Positions 1 to 47,948 of a stretch of 47,948 bases of DNA are shown here, in pieces. Source of the stretch: Pseudomonadota bacterium (GTDB taxonomy: Bacteria; Pseudomonadota; Alphaproteobacteria; Rickettsiales; SXRF01); assembly GCA_028873525.1 (NCBI GenBank), contig JAGWIM010000005.1:1-47948 (forward strand), in the 5' to 3' direction. The notes under the pieces were generated by a model, which did no database searches, was not told the origin of the DNA, and was given only the letters and a program-made list of their open reading frames with translations. Each line of letters opens with the position of its first letter. Position 1 is the first letter of the stretch. Position numbers and translations under genes: made by a program.

Positions 1-382
1 ACAAGCGATAAAATTCCTTGAGAAGAAGCTTATACCTGCGATTAATTTCATTAGTGAGTCTACCAGGAATGAATTGTTTCATGCCATTGCCGCGCGCAGA
101 AAACGAGATCCGGCAAATTCTCCATTGGCGGTTTCGCCTCCCGTGAGTTCATCGCCCGTCACTCCATCTTCGACGGCGGCATTACCGACTGAAGCTGCAC
201 CAGCAGATCCGGGTATCGATCAAAAAACACGTCCGGTGGCGCCGCCGGGTCATGGGAGAAGAATATTCCCTGAAGAATTGGCAAGAATGATTGAGGCACG
301 TGGGATCCCGGAAAGACCAGATAATTGGCTGGATGCCCTGAAAGGATCCGGAAATCCCAGTATAACATGGACGAGGGATTAG
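1..382 (+). CDS. C-terminal part of an unknown protein, cut by the window edge
   Basis: The reading frame is open from base 2 to the stop at 380-382, with no stop codon before the left edge, so this is the last ~126 residues of a longer protein. The visible part starts with a charged segment (residues KFLEKKLIPAINFISE), continues through a basic patch (AARRKRD), then a Pro/Ala/Ser-rich low-complexity linker of about 45 residues, and ends in a short charged tail containing FPEELARMIEARGIPERPDN. A TTG at 74 could be a start but nothing favours it over read-through from upstream. No family recognised. It converges with the acetoacetate decarboxylase gene. Confidence 0.6.
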   Translation, partial: QAIKFLEKKLIPAINFISESTRNELFHAIAARRKRDPANSPLAVSPPVSSSPVTPSSTAALPTEAAPADPGIDQKTRPVAPPGHGRRIFPEELARMIEARGIPERPDNWLDALKGSGNPSITWTRD

Positions 383-420
383 AGCGTTCTTTCCACTCCG
401 CCGTCCAGCCGCCGTAGATA

Positions 421-1203
421 TTATCTGGCCGGTTTGAGGTAGTCATATTCCACCGTGCCATAAGGCAGCGTCATGTCGGCGATGAAATGGCTGCCGCCGA
501 TGACGCGCCTGACCGGCAAATCGGCTACCGGCGCGTTGACATGCGGCACCAGGTGCAGGCGCGCCGGCCCGGCCCAGGCGCCTTTGACCGTGATGTCGGT
601 CATGCGGTAGGAAATAAGCTGCACCATGCCCGGCGAGCCGTCGACGTTGGGGATGATTTTCAGGTTGCAGGTTTTTTTGCCGAGCTTTTTTTCAACGACC
701 TTGGGGTCGCAAGAGGTATGCTCGGTCTGGCCATAATGCACCAGCAGGTTTTCATGCTTGTAGGTCATGGTGCCCATGGCGACGCGCTGCCCGGCATAGT
801 CGAGCGTGCCGGTTAAGGTGTCGTGCACGATGGTAAGCTGCGGTTTGGCATATTTTTTGGGAAAGCCCCAGACCTCGCGGCCGCCGGAGATGGGCGGCTC
901 GTCGTCGAGATACATCTGCGAGATGAAACTCACCTCTTCGCCGTTTAACGCCGCCGGAATAACGACGCCCGATTCACAGTAATCGCCGAAGCCGGAGCTG
1001 TCGGGCATTTTCATGAACTCATATGCCACCAGGTTGCCCGCCGCCGGCATGAGCGGCTCCGGCAGGATGGCGCGGATGGCTTCCGGGTCGGATTCGTAGG
1101 TGACAATCATGTACTCGCGGTTGACGAAGCGGTACGGCCCCTTGGGGTAGCTATTCCCTACGGCAGGCATTGAAGGAAGCGCCAGGATGTCTTTGCGGTT
1201 CAT
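421..1203 (-). CDS. adc: Acetoacetate decarboxylase
   Basis: 260 residues, full length for the ADC family. The enzyme converts acetoacetate to acetone and CO2 through a Schiff base on a lysine. The sequence shows the signature GGREVWGFPKKYAKP, with the lysine pair at residues 116-117 matching the nucleophile/modulating Lys pair, and Arg29 and Glu77 (DYCESG) in the places of the family's other active-site residues. The start codon lies 3 nt after the stop of the SURF1 gene on the same strand, so the two are probably co-transcribed. In a phasin-bearing organism the enzyme may serve ketone or polyhydroxybutyrate metabolism, which is inference. Some family members act on other substrates. Confidence 0.9.
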   Translation of the reverse strand: MNRKDILALPSMPAVGNSYPKGPYRFVNREYMIVTYESDPEAIRAILPEPLMPAAGNLVAYEFMKMPDSSGFGDYCESGVVIPAALNGEEVSFISQMYLDDEPPISGGREVWGFPKKYAKPQLTIVHDTLTGTLDYAGQRVAMGTMTYKHENLLVHYGQTEHTSCDPKVVEKKLGKKTCNLKIIPNVDGSPGMVQLISYRMTDITVKGAWAGPARLHLVPHVNAPVADLPVRRVIGGSHFIADMTLPYGTVEYDYLKPAR

Positions 1204-1206
1204 GAT

Positions 1207-1890
1207 TTACCCTACTCTTTTCTGAGGCATTCTATAATACAACCCGAACATCACCAGCGCAATCAGCGCCAGCGCGAACCAGGTGATGGCGTATTGCAGG
1301 TGATCATCGCGTATGAAAATGGCGCCGTCGCTCGGGATGGGATAGACGCCGCGCTCGCGCTCGCCCACCGCTTCCACCATCAGCGGCTCAAGCGCAAGGC
1401 CGGTGGCTTTCGACATGGCGGGGATGTCCTCATAAAACCAGATATTCTTTCCAGGCGCATTATCCGGCGAGAAGATGCGCCGTTCCGCAAGCGGCCGGAT
1501 GACGCCCGCCACCGTCTGCGCGCCCGGCGGCGTGGCCGCCTTGCCGTCCGGCGCGAAGCCGCGATCGACCAGGATGATTCGCCCGTCATCCTCCAGCCGG
1601 AACGGCGTCAGCAGGAAAAATCCCGGGTCCTCGTATTGCATGCCGCCGGCGCGGCGCAGCGTGTGATTATACAGGAAAATGCCGGTGAGTTTGACGTTGC
1701 GGTAGTCGAGGCCGGAGAGGTTTTGCGGCAGCGTGCCGAGCGCCGGCAGCGCCTGCTGCCTGCTGATATGCGCCAGCAGATGGGTTTTCCATGCGAGGCG
1801 CTTCACCTGCCAGGCGCCGATGGCCGAGAACAGCGCGACGGCGGCGATGATGAATAACAACGGGATCAACTCCGGCTTGCGGAAGCGCAT
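1207..1890 (-). CDS. SURF1 family cytochrome c oxidase assembly protein
   Basis: 227 residues with the two-helix SURF1 layout: an N-terminal membrane segment (about residues 8-24) followed by GAWQVKRLAWK, a periplasmic domain, and a C-terminal membrane segment (about 200-220) starting YAITWFALAL. The family assists haem a insertion into cytochrome c oxidase subunit I. I chose the ATG at 1890, which has AGGA about 8 nt upstream; the frame stays open further upstream, but that extension is encoded partly by palindromic repeat sequence and looks non-coding. The gene is about 22 kb from the cox cluster in this window and apparently forms an operon with adc instead, which is unusual. Confidence 0.88.
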   Translation of the reverse strand: MRFRKPELIPLLFIIAAVALFSAIGAWQVKRLAWKTHLLAHISRQQALPALGTLPQNLSGLDYRNVKLTGIFLYNHTLRRAGGMQYEDPGFFLLTPFRLEDDGRIILVDRGFAPDGKAATPPGAQTVAGVIRPLAERRIFSPDNAPGKNIWFYEDIPAMSKATGLALEPLMVEAVGERERGVYPIPSDGAIFIRDDHLQYAITWFALALIALVMFGLYYRMPQKRVG

Positions 1891-2043
1891 TTTTTCATCC
1901 TGTACGACTGTCAGCGGGGCACAGAATCTCGTGCCATTGATGTATAAGGTTGCCGGGCATGATAGCGAGTGACCATAATTCAATACAAGACCGCTTGAAC
2001 CTATCATTTTTAGGCCTATATTCACAAGGGTAATTCCTGTATA

Positions 2044-2120
2044 AATCCTGCGGGCCGCGCAGGCGATTGCGCAGGATTGTTTAACCGTATCCTGCGCCGC
2101 GCCTTTGGCGCTCACAGGAT
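2044..2120. repeat. Pair of AATCCTG-type palindromic elements
   Basis: Two short hairpins lie side by side between SURF1 and the peroxiredoxin gene. The first (2044-2078) begins AATCCTGCG and ends GCAGGATT; the second (2089-2120) begins ATCCTGCG and ends CACAGGAT. The same ends recur in pairs at 2782-2882, 12432-12517 and inside purL at 43202-43264, defining a family. The second hairpin ends only about 6 nt before the peroxiredoxin ribosome-binding site. Confidence 0.8.
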
Positions 2121-2138
2121 GTAAAAAGGAGAACCGCC

Positions 2139-2777
2139 ATGAGCGTATTGGTTGGCAAGCAAGCCCCTGATTTTACTGCAACTGCGGTGATGCCCGATAA
2201 CAGCTTCGACGATAAATTCAGCCTGCTGAATTATCTCGGCATCAAGAAAGACGCTTCCGGCAAAGTCACCAAAAAAGGCAAAATCGGCGTGTTGTTTTTC
2301 TGGCCGCTCGATTTCACTTTTGTCTGCCCGTCGGAAATCATCGCCTTCAACAACCGGCTCAAGGAATTCAAGCTGCGCAAAACCGAAGTCATCGGCTGCT
2401 CGGTGGATTCGCATTTCACCCATCTGGCGTGGAAGCAGACGCCGGTGGAAAAGGGCGGCATCGGCGACGTACAGTTCCCGATGGTCGCCGACCTCACCAA
2501 AACCATCGCCCGCGATTATGACGTGCTGACCGGCGCCGCCGTGGCGTTCCGCGGCACCTTCCTCATCGACGGAAACGGCATCGTCCGCCATCAGGTGGTC
2601 AACGATCTGCCGCTCGGCCGCAACGTCGATGAAGCCATCCGCATGGTGGACGCGCTGCAATTCCACGAAGAGCACGGCGAAGTCTGCCCGGCCGGCTGGG
2701 AACGCGGCGACGAAGGCATGAAGGCCACCGCCTCCGGCGTGGCCAGCTACCTCAAGGGACATGCGAAGAAGCTTTGA
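2139..2777 (+). CDS. Typical 2-Cys peroxiredoxin (AhpC/Prx1 type)
   Basis: 212 residues. It reduces peroxides by a thiol mechanism: peroxidatic Cys63 sits in FTFVCPSE and resolving Cys183 in GEVCPAGW, the arrangement of typical 2-Cys enzymes that form disulfides between subunits. Arg138 (FRGTF) matches the conserved active-site arginine. The strand-loop region KKDASGKVTKKGKIG before VLFFWPLDFT is longer than in E. coli AhpC but occurs in other Prx1-group enzymes. The start is supported by AAGGAG a few bases upstream of the ATG. The thioredoxin reductase at 4378 could be part of its reductant chain, though the two are not adjacent. Confidence 0.93.
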   Translation: MSVLVGKQAPDFTATAVMPDNSFDDKFSLLNYLGIKKDASGKVTKKGKIGVLFFWPLDFTFVCPSEIIAFNNRLKEFKLRKTEVIGCSVDSHFTHLAWKQTPVEKGGIGDVQFPMVADLTKTIARDYDVLTGAAVAFRGTFLIDGNGIVRHQVVNDLPLGRNVDEAIRMVDALQFHEEHGEVCPAGWERGDEGMKATASGVASYLKGHAKKL

Positions 2778-2781
2778 GTAT

Positions 2782-2882
2782 AATCCTGTGAGCCGCGTTA
2801 GCGGCTGCACGGGATCTCATTGAAGTTAGGGCGAGGTCCCGCGCTTCACGTTTTTCGCGTTCGCAAAAGAGACGTGCCACGG
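2782..2882. repeat. Pair of AATCCTG-type palindromic elements after the peroxiredoxin gene
   Basis: A hairpin at 2782-2815 begins AATCCTGTG and ends GCACGGGAT, with an AGCCGC/GCGGCT inner stem. A second, more diverged palindrome follows to about 2876 (CCCGCG arm at about 2840, then ACGTTTTTCGCG with its complement, and a closing CACGGGAT). The paired arrangement matches the copies at 2044-2120 and 12432-12517. Confidence 0.65.
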
Positions 2883-2920
2883 GATGAATAAGACCAAACT
2901 CGTCATCGGTTCCTGTTCAT

Positions 2921-3982
2921 ATGCTTCAATACAATCTCATCCATCGCGAAAACCCCGATTTCTGCGTTGATTTTCCGGAACCTCAATATCTTGGAGCCAA
3001 GCACAAACTCGCATCCTGGATTGTCGGGCATATGCCTGAAACGGTTTCCGCCGTATTTGACGGGTTTGGCGGTTCCCAGTCCATTGCTTTCATGGTGAAG
3101 ACCAAAGGGAAAGAAGTCCATACCAATGATTTAATGCGTTACGCTCATCACACGGGAATGGCGCTCATCGAGAACAGGGACGCCACCTTGTCGGAAGCTG
3201 ACGTGCATATGCTGTTTGCGGAAAACCCTTCTCGCGGCAGTCTGATGCAATCGTTATTCAGCAATATATTTTTCAATGCGGAAGATGCAGTTTTTTTGGA
3301 TAATTTCCGGGCAAACGTCGAATTATTGCAGTGCGAATACAAAAAATCCCTGGCGCTGTGTATCATGAACCGCAGCCTGACGAGAAAAATCATCATGGGG
3401 CATTTTGCTCACCTGCAAGCCATACCATATGCCAATGATCCTGTAAGAGTGCGCCGCAATCCGAGCATTGCAAAACCCGTTTCCGCCCTATTTCTTGAAT
3501 TGTTGCCGGAATATAACCGCGCCGTTTTTGATAACAGGCAAAAAAATCGTTCATATGCAGGTAATGTGCTTGAGATATTGCCGCGGTTGAAAAATATTGA
3601 TCTCGCCTATTATGATCCGCCTTACTGCAACAGCCATTCCGATTATCAGGCGTTCTATCATTTGCTGGAAACCTTTGTCGAGTACTGGCCGGACAAAGAA
3701 TTCAGTGGAGGCACGCGGCGCTATCATCCCTCCCGCGCCAGCGGCTTCGATAAGAAAAAAGGCATGATGGAATCGCTGCATTCCCTGTTTGCCTTTTCAT
3801 CGGATATTCCGTTGGTCTTTATGAGTTATAACTGCCGTTCGTATCCTGATATTAATGGATTGATGGAGATTGCCCGGCGTTACCGCCGCGTCGAGGTTCA
3901 TGAAAAAGAATATCGCCAGTCACGCGGCGGCAAGGGGTCGGTGTCCGGCAGCCGGGAGTATCTGCTGGTGTGCAGGAAATGA
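2921..3982 (+). CDS. D12-class N6-adenine DNA methyltransferase, orphan
   Basis: 353 residues. It is expected to transfer a methyl group from S-adenosylmethionine to adenine N6 in DNA. Motif order fits the Dam-like alpha class: YLGAKHKLASWI (residues 23-34, motif X), VFDGFGGSQSI (45-55, motif I, SAM binding) and YYDPPYCN (230-237, catalytic motif IV, DPPY). No restriction endonuclease or specificity subunit is adjacent, so it appears to be solitary. The gene is clearly more A+T-rich than the flanking housekeeping genes and is bordered by palindromic elements on the left and a gene-poor AT-rich stretch on the right, suggesting acquisition. The ATG at 2921 has no good ribosome-binding site. Target sequence cannot be read from the protein. 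Confidence 0.9.
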   Translation: MLQYNLIHRENPDFCVDFPEPQYLGAKHKLASWIVGHMPETVSAVFDGFGGSQSIAFMVKTKGKEVHTNDLMRYAHHTGMALIENRDATLSEADVHMLFAENPSRGSLMQSLFSNIFFNAEDAVFLDNFRANVELLQCEYKKSLALCIMNRSLTRKIIMGHFAHLQAIPYANDPVRVRRNPSIAKPVSALFLELLPEYNRAVFDNRQKNRSYAGNVLEILPRLKNIDLAYYDPPYCNSHSDYQAFYHLLETFVEYWPDKEFSGGTRRYHPSRASGFDKKKGMMESLHSLFAFSSDIPLVFMSYNCRSYPDINGLMEIARRYRRVEVHEKEYRQSRGGKGSVSGSREYLLVCRK

Positions 3983-4377
3983 CAACATGATGAACTTTGA
4001 CGAGCGCACCATCATGCCAGTGAAAGAAACCCCTTAAATGGAGTGTGAGAATGATTTGAACTGTAGCAATTTTCTTAATACTGTTGATAATGCTCTTCGA
4101 GTTATACCGAAGAGCATTACGCCAGACGAATATGTTGCAGGCAATGCGTGTGATGGTAGTCCTTAACAGCGAGTTTTCAGAAGGGCGATGCACCAAGATA
4201 ATGGAATACCTGAAATTGATTACAGCGCAAAATACGATGGAAATATCTCGACAATTCAATGCCGCATCGGACAACATGGCTTTTAGACTTGCCAAAGAAA
4301 GCCCGCTTCTCTTAAGCGCACATGCTGCTCTTTGGGATGCCTTCAAACAGACTAAGCAGCAAACCGCCACTTGAGCC
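3983..4377. other. AT-rich gap with only doubtful reading frames
   Basis: About 395 bp between the methyltransferase and trxB. Two overlapping short frames on the plus strand both look moderately protein-like: one from ATG 4038 to a stop at 4164-4166 (42 codons, which continues open after that stop for about 39 more codons) and one from ATG 4090 to 4374. Neither has a convincing ribosome-binding site. This could be a decayed gene carried with the methyltransferase, or non-coding sequence. Confidence 0.5.
4090..4374 (+). CDS. Doubtful small protein of 94 residues
   Basis: Open from the ATG at 4090 to a TGA at 4372-4374 that ends 3 nt before the trxB start. The predicted product is mostly helical, with segments such as FELYRRALRQTN and SAHAALWDAFKQTK. 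There is no recognisable motif, no ribosome-binding site, and a second open frame overlaps its first third. An argument for reality is that the trxB start has no clear ribosome-binding site of its own, which would fit coupling to an upstream frame. Confidence 0.28.
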   Translation: MLFELYRRALRQTNMLQAMRVMVVLNSEFSEGRCTKIMEYLKLITAQNTMEISRQFNAASDNMAFRLAKESPLLLSAHAALWDAFKQTKQQTAT

Positions 4378-5316
4378 ATGACCACTCACCACACCAAAAT
4401 CCTCATTATCGGTTCCGGCGCGGCGGGCTGCACGGCGGCGATTTACGCGGCGCGCGCCTCGCTGAATCCCATTCTCGTGCGGGGGATGCAGCCGGGCGGC
4501 CAGCTCACCATCACCACCGACGTCGAGAATTTCCCCGGCTTCGAACATGCCATTCAGGGGCCGTGGCTGATGGAGCAGATGGAAAAGCAGGCGCTTCATG
4601 TCGGCACGCAGATTATCGACGACCATATCGCCAGGGTGGATTTATCGAAGCGGCCGTTCACCGCCGTCGGCGAATCGGGCGATACCTACACCGCCGACAC
4701 GCTGGTCATCGCCACCGGCGCCACGGCGCGCTGGCTGGGCATCGAAAGCGAAAAGAAATTCGCCGGCTTCGGCATTTCGGCCTGCGCTACTTGCGACGGG
4801 TTTTTCTTCAAAGGCAAGGAAGTCGTGGTGTTCGGCGGCGGCAACAGCGCCGTCGAGGAAGCGCTGTTTCTCACCAATTTTGCCACGAAAGTGACGCTCA
4901 TCCATCGCCGCGACACGCTGCGCGCCGAAAAAATCGGGCAGGAGCGGCTGTTCAAGAATCCGAAAATCTCGGTGATATGGGACAGCGTGGTGGAGGAATT
5001 CATCGGCACGGAAAATCCCAATTCGCTGACCGGCGTGCGGCTTAAAAACGTCAAGACCGGCACGATTTCGGAGATTAAAACCGACGGCGCCTTCATCGCC
5101 ATCGGCCACACGCCCAATACGGAATTGTTCAAGGGCGCCGTTGACATGGATAAGGACAATTACATTATCACCACGCCCGGCAGCACAAAAACCAATGTCC
5201 CCGGCGTGTTCGCTGCCGGCGACGTGCAGGATAAAATCTTCCGGCAGGCGGTGACGGCGGCTGGAACGGGCTGCATGGCGGCGCTGGAGGCAGAGAGATT
5301 CTTAGCGGGGCATTAA
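4378..5316 (+). CDS. trxB: Thioredoxin reductase (NADPH)
   Basis: 312 residues, the usual length. A cytosolic flavoenzyme that passes electrons from NADPH through FAD and a redox disulfide to thioredoxin. FAD-binding GSGAAG is at residues 12-17, the redox-active CATC motif at 136-139 (ACATCDG), the NADPH loop GGGNSAVEEA at about 152-161 with the following HRRD (175-178), and the C-terminal FAD motif AAGDVQDKIFRQA near residue 282. It is followed by a LysR-type gene on the same strand, an arrangement often seen in alphaproteobacteria. The ATG directly follows the preceding doubtful frame. Confidence 0.96.
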   Translation: MTTHHTKILIIGSGAAGCTAAIYAARASLNPILVRGMQPGGQLTITTDVENFPGFEHAIQGPWLMEQMEKQALHVGTQIIDDHIARVDLSKRPFTAVGESGDTYTADTLVIATGATARWLGIESEKKFAGFGISACATCDGFFFKGKEVVVFGGGNSAVEEALFLTNFATKVTLIHRRDTLRAEKIGQERLFKNPKISVIWDSVVEEFIGTENPNSLTGVRLKNVKTGTISEIKTDGAFIAIGHTPNTELFKGAVDMDKDNYIITTPGSTKTNVPGVFAAGDVQDKIFRQAVTAAGTGCMAALEAERFLAGH

Positions 5317-5578
5317 CCTAATAATTCATATCAGGATTTTGAAATAACCAAGGCCGATTATCCCTTTTTTCCTAAACCCGTCAGTTTTATCAGTTGCTCG
5401 GAAGTGTATGTTATGATCACGACGAAATTGAACATGTTTCTCCGGGGGGTGCTTGGGAAGTTTGACAAAAAATCATATGGCCACACTTGCTCACCATCTG
5501 GCGGCAAGCCATGTAATGGAAACGCGTTTTATTAATATCGTTTGCAGCACCCTGCACAAAATTCAGTGAGTTAACTCC

Positions 5579-6484
5579 ATGACGGACTGGGATAAACTCC
5601 GGATATTTCATGCGGTTGCGACCGCGCAGAGCTTCACCCGCGCCGGCGAGGTGCTGCACTTGAGCCAGTCGGCCATCAGCCGCCAGGTAGCCGCGCTTGA
5701 GGAAAGTTTGCAGGTGGCGCTGTTCCACCGTCATGCGCGCGGGTTGTTGCTGACCGAGCAGGGCGAGATATTATTCCGCACGGTGAGTGAGATGCTGACG
5801 CGCCTGGCCATGGCTGAGAATGCGCTCTTGGAAAGCAAGGAGCGCCCGCGCGGGCCGCTGAAAATCACTGCGCCGGTCGCCATTGGTACGACGTGGCTGA
5901 CGCCGCATATGCGCGAGTTCGGCGAGCTTTATCCTGACATAAGGCTGACCTTGCTGGCCGATGACCGGGAACTCGACCTCACCAAGCGCGAAGCGGATGT
6001 GGCCATCCGGCTGTTCCCGGCGCGGCATCCCGACCTCGTGCAGAAGCTGCTCACTACGCTCAATAACTCGCTTTATGCCTCCAACGATTACCTGCGCGCG
6101 CGCGGCGTGCCGCAGAAGCCGCAGGATCTGGCGTCGCACCGGCTCATCACCTACGGCGAGGAACCGAACCTGCCGTTTGCCGAGGTCAACTGGATTCTGG
6201 AGGCCGGCGCCGGGCGCGAGGAAAAGCGCGAGCCGTATTTCGTCATCAACAGCCTGCTCGGGATGCTGAAAGCGGTCGAAAGTTCCATCGGCATCGCCGG
6301 CCTGCCGGATTACATGGCGCAAGGATCGCCGCGCATCAGTAAAGTGCTGCCGGAACTGAAAGGCCCGCCGACCGAAGTGTATTTCATTTATTCCGTTGAT
6401 CTGCGGAACTCGAAAAGAGTCAAGGTATTCAAGGAATTTCTGTTGCGTAAATTGACCGAGGATGGGTTGAGCAAGGCGGCTTAA
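5579..6484 (+). CDS. LysR-family transcriptional regulator
   Basis: 301 residues with the two-domain LysR layout: an N-terminal winged helix-turn-helix (about residues 5-64; AQSFTRAGEVLHLSQSAISRQVAALEE in two parts) and a periplasmic-binding-protein-like effector domain from about residue 92 (RGPLKITAPVAIGTTWL) to the end. It reads in the same direction as trxB after a 262-bp gap without another gene, so it probably has its own promoter. Whether trxB is its target is inference from position only. The effector is unknown. Confidence 0.93.
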   Translation: MTDWDKLRIFHAVATAQSFTRAGEVLHLSQSAISRQVAALEESLQVALFHRHARGLLLTEQGEILFRTVSEMLTRLAMAENALLESKERPRGPLKITAPVAIGTTWLTPHMREFGELYPDIRLTLLADDRELDLTKREADVAIRLFPARHPDLVQKLLTTLNNSLYASNDYLRARGVPQKPQDLASHRLITYGEEPNLPFAEVNWILEAGAGREEKREPYFVINSLLGMLKAVESSIGIAGLPDYMAQGSPRISKVLPELKGPPTEVYFIYSVDLRNSKRVKVFKEFLLRKLTEDGLSKAA

Positions 6485-6485
6485 T

Positions 6486-6591
6486 AGCCCCGCATAAGCC
6501 TGCTTTAGCAGGCGCATTGCGGGGTCCGGTCCAACCTATATTGGGCGGAATGGCGTTTTATATGAACCAGACCCCGCAACAAGTGCGGGGT
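6486..6591. repeat. Compound palindromic element with CCCCGCA/TGCGGGG arms
   Basis: Hairpin one spans 6486-6525, with outer arms CCCCGCA (6488) and TGCGGGG (6518) and an inner stem GCCTGC/GCAGGC. Hairpin two is ACCCCGCA/TGCGGGGT (6571-6578 and 6584-6591). The outer sequence GGGGTC.GGT and ACC.GACCCC between them is also complementary, so the element can fold as a whole. It starts 2 nt after the LysR stop codon and may also stop transcription, but no T-run follows either hairpin. Confidence 0.7.
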
Positions 6592-6659
6592 TATGCAAAA
6601 AACGCATACCAAACCTGTGATATTAGAAATTCTCAACTATATTAGAATAGCTATTATGC

Positions 6660-6754
6660 AGTTATGAGTTCGATGCAGTGCATCCTCATTTTGGGCGCAA
6701 GCCCGAATCCTCCCTGTTATAGCTTATCCCCCCACTCACGAGTGGGGGGATTTT

Positions 6755-6756
<2 letters not shown>
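6660..6756 (+). ncRNA. Candidate small RNA with three hairpins and an unpaired TCCTCCC
   Basis: No reading frame explains this segment. Hairpin 1 (6664-6689) has ATGAG/CTCAT outer and ATGC/GCAT inner stems; hairpin 2 (6693-6704) is GGGC-GCAA-GCCC with a GNRA-type loop; hairpin 3 (6727-6750) is a perfect 10-bp stem followed by six T, a textbook intrinsic terminator. Between hairpins 2 and 3 lies a predicted unpaired TCCTCCC (6708-6714), complementary to a ribosome-binding site, a feature of several trans-acting alphaproteobacterial sRNAs. A TATTAT box at 6652-6657 could be the -10 element. The LysR stop codon is 240 bp upstream, rather far for this to be only that gene's terminator. Inference from sequence alone. 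Confidence 0.45.
6727..6756 (+). terminator. Strong intrinsic terminator
   Basis: Perfect 10-bp stem TCCCCCCACT / AGTGGGGGGA with a CACG loop, followed directly by TTTTTT. The T-run is on the plus strand, so it ends plus-strand transcription. Its tail overlaps the stop codon of the convergent aminotransferase gene (6755-6757). Confidence 0.93.
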
Positions 6757-8859
<2,103 letters not shown>

Positions 8860-8861
8860 GA

Positions 8862-9953
8862 TTAATTATTAAACCTGAAATGCAGCACATCTCCGTCCTG
8901 TACCACATATTCCTTGCCTTCTAAACGGAATTTTCCTGCTTCCTTGGCGCCCTGCTCGCCTTTTCCGGTGAGGTAATCGACATAGGAAATGGTTTCGGCG
9001 CGGATGAACCCCTTCTCGAAATCGGTGTGGATGACGCCGGCGGCGGCGGGTGCGGCCGTGCCAATGGCCACCGTCCAGGCGCGCGCTTCTTTCGGGCCGA
9101 CGGTGAAATAGGTGATGAGTCCCAGGAGCGCGTAGCCCGCCTTGATGATGCGCGACAGGCCGGTTTCCGAAAGCTCCAGCGACGACAGGAATTCCTGCTT
9201 ATCGGCCTCGCTTGGCAGCAGGGAGATTTCCGCCTCGATCTTGGCCGAGATGACCACACACGGCGCGCCGCGGTTCCTCGCCATGGCTTCAACGGACGCA
9301 GAGAGCGCATTGCCCGCACCGGCGCTGGTTTCATCGACGTTGCAGACATACATGACAGGCTTCGAGGTGAGCAGTTGCAGCGCCTTCATTTCCTGCGGGT
9401 CGGCGTCAGCAGCGCGTGCCGGTTTGCCGTCGTTTAAGACTTTCAGCACGCGCTCCATCAGCGCGCTTTGCTGGATGGATTCCTTATCGTTTCCCTTGGC
9501 TTTTTTCTGCAAATTCGGCAGGCGCTTTTCGATGCTTTCGATGTCGGCCAGCATCAATTCGGTTTCAACGATATCGGCATCGCGCAGCGGGTCGACCTTG
9601 CCTTCGACGTGCGTGACGTCGCCATCCTCGAAGCAGCGCAGGACGTAAATAATCGCATCCACTTCGCGGATGTGCGAAAGGAACTGGTTGCCGAGTCCCT
9701 CGCCTTTGCTGGCACCGCGCACCAGTCCGGCGATGTCCACGAACTCCAGTTGCGTCGGGACGATCTGCGCCGAACCGGCGATGGCGGCCAGCTTGTCCAG
9801 CCGGTCGTCCGGCACGCCGACGCGGCCGACATTCGGCTCGATTGTACAGAATGGATAATTCGCCGCCTCGGCTTGCTGAGTCGCCAGCAACGCATTGAAT
9901 AACGTTGACTTTCCGACATTTGGCAGCCCGACAATACCGCATTTAAAGCCCAT
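8862..9953 (-). CDS. ychF: YchF/OLA1-family ribosome-associated P-loop NTPase
   Basis: 363 residues, the family's usual size. The P-loop is GLPNVGKST (residues 9-17); switch regions FCTIEPNVG and [19 protein letters not shown] follow, and NVDE occupies the G4 position where this family departs from the NKxD of true GTPases, consistent with its preference for ATP. A coiled-coil insertion ([16 protein letters not shown]) and a C-terminal TGS domain (from about residue 280, ending GDVLHFRFN) complete the fold. It precedes the FKBP gene and follows pth on the minus strand; pth-ychF adjacency is common in bacteria. Confidence 0.96.
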
Positions 9954-9969
9954 TCTTTATGTCCCCTCC

Positions 9970-10002
9970 CCAACCCTCCCCCCGCGAGGGGGAGGGAGTT
10001 AA
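9970..10002. repeat. C-rich/G-rich hairpin between ychF and pth
   Basis: ACCCTCCCCC-CGCG-AGGGGGAGGG forms a strong stem. The pth stop codon (9999-10001) lies at the edge of the right arm. The composition resembles the larger palindrome inserted in purQ (42266-42359). Confidence 0.7.
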
Positions 10003-10640
10003 AGTGCTTCCTTTATTTCCAGTGCAATTTTGCTCATAAACTTCGCCTCGCCGCCTGCCAGCAGCAGGCTGATATTTTTCGCTGTTTCATCCACCATTAC
10101 GTCCGCCAGCCTGCGTTCCGATCTGGTGAAATCAGAAAGTACATAATCGCTCACCATATCTTTATCGCCCCCCCTTGCGCGAGTCTCGTGCTCCACATCG
10201 TTTGTGGCTCCGGGCTTCGGGGGGCGCAGCGGGTGGCCGATGCCGACGCGCACGCGCCAGTAATCTTTTCCCAGATGATCATCCAGACTTTTAAGCCCGT
10301 TATGGCCGCCGTTTCCGCCGCCGCGCTTGACGCGTAGTTTGCCGAGCGGCAAATCCAGCTCATCGTGGATGACGATGATTCTTTCCAACGGGATTTTGTA
10401 AAAATTTGCGGCTTCCGCGCTCGGAACACCAGAGGTGTTCATATAGCCCAGCGGCTTGAACGCATACACTTTCTGTTTTTCAATCGCGCCTTCGGCTATC
10501 TGGCCGCCGAATTTTTTTGCCGGTTTGGAGAAGCCATATGCTTCGGTAATGCGATCAATAATCATGAAGCCGATATTATGGCGATTACCCGCGTAGCTTT
10601 TGCCGGGGTTGCCGAGGCCGATGAGGAGGAAGGGATCCAT
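9999..10640 (-). CDS. pth: Peptidyl-tRNA hydrolase with an internal palindrome-encoded insertion
   Basis: About 213 residues from the ATG at 10640 (MDPFLLIGLGNPG). It releases peptides from prematurely dropped peptidyl-tRNA. Family residues are visible: catalytic His in NRHNIGF, Asn in GYMNTSG, Asp in HDELDLP, and the loop GGGNGGHNGLKS. After RVRVGIGHP the family normally runs on to a D-YVL segment within a few residues; here about 20 extra residues (about 139-159, RPPKPGATNDVEHETRARGG) intervene, encoded by a palindrome at 10166-10226, before DMVSDYVLSDF resumes. An upstream ATG at 10649 lies inside a REP-like hairpin, so I prefer 10640. The rplY gene precedes it on the same strand. Confidence 0.93.
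   Translation of the reverse strand: MDPFLLIGLGNPGKSYAGNRHNIGFMIIDRITEAYGFSKPAKKFGGQIAEGAIEKQKVYAFKPLGYMNTSGVPSAEAANFYKIPLERIIVIHDELDLPLGKLRVKRGGGNGGHNGLKSLDDHLGKDYWRVRVGIGHPLRPPKPGATNDVEHETRARGGDKDMVSDYVLSDFTRSERRLADVMVDETAKNISLLLAGGEAKFMSKIALEIKEAL
10166..10226. repeat. Palindromic insertion inside pth
   Basis: Outer arms CGCCCCCC (10166-10173) and GGGGGGCG (10219-10226), inner stem CCACA/TGTGG around TCGTT. The 61-bp segment lies in frame within pth and codes for residues that have no counterpart in the family. Confidence 0.75.
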
Positions 10641-10644
10641 AAAT

Positions 10645-10670
10645 GTCATCCCCGCCTTCGCGGGGATGAC
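10645..10670. repeat. REP-like hairpin upstream of pth
   Basis: GTCATCCCCG and CGGGGATGAC form a perfect 10-bp stem with a short CCTTCG loop. The same sequence type recurs at 39748-39854 and, diverged, at 42970-42999. Confidence 0.85.
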
Positions 10671-10704
10671 GGGAGCCTAAGCGGCAAGCCGCCAAGGCTT
10701 ACCG

Positions 10705-11472
10705 TCACTTCTTCCCTTCCTTCTTTCCGGCATCCTTGCCGCCAGCGGCAGGAGCGGCGCTTGCAGCCGGAGCGGCGGCGGGAGCAGCGCCCGGAGCGCC
10801 CGTTGCGGCCGCACCCTCGGCGCCCGGCGCGGCAGCCGCGCCTTCAGCGGCGGCGACAACCGGCTTGACCTCTTCTTCCTCGGCCTTGCGTCCGGCGACG
10901 GTGGCGACGGTGAAGTTGCGCTTGATGGCGGGCATGACGCCGGCGGGCAGGGTGATGTTATTGATGTGCACGCTGCCGCCGATTTCCAGTCCGGCGACAT
11001 CGACTTCGATATGCATGGGGATGGCCTCCGGCGCGCAGATGAATTCGATCTCGTGGCGCACGACGTTGAGCACGCCGCCGCGCTTTAAGCCTGGCGATTT
11101 GTCCTGGCCGGTCATCTTGACCGGCACCATGACGTGCACCGGCACGCCCGGCTCGATTTTCATGAAATCGACATGCTCGATGACGTCGGTCACCGGGTGG
11201 AACTGCACGTCCTTGGGCAGCGCCTTCACTGCCTTGCCGTCCACGGCGATATCGATCAGGCGCGAACGGAAACGGCCGCGCGCATATTCCATGGCGACGT
11301 CTTTGAGCGTCAGCGCAATCGAAACCGGTGCGCCGGATTTGCCGTAAATGATGCCAGGGACTTTGCCTTCACGGCGCAGGGCGCGCGCGGCGCCCTTGCC
11401 GTGGCCGGCGCGCGTGGTGGCCTGCAGGGTGCCTGCGGCGGGTTTTTCTTTTTTAGCGGGTGCGGTAGTCAT
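10705..11472 (-). CDS. rplY: Large-subunit ribosomal protein L25/Ctc
   Basis: 255 residues, the long CTC form. An N-terminal L25 domain (RAGHGKGAARALRREGKVPGIIYG and onward to about residue 100) binds 5S rRNA; a second beta domain follows (VHVMVPVKMTGQDKSPGLKRGG), and the last about 50 residues are an Ala/Pro/Gly-rich tail ending in a Lys-rich GKKEGKK. The start at 11472 is well supported by TAAGGAGAAG about 7 nt upstream. It lies 16 nt after the prs stop and upstream of pth, a gene order (prs-rplY-pth-ychF) that is conserved in many proteobacteria. Confidence 0.95.
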   Translation of the reverse strand: MTTAPAKKEKPAAGTLQATTRAGHGKGAARALRREGKVPGIIYGKSGAPVSIALTLKDVAMEYARGRFRSRLIDIAVDGKAVKALPKDVQFHPVTDVIEHVDFMKIEPGVPVHVMVPVKMTGQDKSPGLKRGGVLNVVRHEIEFICAPEAIPMHIEVDVAGLEIGGSVHINNITLPAGVMPAIKRNFTVATVAGRKAEEEEVKPVVAAAEGAAAAPGAEGAAATGAPGAAPAAAPAASAAPAAGGKDAGKKEGKK

Positions 11473-11488
11473 AATACTTCTCCTTAGG

Positions 11489-12424
11489 TTAATCAAATAG
11501 GCTCGATACCGATGTTTCCTCGCTGATGCGCTTGATGGCTTCGCCAAGCAGCGGGGCGACGGAAACGACGCGGATGTTTTTGGCTTTTTTCACTTCCTCG
11601 GTGGTCATGATGGTATCGGTGACGACGAGCGAGGTGAGCACCGATTTCTCGACGCGCCGGGTGGCCTCGCCCGAAAGCACCCCGTGCGTGACATATGCGG
11701 CGACCGAATTGGCGCCGTTCTTTTTCAGCGCTTCGGCGGCGTTGCACAGCGTGCCGGCGGAATCAACGATGTCGTCGAACAATATGCAGTCGCGCCCCGA
11801 CACGTCGCCGATGATGTTCATCACTTCCGACTGGCCGGCTTTTTCGCGGCGCTTGTCGACAATGGCGAGGTCGGCCTGCAGCCGGTTGGCCAGCGCCCGC
11901 GCGCGCACCACGCCGCCGACGTCCGGCGAAACAATCATGATGTTATCGGCTTTTTTGTACTGCGCCTTGATGTCTTTCACGATGACCGGCGCGCCGTACA
12001 GATGGTCGAGCGGGATGTCGAAGAACCCTTGTATCTGCCCGGCGTGCAGGTCGATGGTCAGCACGCGGCTGGCGCCGCTCGCTGCGATGATGTTGGCGAC
12101 CAGCTTGGCTGAAATCGGCGTGCGCGGGCCGACTTTGCGATCCTGCCTTGCATAACCGAAATAAGGAATGACGGCGGTGACGCGCCGCGCGCTGGCGCGC
12201 TTCAGCGCGTCGAGGCAAACCAAAAGCTCCATGATATGGTCGTTGGCGGGAAAGCTGGTGGACTGCACGACGAACACATCCTCGCCGCGCACGTTCTCAT
12301 GCACTTCGACGAACACCTCCTGGTCGGCGAAGCGCTTGACGCTGGCGTTGGTAAGCCGGACGCCGAGATACTCCGCCATGGCTTTGGCGAGGGGAATGTT
12401 GCTGTTGCAGGCGAGTAGTTTCAT
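11489..12424 (-). CDS. prs: Ribose-phosphate pyrophosphokinase
   Basis: 311 residues, standard length. It makes phosphoribosyl pyrophosphate from ribose 5-phosphate and ATP, feeding purine, pyrimidine, histidine, tryptophan and NAD synthesis. The PRPP-binding loop DDIVDSAGT is at residues 217-225, the catalytic flexible loop has DKRREKAG (190-197), the metal/ATP His lies in [11 protein letters not shown] (125-135), and [11 protein letters not shown] (87-97) binds ATP. First gene of the prs-rplY-pth-ychF run. A pair of palindromic elements lies just upstream. Confidence 0.97.
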
Positions 12425-12431
12425 TTTTATT

Positions 12432-12517
12432 AATCCTGTGGACGTCCGAAGGACGGAGCACAGGATCCTTTCAAGCTTTTCAATATCCTGCGCTGACGCT
12501 TGCGCATCCCGCAGGGT
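12432..12517. repeat. Pair of AATCCTG-type palindromic elements upstream of prs
   Basis: First hairpin 12432-12466: AATCCTGTG, inner GACGTCC/GGACG, ending GCACAGGAT. Second hairpin 12485-12517: ATCCTGCG ending CCCGCAGGGT. The pair is separated by about 18 nt. A further unrelated hairpin, TTCATTTG/CAAATGAA, is at 12529-12552. Confidence 0.78.
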
Positions 12518-12632
12518 GTGAACACCCCTTCATTTGCATTGCTCCAAATGAATTCGGCCAATCTGGCGTGGCTCCGCCTTCGTTTCATTAACGGTGCGGG
12601 AACCTAGCAGGGGTCTGGGCAAAAGTAAACGG

Positions 12633-14348
12633 TTAATTGGCCGCCGCCGCCGCTTTTTCGCTGATGCGCGTCAGCGCGTAATCCTCGGCGCGGAACAGTT
12701 CGATAATTCTCGATATTTCATGATCGGCGATGCCCAGTGATTTCAGCAGCGCGCCGCCCAGTTGCAGGCTGGTTTCAAACATTTCGGCAACTGCCAGCGT
12801 CGCCCCGGCGGCCTGAAGCTTCTGCGCCTGCTCGATATTCCTGGCGCGGGCAATGATGGGCAGGTCGCGGGAAATCTCGCGGATGGTGGCGATGGTCTGC
12901 ATGGTGACGCGCTGCTCGGCATGGGTGATGATGACGGCGCGGGCGCGGATAATGCCCAGGGCATTGAGCACATGCGCGCGCGTCGTGTCGCCGAAGTAAA
13001 CGGGTGCGCCGGTTTTGCGCTCGCGGGCGACGAGAAAGGAATCCATATCGATGGCGACGAATCCGATGCGCTCGGCTTCGAGCAGTTGCGCGACGGTATG
13101 GCCGACGCGGCCGAAGCCGCTGATGATGACATGGTGGCTCAGGTCCAGCGTTTCGCCGAGCATCGCTTCGGGGCGCGAGATGGCGTGTTTTTCCAGCGTG
13201 TCGGCGATTTTTCTTCCGGCTTCGGCGACCAGCGGCGTCAGTGCCATGCTGACGGTGATGACAACCAGCAATATCTGTTCGGCGTCGGCGCCGATAGCGC
13301 CCTGTGAAGCGGCCAGCGTGAACAGGATGAAGGCGAACTCGCTGCCCTGCGACAGCAGGCAGCCGGAGTGGACGGCGGTGCTCATCGAAAAGCCGAACAG
13401 GCGCGACAGCCCGATGATGATAAGCGATTTGCACGCCATCAGCGCCACGGTGATGCCGAGAATCGCCGCGAAATGCTGCTCCAGCATGGTGACGTTGAGC
13501 GACATGCCGACCGTCATGAAGAAAAGCCCGAGCAGCAATCCCTTGAACGGCAGGATGTCGGCCTCGACCTGCGGCTTGAATTCGGTTTCGGCCATCAGCA
13601 GCCCGGCCATGAAGGCGCCAAGCGCCGCCGACAAGCCTGACGCCTGCGTCAGCCACGCCATGCCGAGCACGATAAACAGCGTCGTCGCCGAAAACAGTTC
13701 GGTGTTGTCGAGCGAAGCGATAAAGCGAAACAACGGCTTGAGCAATAAGTGCCCAATGGCAAAAATAAACGCGAGGCAGGTGACGGCCTTCAGGATGACT
13801 TCCAGTATTTCCTGCGTCAGCGATTTGTCATTGTCGCCGAGAAGCGAAATGAACACCAGCAGCGGGATGACCGCCAGATCCTGCAAGATGAGAATGGCGA
13901 TGGCGAGTCTTCCCGCCTGCGAGGATTTTTCGCCCTGCTCGGTAATGACCTGCAGCACGATGGCGGTGGATGACAGCGCCAGCGCGCTGCCGATAATAAT
14001 GGCCGCCGGCATCCGGCCGCCGAGCGCGATGAAGAACGCGGCAATCAGCCCGCCGGTGACGATGAGTTGCGCGCCGCCGAAGCCGAAGACGTGCGCGCGC
14101 ATGCCATGCAGCCGATCGAACGACAGTTCCAGCCCGATGAGAAACAGCAGGAAGATAACGCCGAACTCGGCGAAGCCGGCGGTGGTTTCGACGTCACGGA
14201 TAAGGCCGATGCCAAACGGCCCGACCGCCGCGCCCGCCGCCAAATAACCAATAACGGGACTCAGGCGGATGACGCGGAAGCTCGCGACGATGACGACCGC
14301 CGCGCAGAGCAGCATGACGATTTCAAACAGATGCGACGAGTCGCTCAT
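12633..14348 (-). CDS. KefB/KefC-like cation:proton antiporter (CPA2) with RCK domain
   Basis: 571 residues. About 12 membrane helices occupy residues 5-380; the conserved LQD (155-157) of the CPA2 ion pathway and the SSTAIVLQV segment (126-134) are present. A cytosolic TrkA-N/RCK domain follows with the nucleotide-binding loop GFGRVGHTVAQLL (411-423) and a second acidic strand end at VAIDMD. It probably exchanges K+ for H+ across the inner membrane under nucleotide or glutathione control; the specific Kef regulatory partner (KefF/KefG) is not adjacent. The start codon is followed by a typical short polar N-terminus, but no obvious ribosome-binding site is seen. Confidence 0.9.
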   Translation of the reverse strand: MSDSSHLFEIVMLLCAAVVIVASFRVIRLSPVIGYLAAGAAVGPFGIGLIRDVETTAGFAEFGVIFLLFLIGLELSFDRLHGMRAHVFGFGGAQLIVTGGLIAAFFIALGGRMPAAIIIGSALALSSTAIVLQVITEQGEKSSQAGRLAIAILILQDLAVIPLLVFISLLGDNDKSLTQEILEVILKAVTCLAFIFAIGHLLLKPLFRFIASLDNTELFSATTLFIVLGMAWLTQASGLSAALGAFMAGLLMAETEFKPQVEADILPFKGLLLGLFFMTVGMSLNVTMLEQHFAAILGITVALMACKSLIIIGLSRLFGFSMSTAVHSGCLLSQGSEFAFILFTLAASQGAIGADAEQILLVVITVSMALTPLVAEAGRKIADTLEKHAISRPEAMLGETLDLSHHVIISGFGRVGHTVAQLLEAERIGFVAIDMDSFLVARERKTGAPVYFGDTTRAHVLNALGIIRARAVIITHAEQRVTMQTIATIREISRDLPIIARARNIEQAQKLQAAGATLAVAEMFETSLQLGGALLKSLGIADHEISRIIELFRAEDYALTRISEKAAAAAN

Positions 14349-14705
14349 AAAGACAAGGGAGCAAAAGAATTTGCTGGCGCCGCCCGTAAAATTTTGCTAG
14401 GAATTTTTTTCCTAGCTGCCAATAATTTTGAGGATTTGACGGAGTTTTTGTGCACAGTGAGTGGCGCCTTGTTCCAAAATGATAAATGAAAAATGAAAGC
14501 CATAAGCACTTTATAAAGGATTTTAGAAAACTGTTTGTAAATCAACCCATTATTATGGTGCTCATTTTTTAGGCAACTACGCCGAATGCAAGGTGCAGCC
14601 TCCGATTCATGATATGTCCCGTTAGTTGCCAACACACTTATCCCCAGCTTTCGTGGATTATTCTTCCGCGTTGAAAATGCCTCTTTCACCTGTAGACTTA
14701 AACCT
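14349..14705. other. Divergent intergenic region between the antiporter gene and uvrC
   Basis: 357 bp, AT-rich, with no supported gene. It holds the promoters of two divergent genes. Two structures stand out: GCTAGGAA-TTTTT-TTCCTAGC (14396-14416), and an inverted repeat GGCAACTA (14572-14579) / TAGTTGCC (14623-14630) enclosing 43 nt. Nothing else is evident. Confidence 0.6.
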
Positions 14706-16544
14706 ATGGAAACACCACGCTTATCCGAAGGGCTTGCCGTCATAAAAAATGTAAGCCGCAACGTGCCGGAAACACCGGGCGTGTACCGCATGGTGGATGC
14801 GAAGGGCGAGGTGCTTTATGTCGGCAAGGCGAAACATCTCAAGGCCCGCATATCGTCCTACGTAAATGCCGCGGCGCTGAACGCGCGCCTGCAGCGCATG
14901 ATTGCGCAGACGGCGTCCATGGAAATCATCACCACGCGGTCGGAAGCCGAAGCGTTGCTGCTGGAGGCGAACCTAATCAAAAAATTCATGCCGCGCTACA
15001 ACATTCTTCTCAAAGACGACAAGTCCTTCCCATATATTTTTTTCTCCGGCGATCACGAATTCGCGCGCATTTCCAAGCATCGCGGCGCCAAGGTGCGGAA
15101 GGGAAAATATTTCGGGCCGTTTGTTTCCGCCGGTGCGGTGGACGAAACGCTGACCACCCTGCAAAAACTGTTCCTGCTGCGTTCATGCCCGGACAATGTG
15201 TTCAAAAACCGTACGCGCCCGTGCATGTTGTATCAGATAAAACGCTGTTCGGCGCCGTGTGTCGGCAAGATAAAAAAAGAAGAGTATAACGGGCTGGTGA
15301 ACCAGGCGTTCGCGTTCCTGACCGGTCGCAGCAGCGACATTCACGATGCGTTGGTCGCCGAGATGCATGCCCTCAGCCTCAAGATGCATTACGAAAAAGC
15401 GCGCGTCGTCCGCGACCGCATCCGCGCGCTGGCACAGGTGCAGCAGCAGCATAAAGGCGAGGCGGCGGTCGGCGACGCCGACATCATCGCGCTGGCGCGA
15501 AACGGCAAAGATTACTGCATCCAGCTTTTTTCTTTCCGCGGCGGCGGCAATTACGGCAACCGGGCGTGGTTTCCGTTGCAGGCCGCCGCGTTTGACGACG
15601 CTGAAATCCTGCGCAACTTCATCGCCTGGCATTACCAGCCGCAACCGGCGCCGCCGCTGATTCTGACCAGCCACCTGCTGATGGACGCCGGGGTGCTGGA
15701 AGAAGCGCTGCGGCTGCACAGCGATTATAAAATCGAAATCGTGCACCCGCTGCGCGGCGAGAAGCGATCGCTGGTCGAGCAGGCGGCGAAGAACGCCCGC
15801 GAGGCGCTGATGCGCCGATTGTCGCTGCAGGCGAATATGCGCGACATGATGGAAGGCGTGCGGAAACTGTTCGGGCTGGAAGACGTGCCCGAACGCATCG
15901 AGGTGTATGACAACAGCCATATCAGCGGCGCCGATGCGGTGGGCGCGATGATTGTCGTCGGGCCGGAGGGGTTCCTGAGGCCGGGCTACCGCAAGTTTAA
16001 TATCAGAAGGAAGGAAACCGCGCCCGGCGACGACTACGCCATGGTGCGCGAGGTGCTGATGCGCCGGTTTATGCGGCTGCAGGAGGAAGACGGCAAGCTG
16101 CCCGACCTCGTGCTGATCGACGGCGGGGCGGGGCAGGTGGGCGCCGCAGCCAAGGTATTCGAGGAACTGGGCGTCAGCGTTGCCTATGCCGGCATCGCCA
16201 AGGGGCCGGACCGTAATGCCGGCCGCGAGATGTTTTTTATCCCCGGAAAAGAGCCGTTCCAATTACCTGTGGGCGATCCGCTCCTGCATTTCCTGCAGCG
16301 GCTGCGTGACGAGGCGCACCGCTTCGCCATAGGCGCACACCGCGCGCGCCGCGACAAGTCCATGAGCCGGTCGGAACTTGATGCGATCCCCTTCATCGGT
16401 CCGCAGCGGAAAAAATCACTGCTCCATCATTTCGGTTCGGCCAGGGCCGTTGCCGCCGCGTCCATGGATGACATCGCCAAAGCCGAAGGCATCAGCACAA
16501 GCACGGCGAAAATTATTTACGAGCATTTTCACGGGGAGCAATAA
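14706..16544 (+). CDS. uvrC: Excinuclease ABC subunit C
   Basis: 612 residues, standard size. UvrC makes both incisions in nucleotide excision repair. An N-terminal GIY-YIG nuclease domain (GVYRMVDAKGEVLYVGKAKH, residues 25-44) makes the 3' cut; a UvrB-interacting UVR region lies around residues 200-235; the RNase H-like domain for the 5' cut shows EVYDNSHISGADAVGAM and DLVLIDGGAGQV; tandem helix-hairpin-helix motifs end the protein (IPFIGPQRKKSLLHHFGS). The cluster CPDNVFKNRTRPC...CSAPC is the family's cysteine-containing linker. No immediate operon partner. Confidence 0.97.
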   Translation: METPRLSEGLAVIKNVSRNVPETPGVYRMVDAKGEVLYVGKAKHLKARISSYVNAAALNARLQRMIAQTASMEIITTRSEAEALLLEANLIKKFMPRYNILLKDDKSFPYIFFSGDHEFARISKHRGAKVRKGKYFGPFVSAGAVDETLTTLQKLFLLRSCPDNVFKNRTRPCMLYQIKRCSAPCVGKIKKEEYNGLVNQAFAFLTGRSSDIHDALVAEMHALSLKMHYEKARVVRDRIRALAQVQQQHKGEAAVGDADIIALARNGKDYCIQLFSFRGGGNYGNRAWFPLQAAAFDDAEILRNFIAWHYQPQPAPPLILTSHLLMDAGVLEEALRLHSDYKIEIVHPLRGEKRSLVEQAAKNAREALMRRLSLQANMRDMMEGVRKLFGLEDVPERIEVYDNSHISGADAVGAMIVVGPEGFLRPGYRKFNIRRKETAPGDDYAMVREVLMRRFMRLQEEDGKLPDLVLIDGGAGQVGAAAKVFEELGVSVAYAGIAKGPDRNAGREMFFIPGKEPFQLPVGDPLLHFLQRLRDEAHRFAIGAHRARRDKSMSRSELDAIPFIGPQRKKSLLHHFGSARAVAAASMDDIAKAEGISTSTAKIIYEHFHGEQ

Positions 16545-16688
16545 AACTACGGGGTCGCTGCGCTTTACCGGTTTTGCCCGTCCGTTTACTTCCTGCGCCG
16601 TTGAGGCATGTTTTTTTAATCTGTCCTCCGCCGTGAGCTTTGATCATTGTGAGCGGGCTATCTGTTTATTGGCCATAAGTAGCGTTAA

Positions 16689-16713
16689 AATGCATTAAAT
16701 TATATAATGCATT
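16689..16713. promoter_or_regulatory. Perfect inverted repeat upstream of the ybjN-like gene
   Basis: AATGCATTA (16689-16697) and TAATGCATT (16705-16713) form a perfect 9-bp inverted repeat with a 7-nt AT-rich centre. Each half also contains the palindrome ATGCAT. It lies in the AT-rich 310-bp region between uvrC and the ybjN-like gene, where a promoter is expected, and is a candidate operator. No T-run follows, so it does not look like a terminator. Confidence 0.45.
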
Positions 16714-16854
16714 GATTTTAATAAATAAAATAAATTACACTAACCCTTTCTTAAAGTATTGGCTTTTCGCCTGGTTCCGTGCGAGTATCGGCCGGAAATA
16801 ACGTCCGCCGTTATCTCTCCTTATATACGTGTATTTGCGCTGGAGGAATCTCTG

Positions 16855-17358
16855 ATGACCGCCGTAGCGATCAAAGCCGATGAAGCAATGTTCAATCCGC
16901 TCGACATCGCCGAGATGGTGATCATGGATCGCGAGTGGGTGTTCGACCGCCCGGCCGACGGCGAACTGATCGCCGAAGTCGGTGGCACCTGGTGCACGTA
17001 CCGCCTGTGGTTCAACTGGCAGGAAGACTCCGGCGGGCTGGCGCTGTCCTGTGCCTTGGAGAGCAAATTGCCGAAGTACGCGCTGGCGAAAGTATATCCG
17101 CTGCTGGCGCTGGTGAATGAAAAACTATGGCTTGGGCATTTCGACATCTGCTCCGAAGATCACGCGGTGACGTTCCGCCACTCGCTGCTGCTGCGCGACG
17201 GCGCCGGCACCAACGCCGAGCATCTGCAGGAGCTGATCGATGTCGCCGTCGAGGAATGCGAGCGCTTCTACCCGGCGTTCCAGTCGGTGGTATGGGGCGG
17301 TAAATCGCCGGAAGAAGCGCTGGTGCTTTCGATATTCGAGACGGTGGCTGAGGCTTAA
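16855..17358 (+). CDS. YbjN domain-containing protein
   Basis: 167 residues from the ATG at 16855, which has GGAGG 8 nt upstream; the open frame extends further left without a better start. Recognised by overall similarity to alphaproteobacterial YbjN-domain proteins, which resemble type III secretion chaperones in fold: a strand-rich N-terminal half (WVFDRPADGELIAEVGGTWCTYRLWFNWQE shortened here) and a helical C-terminal part (HLQELIDVAVEECERFYPAFQ). Function is not established; the family has been tied to stress and motility phenotypes in enterobacteria. It sits just upstream of proC, a neighbourhood common in alphaproteobacteria. Confidence 0.82.
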   Translation: MTAVAIKADEAMFNPLDIAEMVIMDREWVFDRPADGELIAEVGGTWCTYRLWFNWQEDSGGLALSCALESKLPKYALAKVYPLLALVNEKLWLGHFDICSEDHAVTFRHSLLLRDGAGTNAEHLQELIDVAVEECERFYPAFQSVVWGGKSPEEALVLSIFETVAEA

Positions 17359-17423
17359 GCCAGATGTCAGAGGTTAGATGGCGGATGTCAAGAAACTATT
17401 GACATCTGGCGCCCGGCATCTGA
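17359..17423. repeat. Hairpin with heptamer-like arms between ybjN-like gene and proC
   Basis: GCCAGATGTCA at 17359 pairs with TGACATCTGGC ending near 17410. The left arm continues as degenerate heptamers (AGATGTC, AGAGGTT, AGATGGC, GGATGTC), the spacer is AAGAAACTA, and the right arm continues GCCCGGCATCTGA. It starts at the stop codon of the upstream gene and ends shortly before the proC start. Confidence 0.7.
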
Positions 17424-17435
17424 GTCTTGATTGGC

Positions 17436-18248
17436 ATGAATACTCACCCTCTCACTTTGCTCCTTGTCGGCTGCGGCAAGATGGGCGGTGCGTTGCTTCA
17501 ACGCTGGCAGGATACACGCATTGCAAATATTTCAGTCATCGATCCTAATGACTTGGATTGTCATGCGCCAGGTGTCAGCCATCATAAAAATCTTGAGTCG
17601 CTGTCGCAGAATTATATTCCGGATATTGTCGTCTTCGCCGTCAAGCCGCCGCAACTCCCGCACATCCTGCCTGCATATCGCAGGCGCTTTGAAAGCAACC
17701 CATTGTATATTTCAATTGCAGCAGGTAAAACCATTGAATTTTTCCGTAAGCACCTAGGCGATGATATTCGCATCGTGCGCGCCATGCCAAATACTCCGGC
17801 AATGGTCGGTGAAGGCATCACTATCTTATGCAAAACAAACTCTTTATCGGACAAAGACAAGAATTCTGCTGAAATTTTAATGCAGGTAACGGGTGGAATC
17901 GGATGGACGGAAGATGAATCACTTATGGATGGCGTCACAGCTATTTCCGGCAGCGGCCCGGCATATGTGTTTTTACTGCTGGATGCGTTGACGAAAGCCG
18001 GAGTTGATGCGGGATTAGGCGTTGAACTGGCTCGAACTCTTGCGCTTAAAACGGTCGCAGGCAGTTGTGATCTCGCGACAAGGTCGCCTGGTCAATCATT
18101 CGAGCAACTTCGCAAAAACGTCACCAGCCCGGGCGGCACCACGGAAGCGGCGCTCAAGGTGCTGATGGAAGACGATGCGCTGGAAACGCTTATCAAAAAG
18201 GCGGTGTGTGCGGCGGCCAAACGTTCCGGAGAACTCTCAAATGAATAA
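17436..18248 (+). CDS. proC: Pyrroline-5-carboxylate reductase
   Basis: 270 residues from the ATG at 17436 (MNTHPLTLLLVGCGKMG). It catalyses the last step of proline synthesis, reducing pyrroline-5-carboxylate with NAD(P)H. The dinucleotide-binding GCGKMG is at residues 12-17, VKPPQ follows the Rossmann fold, and the family signature VTSPGGTTEAAL with the preceding SGSGPAYVF is intact. A TTG three codons upstream is possible but less likely. Parts of the gene are more AT-rich than its neighbours, but the motifs are complete. Probably expressed with the ybjN-like gene. Confidence 0.95.
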   Translation: MNTHPLTLLLVGCGKMGGALLQRWQDTRIANISVIDPNDLDCHAPGVSHHKNLESLSQNYIPDIVVFAVKPPQLPHILPAYRRRFESNPLYISIAAGKTIEFFRKHLGDDIRIVRAMPNTPAMVGEGITILCKTNSLSDKDKNSAEILMQVTGGIGWTEDESLMDGVTAISGSGPAYVFLLLDALTKAGVDAGLGVELARTLALKTVAGSCDLATRSPGQSFEQLRKNVTSPGGTTEAALKVLMEDDALETLIKKAVCAAAKRSGELSNE

Positions 18249-18351
18249 AATATCCATTATGTCGCCCCATTTTTGTGCAATGCAACAAAATGCTTGACTA
18301 TGAGCGTGGCTTTTGCCATCATGCCCCGGTTACCAGCAAAAGGAGAGTGTT

Positions 18352-18768
18352 ATGACTTACAATAATGCATTTGCCGATATGTTCAAAAATACATTTGATT
18401 TCAACCAGTTGTTTTCGACACAGCGCCGCAATATCGAAGCGTTGTCCGAGGTCAACCAGACTATCGTTGAAGGCGCGCAGGCCATTTCGCGCCGTCAGGC
18501 CGAAGTGATCCGCGAGAACGTTGAAAATACGCTCAAGGCATCGAAGGAAATGATGACCGGCGGCAGCCCGGAAACCAGCCTGACCAAACAGGCCGAATTG
18601 GCCAAGGAGTTCTTCGAGAACGCCCTGTCCAATCTGCGCGAAATCACCGAAACGGTGACCAAGTCTGGCTTCGAGGCGTTCGACGTGCTTAACAAGCGCA
18701 CTGCCGAAACCATCGAGGAATTCAGCAAGGCTTCTTCAGCCACGTCCAAGAAAAAAGCTGCCGCCTAA
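18352..18768 (+). CDS. Phasin family protein
   Basis: 138 residues from the ATG at 18352, preceded by AAGGAG at ideal spacing. The product is almost wholly helical and amphipathic, with the family's pattern of FNQLFSTQRRNIEALSEVNQ, AISRRQAEVIRENVE and a Ser/Lys/Ala-rich basic tail (SKKKAAA). Phasins coat polyhydroxyalkanoate granules in the cytoplasm and limit their size, implying that the organism can store PHA; no PHA synthase gene is in the window. A strong terminator follows. Confidence 0.88.
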   Translation: MTYNNAFADMFKNTFDFNQLFSTQRRNIEALSEVNQTIVEGAQAISRRQAEVIRENVENTLKASKEMMTGGSPETSLTKQAELAKEFFENALSNLREITETVTKSGFEAFDVLNKRTAETIEEFSKASSATSKKKAAA

Positions 18769-18799
18769 CTAAGCGTCGCTTTCTCAGACTGAATATGCC

Positions 18800-18829
18800 A
18801 AGCCCCGGGGTCCTCTTCCCCGGGGTTTT
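18800..18829 (+). terminator. Intrinsic terminator after the phasin gene
   Basis: CCCCGGGG (18803-18810) pairs with CCCCGGGG (18818-18825) around TCCTCTT, followed by TTTT. Located 32 nt after the phasin stop codon. Confidence 0.9.
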
Positions 18830-18885
18830 GCATTGTAAAGAAGCTATCCCAGAGAGAGCAACGACCCTGCTGACATATAGCCGAC

Positions 18886-19026
18886 AACGAAAAATTCGAC
18901 ACCCCCCTCTCCCGCTGCACTTCGCTGACGCGAAGCGGCGGCTTTCCTTTCCCGCAGGCGGGAAAGGGGCAGAGAGCGGGTGGAAGAGGGCGCTTTGCGC
19001 CCGAATGTTCATGTCAAATTTTCGTT
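18886..19026. mobile_element. MITE-like nested palindrome with terminal inverted repeats
   Basis: The ends AACGAAAAATTCGACA (18886-18901) and TGTCAAATTTTCGTT (19012-19026) are imperfect inverted repeats. Inside are several hairpins: CTTCGCTGACGCGAAG, CCTTTCCCGCAGGCGGGAAAGG (split here as CCTTTCCCGC / GCGGGAAAGG), GGGCGC-TTT-GCGCCC, and outer CCCGCT/AGCGGG arms. No reading frame is supported. The size of about 141 bp and nested structure fit a non-autonomous element; no clear target duplication is visible. Confidence 0.55.
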
Positions 19027-19221
19027 AAGCGCCATCCGCGCCAGCCTGGCAGAATTTTTAGAGCGTTTTCACTTTACTCCGCCATCGCCCGGATTGCGTG
19101 AGCGATTCCAGGGTAGGGTGATCCAGTAAAAAACTGAATTGCCATTGAATTTTGCAAAAGAAAAATTCGGAAGATGACAGGAACGTGGCATAGGATTAAA
19201 GCAAAAATGCTCTGGGATGGA

Positions 19222-19818
19222 TCAGGCATGCCCGACTTGCGGCGAGTAATGTCCCATGTCAATGCCAAGCGTGGAGAGCGCGACGTTCCATTTGGTCTGG
19301 TTGTCGGTATCAAACAGCAACTGCGGGCTGGCCGGAACGACAATCCAGCTTCCTCCTTCGATCTCGGTTTCCAGTTGCCTGGGCGCCCAGCCGGCATAAC
19401 CCAGCACCAGCATTCCCTGCGCCGGTCCCTTGCCGGCGGCCAGCGCCTGCAGAATTGCCAGGCTGGCGGTGACGGCGATGCCGCCTCCCGCCACCATGCT
19501 CTCACCGCAGGTGTAATCGGCGCTGTGGACGACAAAGCCGCGGTTGGCCTCGACCGGGCCTCCGAAATGCACCGGCAGGCAGCATGGCGGGCCATCGCCC
19601 GTGATGTGCAGTTGCTTAAGGATGTCGTCCAGGTGAATATTGTTGACCGGGTAATTGACGATGATACCCATTGCGCCAGATTCGTTATGTGCGCATAGGT
19701 AAATCACCGAATGATCAAAGCACGTCCCTTGCACGACCGGCGTTGCAATCAGCAGATGCCCGGCCAGCGATCCGGCATTTTCCTGCGAAGCTGGGGGAAG
19801 TGTGATCGTATCAGGCAT
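19222..19818 (-). CDS. algH: UPF0301 protein YqgE/AlgH
   Basis: 198 residues. Matches the YqgE/AlgH family throughout: the N-terminal AGHLLIATPVVQGTCFDHSVIYLCAHNESGAMG segment (conserved in two parts), NYPVNN, the VHFGGPVEANRGFVVHS stretch and the C-terminal LGYAGWAPRQLETEI. The molecular role is not settled; in Pseudomonas the gene was linked to alginate regulation. Only 18 bp separate its start from the stop of the ygfZ-like gene on the same strand, so they are probably co-transcribed. Confidence 0.92.
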   Translation of the reverse strand: MPDTITLPPASQENAGSLAGHLLIATPVVQGTCFDHSVIYLCAHNESGAMGIIVNYPVNNIHLDDILKQLHITGDGPPCCLPVHFGGPVEANRGFVVHSADYTCGESMVAGGGIAVTASLAILQALAAGKGPAQGMLVLGYAGWAPRQLETEIEGGSWIVVPASPQLLFDTDNQTKWNVALSTLGIDMGHYSPQVGHA

Positions 19819-19836
19819 ATACGGATTATACCGCAG

Positions 19837-20718
19837 TCAGCCTTCCACCGCCAGCGCTTTCGGCGGATGCGTAACCCATTGCGGCAGTGACGCTTTGAGC
19901 GCCATATGTCCGCAATGGAACTCCATATCGCCGGCGTCTGCTTTCTGGACGGCCTCGACGCGCAGTAATGCCAGCCCGACATTATCCAGGCTGGAGCGCA
20001 TTTCTCCGGCGATGGCGCCTTCCAGCGTTACCGGCGTGCCCGGCGGCGGCAGGTTGCCGCTTGCCGCGCGCACGCGGTAGATGAACCGGCGCACCTGGCC
20101 GCGGTGCTTGCTGCGCGCCGTAACTTCCTGGCCGACATAGCAGCCCTTGGCGAAATCGACGCCATGCAAATCCTCGAAGCCGAATTCCAGCAGCAGCGAT
20201 TTACCGGGGATCATGTCGCGCGCGCCGTCCGGCACGCCGAGATTAAGGCGCGTCCGGTCGCAGGCTTTTTCATCGGAAGGCTCCATTCCCGCCGCCGCGC
20301 AGGCTTTTTCGATAGCTGCCGCTGTACCCACCATGCGCCAGCCCAATGCCGGCAACCGCGGATCGGAAAAATATTGTTCTCCAATTCCCTGATTCCCCGA
20401 TTCTGCAATTCTCCACGCCGCCGCCACGCTTATCTGCGGCATTGCCTCCACCATCACCTTTGAGCGCAATATGTACATGGCAAGGCGTTGCAGCAGCGCC
20501 GGAAGCTGCGCCTTGTCGGAGTCAATAAGAATGACATCGCCGCTTTTAATCAGGAAAAAATCATGCAGGAATTTTCCCTGCGGCGACAGCAGCGCCGCAT
20601 ACACTGCCCGGTGTTCCGCCAGTTGGCGCACGTCATTGCTGACCAGTCCCTGCAGAAAATCGAACCGGTCGTTCCCGGAAACGGAAATCACGCCGCGTTT
20701 TGGAAGAACCGCATACAT
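19837..20718 (-). CDS. ygfZ: YgfZ/GcvT-fold protein for iron-sulfur cluster assembly
   Basis: 293 residues. The family signature KGCYVGQEVTAR starts at residue 191, with the cysteine thought to be functional. These tetrahydrofolate-binding proteins help assemble or repair particular Fe-S enzymes. The N-terminal domain FDFLQGLVSNDV and the later RRFIYRVRA segment fit the GcvT-like fold. Residues about 103-115 (RIAESGNQGIGEQ) are coded by a degenerate 8-nt repeat array at 20377-20414 and have no clear counterpart in the family, suggesting an in-frame insertion just before the conserved DPRL segment. Upstream of algH on the same strand. Confidence 0.88.
   Translation of the reverse strand: MYAVLPKRGVISVSGNDRFDFLQGLVSNDVRQLAEHRAVYAALLSPQGKFLHDFFLIKSGDVILIDSDKAQLPALLQRLAMYILRSKVMVEAMPQISVAAAWRIAESGNQGIGEQYFSDPRLPALGWRMVGTAAAIEKACAAAGMEPSDEKACDRTRLNLGVPDGARDMIPGKSLLLEFGFEDLHGVDFAKGCYVGQEVTARSKHRGQVRRFIYRVRAASGNLPPPGTPVTLEGAIAGEMRSSLDNVGLALLRVEAVQKADAGDMEFHCGHMALKASLPQWVTHPPKALAVEG
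20377..20414. repeat. Degenerate octamer array inside ygfZ
   Basis: On the minus strand the segment reads GGAGAATT, GCAGAATC, GGGGAATC, AGGGAATT, GGAGAACA. Five variants of one 8-nt unit lie in frame within the gene. Confidence 0.7.
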
Positions 20719-20769
20719 GAGCGATATGTAAGGAATAAAGCAAGGAAATACAAGCGCCGGCGGATGGCT

Positions 20770-21369
20770 TCAGAACCATTCCTTTTTCGGCGCGTTCGGG
20801 TCGATGACGGGTTTTCTGTCCTGCTGATGCACTGCTCTTAAAATGCGTTCCAGATCGTGCTGGCCGTGCGCGTACTCGGCTTTAACATTGGCGGCATTGG
20901 CCGCCTCGCCCTTTTCCTTCCAGGTTGCTGCCACGATCTTGCCGCCCGGCGTCAGGAAGATCGGTGTCGGCAACTCCGTCAGGTCGCGCGGATAGAGCAC
21001 GGCGGAAATCATCGTAAACTGCTGACGATGCCGCAGTATGACCGCCGTGTAGGGAGACTGCCCCTTGGCGCCGGTGATGTATTGCTCCACATAAAATTCG
21101 GCCGGGTTGTCTGAGGACAATGCAAACACCACGCAGTCATCGCTGCGGGAATCCTTGAACAGCTCGGTTTCATCAGCGTCGATAATGATGTAGCTGTCCG
21201 GCGGCAATACGATGTTATAGGCATGTTCCCGCAGCGACAGTTTGCCGCGCATGGGCTTGCCATCCCGACTTTTAAGCAGCCAGTGCCCCGGCTCGCGGGG
21301 GTCGGGTTGCGCGTCGATGACGGTGACGGTTTCGACGCCGCCCGCATACGTGGTTATCGTATCGCTCAT
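20770..21369 (-). CDS. Conserved-looking protein of unknown function
   Basis: 199 residues, no family recognised. No signal peptide or membrane segment. The first two thirds look beta-rich (VTVIDAQPDPREPGHWLLKS, YNIVLPPDSYIIIDADETEL), ending in a charged helical region (AEYAHGQHDLERILRAVHQQ). Reading frame, length and codon use resemble neighbouring genes, so I take it as real. It follows the coxF-like gene on the same strand, where many alphaproteobacteria carry ctaG (Cox11), but it shows none of the Cox11 cysteine motifs. Confidence 0.7.
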   Translation of the reverse strand: MSDTITTYAGGVETVTVIDAQPDPREPGHWLLKSRDGKPMRGKLSLREHAYNIVLPPDSYIIIDADETELFKDSRSDDCVVFALSSDNPAEFYVEQYITGAKGQSPYTAVILRHRQQFTMISAVLYPRDLTELPTPIFLTPGGKIVAATWKEKGEAANAANVKAEYAHGQHDLERILRAVHQQDRKPVIDPNAPKKEWF

Positions 21370-21460
21370 GGATATGCCAGCCCCACCCGGGTCGCCCTAC
21401 GCGAACCGCCCTCGCCCACAACCGGGGAAGAAAAATACATCGTTATTTTATTTACCCGTT

Positions 21461-21577
21461 TCAAAACCCCATGCGCATCAGCGCCACCGCATAGACCAGA
21501 AGAATCAGCGCCACCAGCGCGAGCGACAGGGCGACGTTCTTGCGCTTCTGCGCTTGATGGAGGCCGCCGGGAGGCAA
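21461..21577 (-). CDS. CoxF-like small membrane protein
   Basis: 38 residues from a TTG at 21577. After a short polar start (PPGGLHQAQKRKN) there is a single membrane helix, VALSLALVALILLVYAVAL, ending MRMGF. This layout, a basic KRKN followed by one helix, and its position just after ctaB match the small CoxF-type proteins found between ctaB and ctaG in alphaproteobacterial cox operons. AGGA lies 3-4 nt before the TTG. Its start overlaps no other gene but lies only 4 nt past the preceding stop. Start codon choice is uncertain. Confidence 0.6.
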   Translation of the reverse strand: MPPGGLHQAQKRKNVALSLALVALILLVYAVALMRMGF

Positions 21578-21581
21578 TGTC

Positions 21582-21740
21582 CTACTGCTGAGGTTTGTTG
21601 CGGCGGGTAAAATCCAGCAGCAACAGCAACAGCAACGTGAACAGGCTGCCCAGCACGAAGCTGGCGCCCATCAGGTAAACGGTGCTTTGCGTGACTTGCA
21701 GCAAAGTATGGGCATTTTCAGGAGTAAGGTGTTTTTCCAT
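21582..21740 (-). CDS. Small single-helix membrane protein in the cox cluster
   Basis: 52 residues, starting at ATG 21740 and ending TAG at 21582-21584. It has a soluble N-terminus (EKHLTPENAHTLLQVTQST) and one hydrophobic helix (FVLGSLFTLLLLLLLDF) followed by a basic TRRNKPQQ, predicting a cytoplasmic C-terminus. It lies 30 nt after ctaB and 4 nt before the coxF-like gene, on the same strand, which supports a role near cytochrome oxidase assembly. No family recognised. Confidence 0.6.
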   Translation of the reverse strand: MEKHLTPENAHTLLQVTQSTVYLMGASFVLGSLFTLLLLLLLDFTRRNKPQQ

Positions 21741-21770
21741 AAGCAATCCTTTATGTATGATACGTGTACG

Positions 21771-22691
21771 CTACTGCATGGCGTGCGTCCACCACCCATC
21801 CAGCACCATGGCGACGAATAGCATAAACAGGTAATAAATGGAAAAGGCAAATGCTTTGCGCGGCCAGGTATCGGTTGCGTCGTGCAAAACTTTTCGCATA
21901 TGATGCAGGAATGTCACATCCAGCAGTGCTGCGACCACCGCATAAGGCGCCCCGGCCAGGTGCAAAAGCGGCGGAAGTAACGTTACCGCCGTCAGCAGCC
22001 ATGTATAAAACATCATCTGCCGCTTGGTGCTATCGCTGCCTGCCACCACCGGCATCATCGGCACGCCGGCGCGCGTGTAATCTTCGTTTTTATAGAGCGC
22101 CAGCGCCCAGAAATGCGGCGGCGTCCACAAAAAAATGATGACGAACAACAGCAATGGCATCAGCGATACGCCGCCGGTGACCGCCGCCCAGCCAATCATC
22201 GGCGGAAATGCGCCCGCCGCGCCGCCGATGACGATATTCTGCGGCGTACGGCGCTTGAGCCACATCGTATAGACGACGACATAAAAAAAAATGGCGAAGG
22301 CGAGAATCAAGGCCGCCAGCCAGTTAGTGCCCAACCCCATCAGCATCACCGAGAAGGCGGCCAGGAACAGGCCGAACGCCAGCGCATCGTCGGGCGCGAT
22401 GCGGCCTGCGGGAATCGGGCGTTTTTTCGTGCGCGTCATGATGGCGTCGATGTCGCGGTCGTACCACATGTTCATTGCCGCACCCGCGCCGGAACCCAAA
22501 GCGATACACAAAAGCGTAATGAATTGCTGCAACGGATTGAGATGCCCCGGCGCCAGCAGCATTCCAGATAAGCCCGTAAACACCACCAGCGACATCACGC
22601 CGGGTTTCATAAGAGAGATGAAGTCGCGAACCGAGGACTCGAGAACTCGATGGTTCGATGATTGGATTAAAGCAGGTGCGGTCATACTCAT
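21771..22691 (-). CDS. ctaB: Protohaem IX farnesyltransferase (haem O synthase)
   Basis: 306 residues. A polytopic inner-membrane prenyltransferase that attaches a farnesyl group to haem b, giving haem O for cytochrome oxidase. The first prenyl-diphosphate motif is N74MWYDRDID82, followed by RTKKRPIPAGR; the second conserved loop reads DYTRAGVPMMPVVAGSDSTKRQ (in two parts). About eight to nine membrane helices are evident. The N-terminal residues 9-22 are coded by a degenerate 8-nt repeat array and are not typical of the family. The ATG lies 3 nt after the stop of the HTH gene, so translation may be coupled to it although the two are functionally unrelated. Confidence 0.95.
   Translation of the reverse strand: MSMTAPALIQSSNHRVLESSVRDFISLMKPGVMSLVVFTGLSGMLLAPGHLNPLQQFITLLCIALGSGAGAAMNMWYDRDIDAIMTRTKKRPIPAGRIAPDDALAFGLFLAAFSVMLMGLGTNWLAALILAFAIFFYVVVYTMWLKRRTPQNIVIGGAAGAFPPMIGWAAVTGGVSLMPLLLFVIIFLWTPPHFWALALYKNEDYTRAGVPMMPVVAGSDSTKRQMMFYTWLLTAVTLLPPLLHLAGAPYAVVAALLDVTFLHHMRKVLHDATDTWPRKAFAFSIYYLFMLFVAMVLDGWWTHAMQ
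22628..22668. repeat. Degenerate octamer array in the start of ctaB
   Basis: On the minus strand: ATCCAATC, ATCGAACC, ATCGAGTT, CTCGAGTC, CTCGGTTC. Five variants of an 8-nt unit lie in frame in codons 9-22. Confidence 0.65.
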
Positions 22692-22694
22692 TCA

Positions 22695-23435
22695 TCAACC
22701 ACCAAATTCAAATCCGGTTACATTCGATTCATCGGCTTTATCAACTTTATCGGAACTTACGTCGCGCGATTTTTTTACATTAAGACTCCCTATGCGAGCA
22801 GAGGCTCTTGCATCTTGCAATATTGTAAAATCTTCCTCTGCCATCCTATCAGCCAGATTTTGATGTCCTAAATGATTATCATCATATTTTCCTAATGATC
22901 TATATTCATCTGCCAAAAGTTTCTTTGCAAGATTGATATAACCATCATTTTGCAAAGACATCACTGTATTTAAGAATTCTCTTGCTTGTTGCAGTTTTCC
23001 ACTGGGATCTTTTTTTTGTATTTCTGCACGCTTATCAAATTTTACCTGTGCAATTCCCAGAGCTTTAGCGTTTAATTCTAAATCTTCATCACTTAATTCA
23101 GTACCTGTTGAAATCTGTCCAAATTTTTTGCTTAATATTTCTGCTATATTAACTGCTGTTAAAGGAGTGGGGGGCATCTGTTGTATTTCTTCGTGCGGCT
23201 GCATAACTGCCATTTGCTTAATTGCCGCTGCATTAACCGGAATGCCAATTTTATTTAAACCATTGACAAGACTTAATGTTGTTGAATTATTAGGAGACGC
23301 ACCCTGACGCAATATACGGCTAAGGGTAGCCCTACCAATTTCAGAGCTTTCCGCAAAATCTTCCTGACTTAACCCTTTTTCAGCAAGGCCCTGGGCTAAA
23401 AAAGCCCCTAGTTTATTTTTATAAGACTTAGCCAT
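22695..23435 (-). CDS. HTH (XRE-like) DNA-binding protein linked to brnTA
   Basis: 246 residues. An N-terminal helix-turn-helix is visible at about residues 10-60 (LAQGLAEKGLSQEDFAESSE followed by IGRATLSRILRQG). The rest is a charged, largely helical region of unknown fold (DEDLELNAKALGIAQVKFDK, FLNTVMSLQNDGYINLAKKL). It is notably AT-rich compared with cox genes on either side. AAGGAA precedes its ATG and the gene starts 10 nt after the brnA stop, so brnT-brnA-HTH look like one transcription unit. It may regulate the toxin-antitoxin pair or belong to the same mobile cassette; both are inference. Confidence 0.75.
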   Translation of the reverse strand: MAKSYKNKLGAFLAQGLAEKGLSQEDFAESSEIGRATLSRILRQGASPNNSTTLSLVNGLNKIGIPVNAAAIKQMAVMQPHEEIQQMPPTPLTAVNIAEILSKKFGQISTGTELSDEDLELNAKALGIAQVKFDKRAEIQKKDPSGKLQQAREFLNTVMSLQNDGYINLAKKLLADEYRSLGKYDDNHLGHQNLADRMAEEDFTILQDARASARIGSLNVKKSRDVSSDKVDKADESNVTGFEFGG

Positions 23436-23445
23436 TTATATTTCC

Positions 23446-23721
23446 TTACTCGCTTAACCCCATCGCGGCGCGTAGCAGGGCATTTATGCGGGACTGCCAG
23501 CCGCTGCCGCTGGCGCGCAGCAGGGAAAGAATATCGCGGTCCAGGCTGATGCTGACTACAGCCTTGGTGCGCCCGGCAGGACGCCCGCGCCGCTTGCGCT
23601 CCTTCTCGAACTTAGCGATAAATTCCGGGTCGGTTTCCCGCAACGGACGCATTCCCCGGATGTCTTCGCGCGTCAATTCACGCACGTCCCCGTCCTTAGT
23701 CGTCAAATATCTCTTCTTCAT
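23446..23721 (-). CDS. brnA: BrnA-type antitoxin
   Basis: 91 residues from ATG 23721 (MKKRYLTTKDGDV). Matches BrnA: LTREDIRGMRPLRETDPEF at the front, a basic RKRRGRPAGRTKAVVSISLD linker (one residue over in the genome) leading to a ribbon-helix-helix domain, and the family ending GSGWQSRINALLRAAMG. BrnA neutralises BrnT and usually represses its own operon. Its start overlaps the end of brnT by 26 nt, implying translational coupling. Longer upstream extensions of the frame overlap brnT and are not credible. Confidence 0.9.
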   Translation of the reverse strand: MKKRYLTTKDGDVRELTREDIRGMRPLRETDPEFIAKFEKERKRRGRPAGRTKAVVSISLDRDILSLLRASGSGWQSRINALLRAAMGLSE

Positions 23722-23971
23722 AATACCCCCTCTCTTTTCTGCTCGCCTTGCGTAGGCTGATAATACGCCTCGCACCGTCCCGCTCAGTATAGGCGCAGGA
23801 ATACAATTGGCCTCCGATATACACCAAAGCCACGTATCGAACCTCGCCATAATTCCTGCGGGCATCAGTGCGCTGGACAGCTTTCCCCCAGTCCAACTCC
23901 CAGACCGTCTCGAAATCTACACCATGCTTAGCAAGATTACGGCGGCGTTTGGCTTCGTCCCACTCGAACAT
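23696..23971 (-). CDS. brnT: BrnT-type ribonuclease toxin
   Basis: 91 residues. The BrnT pattern is clear: FEWDEAKRRRNLAKHGVDFE at the start, then RYVALVYIGGQLYSCAYTER and the catalytic-region ending RRIISLRKASRKERGYYEE. BrnT is a RelE-like RNA endoribonuclease of type II toxin-antitoxin systems. It is the first gene of brnT-brnA-HTH, placed between coxA and ctaB. A TATAGCTATA palindrome lies 12-21 nt upstream of the ATG. Confidence 0.92.
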   Translation of the reverse strand: MFEWDEAKRRRNLAKHGVDFETVWELDWGKAVQRTDARRNYGEVRYVALVYIGGQLYSCAYTERDGARRIISLRKASRKERGYYEEEIFDD

Positions 23972-23982
23972 GCACTATTAAA

Positions 23983-23992
23983 TATAGCTATA
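23983..23992. promoter_or_regulatory. Candidate brnTA promoter/operator palindrome
   Basis: TATAGCTATA is a perfect 10-bp palindrome in an AT-rich tract 12-21 nt upstream of the brnT start. It could be both the -10 region and the site for autorepression by BrnA. The coxA stop lies 30 nt further on, so the module has its own promoter region of only about 50 bp. Confidence 0.45.
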
Positions 23993-24021
23993 AAAAATCA
24001 TGCTGTCAACCGGCGACAAGC

Positions 24022-26468
<2,447 letters not shown>

Positions 26469-26558
26469 TATGTTGTGACGCGGATAATGATGTGCTTTGT
26501 AATCCGTCCTTACCCGATGTGCAATATTTTTTCCGTCTCCCAGCGATAGTTTATCCGA

Positions 26559-27266
26559 TTACATCTTTCTCGCCAATGTCAGCACGTTGACGCTCGTCGT
26601 TTCCGCTTTGAGCAATGCCCTGGTGCATTCGCTGAGGGTGGCCGAGGTGGTCATCACGTCGTCAACCAGCAACACCGATTTTCCCTTGAGTTTCGCCGCG
26701 CTGCGCGGTGTCACGGCAAAGGCGCCGCGCACATTGTCCCGCCGCTGCCTCCGCGTCAAGCCCGGTTGCGGCCGGGTGGCGCGGATGCGCTTCAGCCCGT
26801 CCGGCAGCAGCGGCAGCTTGGAGTGATTCGAGAGCGCGCGAGCCAGCAGCGCCGCCTGATTATACCGGCGCCCGACGAACCGCCAGTAGGCAAGCGGCAC
26901 CGGCACAATAACATCGCTCGAACCGACCAGTTCACGCCCGAATTTCGACAGCCAGCCGCCATAAACGGCGGCCAGTTGCGTCTGGTCGGCGTATTTGAGC
27001 TTGGTGACGAGCTGGCGGCTGGCCTCATCATAGCGGAACACGGCGCGGGCGCGCGAAAAGGGTGGCCGATCGCGCAGGCAGTCGCCGCACAACGCATCCA
27101 CCCCCAGCGCGAAATCGAACGGCAGGCCGCACGCCGCGCAATAGGGATCGGTGATGAATTTTATCTGGCTCCAGCAGGCAAGGCACAGCGCGCCGTGCGC
27201 CGGCACCTGTGCATTGCAGCTCAGGCATTGCGGCGGGAAGATGAGGTTGAGAAGGTGCGTTTTCAT
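26559..27266 (-). CDS. comF: ComF-family phosphoribosyltransferase-like protein
   Basis: 235 residues from ATG 27266 (MKTHLLNLIFPPQCLSC). A zinc-ribbon-like N-terminus carries CLSC, CLAC, CAAC and CGDC pairs; the C-terminal domain has the phosphoribosyltransferase loop VLLVDDVMTTSAT near residue 203 and the ComF RRYNQAALLARALS and RPQPGLTRRQRRDNV segments. ComF proteins take part in uptake or processing of transforming DNA in competent bacteria; in alphaproteobacteria the role is unproved. An ATG one codon upstream is equally possible; a longer N-terminus would be coded by a repeat hairpin (KIPAFAGM) and is probably not native. Confidence 0.9.
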   Translation of the reverse strand: MKTHLLNLIFPPQCLSCNAQVPAHGALCLACWSQIKFITDPYCAACGLPFDFALGVDALCGDCLRDRPPFSRARAVFRYDEASRQLVTKLKYADQTQLAAVYGGWLSKFGRELVGSSDVIVPVPLAYWRFVGRRYNQAALLARALSNHSKLPLLPDGLKRIRATRPQPGLTRRQRRDNVRGAFAVTPRSAAKLKGKSVLLVDDVMTTSATLSECTRALLKAETTSVNVLTLARKM

Positions 27267-27267
27267 C

Positions 27268-27287
27268 ATTCCTGCAAACGCAGGAAT
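27268..27287. repeat. Half-REP hairpin at the comF start
   Basis: ATTCCTGC-AAAC-GCAGGAAT, followed on the plus strand by T-rich sequence. It touches the comF initiation codons. Read through on the minus strand it gives the peptide IPAFAGM, typical of translated REP-like elements. Confidence 0.65.
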
Positions 27288-27382
27288 TTTTTCAAATATA
27301 TCCCTACGCATATGAAGGATATGTCATGCAGGGCAGGACGGCTTCGTTGAGCGTCTGCACCGTCCCCTCCATATGGATTTTC

Positions 27383-28429
<1,047 letters not shown>

Positions 28430-28548
28430 TCAATAAAATTGAGCCGCGAAATCTAGCGTATTTCCCCACTCTTATCTACCATTTTCTTTGTAAAATAATG
28501 CAAAAATAGCGCTTTTCCGTCACTTAAAACATGGAATTGATTAATATA

Positions 28549-28764
28549 CCCGGGCGGCATTCCCGGATTAGCGCAGCAGCGCCGCGCCCGCGTATGTTGG
28601 TCAGGTTGCGGCCACACGCATTGCCGCGATAGCGGCGCTTGCCTTTGGTTTTGCCGTTCCGGCAGCGGTCGTGGCTTCCACACCGGGTGCGGTACATAAA
28701 CCCTCCCCGGCTGGCGGAGGTTCTACCGTCTCGTAGCGGGGGGGGGTGATACCCGGGAATGCCC
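28549..28764 (-). mobile_element. Decayed insertion-sequence remnant with inverted ends
   Basis: The segment is bounded by imperfect inverted repeats: GGGCGGCATTCCCGG near 28553-28567 and CCGGGAATGCCC near 28753-28764. On the minus strand from 28697 a short frame reads CGSHDRCRNGKTKGKRRYRG then NACGRNLTN, closely resembling the zinc-ribbon start of IS1-like transposases (C-x2-C, KNGK..GKQRYRC, CG), but two of the four zinc cysteines are replaced by Arg and Gly and no catalytic domain follows. It appears to be a dead fragment or a non-autonomous derivative. The flanking 28403-28548 holds nothing that I can identify. Confidence 0.5.
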
Positions 28765-28774
28765 ATATTGAAAA

Positions 28775-28849
28775 TGGTGCCGCTTGTGTGATTCGAACAC
28801 ACGACCTACCGCTTACAAGGCGGTTGCTCTACCCCTGAGCTAAAGCGGC
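28775..28849 (-). tRNA. tRNA-Thr (anticodon UGU)
   Basis: The minus strand starts GCCGCTTTAGCTCAGGGG and ends AAGCGGCACCA. The 7-bp acceptor stem GCCGCTT/AAGCGGC is perfect, the anticodon arm is ACCGC-CTTGTAA-GCGGT with anticodon TGT (threonine, codon ACA), and the T arm is TGTGT-GTTCGAATC-ACACA style. The 3' CCA is encoded. Confidence 0.96.
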
Positions 28850-29065
28850 GCGTTAGAAACGTGACCAATCTTAAAGGGTAGGGGAAAGCGGGTGAACAAT
28901 CAACGCCCTTTTGGAAAGCGGGATCACCACCTCAATCTCCGGAAATCATGGAGTGGCGGGGCATCGATAAAACGGACGGGAAACTTCCATTAATTCAAAA
29001 AACAAAAGGAGACAGGAAGCGGCCGGCCGGTGTTGTAGAACGGTACACGGCGCGGATCGCCAAAC

Positions 29066-29602
29066 TTAAATCCCATCTTTCCCCCGGATCATCGCCGCAA
29101 TACCGGTGCGGCAAATCTCCACCAGTCCCAGCGGGCGCATCAGCTCGATGAACTCGTCGAGCTTCGCCGATTCTCCGGTCAACTCGAAGACAAAGGATTC
29201 GGCCGTCGAGTCCACCACGCGCGCGCGGAAAATGTCGGCGATTTTGAGCGCCTCGACGCGCTCCTTGCCGTCGCCCGCCACCTTGACCAGCGCCAGTTCG
29301 CGCTCGACATGCGCGCCTTCGACGGTGAGGTCGTGCACCTTATAGACCGGCACCATTTTTTCCAGCAGCTTTTTTATCTGCTCGATGACGGCCTCGGTGC
29401 CGGAGGTGACGACGGTGATGCGCGAGCGCTTGCGGTCGTGCTCGACCTCGGCTACCGTCAGCGACTCGATGTTGTAGCCGCGCCCGGAAAACAGCCCGAT
29501 GACGCGCGCCAGCACGCCGAACTCGTTATCCACCAAAACCGCCAGCGTATGCCGCCGCGCCGCCGCTTTCCGCGCCGGTATGTCGTAGACGATGTCTTTC
29601 AT
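29066..29602 (-). CDS. ilvH: Acetolactate synthase small (regulatory) subunit
   Basis: 178 residues from ATG 29602. The N-terminal ACT domain reads HTLAVLVDNEFGVLARVIGLF with SGRGYNIESLTVAEVE, the valine-feedback site of the family; the second ACT-like half (ERELALVKVAGDGKERVEAL onward) activates the catalytic subunit. It should pair with IlvB encoded upstream. Its ATG overlaps the stop of the unknown 467-residue gene by the 4-nt ATGA, which in turn overlaps ilvB, so the normal ilvB-ilvH junction is interrupted by one gene while coupling is preserved. Confidence 0.95.
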   Translation of the reverse strand: MKDIVYDIPARKAAARRHTLAVLVDNEFGVLARVIGLFSGRGYNIESLTVAEVEHDRKRSRITVVTSGTEAVIEQIKKLLEKMVPVYKVHDLTVEGAHVERELALVKVAGDGKERVEALKIADIFRARVVDSTAESFVFELTGESAKLDEFIELMRPLGLVEICRTGIAAMIRGKDGI

Positions 29603-31002
29603 GAGCGCCGCCAACCAGAACCTGGCGCAAGAGGATTGCCTCTACCTTGTATCTGTTCGGCAAGCGTATGCGATCGTGACCTTTGTAAATGCGGTTGCGT
29701 CGCGGCAGATTGCCCCTTTTGTTCCGGTGGTTTTTTTTCTCCGCCTGGCGGGGTTGACGCCCCCTTCGGGGTCTGCGTTGGTGGCCAAAAAGGCGTGAGC
29801 ATGAGTCCCCGATCCACAATCTGGCAATGGGGGGACTGCGCGTGGTTTCCCAAGTTTGGATCTTCCCAATCCTTGGTTCCAAACGCATGTTTTTCCGCTG
29901 TCTGAATCATCATGCGATCCGATAATCTCTGCACGGCGGTTTTTACAACCGCCCTCGCTTCCTTTATTGCCGATGCGACCGGTTTGCCATTCTCAATATC
30001 CGTCAGCGCCTGGGCGATTTCTTCTCCACTCAGCTTTGCCAGGCTATAGGGATTTTCCACAAATATCTCATCGTGGCGCGGGGCGTCGCTCGGCATATCC
30101 GGATCAAGCAGGTAGGCTTTTACCCGTGCCGCCAGCAACCGGCTGATGATTTTCCCCTCCGCCATATCCTTATCTTGACCGTATCTAGAGGCGTCGAGTT
30201 TACGCACCGCCAGCAAATGCAATATGCCGGCCTCGGCTAATTCCACACGAGCATTCTCCTGCTCTCCCGCGTCGCGGAGACGCTGACCATCCGGTCGCTC
30301 ATGTAGTTTCTGTAAAATACTGTTTTTTAATTCTATTATGCGTTTTACCGCCGGCCCGTCATTAGGCAGAATTGTTTTTGACACAATGGTGAATTGATGT
30401 TCCTTGGCCGACTGATATTTCTGTGTTCCTGCATCGGTCAACCGATAAACCACCTTCCCGGGTTCAGCTTCACACCGCACTAATGGCGTATCGTTATGTC
30501 CTTCTTCCAACATGTCCAGATAACTATATATTTTTTGCATATTTAGCTGGACTGTTTTTTCATGCAGTATGCTTCCTTTATCCAGGAAGCTTATCGTCAC
30601 GCCCTTTTGCAACAGGGTCAATATCTCATGGCGCGATATGCCTTGCTCGCCTGCCCCGGCGATCAGGTGCAGGATCGCCATTTTGGGCCCCCCAAGAGTA
30701 TCGCGGTAATTATCAACCCAACTGGCAGGCTTATCATCAGCCGGCTTCTGCTCATCCAGACTTATTGCAGACCTGTCGATAGGTTTATCTTCAGGAGGGG
30801 ATATACGTATACCCTGCTTATCCAGCACTATCAATTTCGCCTCTATAAGGTCATTCAGCGCAGCCTTAAAGGTAGGTTGTGCATAGTCTTCCCTATGCTC
30901 TCCTTTATACCTATTACGAAGATCGTTAACCGACATCGCACGTTCGTTTGATGACTCCAGTATTTGCAGTATGATCTCCATCCGCTGTTGTATTGCGCTC
31001 AT
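29599..31002 (-). CDS. Unknown 467-residue protein embedded between ilvB and ilvH
   Basis: No family recognised. Residues 1-70 look like a winged helix (RMEIILQILESSNERAMSVN, then TFKAALNDLIEAKLIVLDKQ). Residues about 105-200 look like a second one, with GPKMAILHLIAGAGEQGISR, HEILTLLQ, IYSYLDMLEEG and VVYRLTDAGTQKY, the last a common end of MarR/PadR-like wings. The middle is helical and charged; the last 75 residues are Pro/Gly/Gln/Ser-rich and probably disordered. Both ends overlap their neighbours by ATGA (31000-31002 with ilvB; 29599-29602 with ilvH). No membrane segment. A DNA-binding or regulatory role is suggested only by the winged-helix resemblance. Confidence 0.75.
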   Translation of the reverse strand: MSAIQQRMEIILQILESSNERAMSVNDLRNRYKGEHREDYAQPTFKAALNDLIEAKLIVLDKQGIRISPPEDKPIDRSAISLDEQKPADDKPASWVDNYRDTLGGPKMAILHLIAGAGEQGISRHEILTLLQKGVTISFLDKGSILHEKTVQLNMQKIYSYLDMLEEGHNDTPLVRCEAEPGKVVYRLTDAGTQKYQSAKEHQFTIVSKTILPNDGPAVKRIIELKNSILQKLHERPDGQRLRDAGEQENARVELAEAGILHLLAVRKLDASRYGQDKDMAEGKIISRLLAARVKAYLLDPDMPSDAPRHDEIFVENPYSLAKLSGEEIAQALTDIENGKPVASAIKEARAVVKTAVQRLSDRMMIQTAEKHAFGTKDWEDPNLGNHAQSPHCQIVDRGLMLTPFWPPTQTPKGASTPPGGEKKPPEQKGQSAATQPHLQRSRSHTLAEQIQGRGNPLAPGSGWRRS

Positions 31003-32813
31003 ACCAAATCCTTATTCTTGCCCGCGCCCGTTTTTTCCTCCGGCCCGAGGACGAGTTCATAATGCGCCGCGCCGGCGGGAATCATCGGGTACACATTTTC
31101 ATTCTGGTCGACCATCATGTCGACGAGCACCGGGCCTTTGTGGGCGAGCATTTCCTTGATCGTCTTGTCGACCTCCTCAACCTTCTCGCAGCGCATCCCC
31201 CTGAGGCCGTAGGCTTCGGCGAGCTTGACGAAATCGGGCAGCGAATCCATGTAACTCTCGCTATAGCGCGAGCCGTGGAACATCTCCTGCCACTGGCGCA
31301 CCATGCCCATGTAGCGGTTGTTCAAAATAAAAACCTTCAGCGGCAGCCGGTATTGCGCGATGGTCGAAAGCTCCTGGATGTTCATCATCAGGCTGGCCTC
31401 GCCGGTGACGCAGACGACAAGGTCACCCGGATGCGCGATCTGCGCGCCCATGGCCGACGGCATCCCGTAGCCCATCGTTCCCAGGCCGCCGGAGGTCATC
31501 CAGTGCCGGGGCTTGTCGAATTTCAGGAACTGCGCCGCCCACATCTGGTGCTGGCCGACATCGGTGGTGACGTAGGCCGACTGGTTTTTGGTCAGCTCAT
31601 ACAGCCGGTCGAGCGCGTATTGCGGCTTGATGATTTTCTCGCCCTGCGTATAGGAAAAACTTCTGCGCGCCCGCCAGGCTTCGATTTTCTGCCACCATGA
31701 TTTCAGCGCCTCGCGATCGGGCGCGAGCGTTTCGGCCTTCCAGGCGTCGATCATCTGGTGAATCACGACGCCGGCATCGCCGACGATGGGGATGTGCGCG
31801 TGGACGTTCTTGTTGATGGAAGAAGGATCCACATCCACGTGGATTTTTTTTGACCGGGATGAGAAGGCGTCGAGCCGCCCGGTGACGCGGTCGTCAAAAC
31901 GTGCGCCGATTGCGATCATCACGTCGCACTCGGCCATGCACATGTTGGCTTCCAGGCTGCCGTGCATCCCCAGCATCCCGACGAACTGCCTGTCGGTGCC
32001 GGGGAACGCGCCCAGCCCCATCAGCGTATTGGTAATGGGGAAGCCGGTCATATGCACCAGCTCGGCAAGCAACTGGCAGGCTTCGTTGCCGGCATTGATG
32101 ACGCCGCCGCCGGTATAGAATATCGGGCGCCTGGCGCCCGCCATCAGCCTCACCGCTTTTTCCACCTGCTTCGCGTCGCCCTCAACCGCCGGATGATAGG
32201 ATGGCCGCAGCACCGGCTGTCTCCCGGCATAGCCGCCCTTCTGGTTCATGATGTTCTTGGGGAGATCGATGACGACTGGCCCCGGCCGGCCGGTGCGCGC
32301 GATATGAAATGCCTCGTGCATGATATGCCCCAGATCGTCGATGTGCTTCACCAGGTAATTATACTTGGTGCAGGAGCGCGTGATGCCGGTGGTGTCGGCT
32401 TCCTGGAAGGCGTCGCTGCCGATTAAATGCGTCGGCACCTGGCCGGTGATGCAGACCAGCGGAATCGAATCGAGCATGGCGTCGGTGAGGCCGGTGACGG
32501 CGTTGGTTGCCCCCGGGCCGGAGGTTACCAGCACGACGCCGACCTTGCCGGTCGAGCGCGCATAGCCCTCCGCCGCGTGCGTCGCTGCCTGTTCATGGCG
32601 CACAAGAATGTGGCGAAGCTGGTTCTGCTTGAACAGCGCGTCATAGACCGGCAGCACGGCGCCGCCCGGATAGCCGAACACGACATCGACGTCCTCGGCG
32701 ATCAGCGCTCTGACAACCATGTCGGCGCCGGTCATGTCCTCAACGTGGTTTTTTTTCATGCCGATGGAACTGACGGTTTTGAAGCGATGGGCGGGAGTGC
32801 GGCGCAGCAGCAT
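30999..32813 (-). CDS. ilvB: Acetolactate synthase large (catalytic) subunit
   Basis: 604 residues from ATG 32813, which has TAAGG about 6 nt upstream; ATG 32759 is an alternative. It condenses pyruvate with pyruvate or 2-oxobutyrate using thiamine diphosphate (TPP), FAD and Mg2+. The catalytic Glu is in RHEQAATHAAEGYAR, FAD segments and GARFDDRVTGRLD are present, and the TPP/Mg motif reads VTGEASLMMNIQELST followed by ILNNRYMGMVRQWQ. The usual GD start of that motif is GE here, so the metal-ligating Asp is replaced by Glu. It heads a coupled operon ilvB-unknown gene-ilvH. Confidence 0.96.
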   Translation of the reverse strand: MLLRRTPAHRFKTVSSIGMKKNHVEDMTGADMVVRALIAEDVDVVFGYPGGAVLPVYDALFKQNQLRHILVRHEQAATHAAEGYARSTGKVGVVLVTSGPGATNAVTGLTDAMLDSIPLVCITGQVPTHLIGSDAFQEADTTGITRSCTKYNYLVKHIDDLGHIMHEAFHIARTGRPGPVVIDLPKNIMNQKGGYAGRQPVLRPSYHPAVEGDAKQVEKAVRLMAGARRPIFYTGGGVINAGNEACQLLAELVHMTGFPITNTLMGLGAFPGTDRQFVGMLGMHGSLEANMCMAECDVMIAIGARFDDRVTGRLDAFSSRSKKIHVDVDPSSINKNVHAHIPIVGDAGVVIHQMIDAWKAETLAPDREALKSWWQKIEAWRARRSFSYTQGEKIIKPQYALDRLYELTKNQSAYVTTDVGQHQMWAAQFLKFDKPRHWMTSGGLGTMGYGMPSAMGAQIAHPGDLVVCVTGEASLMMNIQELSTIAQYRLPLKVFILNNRYMGMVRQWQEMFHGSRYSESYMDSLPDFVKLAEAYGLRGMRCEKVEEVDKTIKEMLAHKGPVLVDMMVDQNENVYPMIPAGAAHYELVLGPEEKTGAGKNKDLV

Positions 32814-32951
32814 ACAAACCTTATAAGAAAAGAGAGTAAATATAATGCTTTGGCCGGTTGCGGTCAATTGTTAAGTACAGGAAAGCAATCAAATGTCACA
32901 AATCTGTCATTTGACATGGGAAGCAGGAAGCGGCGATAATGCTACGATAGC

Positions 32952-33500
32952 TTGGTTTTGGTTACAAATTCAAACGGAAAGCTATGCCGGACATCAACGC
33001 CGCCGTCACGCGGAGAAAACATTGACGTACGTTCCTGGATCGATTCGCCGGCGGCCAGGCTGGTCGGCGTTGGCGTCACCATGGCGGCTACCCTGGTCGC
33101 CTTCCGCGACGCCGTCAGCCGCGCTTTCTTCAAGAGCATGAACAAGGGCGAACACGGCGCTTTCGCCGATCTGCAACACACGCGCGATGCGGCCATCAAC
33201 GCCATCACGAAACCCGTCTGCAGCGGCAATCCCGTCCCCGACGCCATGGATAAGGTGCATGCGGTAGTCAAGCGCTACGACCAGGCATATCTTCAGCGCC
33301 GGAAATTGCTCGGAATACACGGTGTCTTCGATGAAATGAAAGCATTAAAAAGGCACCAATGGATGGAAGTATTATTCACCGCCGGCGCCGTGGCGTCGGT
33401 GGCTGTCGGAGCCATCATCGCCATTGCCAGCGGCCGCGATGTCGTACGCAAGCAGGACCGGCTCGAGTACGAAAACGGAAAGAACGGTCCGGAACATTAA
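32952..33500 (+). CDS. Small membrane protein of unknown function
   Basis: Up to 182 residues; the 3' half is convincing but the start is uncertain (TTG at 32952, no ribosome-binding site). Two hydrophobic segments are visible: ARLVGVGVTMAATLVAF and WMEVLFTAGAVASVAVGAII, separated by a charged helical region (VHAVVKRYDQAYLQRRKLLG). The tail is polar. It lies between divergent ilvB and rpoD and has no recognisable partner. No family recognised. A separate in-frame ATG at 32983 opens a 13-codon frame only. Confidence 0.55.
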   Translation: MVLVTNSNGKLCRTSTPPSRGENIDVRSWIDSPAARLVGVGVTMAATLVAFRDAVSRAFFKSMNKGEHGAFADLQHTRDAAINAITKPVCSGNPVPDAMDKVHAVVKRYDQAYLQRRKLLGIHGVFDEMKALKRHQWMEVLFTAGAVASVAVGAIIAIASGRDVVRKQDRLEYENGKNGPEH

Positions 33501-33633
33501 ATAAACCCTTGAAAAAATAAAAAAAACCCTTATTTCTAGCATGGTTTATCATCCCGCCCGCAGGCGCGTGGCAGGGAATATTTTTTTTTGCCAATAAGTT
33601 ATTGGCTTTTAAGGCCAGGAAAGGTGCCGCCCG

Positions 33634-35694
33634 ATGGCTCAGAAACACAGCGCAAAGAAATCAAAGCCGAAACAATCCTCACCGGATAAAAACAACCATC
33701 AAGCGAAAACGCCATCCAGGCACGAGGCCAAACCGGCTGAAAAAAAGCCGGACGGCAAACGGCAGGCCAAGAAAGAAGGCGGCAAGGAAGACATGCAGTT
33801 GGCGATTGTCCGCAAGCTGATGGCGCTGGGCAAGGGACGCGGCTACATCACCTATGACGAACTCAACGCCGTGCTTCCGGCCGAGGAATTCTCGCCGGAA
33901 GTCATCGATGCCGCCATCAGCGCGCTCTCACAGGTGGACATCAACGTCGTCGAGGAAGGCACGCCGCTTGATCCGGCGGAAAGCCCGCAGGAATTCGACG
34001 CCGCCGAGGAACCGGAAAATGCCGGACGCTCCGACGACCCGGTGCGCATGTACCTGCGTGAGATGGGCAATGTCGAATTGCTGTCGCGCGAGGGCGAGAT
34101 TGAGATCGCCAAGCGTATCGAGCAGGGGCGAGAAACCGTCATCAGCGCGCTGTGCGAATGTCCGCTGGTAATGAAGGAAATTCTCTCCTGGCGCGACGAA
34201 CTGGACGCCGGCGTGCTGCTGCTGCGCGACATCATCGACCTCGACGCCACCTATGGCGCCGGCAGTGAGCCTGCCCTGCCGCCGGCAGAAACCGCTGCCG
34301 TTGCTGTGCCCGTTGCGGACGCGGAAGCAGAAGACAAGGGCAAAGAAGACGAAGGCAAAGAAGATGAGGGCGGCAAGGAGGGTGAAGGCGAATTCGGGCC
34401 GGAAGAAGATGAAGAGGATGATGGCGCGGTATCGCTGCTGGCGATGGAAACGGCGCTGAAGCCGCAACTGCTGGAAACGCTCGAGCAATTCGCCAAGGTC
34501 AGCAAGAAAATGCGTTCGCTGCAGGAAAAGCACCTGCACCAGTCATCCGGCATGGGACGCTTCAGCCCGCTGGATGAGCGCAATTACCAGAAGTTGCACC
34601 GCGAGTTGGTCGAGCTGATGATGGGCGTGCGCTTCACCATTTATCGCGTCGAAAGCCTGATTCTTAAATTGTATGACATGAACAAGCGGTTGATGACGCT
34701 CGAAGGGAAATTATTGCGCCTCGCCGAGCACCGCAAAGTGCCGCGCAAGGCCTTCATCGAGGCCTATATCGGCAGCGAGCTTGACCCGCACTGGTTGAAA
34801 AAAGCCGCCGGGCGCGGTGAAAAAGGCTGGAAGGATTTCGTCGTCAAGGACAAAAAGGAAATAGAAGATCTCCGTGCCGACATCGCGGCGCTGGCCGAAG
34901 CCGTGGGTCTCGATATCGGCGAGTTCAAACGCATGATTCTCGCCGTGCAAAAGGGTGAGCGCGAAACCAACACCGCCAAGCGCGAAATGATCGAGGCCAA
35001 CCTGCGCCTGGTGATTTCGATTGCGAAAAAATACACCAACCGCGGCCTGCAATTCCTTGATTTGATTCAGGAAGGCAATATCGGCCTGATGAAAGCGGTC
35101 GATAAATTCGAATACCGCCGCGGCTATAAGTTCTCCACCTACGCCACCTGGTGGATCCGCCAGGCGATTACGCGCTCGATCGCCGACCAGGCGCGCACCA
35201 TCCGCATCCCGGTGCATATGATCGAAACCATCAACAAAATCGTGCGCACATCGCGCCAGATGCTGCACGAGATTGGCCGCGAGCCGACGCCGGAAGAACT
35301 GGCCGAACGCCTGGTGATGCCACTCGACAAGGTTCGCAAGGTGATGAAAATAGCCAAGGAACCGGTGTCGCTCGAAACCCCCATCGGCGACGAGGAAGAT
35401 TCGCATCTCGGCGATTTCATCGAAGATAAAAACGCCATCCTGCCGCTCGATGCCGCGATTCAAAGCAATCTGCGCGAAACGACGACGCGGATTTTAGCCA
35501 GCCTCACTCCGCGTGAGGAGCGTGTGCTGCGCATGCGATTCGGCATCGGCATGAATACCGACCATACGCTCGAGGAAGTTGGCCAGCAGTTCTCGGTCAC
35601 GCGCGAGCGTATCCGCCAGATCGAGGCCAAGGCGCTGCGGAAGCTGAAGCATCCCTCGCGGTCGAGGAAGCTCAGGAGTTTTCTGGATTATTGA
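33634..35694 (+). CDS. rpoD: RNA polymerase primary sigma factor (sigma-70)
   Basis: 686 residues. The start at 33634 has AGGAAAGG upstream. A Lys-rich leader (about 50 residues) precedes region 1.1 ([21 protein letters not shown]). Region 1.2 is [20 protein letters not shown]; the non-conserved region includes a run of Asp/Glu/Gly repeats (around residues 225-255). Regions 2.1-2.4 contain [20 protein letters not shown] and the promoter -10 reading helix [19 protein letters not shown]; region 3 and region 4 ([40 protein letters not shown]) are complete, ending RSFLDY. Essential housekeeping sigma factor. Converges with ppk. Confidence 0.98.
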
Positions 35695-35821
35695 CGGTAA
35701 ACATGGATTTTGATATCCGCCACCAGCGGTTGAGATACGGTGTGAGACCTTGAAATAGAGCGTTTTCAAAAATGCCCTGGCTCTCGACTGTGGATATTTG
35801 TGACGGGTAATGAAAGAAAAC

Positions 35822-35858
35822 ACGGCGGACGCGCTCTTGGAAAGGAGAAGCGCGTCCG
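35822..35858 (-). terminator. Probable terminator of ppk
   Basis: CGGACGCGCT (35826-35835) pairs with AGCGCGTCCG (35849-35858). Read on the minus strand the stem is followed by a T-rich CCGTGTTTTCTTT. It lies 66 nt beyond the ppk stop and between the convergent rpoD and ppk genes. Confidence 0.55.
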
Positions 35859-35923
35859 TGAGCGAAGGTTCGAGACAAGGCCATTTCCGGGCAATGTGGC
35901 CGGATTTCGTCATGCGACGGGAA

Positions 35924-38074
35924 TTATTTTTTCTCCGCCCCCGCCTTCGCCACTTTAAGCATCTGCGTGTCTTTGGCTTTTTTGAGGCCTTTGCCGCGGC
36001 CCGACAGGCTGGGGTTGTTGATGAAATATTCATGCGCGGAAAGCGAATGCTCGGTATGCGGCAGGCGCTTGTAGCCGCCGTCGGGCTGCAACACCCAGCT
36101 TTGCCGCTCGTCTTTCAGATTGGCGACCATGATTTGCCCCATCACCTGCTCATGCACGGTCGGGTTTTCGATTGGCACGATGACTTCGACGCGCCAATCG
36201 AAATTGCGCGGCATCCAGTCAGCCGAGCCGATAAACACTTTAGTTTCCGGCGACGGCAGACCATAGCCTGCGCCGAAGCAATAAATCCGCGCATGTTCCA
36301 GAAATCTGCCGATAATGGACTTGACGCGGATATTGTCCGAAAGTCCCGGTACGCCGGGTCGCAGGCAGCAGATGCCGCGCACCACCAGCTCGACGATGAC
36401 GCCGTGCTGCGAGGCGTTATACAGCGCGTCGATAATCTGCTCGTCCACCAGCGAATTCATCTTGGCCCAGATGGCGCCCGGCCTGCCGGCGTTCACATGC
36501 TGGATTTCGGCCTCGATTAAAGAGACCAGGCGCTTGCGCATGTCACGCGGCGCGATGATGAGTTTCTTGAAAGCGCGCGGCGGCGCGTAGCCGGTAACGA
36601 AATTGAAGAGGTAGGCGGCGTCGCGGCATAAATCATGGTCGCAGGTGAAAAACGACAAATCGGTATAGATTTTCGCGGTGGTCGGGTGGTAGTTGCCGGT
36701 GCCGAAATGCACGTAGGACTTCAGTTGCCCGGCCTCGCGCCGCGTCACCAGTGTCACCTTGGCGTGGGTTTTCAGCGCGACGAACCCATACACCACCTGC
36801 ACGCCCGCCGCCTCGAGGTCGCGCGCCCAGCGCAGGTTGGCCTCCTCGTCGAACCGCGCTTTCAGTTCCACCAGCGCGGTGACCGATTTTCCTGCTTCGG
36901 CGGCGGCGATGAGCATCCGCGGAATCGGCGAGTCCTTGCTGGTGCGGTAGAGCGTCTGCTTGATCGACACCACGTCCGGGTCTTCCGCCGCCTGCTTGAG
37001 GAATTGAATCACCACGTCGAACGTCTCAAACGGATGGTGGATGACGATGTCCTTGGCGGCAATCGCCGCGAAGCAATCACCGCCGAAATCGTTGATGCGT
37101 TCGGGAAAGCGCACCTGAAACGGCGGATATTTAAGCTGCCCCGGCGCATGTTCATAGAGTTCCTTCAGGTTGGCGAGTCCCAGCATCCCGCTGACTTCCA
37201 CCACGTCGGCCATATCCACATGCATCTGCTCGGACACGAATTGCGACAACCGCTTGCTGACCGGCATCTCGAATTTGACCTGAATGACGCGGCCGCGCCG
37301 CCGCTGCTTCACCGCGCGCTCGAAATTACGCACGAAATCCTCGCCTTCTTCTTCCACGTCCAGCTCGCTGTCGCGGATGATGCGAAACAGCGCCGAATCG
37401 GTTTTTGTAAAGCCCGGCATCAGCATTGAAAGGAACATGCCGATGGCCTCTTCCAGCATGACATAGCGCAGCCCCTCGCCGGGCAGCAGGATGAAGCGTG
37501 AAAGCCGCGCCGGCAGCGGCACGATGGCGATTTCCTCTTTGGCGGGCGCATTGGCGGCAAGCTGGAAAATCAGCGCCAGCCCCAGGTTCGGCAGGAACGG
37601 AAACGGGTGCGCCGGGTCGATGGCAATCGGCGTCAGCACCGGAAAAATATTCTCGAGGAAATATTCCTCCAGCCAGGTTTTTTCTTTCGGCGTCATTTCG
37701 TCCTGCTTGACGATGACGATGCCCTCGTCCTTCAGCTTGCCGCGCAGTTCGATCCACGCCTCGTGCTGGCGATCGACCATGGCCGATACGCTTTTGTGGA
37801 TGGTGTCGAGTTCCTGCGCGGGCGTCAGGCCGTCGGCGCTTGGCTTGGTGATGCCCTGCTGCACATAGTCTTTTAAGCCGGCGACGCGGATCATGTAGAA
37901 CTCATCGAGATTCGATGACGAAATAGCGAGGAAATTGAGCCGCTCGATCAGCGGCGTGTGCGGGTTGCAGGCCTCGTCGAGCACGCGGCTGTTGAACGCC
38001 AGCCACGACGTCTCGCGGTTGATGAAGCGCTCCCTCGATTGGGCGAGGACGGACTCGGTTTTCTTTTCGGGCAT
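35924..38074 (-). CDS. ppk: Polyphosphate kinase 1
   Basis: 716 residues from ATG 38074, family length. It polymerises the terminal phosphate of ATP into polyphosphate at the inner membrane. The N-terminal domain begins RFINRETSWLAFNSRVLDEA; the catalytic core has KARFDEEANLRWARDLEAAG, HAKVTLVTRRE and HFGTGNYHPTTAKIYTDLS (with the phosphorylated His region), and the second His region lies around RNFDWRVEVIVPIENP. An upstream extension of the frame is coded by an octamer repeat hairpin and is not native. The sixA-like gene is divergently placed just beyond that hairpin; ppk and sixA neighbours are frequent in alphaproteobacteria. Confidence 0.97.
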   Translation of the reverse strand: MPEKKTESVLAQSRERFINRETSWLAFNSRVLDEACNPHTPLIERLNFLAISSSNLDEFYMIRVAGLKDYVQQGITKPSADGLTPAQELDTIHKSVSAMVDRQHEAWIELRGKLKDEGIVIVKQDEMTPKEKTWLEEYFLENIFPVLTPIAIDPAHPFPFLPNLGLALIFQLAANAPAKEEIAIVPLPARLSRFILLPGEGLRYVMLEEAIGMFLSMLMPGFTKTDSALFRIIRDSELDVEEEGEDFVRNFERAVKQRRRGRVIQVKFEMPVSKRLSQFVSEQMHVDMADVVEVSGMLGLANLKELYEHAPGQLKYPPFQVRFPERINDFGGDCFAAIAAKDIVIHHPFETFDVVIQFLKQAAEDPDVVSIKQTLYRTSKDSPIPRMLIAAAEAGKSVTALVELKARFDEEANLRWARDLEAAGVQVVYGFVALKTHAKVTLVTRREAGQLKSYVHFGTGNYHPTTAKIYTDLSFFTCDHDLCRDAAYLFNFVTGYAPPRAFKKLIIAPRDMRKRLVSLIEAEIQHVNAGRPGAIWAKMNSLVDEQIIDALYNASQHGVIVELVVRGICCLRPGVPGLSDNIRVKSIIGRFLEHARIYCFGAGYGLPSPETKVFIGSADWMPRNFDWRVEVIVPIENPTVHEQVMGQIMVANLKDERQSWVLQPDGGYKRLPHTEHSLSAHEYFINNPSLSGRGKGLKKAKDTQMLKVAKAGAEKK

Positions 38075-38080
38075 GACTAA

Positions 38081-38178
38081 GGACGACCAGATTACCAGAT
38101 GACTAGATGACCGGAAAAATGATAACATTTCGTTATCCAGTAATCCAGTCATCCGATCATCTGGTCATCCGGTCATCG
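38081..38178. repeat. Hairpin with degenerate octamer arms between ppk and sixA
   Basis: The right arm, read on the minus strand, is GATGACCG, GATGACCA, GATGATCG, GATGACTG, GATTACTG, GATAACGA (38178 down to about 38131). The left arm (38083-38114) is an inverted, shorter version with CCAGATTACCAGATGAC. The spacer is AT-rich (AAAAATGATAACATTT). It fills the whole divergent intergenic region. Confidence 0.8.
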
Positions 38179-38181
38179 CAT

Positions 38182-38721
38182 ATGCAAAAAATTCTTTATA
38201 TTCTTAGACATGCCAAGGCGGAGCCGGGGTTGGCGGCGCAGGATGATCATGCGCGGGCGCTGATTGGGCGCGGGATGGAAGCGGCGGAGGCCATGGGGAA
38301 ATATATGGCGCAGCGGGACATCCGCCCCGATAAAATCCTCTGCTCGACGGCGGTGCGGGCGCGGGAAACGCTGAAAATATCCCTCTCCCTCCGGGAGCCG
38401 GTGGACGCGTCGCGCCACCGGCTTCCGAAGGGAGAGGAAATAATCGAATATACCTCCAGACTCTACCTCGCCCCGGCCAGTGAAACGCTCTCTTTCATCG
38501 CTCAAACGCCGGAGTCCGTGCATTCGCTGCTCATCGTCGGCCACAATCCGGGTTTTCATCAGCTTGCGCTGGCGCTGGCAAAGACGGGCGACGCGGCGCT
38601 CCTTGACCGACTCCATCTCAAATTTCCCACCTGCGCATTGGCGGCGGTGACTTTCGACGGCGCATGGCACGGCATTGCGAAGGCGAGGGGGGAGCTTGCC
38701 GCGTTCATAACGCCGGACTGA
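38182..38721 (+). CDS. sixA: SixA-type histidine phosphatase with an internal insertion
   Basis: 179 residues from ATG 38182 (MQKILYILRHAKAEP). The phosphatase signature RHAKA carries the catalytic His9; further conserved parts are the Arg in STAVRARETL, the Glu/Tyr region SRLYLAPASETL and the second His in IVGHNPGFHQLA. SixA proteins dephosphorylate phosphohistidine on phosphotransfer domains. Residues about 68-86 (LSLREPVDASRHRLPKGEE) separate ARETLKIS from the next conserved segment, and are coded by a palindrome at 38382-38437; the family has no such stretch. Divergent from ppk, and its stop codon is next to the 3' end of the RNase P RNA gene. Confidence 0.88.
   Translation: MQKILYILRHAKAEPGLAAQDDHARALIGRGMEAAEAMGKYMAQRDIRPDKILCSTAVRARETLKISLSLREPVDASRHRLPKGEEIIEYTSRLYLAPASETLSFIAQTPESVHSLLIVGHNPGFHQLALALAKTGDAALLDRLHLKFPTCALAAVTFDGAWHGIAKARGELAAFITPD
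38382..38437. repeat. Palindromic insertion inside sixA
   Basis: Outer arms CCTCTCCCT (38382-38390) and AGGGAGAGG (38429-38437); inner arms GGAGCCGGTGG and CCACCGGCTTCC around ACGCGTCGCG. The total of 56 bp sits in frame within the gene. Confidence 0.8.
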
Positions 38722-38722
38722 A

Positions 38723-39069
38723 ATGCCAGACAGCCTGTAAGCCGGGTTTTGTCCTCCTTGCGGAGTGATGACCATTCATCTGGGATATGGATTGCTCCAT
38801 ACCTCGCGCAACCTACCCGGATGGTTAAGCGCGGAACGACGCACCATCCCTATTTGGTCTTGCTCCCGGCGGGGTTTGCCCTGCCGCCCGTGTTGCCACA
38901 GGCGCGGTGCGCTCTTACCGCACCATTTCACCCTTACTCTTGCGAGCGGTATATTTTCTGTGGCACTTTCCCTGGGGTCGCCCCCGGCGGGTGTTACCCG
39001 CCGCCGTGTTCCGTGGAGCCCGGACTTTCCTCGAGGCTTGCACCCCGCGGTCATCCGGCTGTCTGGCTC
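38723..39069 (-). ncRNA. rnpB: RNase P RNA (bacterial type A)
   Basis: The catalytic RNA that matures tRNA 5' ends. On the minus strand the P1 helix is formed by GCCAGACAGCC (39067-39057) and GGCTGTCTGGC (38735-38725), an 11-bp perfect match. Conserved cores appear in order: GAGGAAAGTCCGGGCTCC, CAGGGAAAGTGCCACAGAAA, ATACCGC, GGTAAGAGCGCACCG, AGACCAAATAGG, GGGTAGGTTG and ACAAAACCCGGCTTACAGGC. The 5' end is just past the ampD stop (39077) on the same strand, and the 3' end meets the sixA stop codon on the other strand. End positions are approximate by a few bases. Confidence 0.96.
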
Positions 39070-39076
39070 CGGCCTT

Positions 39077-39745
39077 TTATACCATTGAGAGGAGCGACGC
39101 AAGCAGGCCTTCGCATTCCTCATCCCATTCTCCGGTGAGCGTTTTGGGGCGGAAATGGCGCTGGAAGGCGGCGGTGGCGGCGGGCAGGGCGGTGATGTCG
39201 TAGCCATAAGCGGCCAGTGATTCTTCCTTGCTTTCGCTGACCGCTGGCCGCTGACCGCTGGCCGCTGGCCACAATCCAATCCCCCGCTCCGCCAGCCACT
39301 CCCAATCAAACAACTCCCCCGGGTCTTTCTTGCGCGTCGGCGCAATATCCGAATGGGCGACGACATTGCGCGCCGGAATCGTATGCCGCGCCAGAATCGC
39401 TTTGCTTAAGCGCGCCACCGCTTCCATCTGTGGTTTGGGAAATCGCCGGTAGCCGCAGTCATGGCCGGGATTGGCGATCTCGATGCCGATGGATCGCTGG
39501 TTGATATTGGAATTCCCGCGCCAGTGGCTTACACCCGCGTGCCAGGCGCGCTCGCTTTCCGGCACGAGCGCGTGGACGGCGCCGTCTTCTTCCACCAAAT
39601 AATGCGCGCTGACCCCGGCCGCCGGGTCGCACAATCTTTCCAATGCTTCCCGCGCCGACGCCATGCCGGTGTAATGCAGCACGAGCATGTCCACCGGCTG
39701 GCCGTCACGGCTGTCGAAATTGGGGGAGGGATGGTTGGTGTTCAT
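39077..39745 (-). CDS. ampD: N-acetylmuramoyl-L-alanine amidase, AmpD type, with repeat insertion
   Basis: 222 residues. A cytosolic amidase fold for recycling cell-wall muropeptides. Zinc ligands and catalytic residues are His24 (VLHYTG), His131 and Asp141 in HSDIAPTRKKDPG, with GIEIANPG in between. Residues about 159-186 (WPAASGQRPAVSESKEES and neighbours) are coded by the heptamer-arm hairpin at 39207-39272, then the conserved C-terminal helix AATAAFQRHFRPKTLTGEW resumes, so the insertion lies in a surface position before the peptidoglycan-binding-like tail. No signal peptide. The stop codon is immediately upstream of rnpB. Confidence 0.9.
   Translation of the reverse strand: MNTNHPSPNFDSRDGQPVDMLVLHYTGMASAREALERLCDPAAGVSAHYLVEEDGAVHALVPESERAWHAGVSHWRGNSNINQRSIGIEIANPGHDCGYRRFPKPQMEAVARLSKAILARHTIPARNVVAHSDIAPTRKKDPGELFDWEWLAERGIGLWPAASGQRPAVSESKEESLAAYGYDITALPAATAAFQRHFRPKTLTGEWDEECEGLLASLLSMV
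39207..39272. repeat. Heptamer-arm hairpin inside ampD
   Basis: Left arm AAGCGGCCAGTGA (39208-39220), spacer TTCTTCCTTGCTTTC, right arm of heptamers GCTGACC, GCTGGCC, GCTGACC, GCTGGCC, GCTGGCC (39236-39270). The spacer CCTTGCTTTC is shared exactly with the element at 40954-41042. Confidence 0.8.
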
Positions 39746-39747
39746 CT

Positions 39748-39854
39748 GTCATCCCCGCGCAGGCGGGGATCCAGTAGCGGCGCGTCTGCGCCGCAGAAGG
39801 GTCTATACCGCGCCCATGGCGCTTTAGCTGGATTCCCGCTTTCGCGGGAATGAC
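39748..39854. repeat. REP-like palindromic element
   Basis: GTCATCCCCGC and GCGGGGATCCAG form the left hairpin (from 39748); CTGGATTCCCGC and GCGGGAATGAC form the right one (to 39854). The two halves are also inverted copies of each other, with GCGGCGC/GCGCCGC structures between. It lies between the DjlA-like gene and ampD. Confidence 0.88.
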
Positions 39855-39869
39855 GAAGAAAGTTCATCT

Positions 39870-40604
39870 TCACGCTGCTTTCTTACTCAGCACCCGGTAT
39901 GCCTCGTTGATCTCTGATGCCTTGAGCTTCAGCAGCAGCGCCACTTCCGGCGACACCTCGCTGCCGGCGAAACGGTCGGGATGCCAGGCGCGCATCAGCT
40001 CGCGGTAGCGTTTTTTGAGCATGGCCGGCGAGGCGCGGCGCTTGACGCCCAGCACCTGGTGCGCCTGTGGACGCCCCTCGTGCCGCGCGCGGATGGCGGC
40101 ATATTCGGCGCCGTTGAGTCCCAGCCGGTGCGACGCTCGCGCCAGCCAGCGTTCGGAGGCGGGCGAGACGGCGCCGTCGGCGCCGGCGATGGAAAACAGC
40201 CGGTCGATTAATGCCGTAAACAGCGCCGGTTGCCGTGGGAAAATATAGCGTATCTGCCGGATGTAATGCGTGTGCGGCGTTGCGTCGCCGCAGGCCAGCG
40301 CGAACAGCGAGCGCAGCTTGCCGCACATCTGGCCGCTTAAGGGGAACGACTGGCGGAAAGCGAGGTATTTGGCTTTCGTAATCTCCCCGTCCAGCCGCGC
40401 CAGTTGCGCCGACAAGGCGATGACGGCGAAGGTGAAAGAGAGATGCTTGAAATCGTTTTCCGCGTCTAGCGCGCCGCGCTTTGCGCTCTCGGGCGCTTTT
40501 TTGGCGGGTGGAAGCAGCAGGCCGCCGAGACTATAAGAAAGACGCAGCGGGAAATGGATGACCCGATGCCCCGATGACCGGATAACCCGGGTAAGGAAAT
40601 TCAT
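39870..40604 (-). CDS. DjlA-like co-chaperone with TerB-like and J domains
   Basis: 244 residues. The middle is helical and resembles the TerB-like domain of DjlA (FTFAVIALSAQLARLDGEIT, LFSIAGADGAVSPASERWL). The C-terminal J domain begins AHQVLGVKRRASPAMLKKRY and carries the HPD motif at residues 208-210 (AWHPDRF), so it should stimulate a DnaK-type ATPase. Unlike E. coli DjlA no clear N-terminal membrane helix is seen, only a moderately hydrophobic stretch near 18-32. Residues 5-17 are coded by an octamer array (40556-40591), so the true N-terminus may be altered. Confidence 0.85.
   Translation of the reverse strand: MNFLTRVIRSSGHRVIHFPLRLSYSLGGLLLPPAKKAPESAKRGALDAENDFKHLSFTFAVIALSAQLARLDGEITKAKYLAFRQSFPLSGQMCGKLRSLFALACGDATPHTHYIRQIRYIFPRQPALFTALIDRLFSIAGADGAVSPASERWLARASHRLGLNGAEYAAIRARHEGRPQAHQVLGVKRRASPAMLKKRYRELMRAWHPDRFAGSEVSPEVALLLKLKASEINEAYRVLSKKAA
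40556..40591. repeat. Degenerate octamer array at the DjlA-like gene start
   Basis: Plus-strand units GATGACCC, GATGCCCC, GATGACCG, GATAACCC. They fall within the first 17 codons of the gene. A single related GGTCATCC lies further right at about 40629, on the other side of the start codon. Confidence 0.65.
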
Positions 40605-40639
40605 AGCAGGCGGCCTCTAATAATTATCTGGTCATCCCC

Positions 40640-40954
40640 TTATTTTTCCCCCACTACCTGCTCCCTCGCCACCGGCAACAGAAGCTGCATCTCGGCGCCG
40701 ATGTCTTTATCCGTCAGGTTGAGCTTGGCCCGCTTGAAATCCGCCAGCACCTTCCCGCCGATGTCGGCGTGGTCAATGGCTGCCAGCGCTGCCTCGCGCA
40801 CGTAAGCCTCGGCGTCTCCGCCTTTTTTCCCCAGCTTTTCCGCCGCCCACGCCCCCAGCAGCTTATTGCGCCGCGCGATGACGCGGAACGCCGTTTCCTC
40901 GTCATGGGCGAATTTATTCTCGAATTGCTTTTCGCGGTCGTCGAAGATGGTCAT
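40640..40954 (-). CDS. F1-ATPase inhibitor zeta subunit (DUF1476)
   Basis: 104 residues, the family's usual size. The signature start TIFDDREKQFENKFAHDEET is followed by FRVIARRNKLLGAWAAEKLG, then a four-helix globular part. In Paracoccus the zeta subunit inserts its N-terminus into F1 and blocks ATP hydrolysis; the family is restricted to alphaproteobacteria, which supports the taxonomic call. It sits alone between the DjlA-like gene and a heptamer hairpin, away from ATP synthase genes, as is usual. Confidence 0.93.
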   Translation of the reverse strand: MTIFDDREKQFENKFAHDEETAFRVIARRNKLLGAWAAEKLGKKGGDAEAYVREAALAAIDHADIGGKVLADFKRAKLNLTDKDIGAEMQLLLPVAREQVVGEK

Positions 40955-41042
40955 CAGTGGCCGATGGTCAGTTAACAGTTGGCGTCCGTCAGCTTTTTCC
41001 CTTGCTTTCTGCCGACTGTCAACTGTTAACTGTTATTGCAGT
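40954..41042. repeat. Heptamer-arm hairpin upstream of purC
   Basis: Left arm GGTCAGTTAACAGTTGGCG with CCGTCAG (40966-40991), spacer CTTTTTCCCTTGCTTTCTG, right arm CGACTGT, CAACTGT, TAACTGT, TATTGCA (41013-41040). The left and right arms are inverted copies. It occupies most of the divergent region between the zeta inhibitor gene and purC. Confidence 0.8.
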
Positions 41043-41070
41043 CGGGCGCAAACTGTTCTATTGATATGCC

Positions 41071-41871
41071 ATGCATAAACGAAAGATTCTCGCCATGTCG
41101 CCGCGCAAGCCCATCTACGAAGGCAAAGCCAAGCAGCTTTTTGAAGGCCCGGAGCCGGGCACGCTGATCCAGCATTTCAAGGACGACGCCACCGCCTTCA
41201 ACAACCAGAAGAAGGGCACCATCGCCGGCAAGGGCGTGCTCAACAACCGCATCTCGGAATACCTGATGCTGCGCCTGCATGAAATCGGCGTGCCGACGCA
41301 TTTTATCAGAACCCTCAACATGCGCGAGCAACTGATTAAATCGGTGCAGATTGTGCCGCTCGAGGTGATTGTCAGGAACGTCGCCGCCGGCAGCTTCGCC
41401 AAGCGCTTCGGCGTCAAGGAAGGCAAAGATCTCGGCCAGCCGCTCATCGAGTATTGCTACAAGAATGACGCGCTGGGCGACCCGTTCGTCAGCGAGGAAC
41501 ATATTTTCGCTTTTCACTGGGCGACGCCGCAGGAGGTGGACGAAATCCGCATGTATGCCTTGCGCATCAACGATTTTCTCTCCGGCCTCTTCATGGGCGT
41601 CGGCATCCGGCTGGTGGATTTCAAGCTCGAGTTCGGCCGACTGGCCGAGGGTGACCGCGATCAGGTCATCCTCGCCGATGAAATCAGCCCCGACAATTGC
41701 CGCCTGTGGGACGTCAAAACCGGGAAGAAGCTCGACAAAGACCGCTTCCGCCAGGATTTAGGCCAGGTCGAAGACGCCTATCAGGAAGTGGCGCGCCGCC
41801 TCGGCGTCCTGCCGCCGGAGGAGAGCCATGTGATTGCGGTGGATGCGCGGCCGCCGCGCCAGAAGAAATGA
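41071..41871 (+). CDS. purC: Phosphoribosylaminoimidazole-succinocarboxamide synthase
   Basis: 266 residues. It joins aspartate to CAIR in an ATP-dependent step of purine synthesis. Family segments are clear: [14 protein letters not shown] near the start, [19 protein letters not shown] and [12 protein letters not shown]-like [20 protein letters not shown], then DFKLEFGR and [14 protein letters not shown]. An ATG eight codons in (41095, [10 protein letters not shown]) is a possible alternative start. The stop overlaps the purS start by ATGA, so purC and purS are translationally coupled; purQ follows. Confidence 0.97.
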
Positions 41872-42110
41872 AAGCCCGCATTCACATCACCCTGAAAAAC
41901 GGCGTGCTCGACCCGCAGGGGCGCGCCATCGGCGTAGCGCTGCACAACATGGGCTTCCCGCAGGTGGAAGACGTGCGGCAGGGCAAATATATCGAAGTCG
42001 AGGTCAAGGAATCCGACCGCAAAAAAGCCGAAGCCGCCATTGACAAAATGTGCGCCGGCCTGCTCGCCAATACGGTGGTGGAGAATTATAGGTATGAAAT
42101 CAGTGAGTAG
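41868..42110 (+). CDS. purS: Phosphoribosylformylglycinamidine synthase subunit PurS
   Basis: 80 residues, the family's size. The pattern [31 protein letters not shown] and [17 protein letters not shown] is diagnostic. PurS bridges PurL and PurQ in the three-part FGAM synthase. Its ATG overlaps the purC stop. Its stop codon (42108-42110) is directly followed by a heptamer-arm hairpin that separates it from purQ. Confidence 0.95.
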
Positions 42111-42178
42111 CGGCCAGCGGCCAGCGGCCAGTAAAATAAAATTTTCTTTCTGGTCGCTGACCGCTGGCCGCTGTCAAC
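42110..42178. repeat. Heptamer-arm hairpin between purS and purQ
   Basis: Left arm is GCGGCCA three times then GTAAAATAAAATTTTCTTTC as spacer, and right arm TGGTCGC, TGACCGC, TGGCCGC, TG. A near-perfect inverted pair that begins at the purS stop codon and ends 8 nt before the purQ start. Confidence 0.85.
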
Positions 42179-42185
42179 TTCCTTT

Positions 42186-42965
42186 ATGAAATCCGCCGTC
42201 ATCGTTTTCCCCGGCTCCAACTGCGACCGCGACGCCTATACGGTATTGCGGCAACTCTCTGATAATCCCCTCCCCCCTTGTGGGGGATGGCCAGGGAGGG
42301 GGGTAATTGAAAAAAAAGTAACCCCTCCCCCTAGCTCCCTCCCACAAGGGGAGGGGGGAAATAATGTGGCGATGGTCTGGCACCGCGATTCGGAACTTCC
42401 CAAGGTGGATTTAGTCGTGCTGCCCGGCGGGTTTTCCTACGGCGATTACCTGCGCTCCGGCGCCATGGCGGCGCATTCGCCCATCATGAAAGAGGTGAAA
42501 AAACACGCCGAACGCGGCGGGCTGGTGCTCGGCATCTGCAACGGTTTTCAGGTGCTGACCGAAGCCGGGCTGCTGCCCGGCGTGCTGATGCGTAACGCGA
42601 AGCTTAAATTTGTCTGCCGCGAGGTGTTCCTCAAAGTCGAAAACACCCAAACGCCCTTCACGAAAAACTATAAGCAGGAACAGGTCATCAACGATCCCAT
42701 CGCCCATCACGACGGCAATTATTTTGCCGGTAACGATACGCTGAAATCGCTGGAAGACAATAACCAGATTACCTTCCGCTACTGCGACGCCTCTGGCCGC
42801 ATCACGCCGGAAAGCAACCCCAACGGCTCGCAACTGAACATTGCCGGCATCAGCAACAAGCAGGGCAACGTGCTCGGCATGATGCCGCATCCGGAGCGCC
42901 ACGCCGAAGCGCTCTTGGGCGGGGTGGACGGGAAGTTTCTTTTTGAGTCGCTACTGGCGGCATAA
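42186..42965 (+). CDS. purQ: Phosphoribosylformylglycinamidine synthase subunit PurQ with insertion
   Basis: 259 residues, about 30 more than usual. A class I glutamine amidotransferase supplying ammonia to PurL. Catalytic Cys118 lies in [23 protein letters not shown] is intact, and the C-terminal [15 protein letters not shown] has the His and Glu of the triad. Residues about 27-59 ([18 protein letters not shown] and [15 protein letters not shown]) are coded by a 94-bp C-rich/G-rich palindrome in frame between the first helix and the strand VAMVWH. The family has no such segment. Whether the RNA or protein is processed is unknown. Its start has TTCC rather than a ribosome-binding site, so expression may depend on purS. 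Confidence 0.94.
42266..42359. repeat. C-rich/G-rich palindromic insertion inside purQ
   Basis: Left half CCCCTCCCCCCTTGTGGGGG then ATGGCCAGGGAGGGGGG; right half CCCCTCCCCCTAGCTCCCTC then CCACAAGGGGAGGGGGG. The halves are inverted copies around an A-rich centre (ATTGAAAAAAAAG). About 94 bp in frame. Confidence 0.88.
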
Positions 42966-42969
42966 TTTC

Positions 42970-42999
42970 TTGTCATGCCCGCCTACGCGGGTATGACAA
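42970..42999. repeat. REP-like hairpin between purQ and purL
   Basis: TTGTCATGCCCGC-CTAC-GCGGGTATGACAA forms a long stem between the convergent purQ and purL ends, and abuts the purL stop codon. It is a diverged member of the GTCATCCCCGC family and may act as a bidirectional transcription barrier. Confidence 0.8.
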
Positions 43000-45246
43000 C
43001 TAAGCCATGTACCCCGGCAGCCATTTTTCATGCGCCGCTCGCAATTCCGCCACGGAAATTTTGAACTGGCCTTGCACTTCAAACATACCGGCCTGCGTTT
43101 TCCCCAAGTGCGTTATGGCGACGCCGGCTTTTTCCGCCGCTGGCAAAATGGTCTCGGCGCTGCCGGTGACGATATAGCGCGCCTGATCTTCGCCGAATAA
43201 TAATCCTGCGAGAGCGGAGCGATGCGCAGGATCCTGTGCTGACGCTATCGCGTCCCACAGGATTTGGGCGCCCACTCCATTCCCATACGTCATCTCCGCC
43301 AGCGCCACCAGTAATCCGCCGTCGGAAACATCGTGGCAGGCGGAAATTTTTCCTTCCTCAATTAATCCGCGCACGAAATCGCCGTTCTTTCGTTCCGCGT
43401 TCAAATCCACCGGCGGCGGCGTGCCTTCTTCTTTCCCCAGAATCTCGCGCAGGTACAGCGACCGGCCGAGATGCCCCTTCGTCTCGCCGATTAAAATAAT
43501 GTCTTCGCCCGCCCTGGTGAAAGCGTTGCCTGCCCGCCTTGAAACATCTTTCAAAATCCCGACGCCGCCGATGGCGGGCGTGGGAAAAATCCCCTTGCCG
43601 TTCGTCTCGTTATAAAGCGAAACGTTGCCGGAAATCACCGGATAGTCGAGTGCTTTGCACGCTTCTGCCATGCCCTGAATACAGCCGACGAGTTGTCCCA
43701 TGATCTCCGGTTTTTCCGGGTTGCCGAAATTGAGGCAGTTGGTAATCGCCAGCGGCGTCGCGCCTACTGCGGTGAGATTCCGCCACGATTCCGCCACGGC
43801 CTGCTTGCCGCCCTCGATGGGATCGGCGAAGCAGTAGCGCGGCGTGCAGTCGGTGGAAATCGCCAGCGCTTTGCCGGTGCCGTGCACGCGCACAATGGCC
43901 GCGTCGCCGCCTGGGCGCTGCGCGGTGTCGTTGCCGACCATGTGGTCATACTGCTCGTAAATCCAGCGCTTGCTGCAAAGGTCGGGGCTGCTGATGAGGG
44001 TGAGCAACGAAGCGGCCAGCGGCCAGTTGGCAGCGGCCGGTAAAAAATTCTCCTCTTCTTCTGACCGCTGACCGCTGACCGCTGACCGCTTAATTTCATA
44101 CGGCCTGTCATACACCGGCGCATCCTCGCTCATCGGCGCGACCGGCAAATCGGCGACGATTTCGCCGTGCATTTTGAGAATCATTCTTCCGCTATCGGTG
44201 ATTTTGCCGATGGCGGCGAAGGCCAGCTCCCACTTGTCGAAAATGGCGCGCGCCAGCGCTTCTTTCTCCGGTTTCAGTACCATCAACATGCGCTCCTGCG
44301 ATTCGGAGAGCATGATTTCGTACGGCGTCATGCCGTTTTCGCGCATCGGCACTTTGTCCAGCTCCAGCTCAATGCCGCAGTCGCCTTTGCCCGCCATTTC
44401 AAGCGACGAGGAGGTGAGTCCCGCCGCGCCCATATCCTGAATCGCCACGATGGCGTCGGTCTGCATAAGTTCCAGACACGCCTCGATTAACAGCTTCTCG
44501 GTGAACGGGTCGCCGACCTGCACCGTAGGCCGTTTTTCCTCGGCGCCTTCGCCGAATCCGGCGCTGGCCATTGTTGCGCCGTGGATGCCGTCGCGCCCGG
44601 TTTTCGAGCCGACATAGACCACGGGATTCCCGACGCCCGCCGCCCTGGAATAAAAAATTTTGTTTTTGTCGGCGATGCCGACTGTCATCGCGTTGACCAG
44701 TATATTGCCGTTATACGATGGATGAAACGTGCATTCGCCGCCGACGGTAGGCACGCCGACACAGTTGCCGTAAGAGCCGATGCCGGCGACGACGCCGGAG
44801 AGAAGATGCTTGGTTTTCGGGTGGTTCGGCGCGCCGAAGCGTAAGCTGTTCATATTGGCGATGGGGCGCGCCCCCATCGTAAAAACATCGCGCAAAATGC
44901 CGCCGACGCCGGTCGCAGCCCCTTGAAACGGCTCGATATAGGAAGGGTGGTTGTGCGACTCCATTTTGAAAATCGCCGCCTGCCCGTCGCCGATGTCGAT
45001 GACGCCGGCATTCTCGCCCGGCCCGCAGATGACGTGCGGCGCTTCGGTTGGCAGTGTTTTCAGCCACTTGCGCGTGGATTTGTAAGAGCAATGCTCGCTC
45101 CACATCACCGAAAAAATGCCGAGTTCCACCCGGTTCGGCTCGCGCCCCAGCCGCGCCACGATGCGGTCATATTCCTCCGCCGTCAGCCCATGCTCGGCGA
45201 CGACGGCAGGCGTGATTTCAGAGGTGGGAGCGACGCCGTGCTTCAT
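43000..45246 (-). CDS. purL: Phosphoribosylformylglycinamidine synthase subunit PurL with two insertions
   Basis: 748 residues, the small PurL that works with PurS and PurQ. ATP-dependent conversion of FGAR to FGAM. Conserved parts include [83 protein letters not shown] and [15 protein letters not shown]. Two non-family segments are present: residues about 386-412 ([16 protein letters not shown] and onward) from a heptamer-arm hairpin, and about 662-682 ([20 protein letters not shown]) from a pair of AATCCTG-type palindromes. Both keep the frame. The gene faces purQ instead of following it, so the three subunits are not all in one operon. Confidence 0.95.
43202..43264. repeat. Pair of AATCCTG-type palindromes inside purL
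   Basis: First hairpin 43202-43232 (AATCCTGCG to GCGCAGGAT), second 43231-43264 (ATCCTGTGC to CCCACAGGATT), overlapping by two bases. The combined 63 bp equal 21 codons and lie in frame. The ends match the intergenic pairs at 2044-2120 and 12432-12517. Confidence 0.88.
44011..44091. repeat. Heptamer-arm hairpin inside purL
   Basis: Left arm GCGGCCA, GCGGCCA, GTTGGCA, GCGGCCG (44012-44039), spacer GTAAAAAATTCTCCTCTTCT, right arm TGACCGC four times (44062-44089). About 81 bp, 27 codons, in frame. Confidence 0.85.
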
Positions 45247-45820
45247 GTCCTGTTGGTAGCATGGCGTCGGCGATTTTCAAGTTTATTGGTAATGAAACCG
45301 GCGGGATAAAATGCCGATGGCGTCGTCCGGTTTTCCGGTGCCGGAGAAAGGCGCGTTCGATGCCTCAAGAATCAGGCGGGCGATTTTCTTGGTTTCGGCC
45401 GTCGAGGCGTTTTGTTCTTAAAAACCCTCTTCCGTGCCATCTGCGCGTCCGTACAATGGAAAGTTTGGGCGTGGTGAAAAGCGCCAGGAAAAATGCCGGA
45501 AAAATAGGAAAAAAATAGCCGGAAAATGGCAAATAAATGCCAAGTAAATGCCAAGAAACAGCAAAAAAACAGGGGAAAAATGGCCGGAAAATGGGCGATG
45601 CAGGCGTGATTGGAGAGGGCGGCGCCCTGCATGTCTTTTGTCAGGATGGCGCAAGAAGTTTACAACGGAAAATCGGAAGACAGGCCGGGCGTGATGGTAT
45701 TTCGCCGGCCATTCCAAACCGTCCGCCCGGTTCATGGCTGACGCCCTGTCCAATATCCTTGAACGCCGCCGGATTTACACTATAATGATGCGGGAATGAT
45801 GCGGGCGGACGGCGAATCTA
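45247..45820. other. Divergent region between purL and tldD without a supported gene
   Basis: About 570 bp. Both strands have short open frames, but none has a ribosome-binding site, motif or balanced composition; the minus-strand one owes its Phe-rich product to the A-rich repeat on the plus strand. The notable content is that A-tract repeat (45478-45595). The purL and tldD promoters must lie here. Confidence 0.6.
45478..45595. repeat. Phased A-tract repeat
   Basis: About 118 bp made of variants of GGAAAAATGCC (for example GGAAAAATAG, GGAAAATGGC, AAATAAATGCC, AAGTAAATGCC, GGAAAAATGGCC). A-tracts recur roughly every 10-12 bp, close to the helix repeat, so the DNA is expected to be curved. 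One strand is strongly purine-rich. Confidence 0.6.
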
Positions 45821-45889
45821 TGAAAAAAACCTATGCCATGCAGGCGTTCCGGGACGGCGTGGCCAGGGCGCGCCGCGGCGATGCCTGAA
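45821..45889 (+). CDS. Possible 22-codon leader peptide before tldD
   Basis: ATG AAA AAA at 45821 opens a frame for MKKTYAMQAFRDGVARARRG plus two residues, ending TGA at 45887-45889. Its end overlaps an ATG (45881) in the tldD frame. The start resembles a normal gene start and tldD lacks an obvious ribosome-binding site of its own, so coupling is possible. The evidence is weak and it may be chance. Confidence 0.25.
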
Positions 45890-45928
45890 AGCTTCACGCC
45901 GGAAGACCGGCCTGCCGAAAGTATATCG

Positions 45929-47362
45929 ATGACTCCCGCCCTCTCCGATATTTTTTTCACCCGCACCGGCATGGACGAGGCGCGGGTCGGGCGGCTGGTG
46001 TCCGAGTCGCTTCATGACATGGACGACGGCGAATTGTTCCTCGAATACGCGCAAAGCGAGAATCTCGTCTTCGATGACGGGCGATTGAAAAATGCCTCTT
46101 TCAACACCTCGCAGGGCTTCGGGCTGCGCTCGGTGCTGGGCGAGGCCAGCGCTTATGCCCACGCATCGGACGTAAGCGAAGAGGCCGTCAAACGCGCCGC
46201 CGCCACCGTCCGCGCCGTGCATTACGGTCAGCCGCCCGTGCGGGCGGAGCATATCCCGCCCTTCGGCACCAACGCGCGGCTTTACGCCGACATCAACCCG
46301 CTGAAAGAAGTCGCCTTCGAGCGCAAGGTCGAGCTGTTGCAAAAAATTGACGCCTATGTGCGCGCCCGCGACCCGCGCGTGAAACAGGTGTCGGCATCGC
46401 TCTCCGGCCAATGGCAGGCGGTGCGGATTATCAAAGCCGATGGGCGCACGGCGGAGGACATCAGGCCGCTGGTGCGGCTCAATGTCAGCGTCATCGCCGA
46501 ACAGAATGGGCGCATGGAGACCGGATCGAGCGGCGCCGGCGGACGCGTCTCCTATGCCGCTTACATCGCGGAAGGAAGCTGGAAAAAACTGGCCGGCGAA
46601 GCGCTGCGCCAGGCGCTGGTCAACCTCGAATCCATCCCCGCCCCCGCCGGGGAAATGCCGGTGGTGCTTGGCCCCGGCTGGTGCGGCGTGCTGCTGCACG
46701 AGGCCGTCGGCCACGGGCTGGAAGGCGATTTCAACCGCAAGGGCACGTCGGCTTTTTCGGGGTTGATGGGAAAACAGGTGGCGGCGCGGGGCGTCACCGT
46801 CGTCGACGACGGAACATTGCCCAACCGCCGCGGCTCGCTTTCGATTGACGACGAAGGTACGCCGTCCGGCCGCAACGTCCTTATCGAGGACGGCATCCTC
46901 ACCGGCTATATACAAGACCGGCTCAACGCGCGGCTGATGAACATGGAAGCCACCGGCAACGGGCGGCGCGAATCATTCGCCCACCAGCCGATGCCGCGCA
47001 TGACCAATACCTGCATGCTGGGCGGGAGCGGCGCGCCCGGCGATATTATTGCTTCGGTCAAGCGTGGGATTTACGCGGCGCATTTAGGCGGCGGGCAGGT
47101 CGACATCACTTCGGGGAAATTCGTGTTTTCGGCATCGGAAGCGTATTTGATAGAAAACGGCAGAATCGCCGCGCCGCTTAAAGGCGCAACCCTCATCGGC
47201 AACGGCCCGGATATTCTCACCAAAGTCCGCGCGGTAGGCAACGACATGGCGCTCGATGACGGCGTCGGCACCTGTGGCAAGGCCGGGCAGAGCGTGCCGG
47301 TCGGCGTCGGCCAGCCGACCCTGCTGATTGACGGGCTGACGGTGGGCGGAACGGCCATTTAA
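45929..47362 (+). CDS. tldD: TldD metalloprotease subunit
   Basis: 477 residues from ATG 45929; ATGs at 45881 and 45833 would add 16 or 32 residues of unusual composition. TldD pairs with TldE/PmbA to form a zinc protease that trims peptides such as microcins and degrades antitoxins. The metal site is the modified motif HEAVGHGLEGD; DGELFLEYAQSENLVFDDGR and SQGFGLRSVLGEASAYAHAS are typical N-terminal segments, and the C-terminal GNGPDILTKVRAVGNDMALD is conserved. In many alphaproteobacteria tldD lies beside coxB; here they are about 20 kb apart. The tldE partner is not in the window. Confidence 0.95.
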   Translation: MTPALSDIFFTRTGMDEARVGRLVSESLHDMDDGELFLEYAQSENLVFDDGRLKNASFNTSQGFGLRSVLGEASAYAHASDVSEEAVKRAAATVRAVHYGQPPVRAEHIPPFGTNARLYADINPLKEVAFERKVELLQKIDAYVRARDPRVKQVSASLSGQWQAVRIIKADGRTAEDIRPLVRLNVSVIAEQNGRMETGSSGAGGRVSYAAYIAEGSWKKLAGEALRQALVNLESIPAPAGEMPVVLGPGWCGVLLHEAVGHGLEGDFNRKGTSAFSGLMGKQVAARGVTVVDDGTLPNRRGSLSIDDEGTPSGRNVLIEDGILTGYIQDRLNARLMNMEATGNGRRESFAHQPMPRMTNTCMLGGSGAPGDIIASVKRGIYAAHLGGGQVDITSGKFVFSASEAYLIENGRIAAPLKGATLIGNGPDILTKVRAVGNDMALDDGVGTCGKAGQSVPVGVGQPTLLIDGLTVGGTAI

Positions 47363-47477
47363 CCCCGCGTTTGCCGCGCTGTCCGGGTCTTGAAAAACCG
47401 CCGTTTTAGCCGGATTTTCGCTGTTCCGGCCTACCCCCGGATCGATCCCCGTGGCAAGCGGGGGAGTTTATGACAGT

Positions 47478-47499
47478 TCGGTTACAACTCGGTTACAAC
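47478..47499. promoter_or_regulatory. Tandem 11-bp direct repeat
   Basis: TCGGTTACAAC occurs twice without a gap (47478-47488, 47489-47499). The 11-bp spacing places the copies on the same face of the helix, as for a regulator binding as a dimer. It lies about 90 bp upstream of the small frame at 47590. A weak hairpin, CCCCG/CGGGG, precedes it at about 47446-47464. Confidence 0.35.
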
Positions 47500-47589
47500 T
47501 GTGTGAATTATGGCCTTTCCGCGCGGTTAGGGTTTGAAGCCGTGGCCGGTTTTGGGTAAGATGAAACTATAAGAAAAACATACACGGAT

Positions 47590-47778
47590 ATGAACATTAT
47601 GGCTGGAGAGCTTGGTATGATTTTTACAGGAAAAGTAGAGGCATATGTCACCGGTGGCTATGACGCCGCCACTATTATGGCGGCTGGCGTCCCCGGCCAA
47701 ACATTCGTGGTGTCGGAACCAACGGCCATCAACGTTCCCGCCGTCGGCCAGCCGACCGGGCAGTCGTTCTCTCGCTAG
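47590..47778 (+). CDS. Possible small protein of 62 residues
   Basis: Open from ATG 47590 (or 47599, MAGELGMIFTG, with the upstream ATG) to TAG 47776-47778. The product is polar to neutral with a Gly/Ala/Val-rich middle (YDAATIMAAGVPGQTFVVSE) and no membrane helix. A GGAG lies within the frame upstream of a third Met (47617), which could be the true start. No family recognised; an overlapping minus-strand frame is also open. Low confidence. Confidence 0.35.
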   Translation: MNIMAGELGMIFTGKVEAYVTGGYDAATIMAAGVPGQTFVVSEPTAINVPAVGQPTGQSFSR

Positions 47779-47948
47779 CATTTCAGCGGGCTGCCGCCCG
47801 TGAGTCCCTACTAATCCCTTGTTCCCGCTTCCAATTCATTTCATAATGGTATAGATTTAGTTGGTTGAATGCGGTCGGCATCATCTACGGCGGCGGAAAA
47901 CGCGCATGACGAGCAAATGGACCACCAGTAGCCTGCCGGGTGAGGCTG

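Follow-up and report, generated by a model that had tools for sequence, protein, structure and literature searches.

Organisation of the coxA–ctaB locus

The stretch of DNA analysed here, which we call the window, is 47,948 nt long and represents contig C125 of genome G000, a genome of 2.0 Mb in 156 contigs. According to the open reading frames and family matches, its minus strand carries, in this order, coxB, coxA, brnT, brnA, an HTH gene and ctaB (Table 1). The six genes are closely packed, as coxA is separated from brnT by 50 nt, brnT and brnA overlap by 26 nt, and gaps of 10 nt and 3 nt follow between brnA and the HTH gene and between the HTH gene and ctaB, respectively. Both flanking proteins, CoxA and CtaB, scored above the curated cut-offs of their families. 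The first-pass annotation had placed a toxin-antitoxin (TA) pair and an AT-rich HTH gene between coxA and ctaB on the same strand, and its coordinates and its 50-nt and 3-nt gaps were confirmed. Judged by these matches, the locus is more than a chance pattern of reading frames, because two curated TA families stand in the right order with the right overlap and because the same junction in G001, a genome of the same genus, is empty and 46 nt long.

Table 1. Genes and candidate regulatory sites in and around the coxA–ctaB junction of the window
Feature	Position	Strand	Remarks
coxB	25611..26468	-	precedes coxA in the interrupted operon; PF00116, PF02790
coxA (ctaD), cytochrome c oxidase subunit I	24022..25614	-	upstream flank; PF00115, TIGR02891 above cut-off
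brnT -35, TTGACA	24009-24004	-	just outside the 26-nt block
26-nt candidate promoter/operator block ATGATTTTTTATAGCTATATTTAATA	23976..24001	-	4 exact copies in 16 genomes, each before brnT
Palindrome TATAGCTATA	23992-23983	-	spans the brnT -10
brnT -10, TATATT	23986-23981	-	ends 9 nt before the start codon
brnT, RelE-superfamily ribonuclease toxin, 91 aa	23696..23971	-	PF04365, E 2.7e-22; PDB 3u97, 6.5e-5
brnA, ribbon-helix-helix type antitoxin	23446..23721	-	PF14384, E 2.6e-18
Orphan XRE-type HTH gene, 246 aa	22695..23435	-	PF01381, E 3.5e-6, residues 17-60 only; GC3 0.243
ctaB, haem O synthase, intact	21771..22691	-	downstream flank; PF01040, TIGR01473

The brnTA module and its candidate promoter block

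The BrnT protein covered the whole PF04365 profile (1-77 of 77; 79.3 bits against a cut-off of 34.5) and matched the solved ribonuclease toxin BrnT (3u97) and a further chain, 7vd7, while the product of the gene directly downstream covered the whole PF14384 profile of BrnA (1-68 of 68; 66.6 bits, cut-off 26.1). With GC3 values of 0.59 for brnT and 0.74 for brnA, next to 0.797 for coxA and 0.723 for ctaB, the pair is near the composition of the genome. The module resembles BrnT/BrnA of Brucella abortus (PF04365/PF14384) in its end-to-end matches, in having the toxin gene first and the antitoxin gene overlapping it, and in the operator-like palindrome at its promoter; it differs in its placement between coxA and ctaB, in its predicted near-leaderless promoter and in the orphan HTH gene behind it. 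The brnTA of the window is an ordinary module of known type at an unusual address, and its position and recurrence are mildly notable. Two further brnTA modules are held by G000, neither of them at cox, and one is preceded by a gene that we take, by eye from its sequence, to be hemF-like.

The 50-nt gap between coxA and brnT harbors a promoter-like site of the form TTGACA-17-TATATT (11/12 match), and the palindrome TATAGCTATA across its -10 is a candidate operator. When the 26-nt block was searched in 16 genomes with up to three mismatches, it was found in four places, all with 0 mismatches; neither copies with 1-3 mismatches nor any site for the reversed control pattern were detected in these genomes. 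The four copies, in the window and in G006:C14, G007:C35 and G012:C123, stand just before the brnT genes of one clade, in which the BrnT of the window groups with G007_C35, G006_C14 and G012_C123 (support 97/94). Perfect conservation of the block as against BrnT proteins that are only 52-62% identical between G000 and the other three members suggests that selection acts on the block. The copies in G006, G007 and G012 are not at cox; in the first two of these genomes, the gene ahead of the module is one that we presume, from the sequence by eye, to be LptG-like.

The first-pass annotation had raised binding of the HTH protein to the TATAGCTATA region as a point to test. Because the identical block precedes brnT in three genomes that lack any relative of the HTH gene, it is best read as the autoregulatory site of brnTA itself, and we rejected the HTH protein as its binder as a main reading. 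BrnA, with BrnT, would then repress its own promoter at the palindrome, as described for Brucella, where BrnA controls brnTA transcription (PMC11980606), and the promoter would open when the level of antitoxin falls.

The spacing of the promoter points to a very short leader. From 37 brnT matches in the family, 31 loci were examined (six of G012 left out) and 30 were scanned, G012's broken brnT being left out. A promoter of at least 9/12 within 60 nt of the start was present in 18 of the 30 brnT starts compared with 25 of 327 control starts, and a -10 ending 0-9 nt before the start in 14 of 30 compared with 5 of 327, figures that are biased toward short brnT leaders by a start rule that took the brnT start nearest the conserved core and the longest ORF for the controls. 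Across the class, 28 loci gave 22 usable starts, seven of which had such a promoter, five of these within 9 nt. The brnT message would, on this spacing, begin at the AUG or a few nucleotides upstream and be nearly leaderless. This is similar to Mycobacterium tuberculosis, for which PMC3898074 gives, among the 37 gene pairs that had a primary start site, 32 whose TA message begins at the start codon; those starts were mapped, whereas the ones considered here are predicted from promoter spacing only, and are alphaproteobacterial and confined to brnT.

The HTH gene

The overall GC of the HTH gene is 0.377 and its GC3 (Table 1) lies well below the 0.72-0.80 of its neighbours, a foreign composition. 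Its Pfam matches are limited to about the first 60 residues of the protein, its matches in PHROGs fall mostly on the N-terminal HTH, and a single-sequence structure model was all-helical with a mean pLDDT of 47.7. The gene is present in single copy in the G000 assembly; one of 343 genomes of the order contained it, namely the window's own, and no relatives were found in genome contigs or viral contigs by pattern-based scans, which reach close relatives only. No match was obtained in phages, plasmids or solved structures either. brnT, brnA and the HTH gene are the only genes between coxA and ctaB, and integrase, transposase and phage genes were not found within the insert. By composition and distribution, then, the insert is composite, consisting of a brnTA pair near genome composition and a foreign HTH gene without relatives. 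The term cassette, as first applied to the three genes, would imply a single unit, but composition gives brnTA and the HTH gene different histories.

It is also conceivable that the module is a tripartite TA system in which the HTH protein acts as third component, regulating the brnTA promoter or helping to neutralise the toxin. The HTH gene begins 10 nt after brnA and has an AAGGA site ahead of its ATG, both in line with this, and PMC11980606 reports two BrnT-BrnA fusions with HTH antitoxin domains. On the other side, the same operator and the same brnTA clade occur in G006, G007 and G012 without the HTH gene, BrnA itself comes from a DNA-binding antitoxin family, and the HTH gene is foreign in composition and not conserved with the module, so that we regard a third member as unlikely.

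The coxA–ctaB junction in related genomes

In the family of 16 genomes, 13 could be assessed at the coxA–ctaB junction, the others being G002 (contig break about 117 nt before ctaB), G011 (the two genes on separate contigs) and G007 (neither gene found). Nine junctions are empty and 25-75 nt long, so the uninterrupted operon that the first-pass annotation had looked to sister genomes for is indeed the usual state, and four are filled: by brnTA and the HTH gene in G000, by a brnTA in G012, by a 542-codon frame in G005 and by two frames in G010. The frames of G005 and G010 gave no Pfam match, and two of the four family inserts are not TA genes; by eye we take the G005 frame to be glycosyltransferase-like. 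Because the junction is empty in nine of the 13 assessable family members, G001 among them, the brnTA-HTH set is, by comparison of gene order, an insertion that splits a conserved cox operon between coxA and ctaB. Relative to the conserved order coxB-coxA-ctaB-(small ORF)-ctaG-coxC, the window keeps the order and strand of coxB, coxA, ctaB and the small ORF, but coxA and ctaB are split by the insert and ctaG-coxC is on another contig. Our literature search brought up no paper on a TA module within the operon of a cytochrome oxidase.

Several side observations concern the same genes. The cox gene cluster of G000 is broken up: downstream of ctaB (window 20770-21746) ctaG and coxC are missing and instead lie on G000:C142 (L122), behind another gene; thrC is on C56, and the window carries a SURF1-like match at 1225-1611. 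In the same-genus G002, ctaB, the small ORF, ctaG and coxC are together; no coxA was found in this genome, and on G002:C70 (L022 1-120) the end of an AT-rich open frame immediately precedes ctaB where the contig breaks, which may represent a third type of insertion at this junction within the family. The coxA of G001 (G001:C46, L021 1220-2862) reads in two frames and is frameshifted or misassembled.

For the order, 61 of 221 ctaB-bearing genomes were taken, mostly outside the two largest families, and 50 of them had a coxA–ctaB junction, of which 40 were below 200 nt, one was 200-299 nt and nine were at least 300 nt. Among these 50, brnT was present in G000 and G012 only. A further set of 80 named loci, the first of which (JAGWLJ010000070.1) shares its match position with G002's contig, yielded 71 junctions (61 below 200 nt, two of 200-299 nt and eight of at least 300 nt), none of the 71 with brnT. 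Four genomes of other families (L039, L042, L047, L057) have similar membrane-protein-like frames of about 170-190 aa in the junction, one of which gave a sub-threshold DUF1761 match.

In G012, a 143-bp insert with inverted ends, from a dispersed repeat family, breaks the junction brnT, and a BrnA-like frame without a Pfam match at 0.1 stands behind this gene. The repeat (L015 2917-3059; L031, L305, L306, L017 675-849) has further copies in G012, and a relative adjoins brnA on G000:C54. The free tree put the G012 junction BrnT outside the clade of G000's BrnT, in a placement without resolution, and the approximately unbiased (AU) test left the two junction BrnTs standing as possible sisters (p 0.099); because of this value, the two insertions may not be independent. 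A brnTA already at the junction in the family ancestor and later lost in most lineages would agree with that test and with the sharing of the junction by two genera. The ancestral placement is nevertheless quite improbable, given the separate positions of the two proteins in the free tree and the many losses needed, as nine junctions are clean, including those of same-genus G001 and of three members of G012's genus.

A dedicated respiratory control, by which the toxin or the HTH protein would tune ctaB, and with it the supply of haem O, to oxygen or stress, might be read from the tight 3-nt junction with ctaB, from the second BrnT in G012 and from the other G000 module behind the presumed hemF-like gene. 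We consider such a role very unlikely: brnT is missing from 48 of the 50 junctions sampled in the order and from the 71 named ones, the G012 toxin gene is broken, and unrelated genes occupy the junction in G005 and G010. The data likewise lend no support to a link specific to cox: the other three copies of the block and G000's other two brnTA modules are all away from cox, and two of the four filled family junctions carry non-TA genes. Misassembly or contamination as the source of the insert, or of its HTH gene, which a genome in 156 contigs and a foreign gene found nowhere else might bring to mind, is scarcely credible in view of the boundaries in register (50, -26, 10 and 3 nt), the fitting composition of brnTA and the single HTH copy in the assembly.

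Other junctions and genomic background

The position of brnTA in operons was compared with that of other genes. A co-directional gene lay within 100 nt both before and behind 13 of 28 brnTA loci, 116 of 306 ordinary genes (from 19 stretches, with a longest-ORF gene call) and nine of 28 ParE-type loci, contig-edge loci having been dropped (three of 31 brnTA and two of 30 ParE-type). An enrichment of brnTA inside operons was not supported by these counts. In these compact genomes the frequency of TA modules in operons is about that of any other gene, and settling there is background and not a special habit, since the fraction for brnTA is close to that of ordinary genes.

Particular junctions are nonetheless reused, with counts that are not a fair sample, as each junction was picked because brnTA was found there. 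The junction between miaB and phoH (L299-L301, L100, L102; labels that we read from the sequence, PhoH being confirmed by Pfam in G013) was assessable in 11 of 16 genomes, with six empty and five filled: by BrnTs in G001 and G011, a RelB-YafQ pair in G013, a PemK/MazF-like toxin in G014 and another frame in G003, presumably isochorismatase-like as judged by eye. The BrnTs of G001 and G011 differ, with an AU p of 0.044 against sisterhood. Between rsmB and rpe, nine of 12 assessable junctions are empty and three filled, one by a TA module; the figures for plsC and rph are 11 of 14 empty and three filled, again with one TA. For SURF1 and thrC, four of 11 (G003 left out) are empty and seven filled, one by a TA module, the other six inserts being larger frames not recognised as TA genes on reading.

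The number of TA matches varies strongly between genomes of one genus, as G012 has 14 brnT and 16 ParE-type matches and G015 has none and two, respectively. In G010 (L319 2197-3036), a gene for a 279-aa XRE-type-regulator-like protein is found just before thrC and co-directional with it, a further instance of a regulator-like gene in front of a household gene.

Expected effect on ctaB

On the minus strand, from the coxA stop codon to ctaB, no terminator-like site was detected, and at the HTH-ctaB junction a GGTGG lies inside the 3' end of the HTH gene. Within the HTH gene two 9/12 sites were seen as possible promoters of ctaB; as the region total of six is no excess over the shuffle mean of 4.8, a specific ctaB promoter there was dropped. 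No known RNA element was found near the junction, and a search of a defence-system library returned nothing relevant.

Because the brnT promoter-like site is strong, no terminator-like site follows it and the last gap before ctaB is 3 nt, read-through or coupling into ctaB appears likely. The short brnA-HTH and HTH-ctaB spacings speak for a single polycistronic message whose translation would be coupled. As the closing gene, ctaB would then belong to two overlapping transcription units, served by read-through from the cox promoter and by the brnTA promoter, and its translation may be coupled to the end of the HTH gene. The regulatory effect proposed at first pass is reasonable as far as ctaB is concerned, on the grounds of the promoter, the lack of a terminator and the 3-nt gap; it is mistaken about the owner of the operator and, as an arrangement specific to cox, has no support.

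Interpretation

Taking these data together, we read the locus, with a probability of roughly 0.65, as an intact type II brnTA module with its own operator-like promoter, joined by a separately acquired XRE-type gene and inserted in the coxA–ctaB junction as a permissive site. It looks like one of several cases in this family in which a TA pair has come to lie between household genes, and not like a device of respiration; the junction would be used because it lies open between co-directional genes, and not for a toxin to serve respiration. The HTH gene, by a guess, may be a passenger regulator, retained as its 3' end now carries the ribosome-binding region of ctaB.

A broader idea, which we put forward tentatively and hold to be rather unlikely, is that TA modules whose near-leaderless promoters are short and self-contained take over both the transcription and the translational coupling of the downstream gene when they enter tight junctions of essential operons, so that their loss becomes costly. 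In this picture of operon locking, unrelated toxins reuse the same junctions, with two BrnTs between coxA and ctaB and two BrnTs, a RelB-YafQ pair and a PemK/MazF-like toxin between miaB and phoH.

Two findings of this study deserve to be retained, the conserved promoter block and the repeated use of the miaB–phoH and coxA–ctaB junctions. That unrelated toxins recur in the same operon junctions gives a route, from sequence alone, to asking where and why TA modules settle. If the promoter and the coupling are real, haem O synthase, which is required by the terminal oxidase, would be driven in part by a TA switch, and the locus would be a simple, testable case of a selfish module becoming hard to lose.
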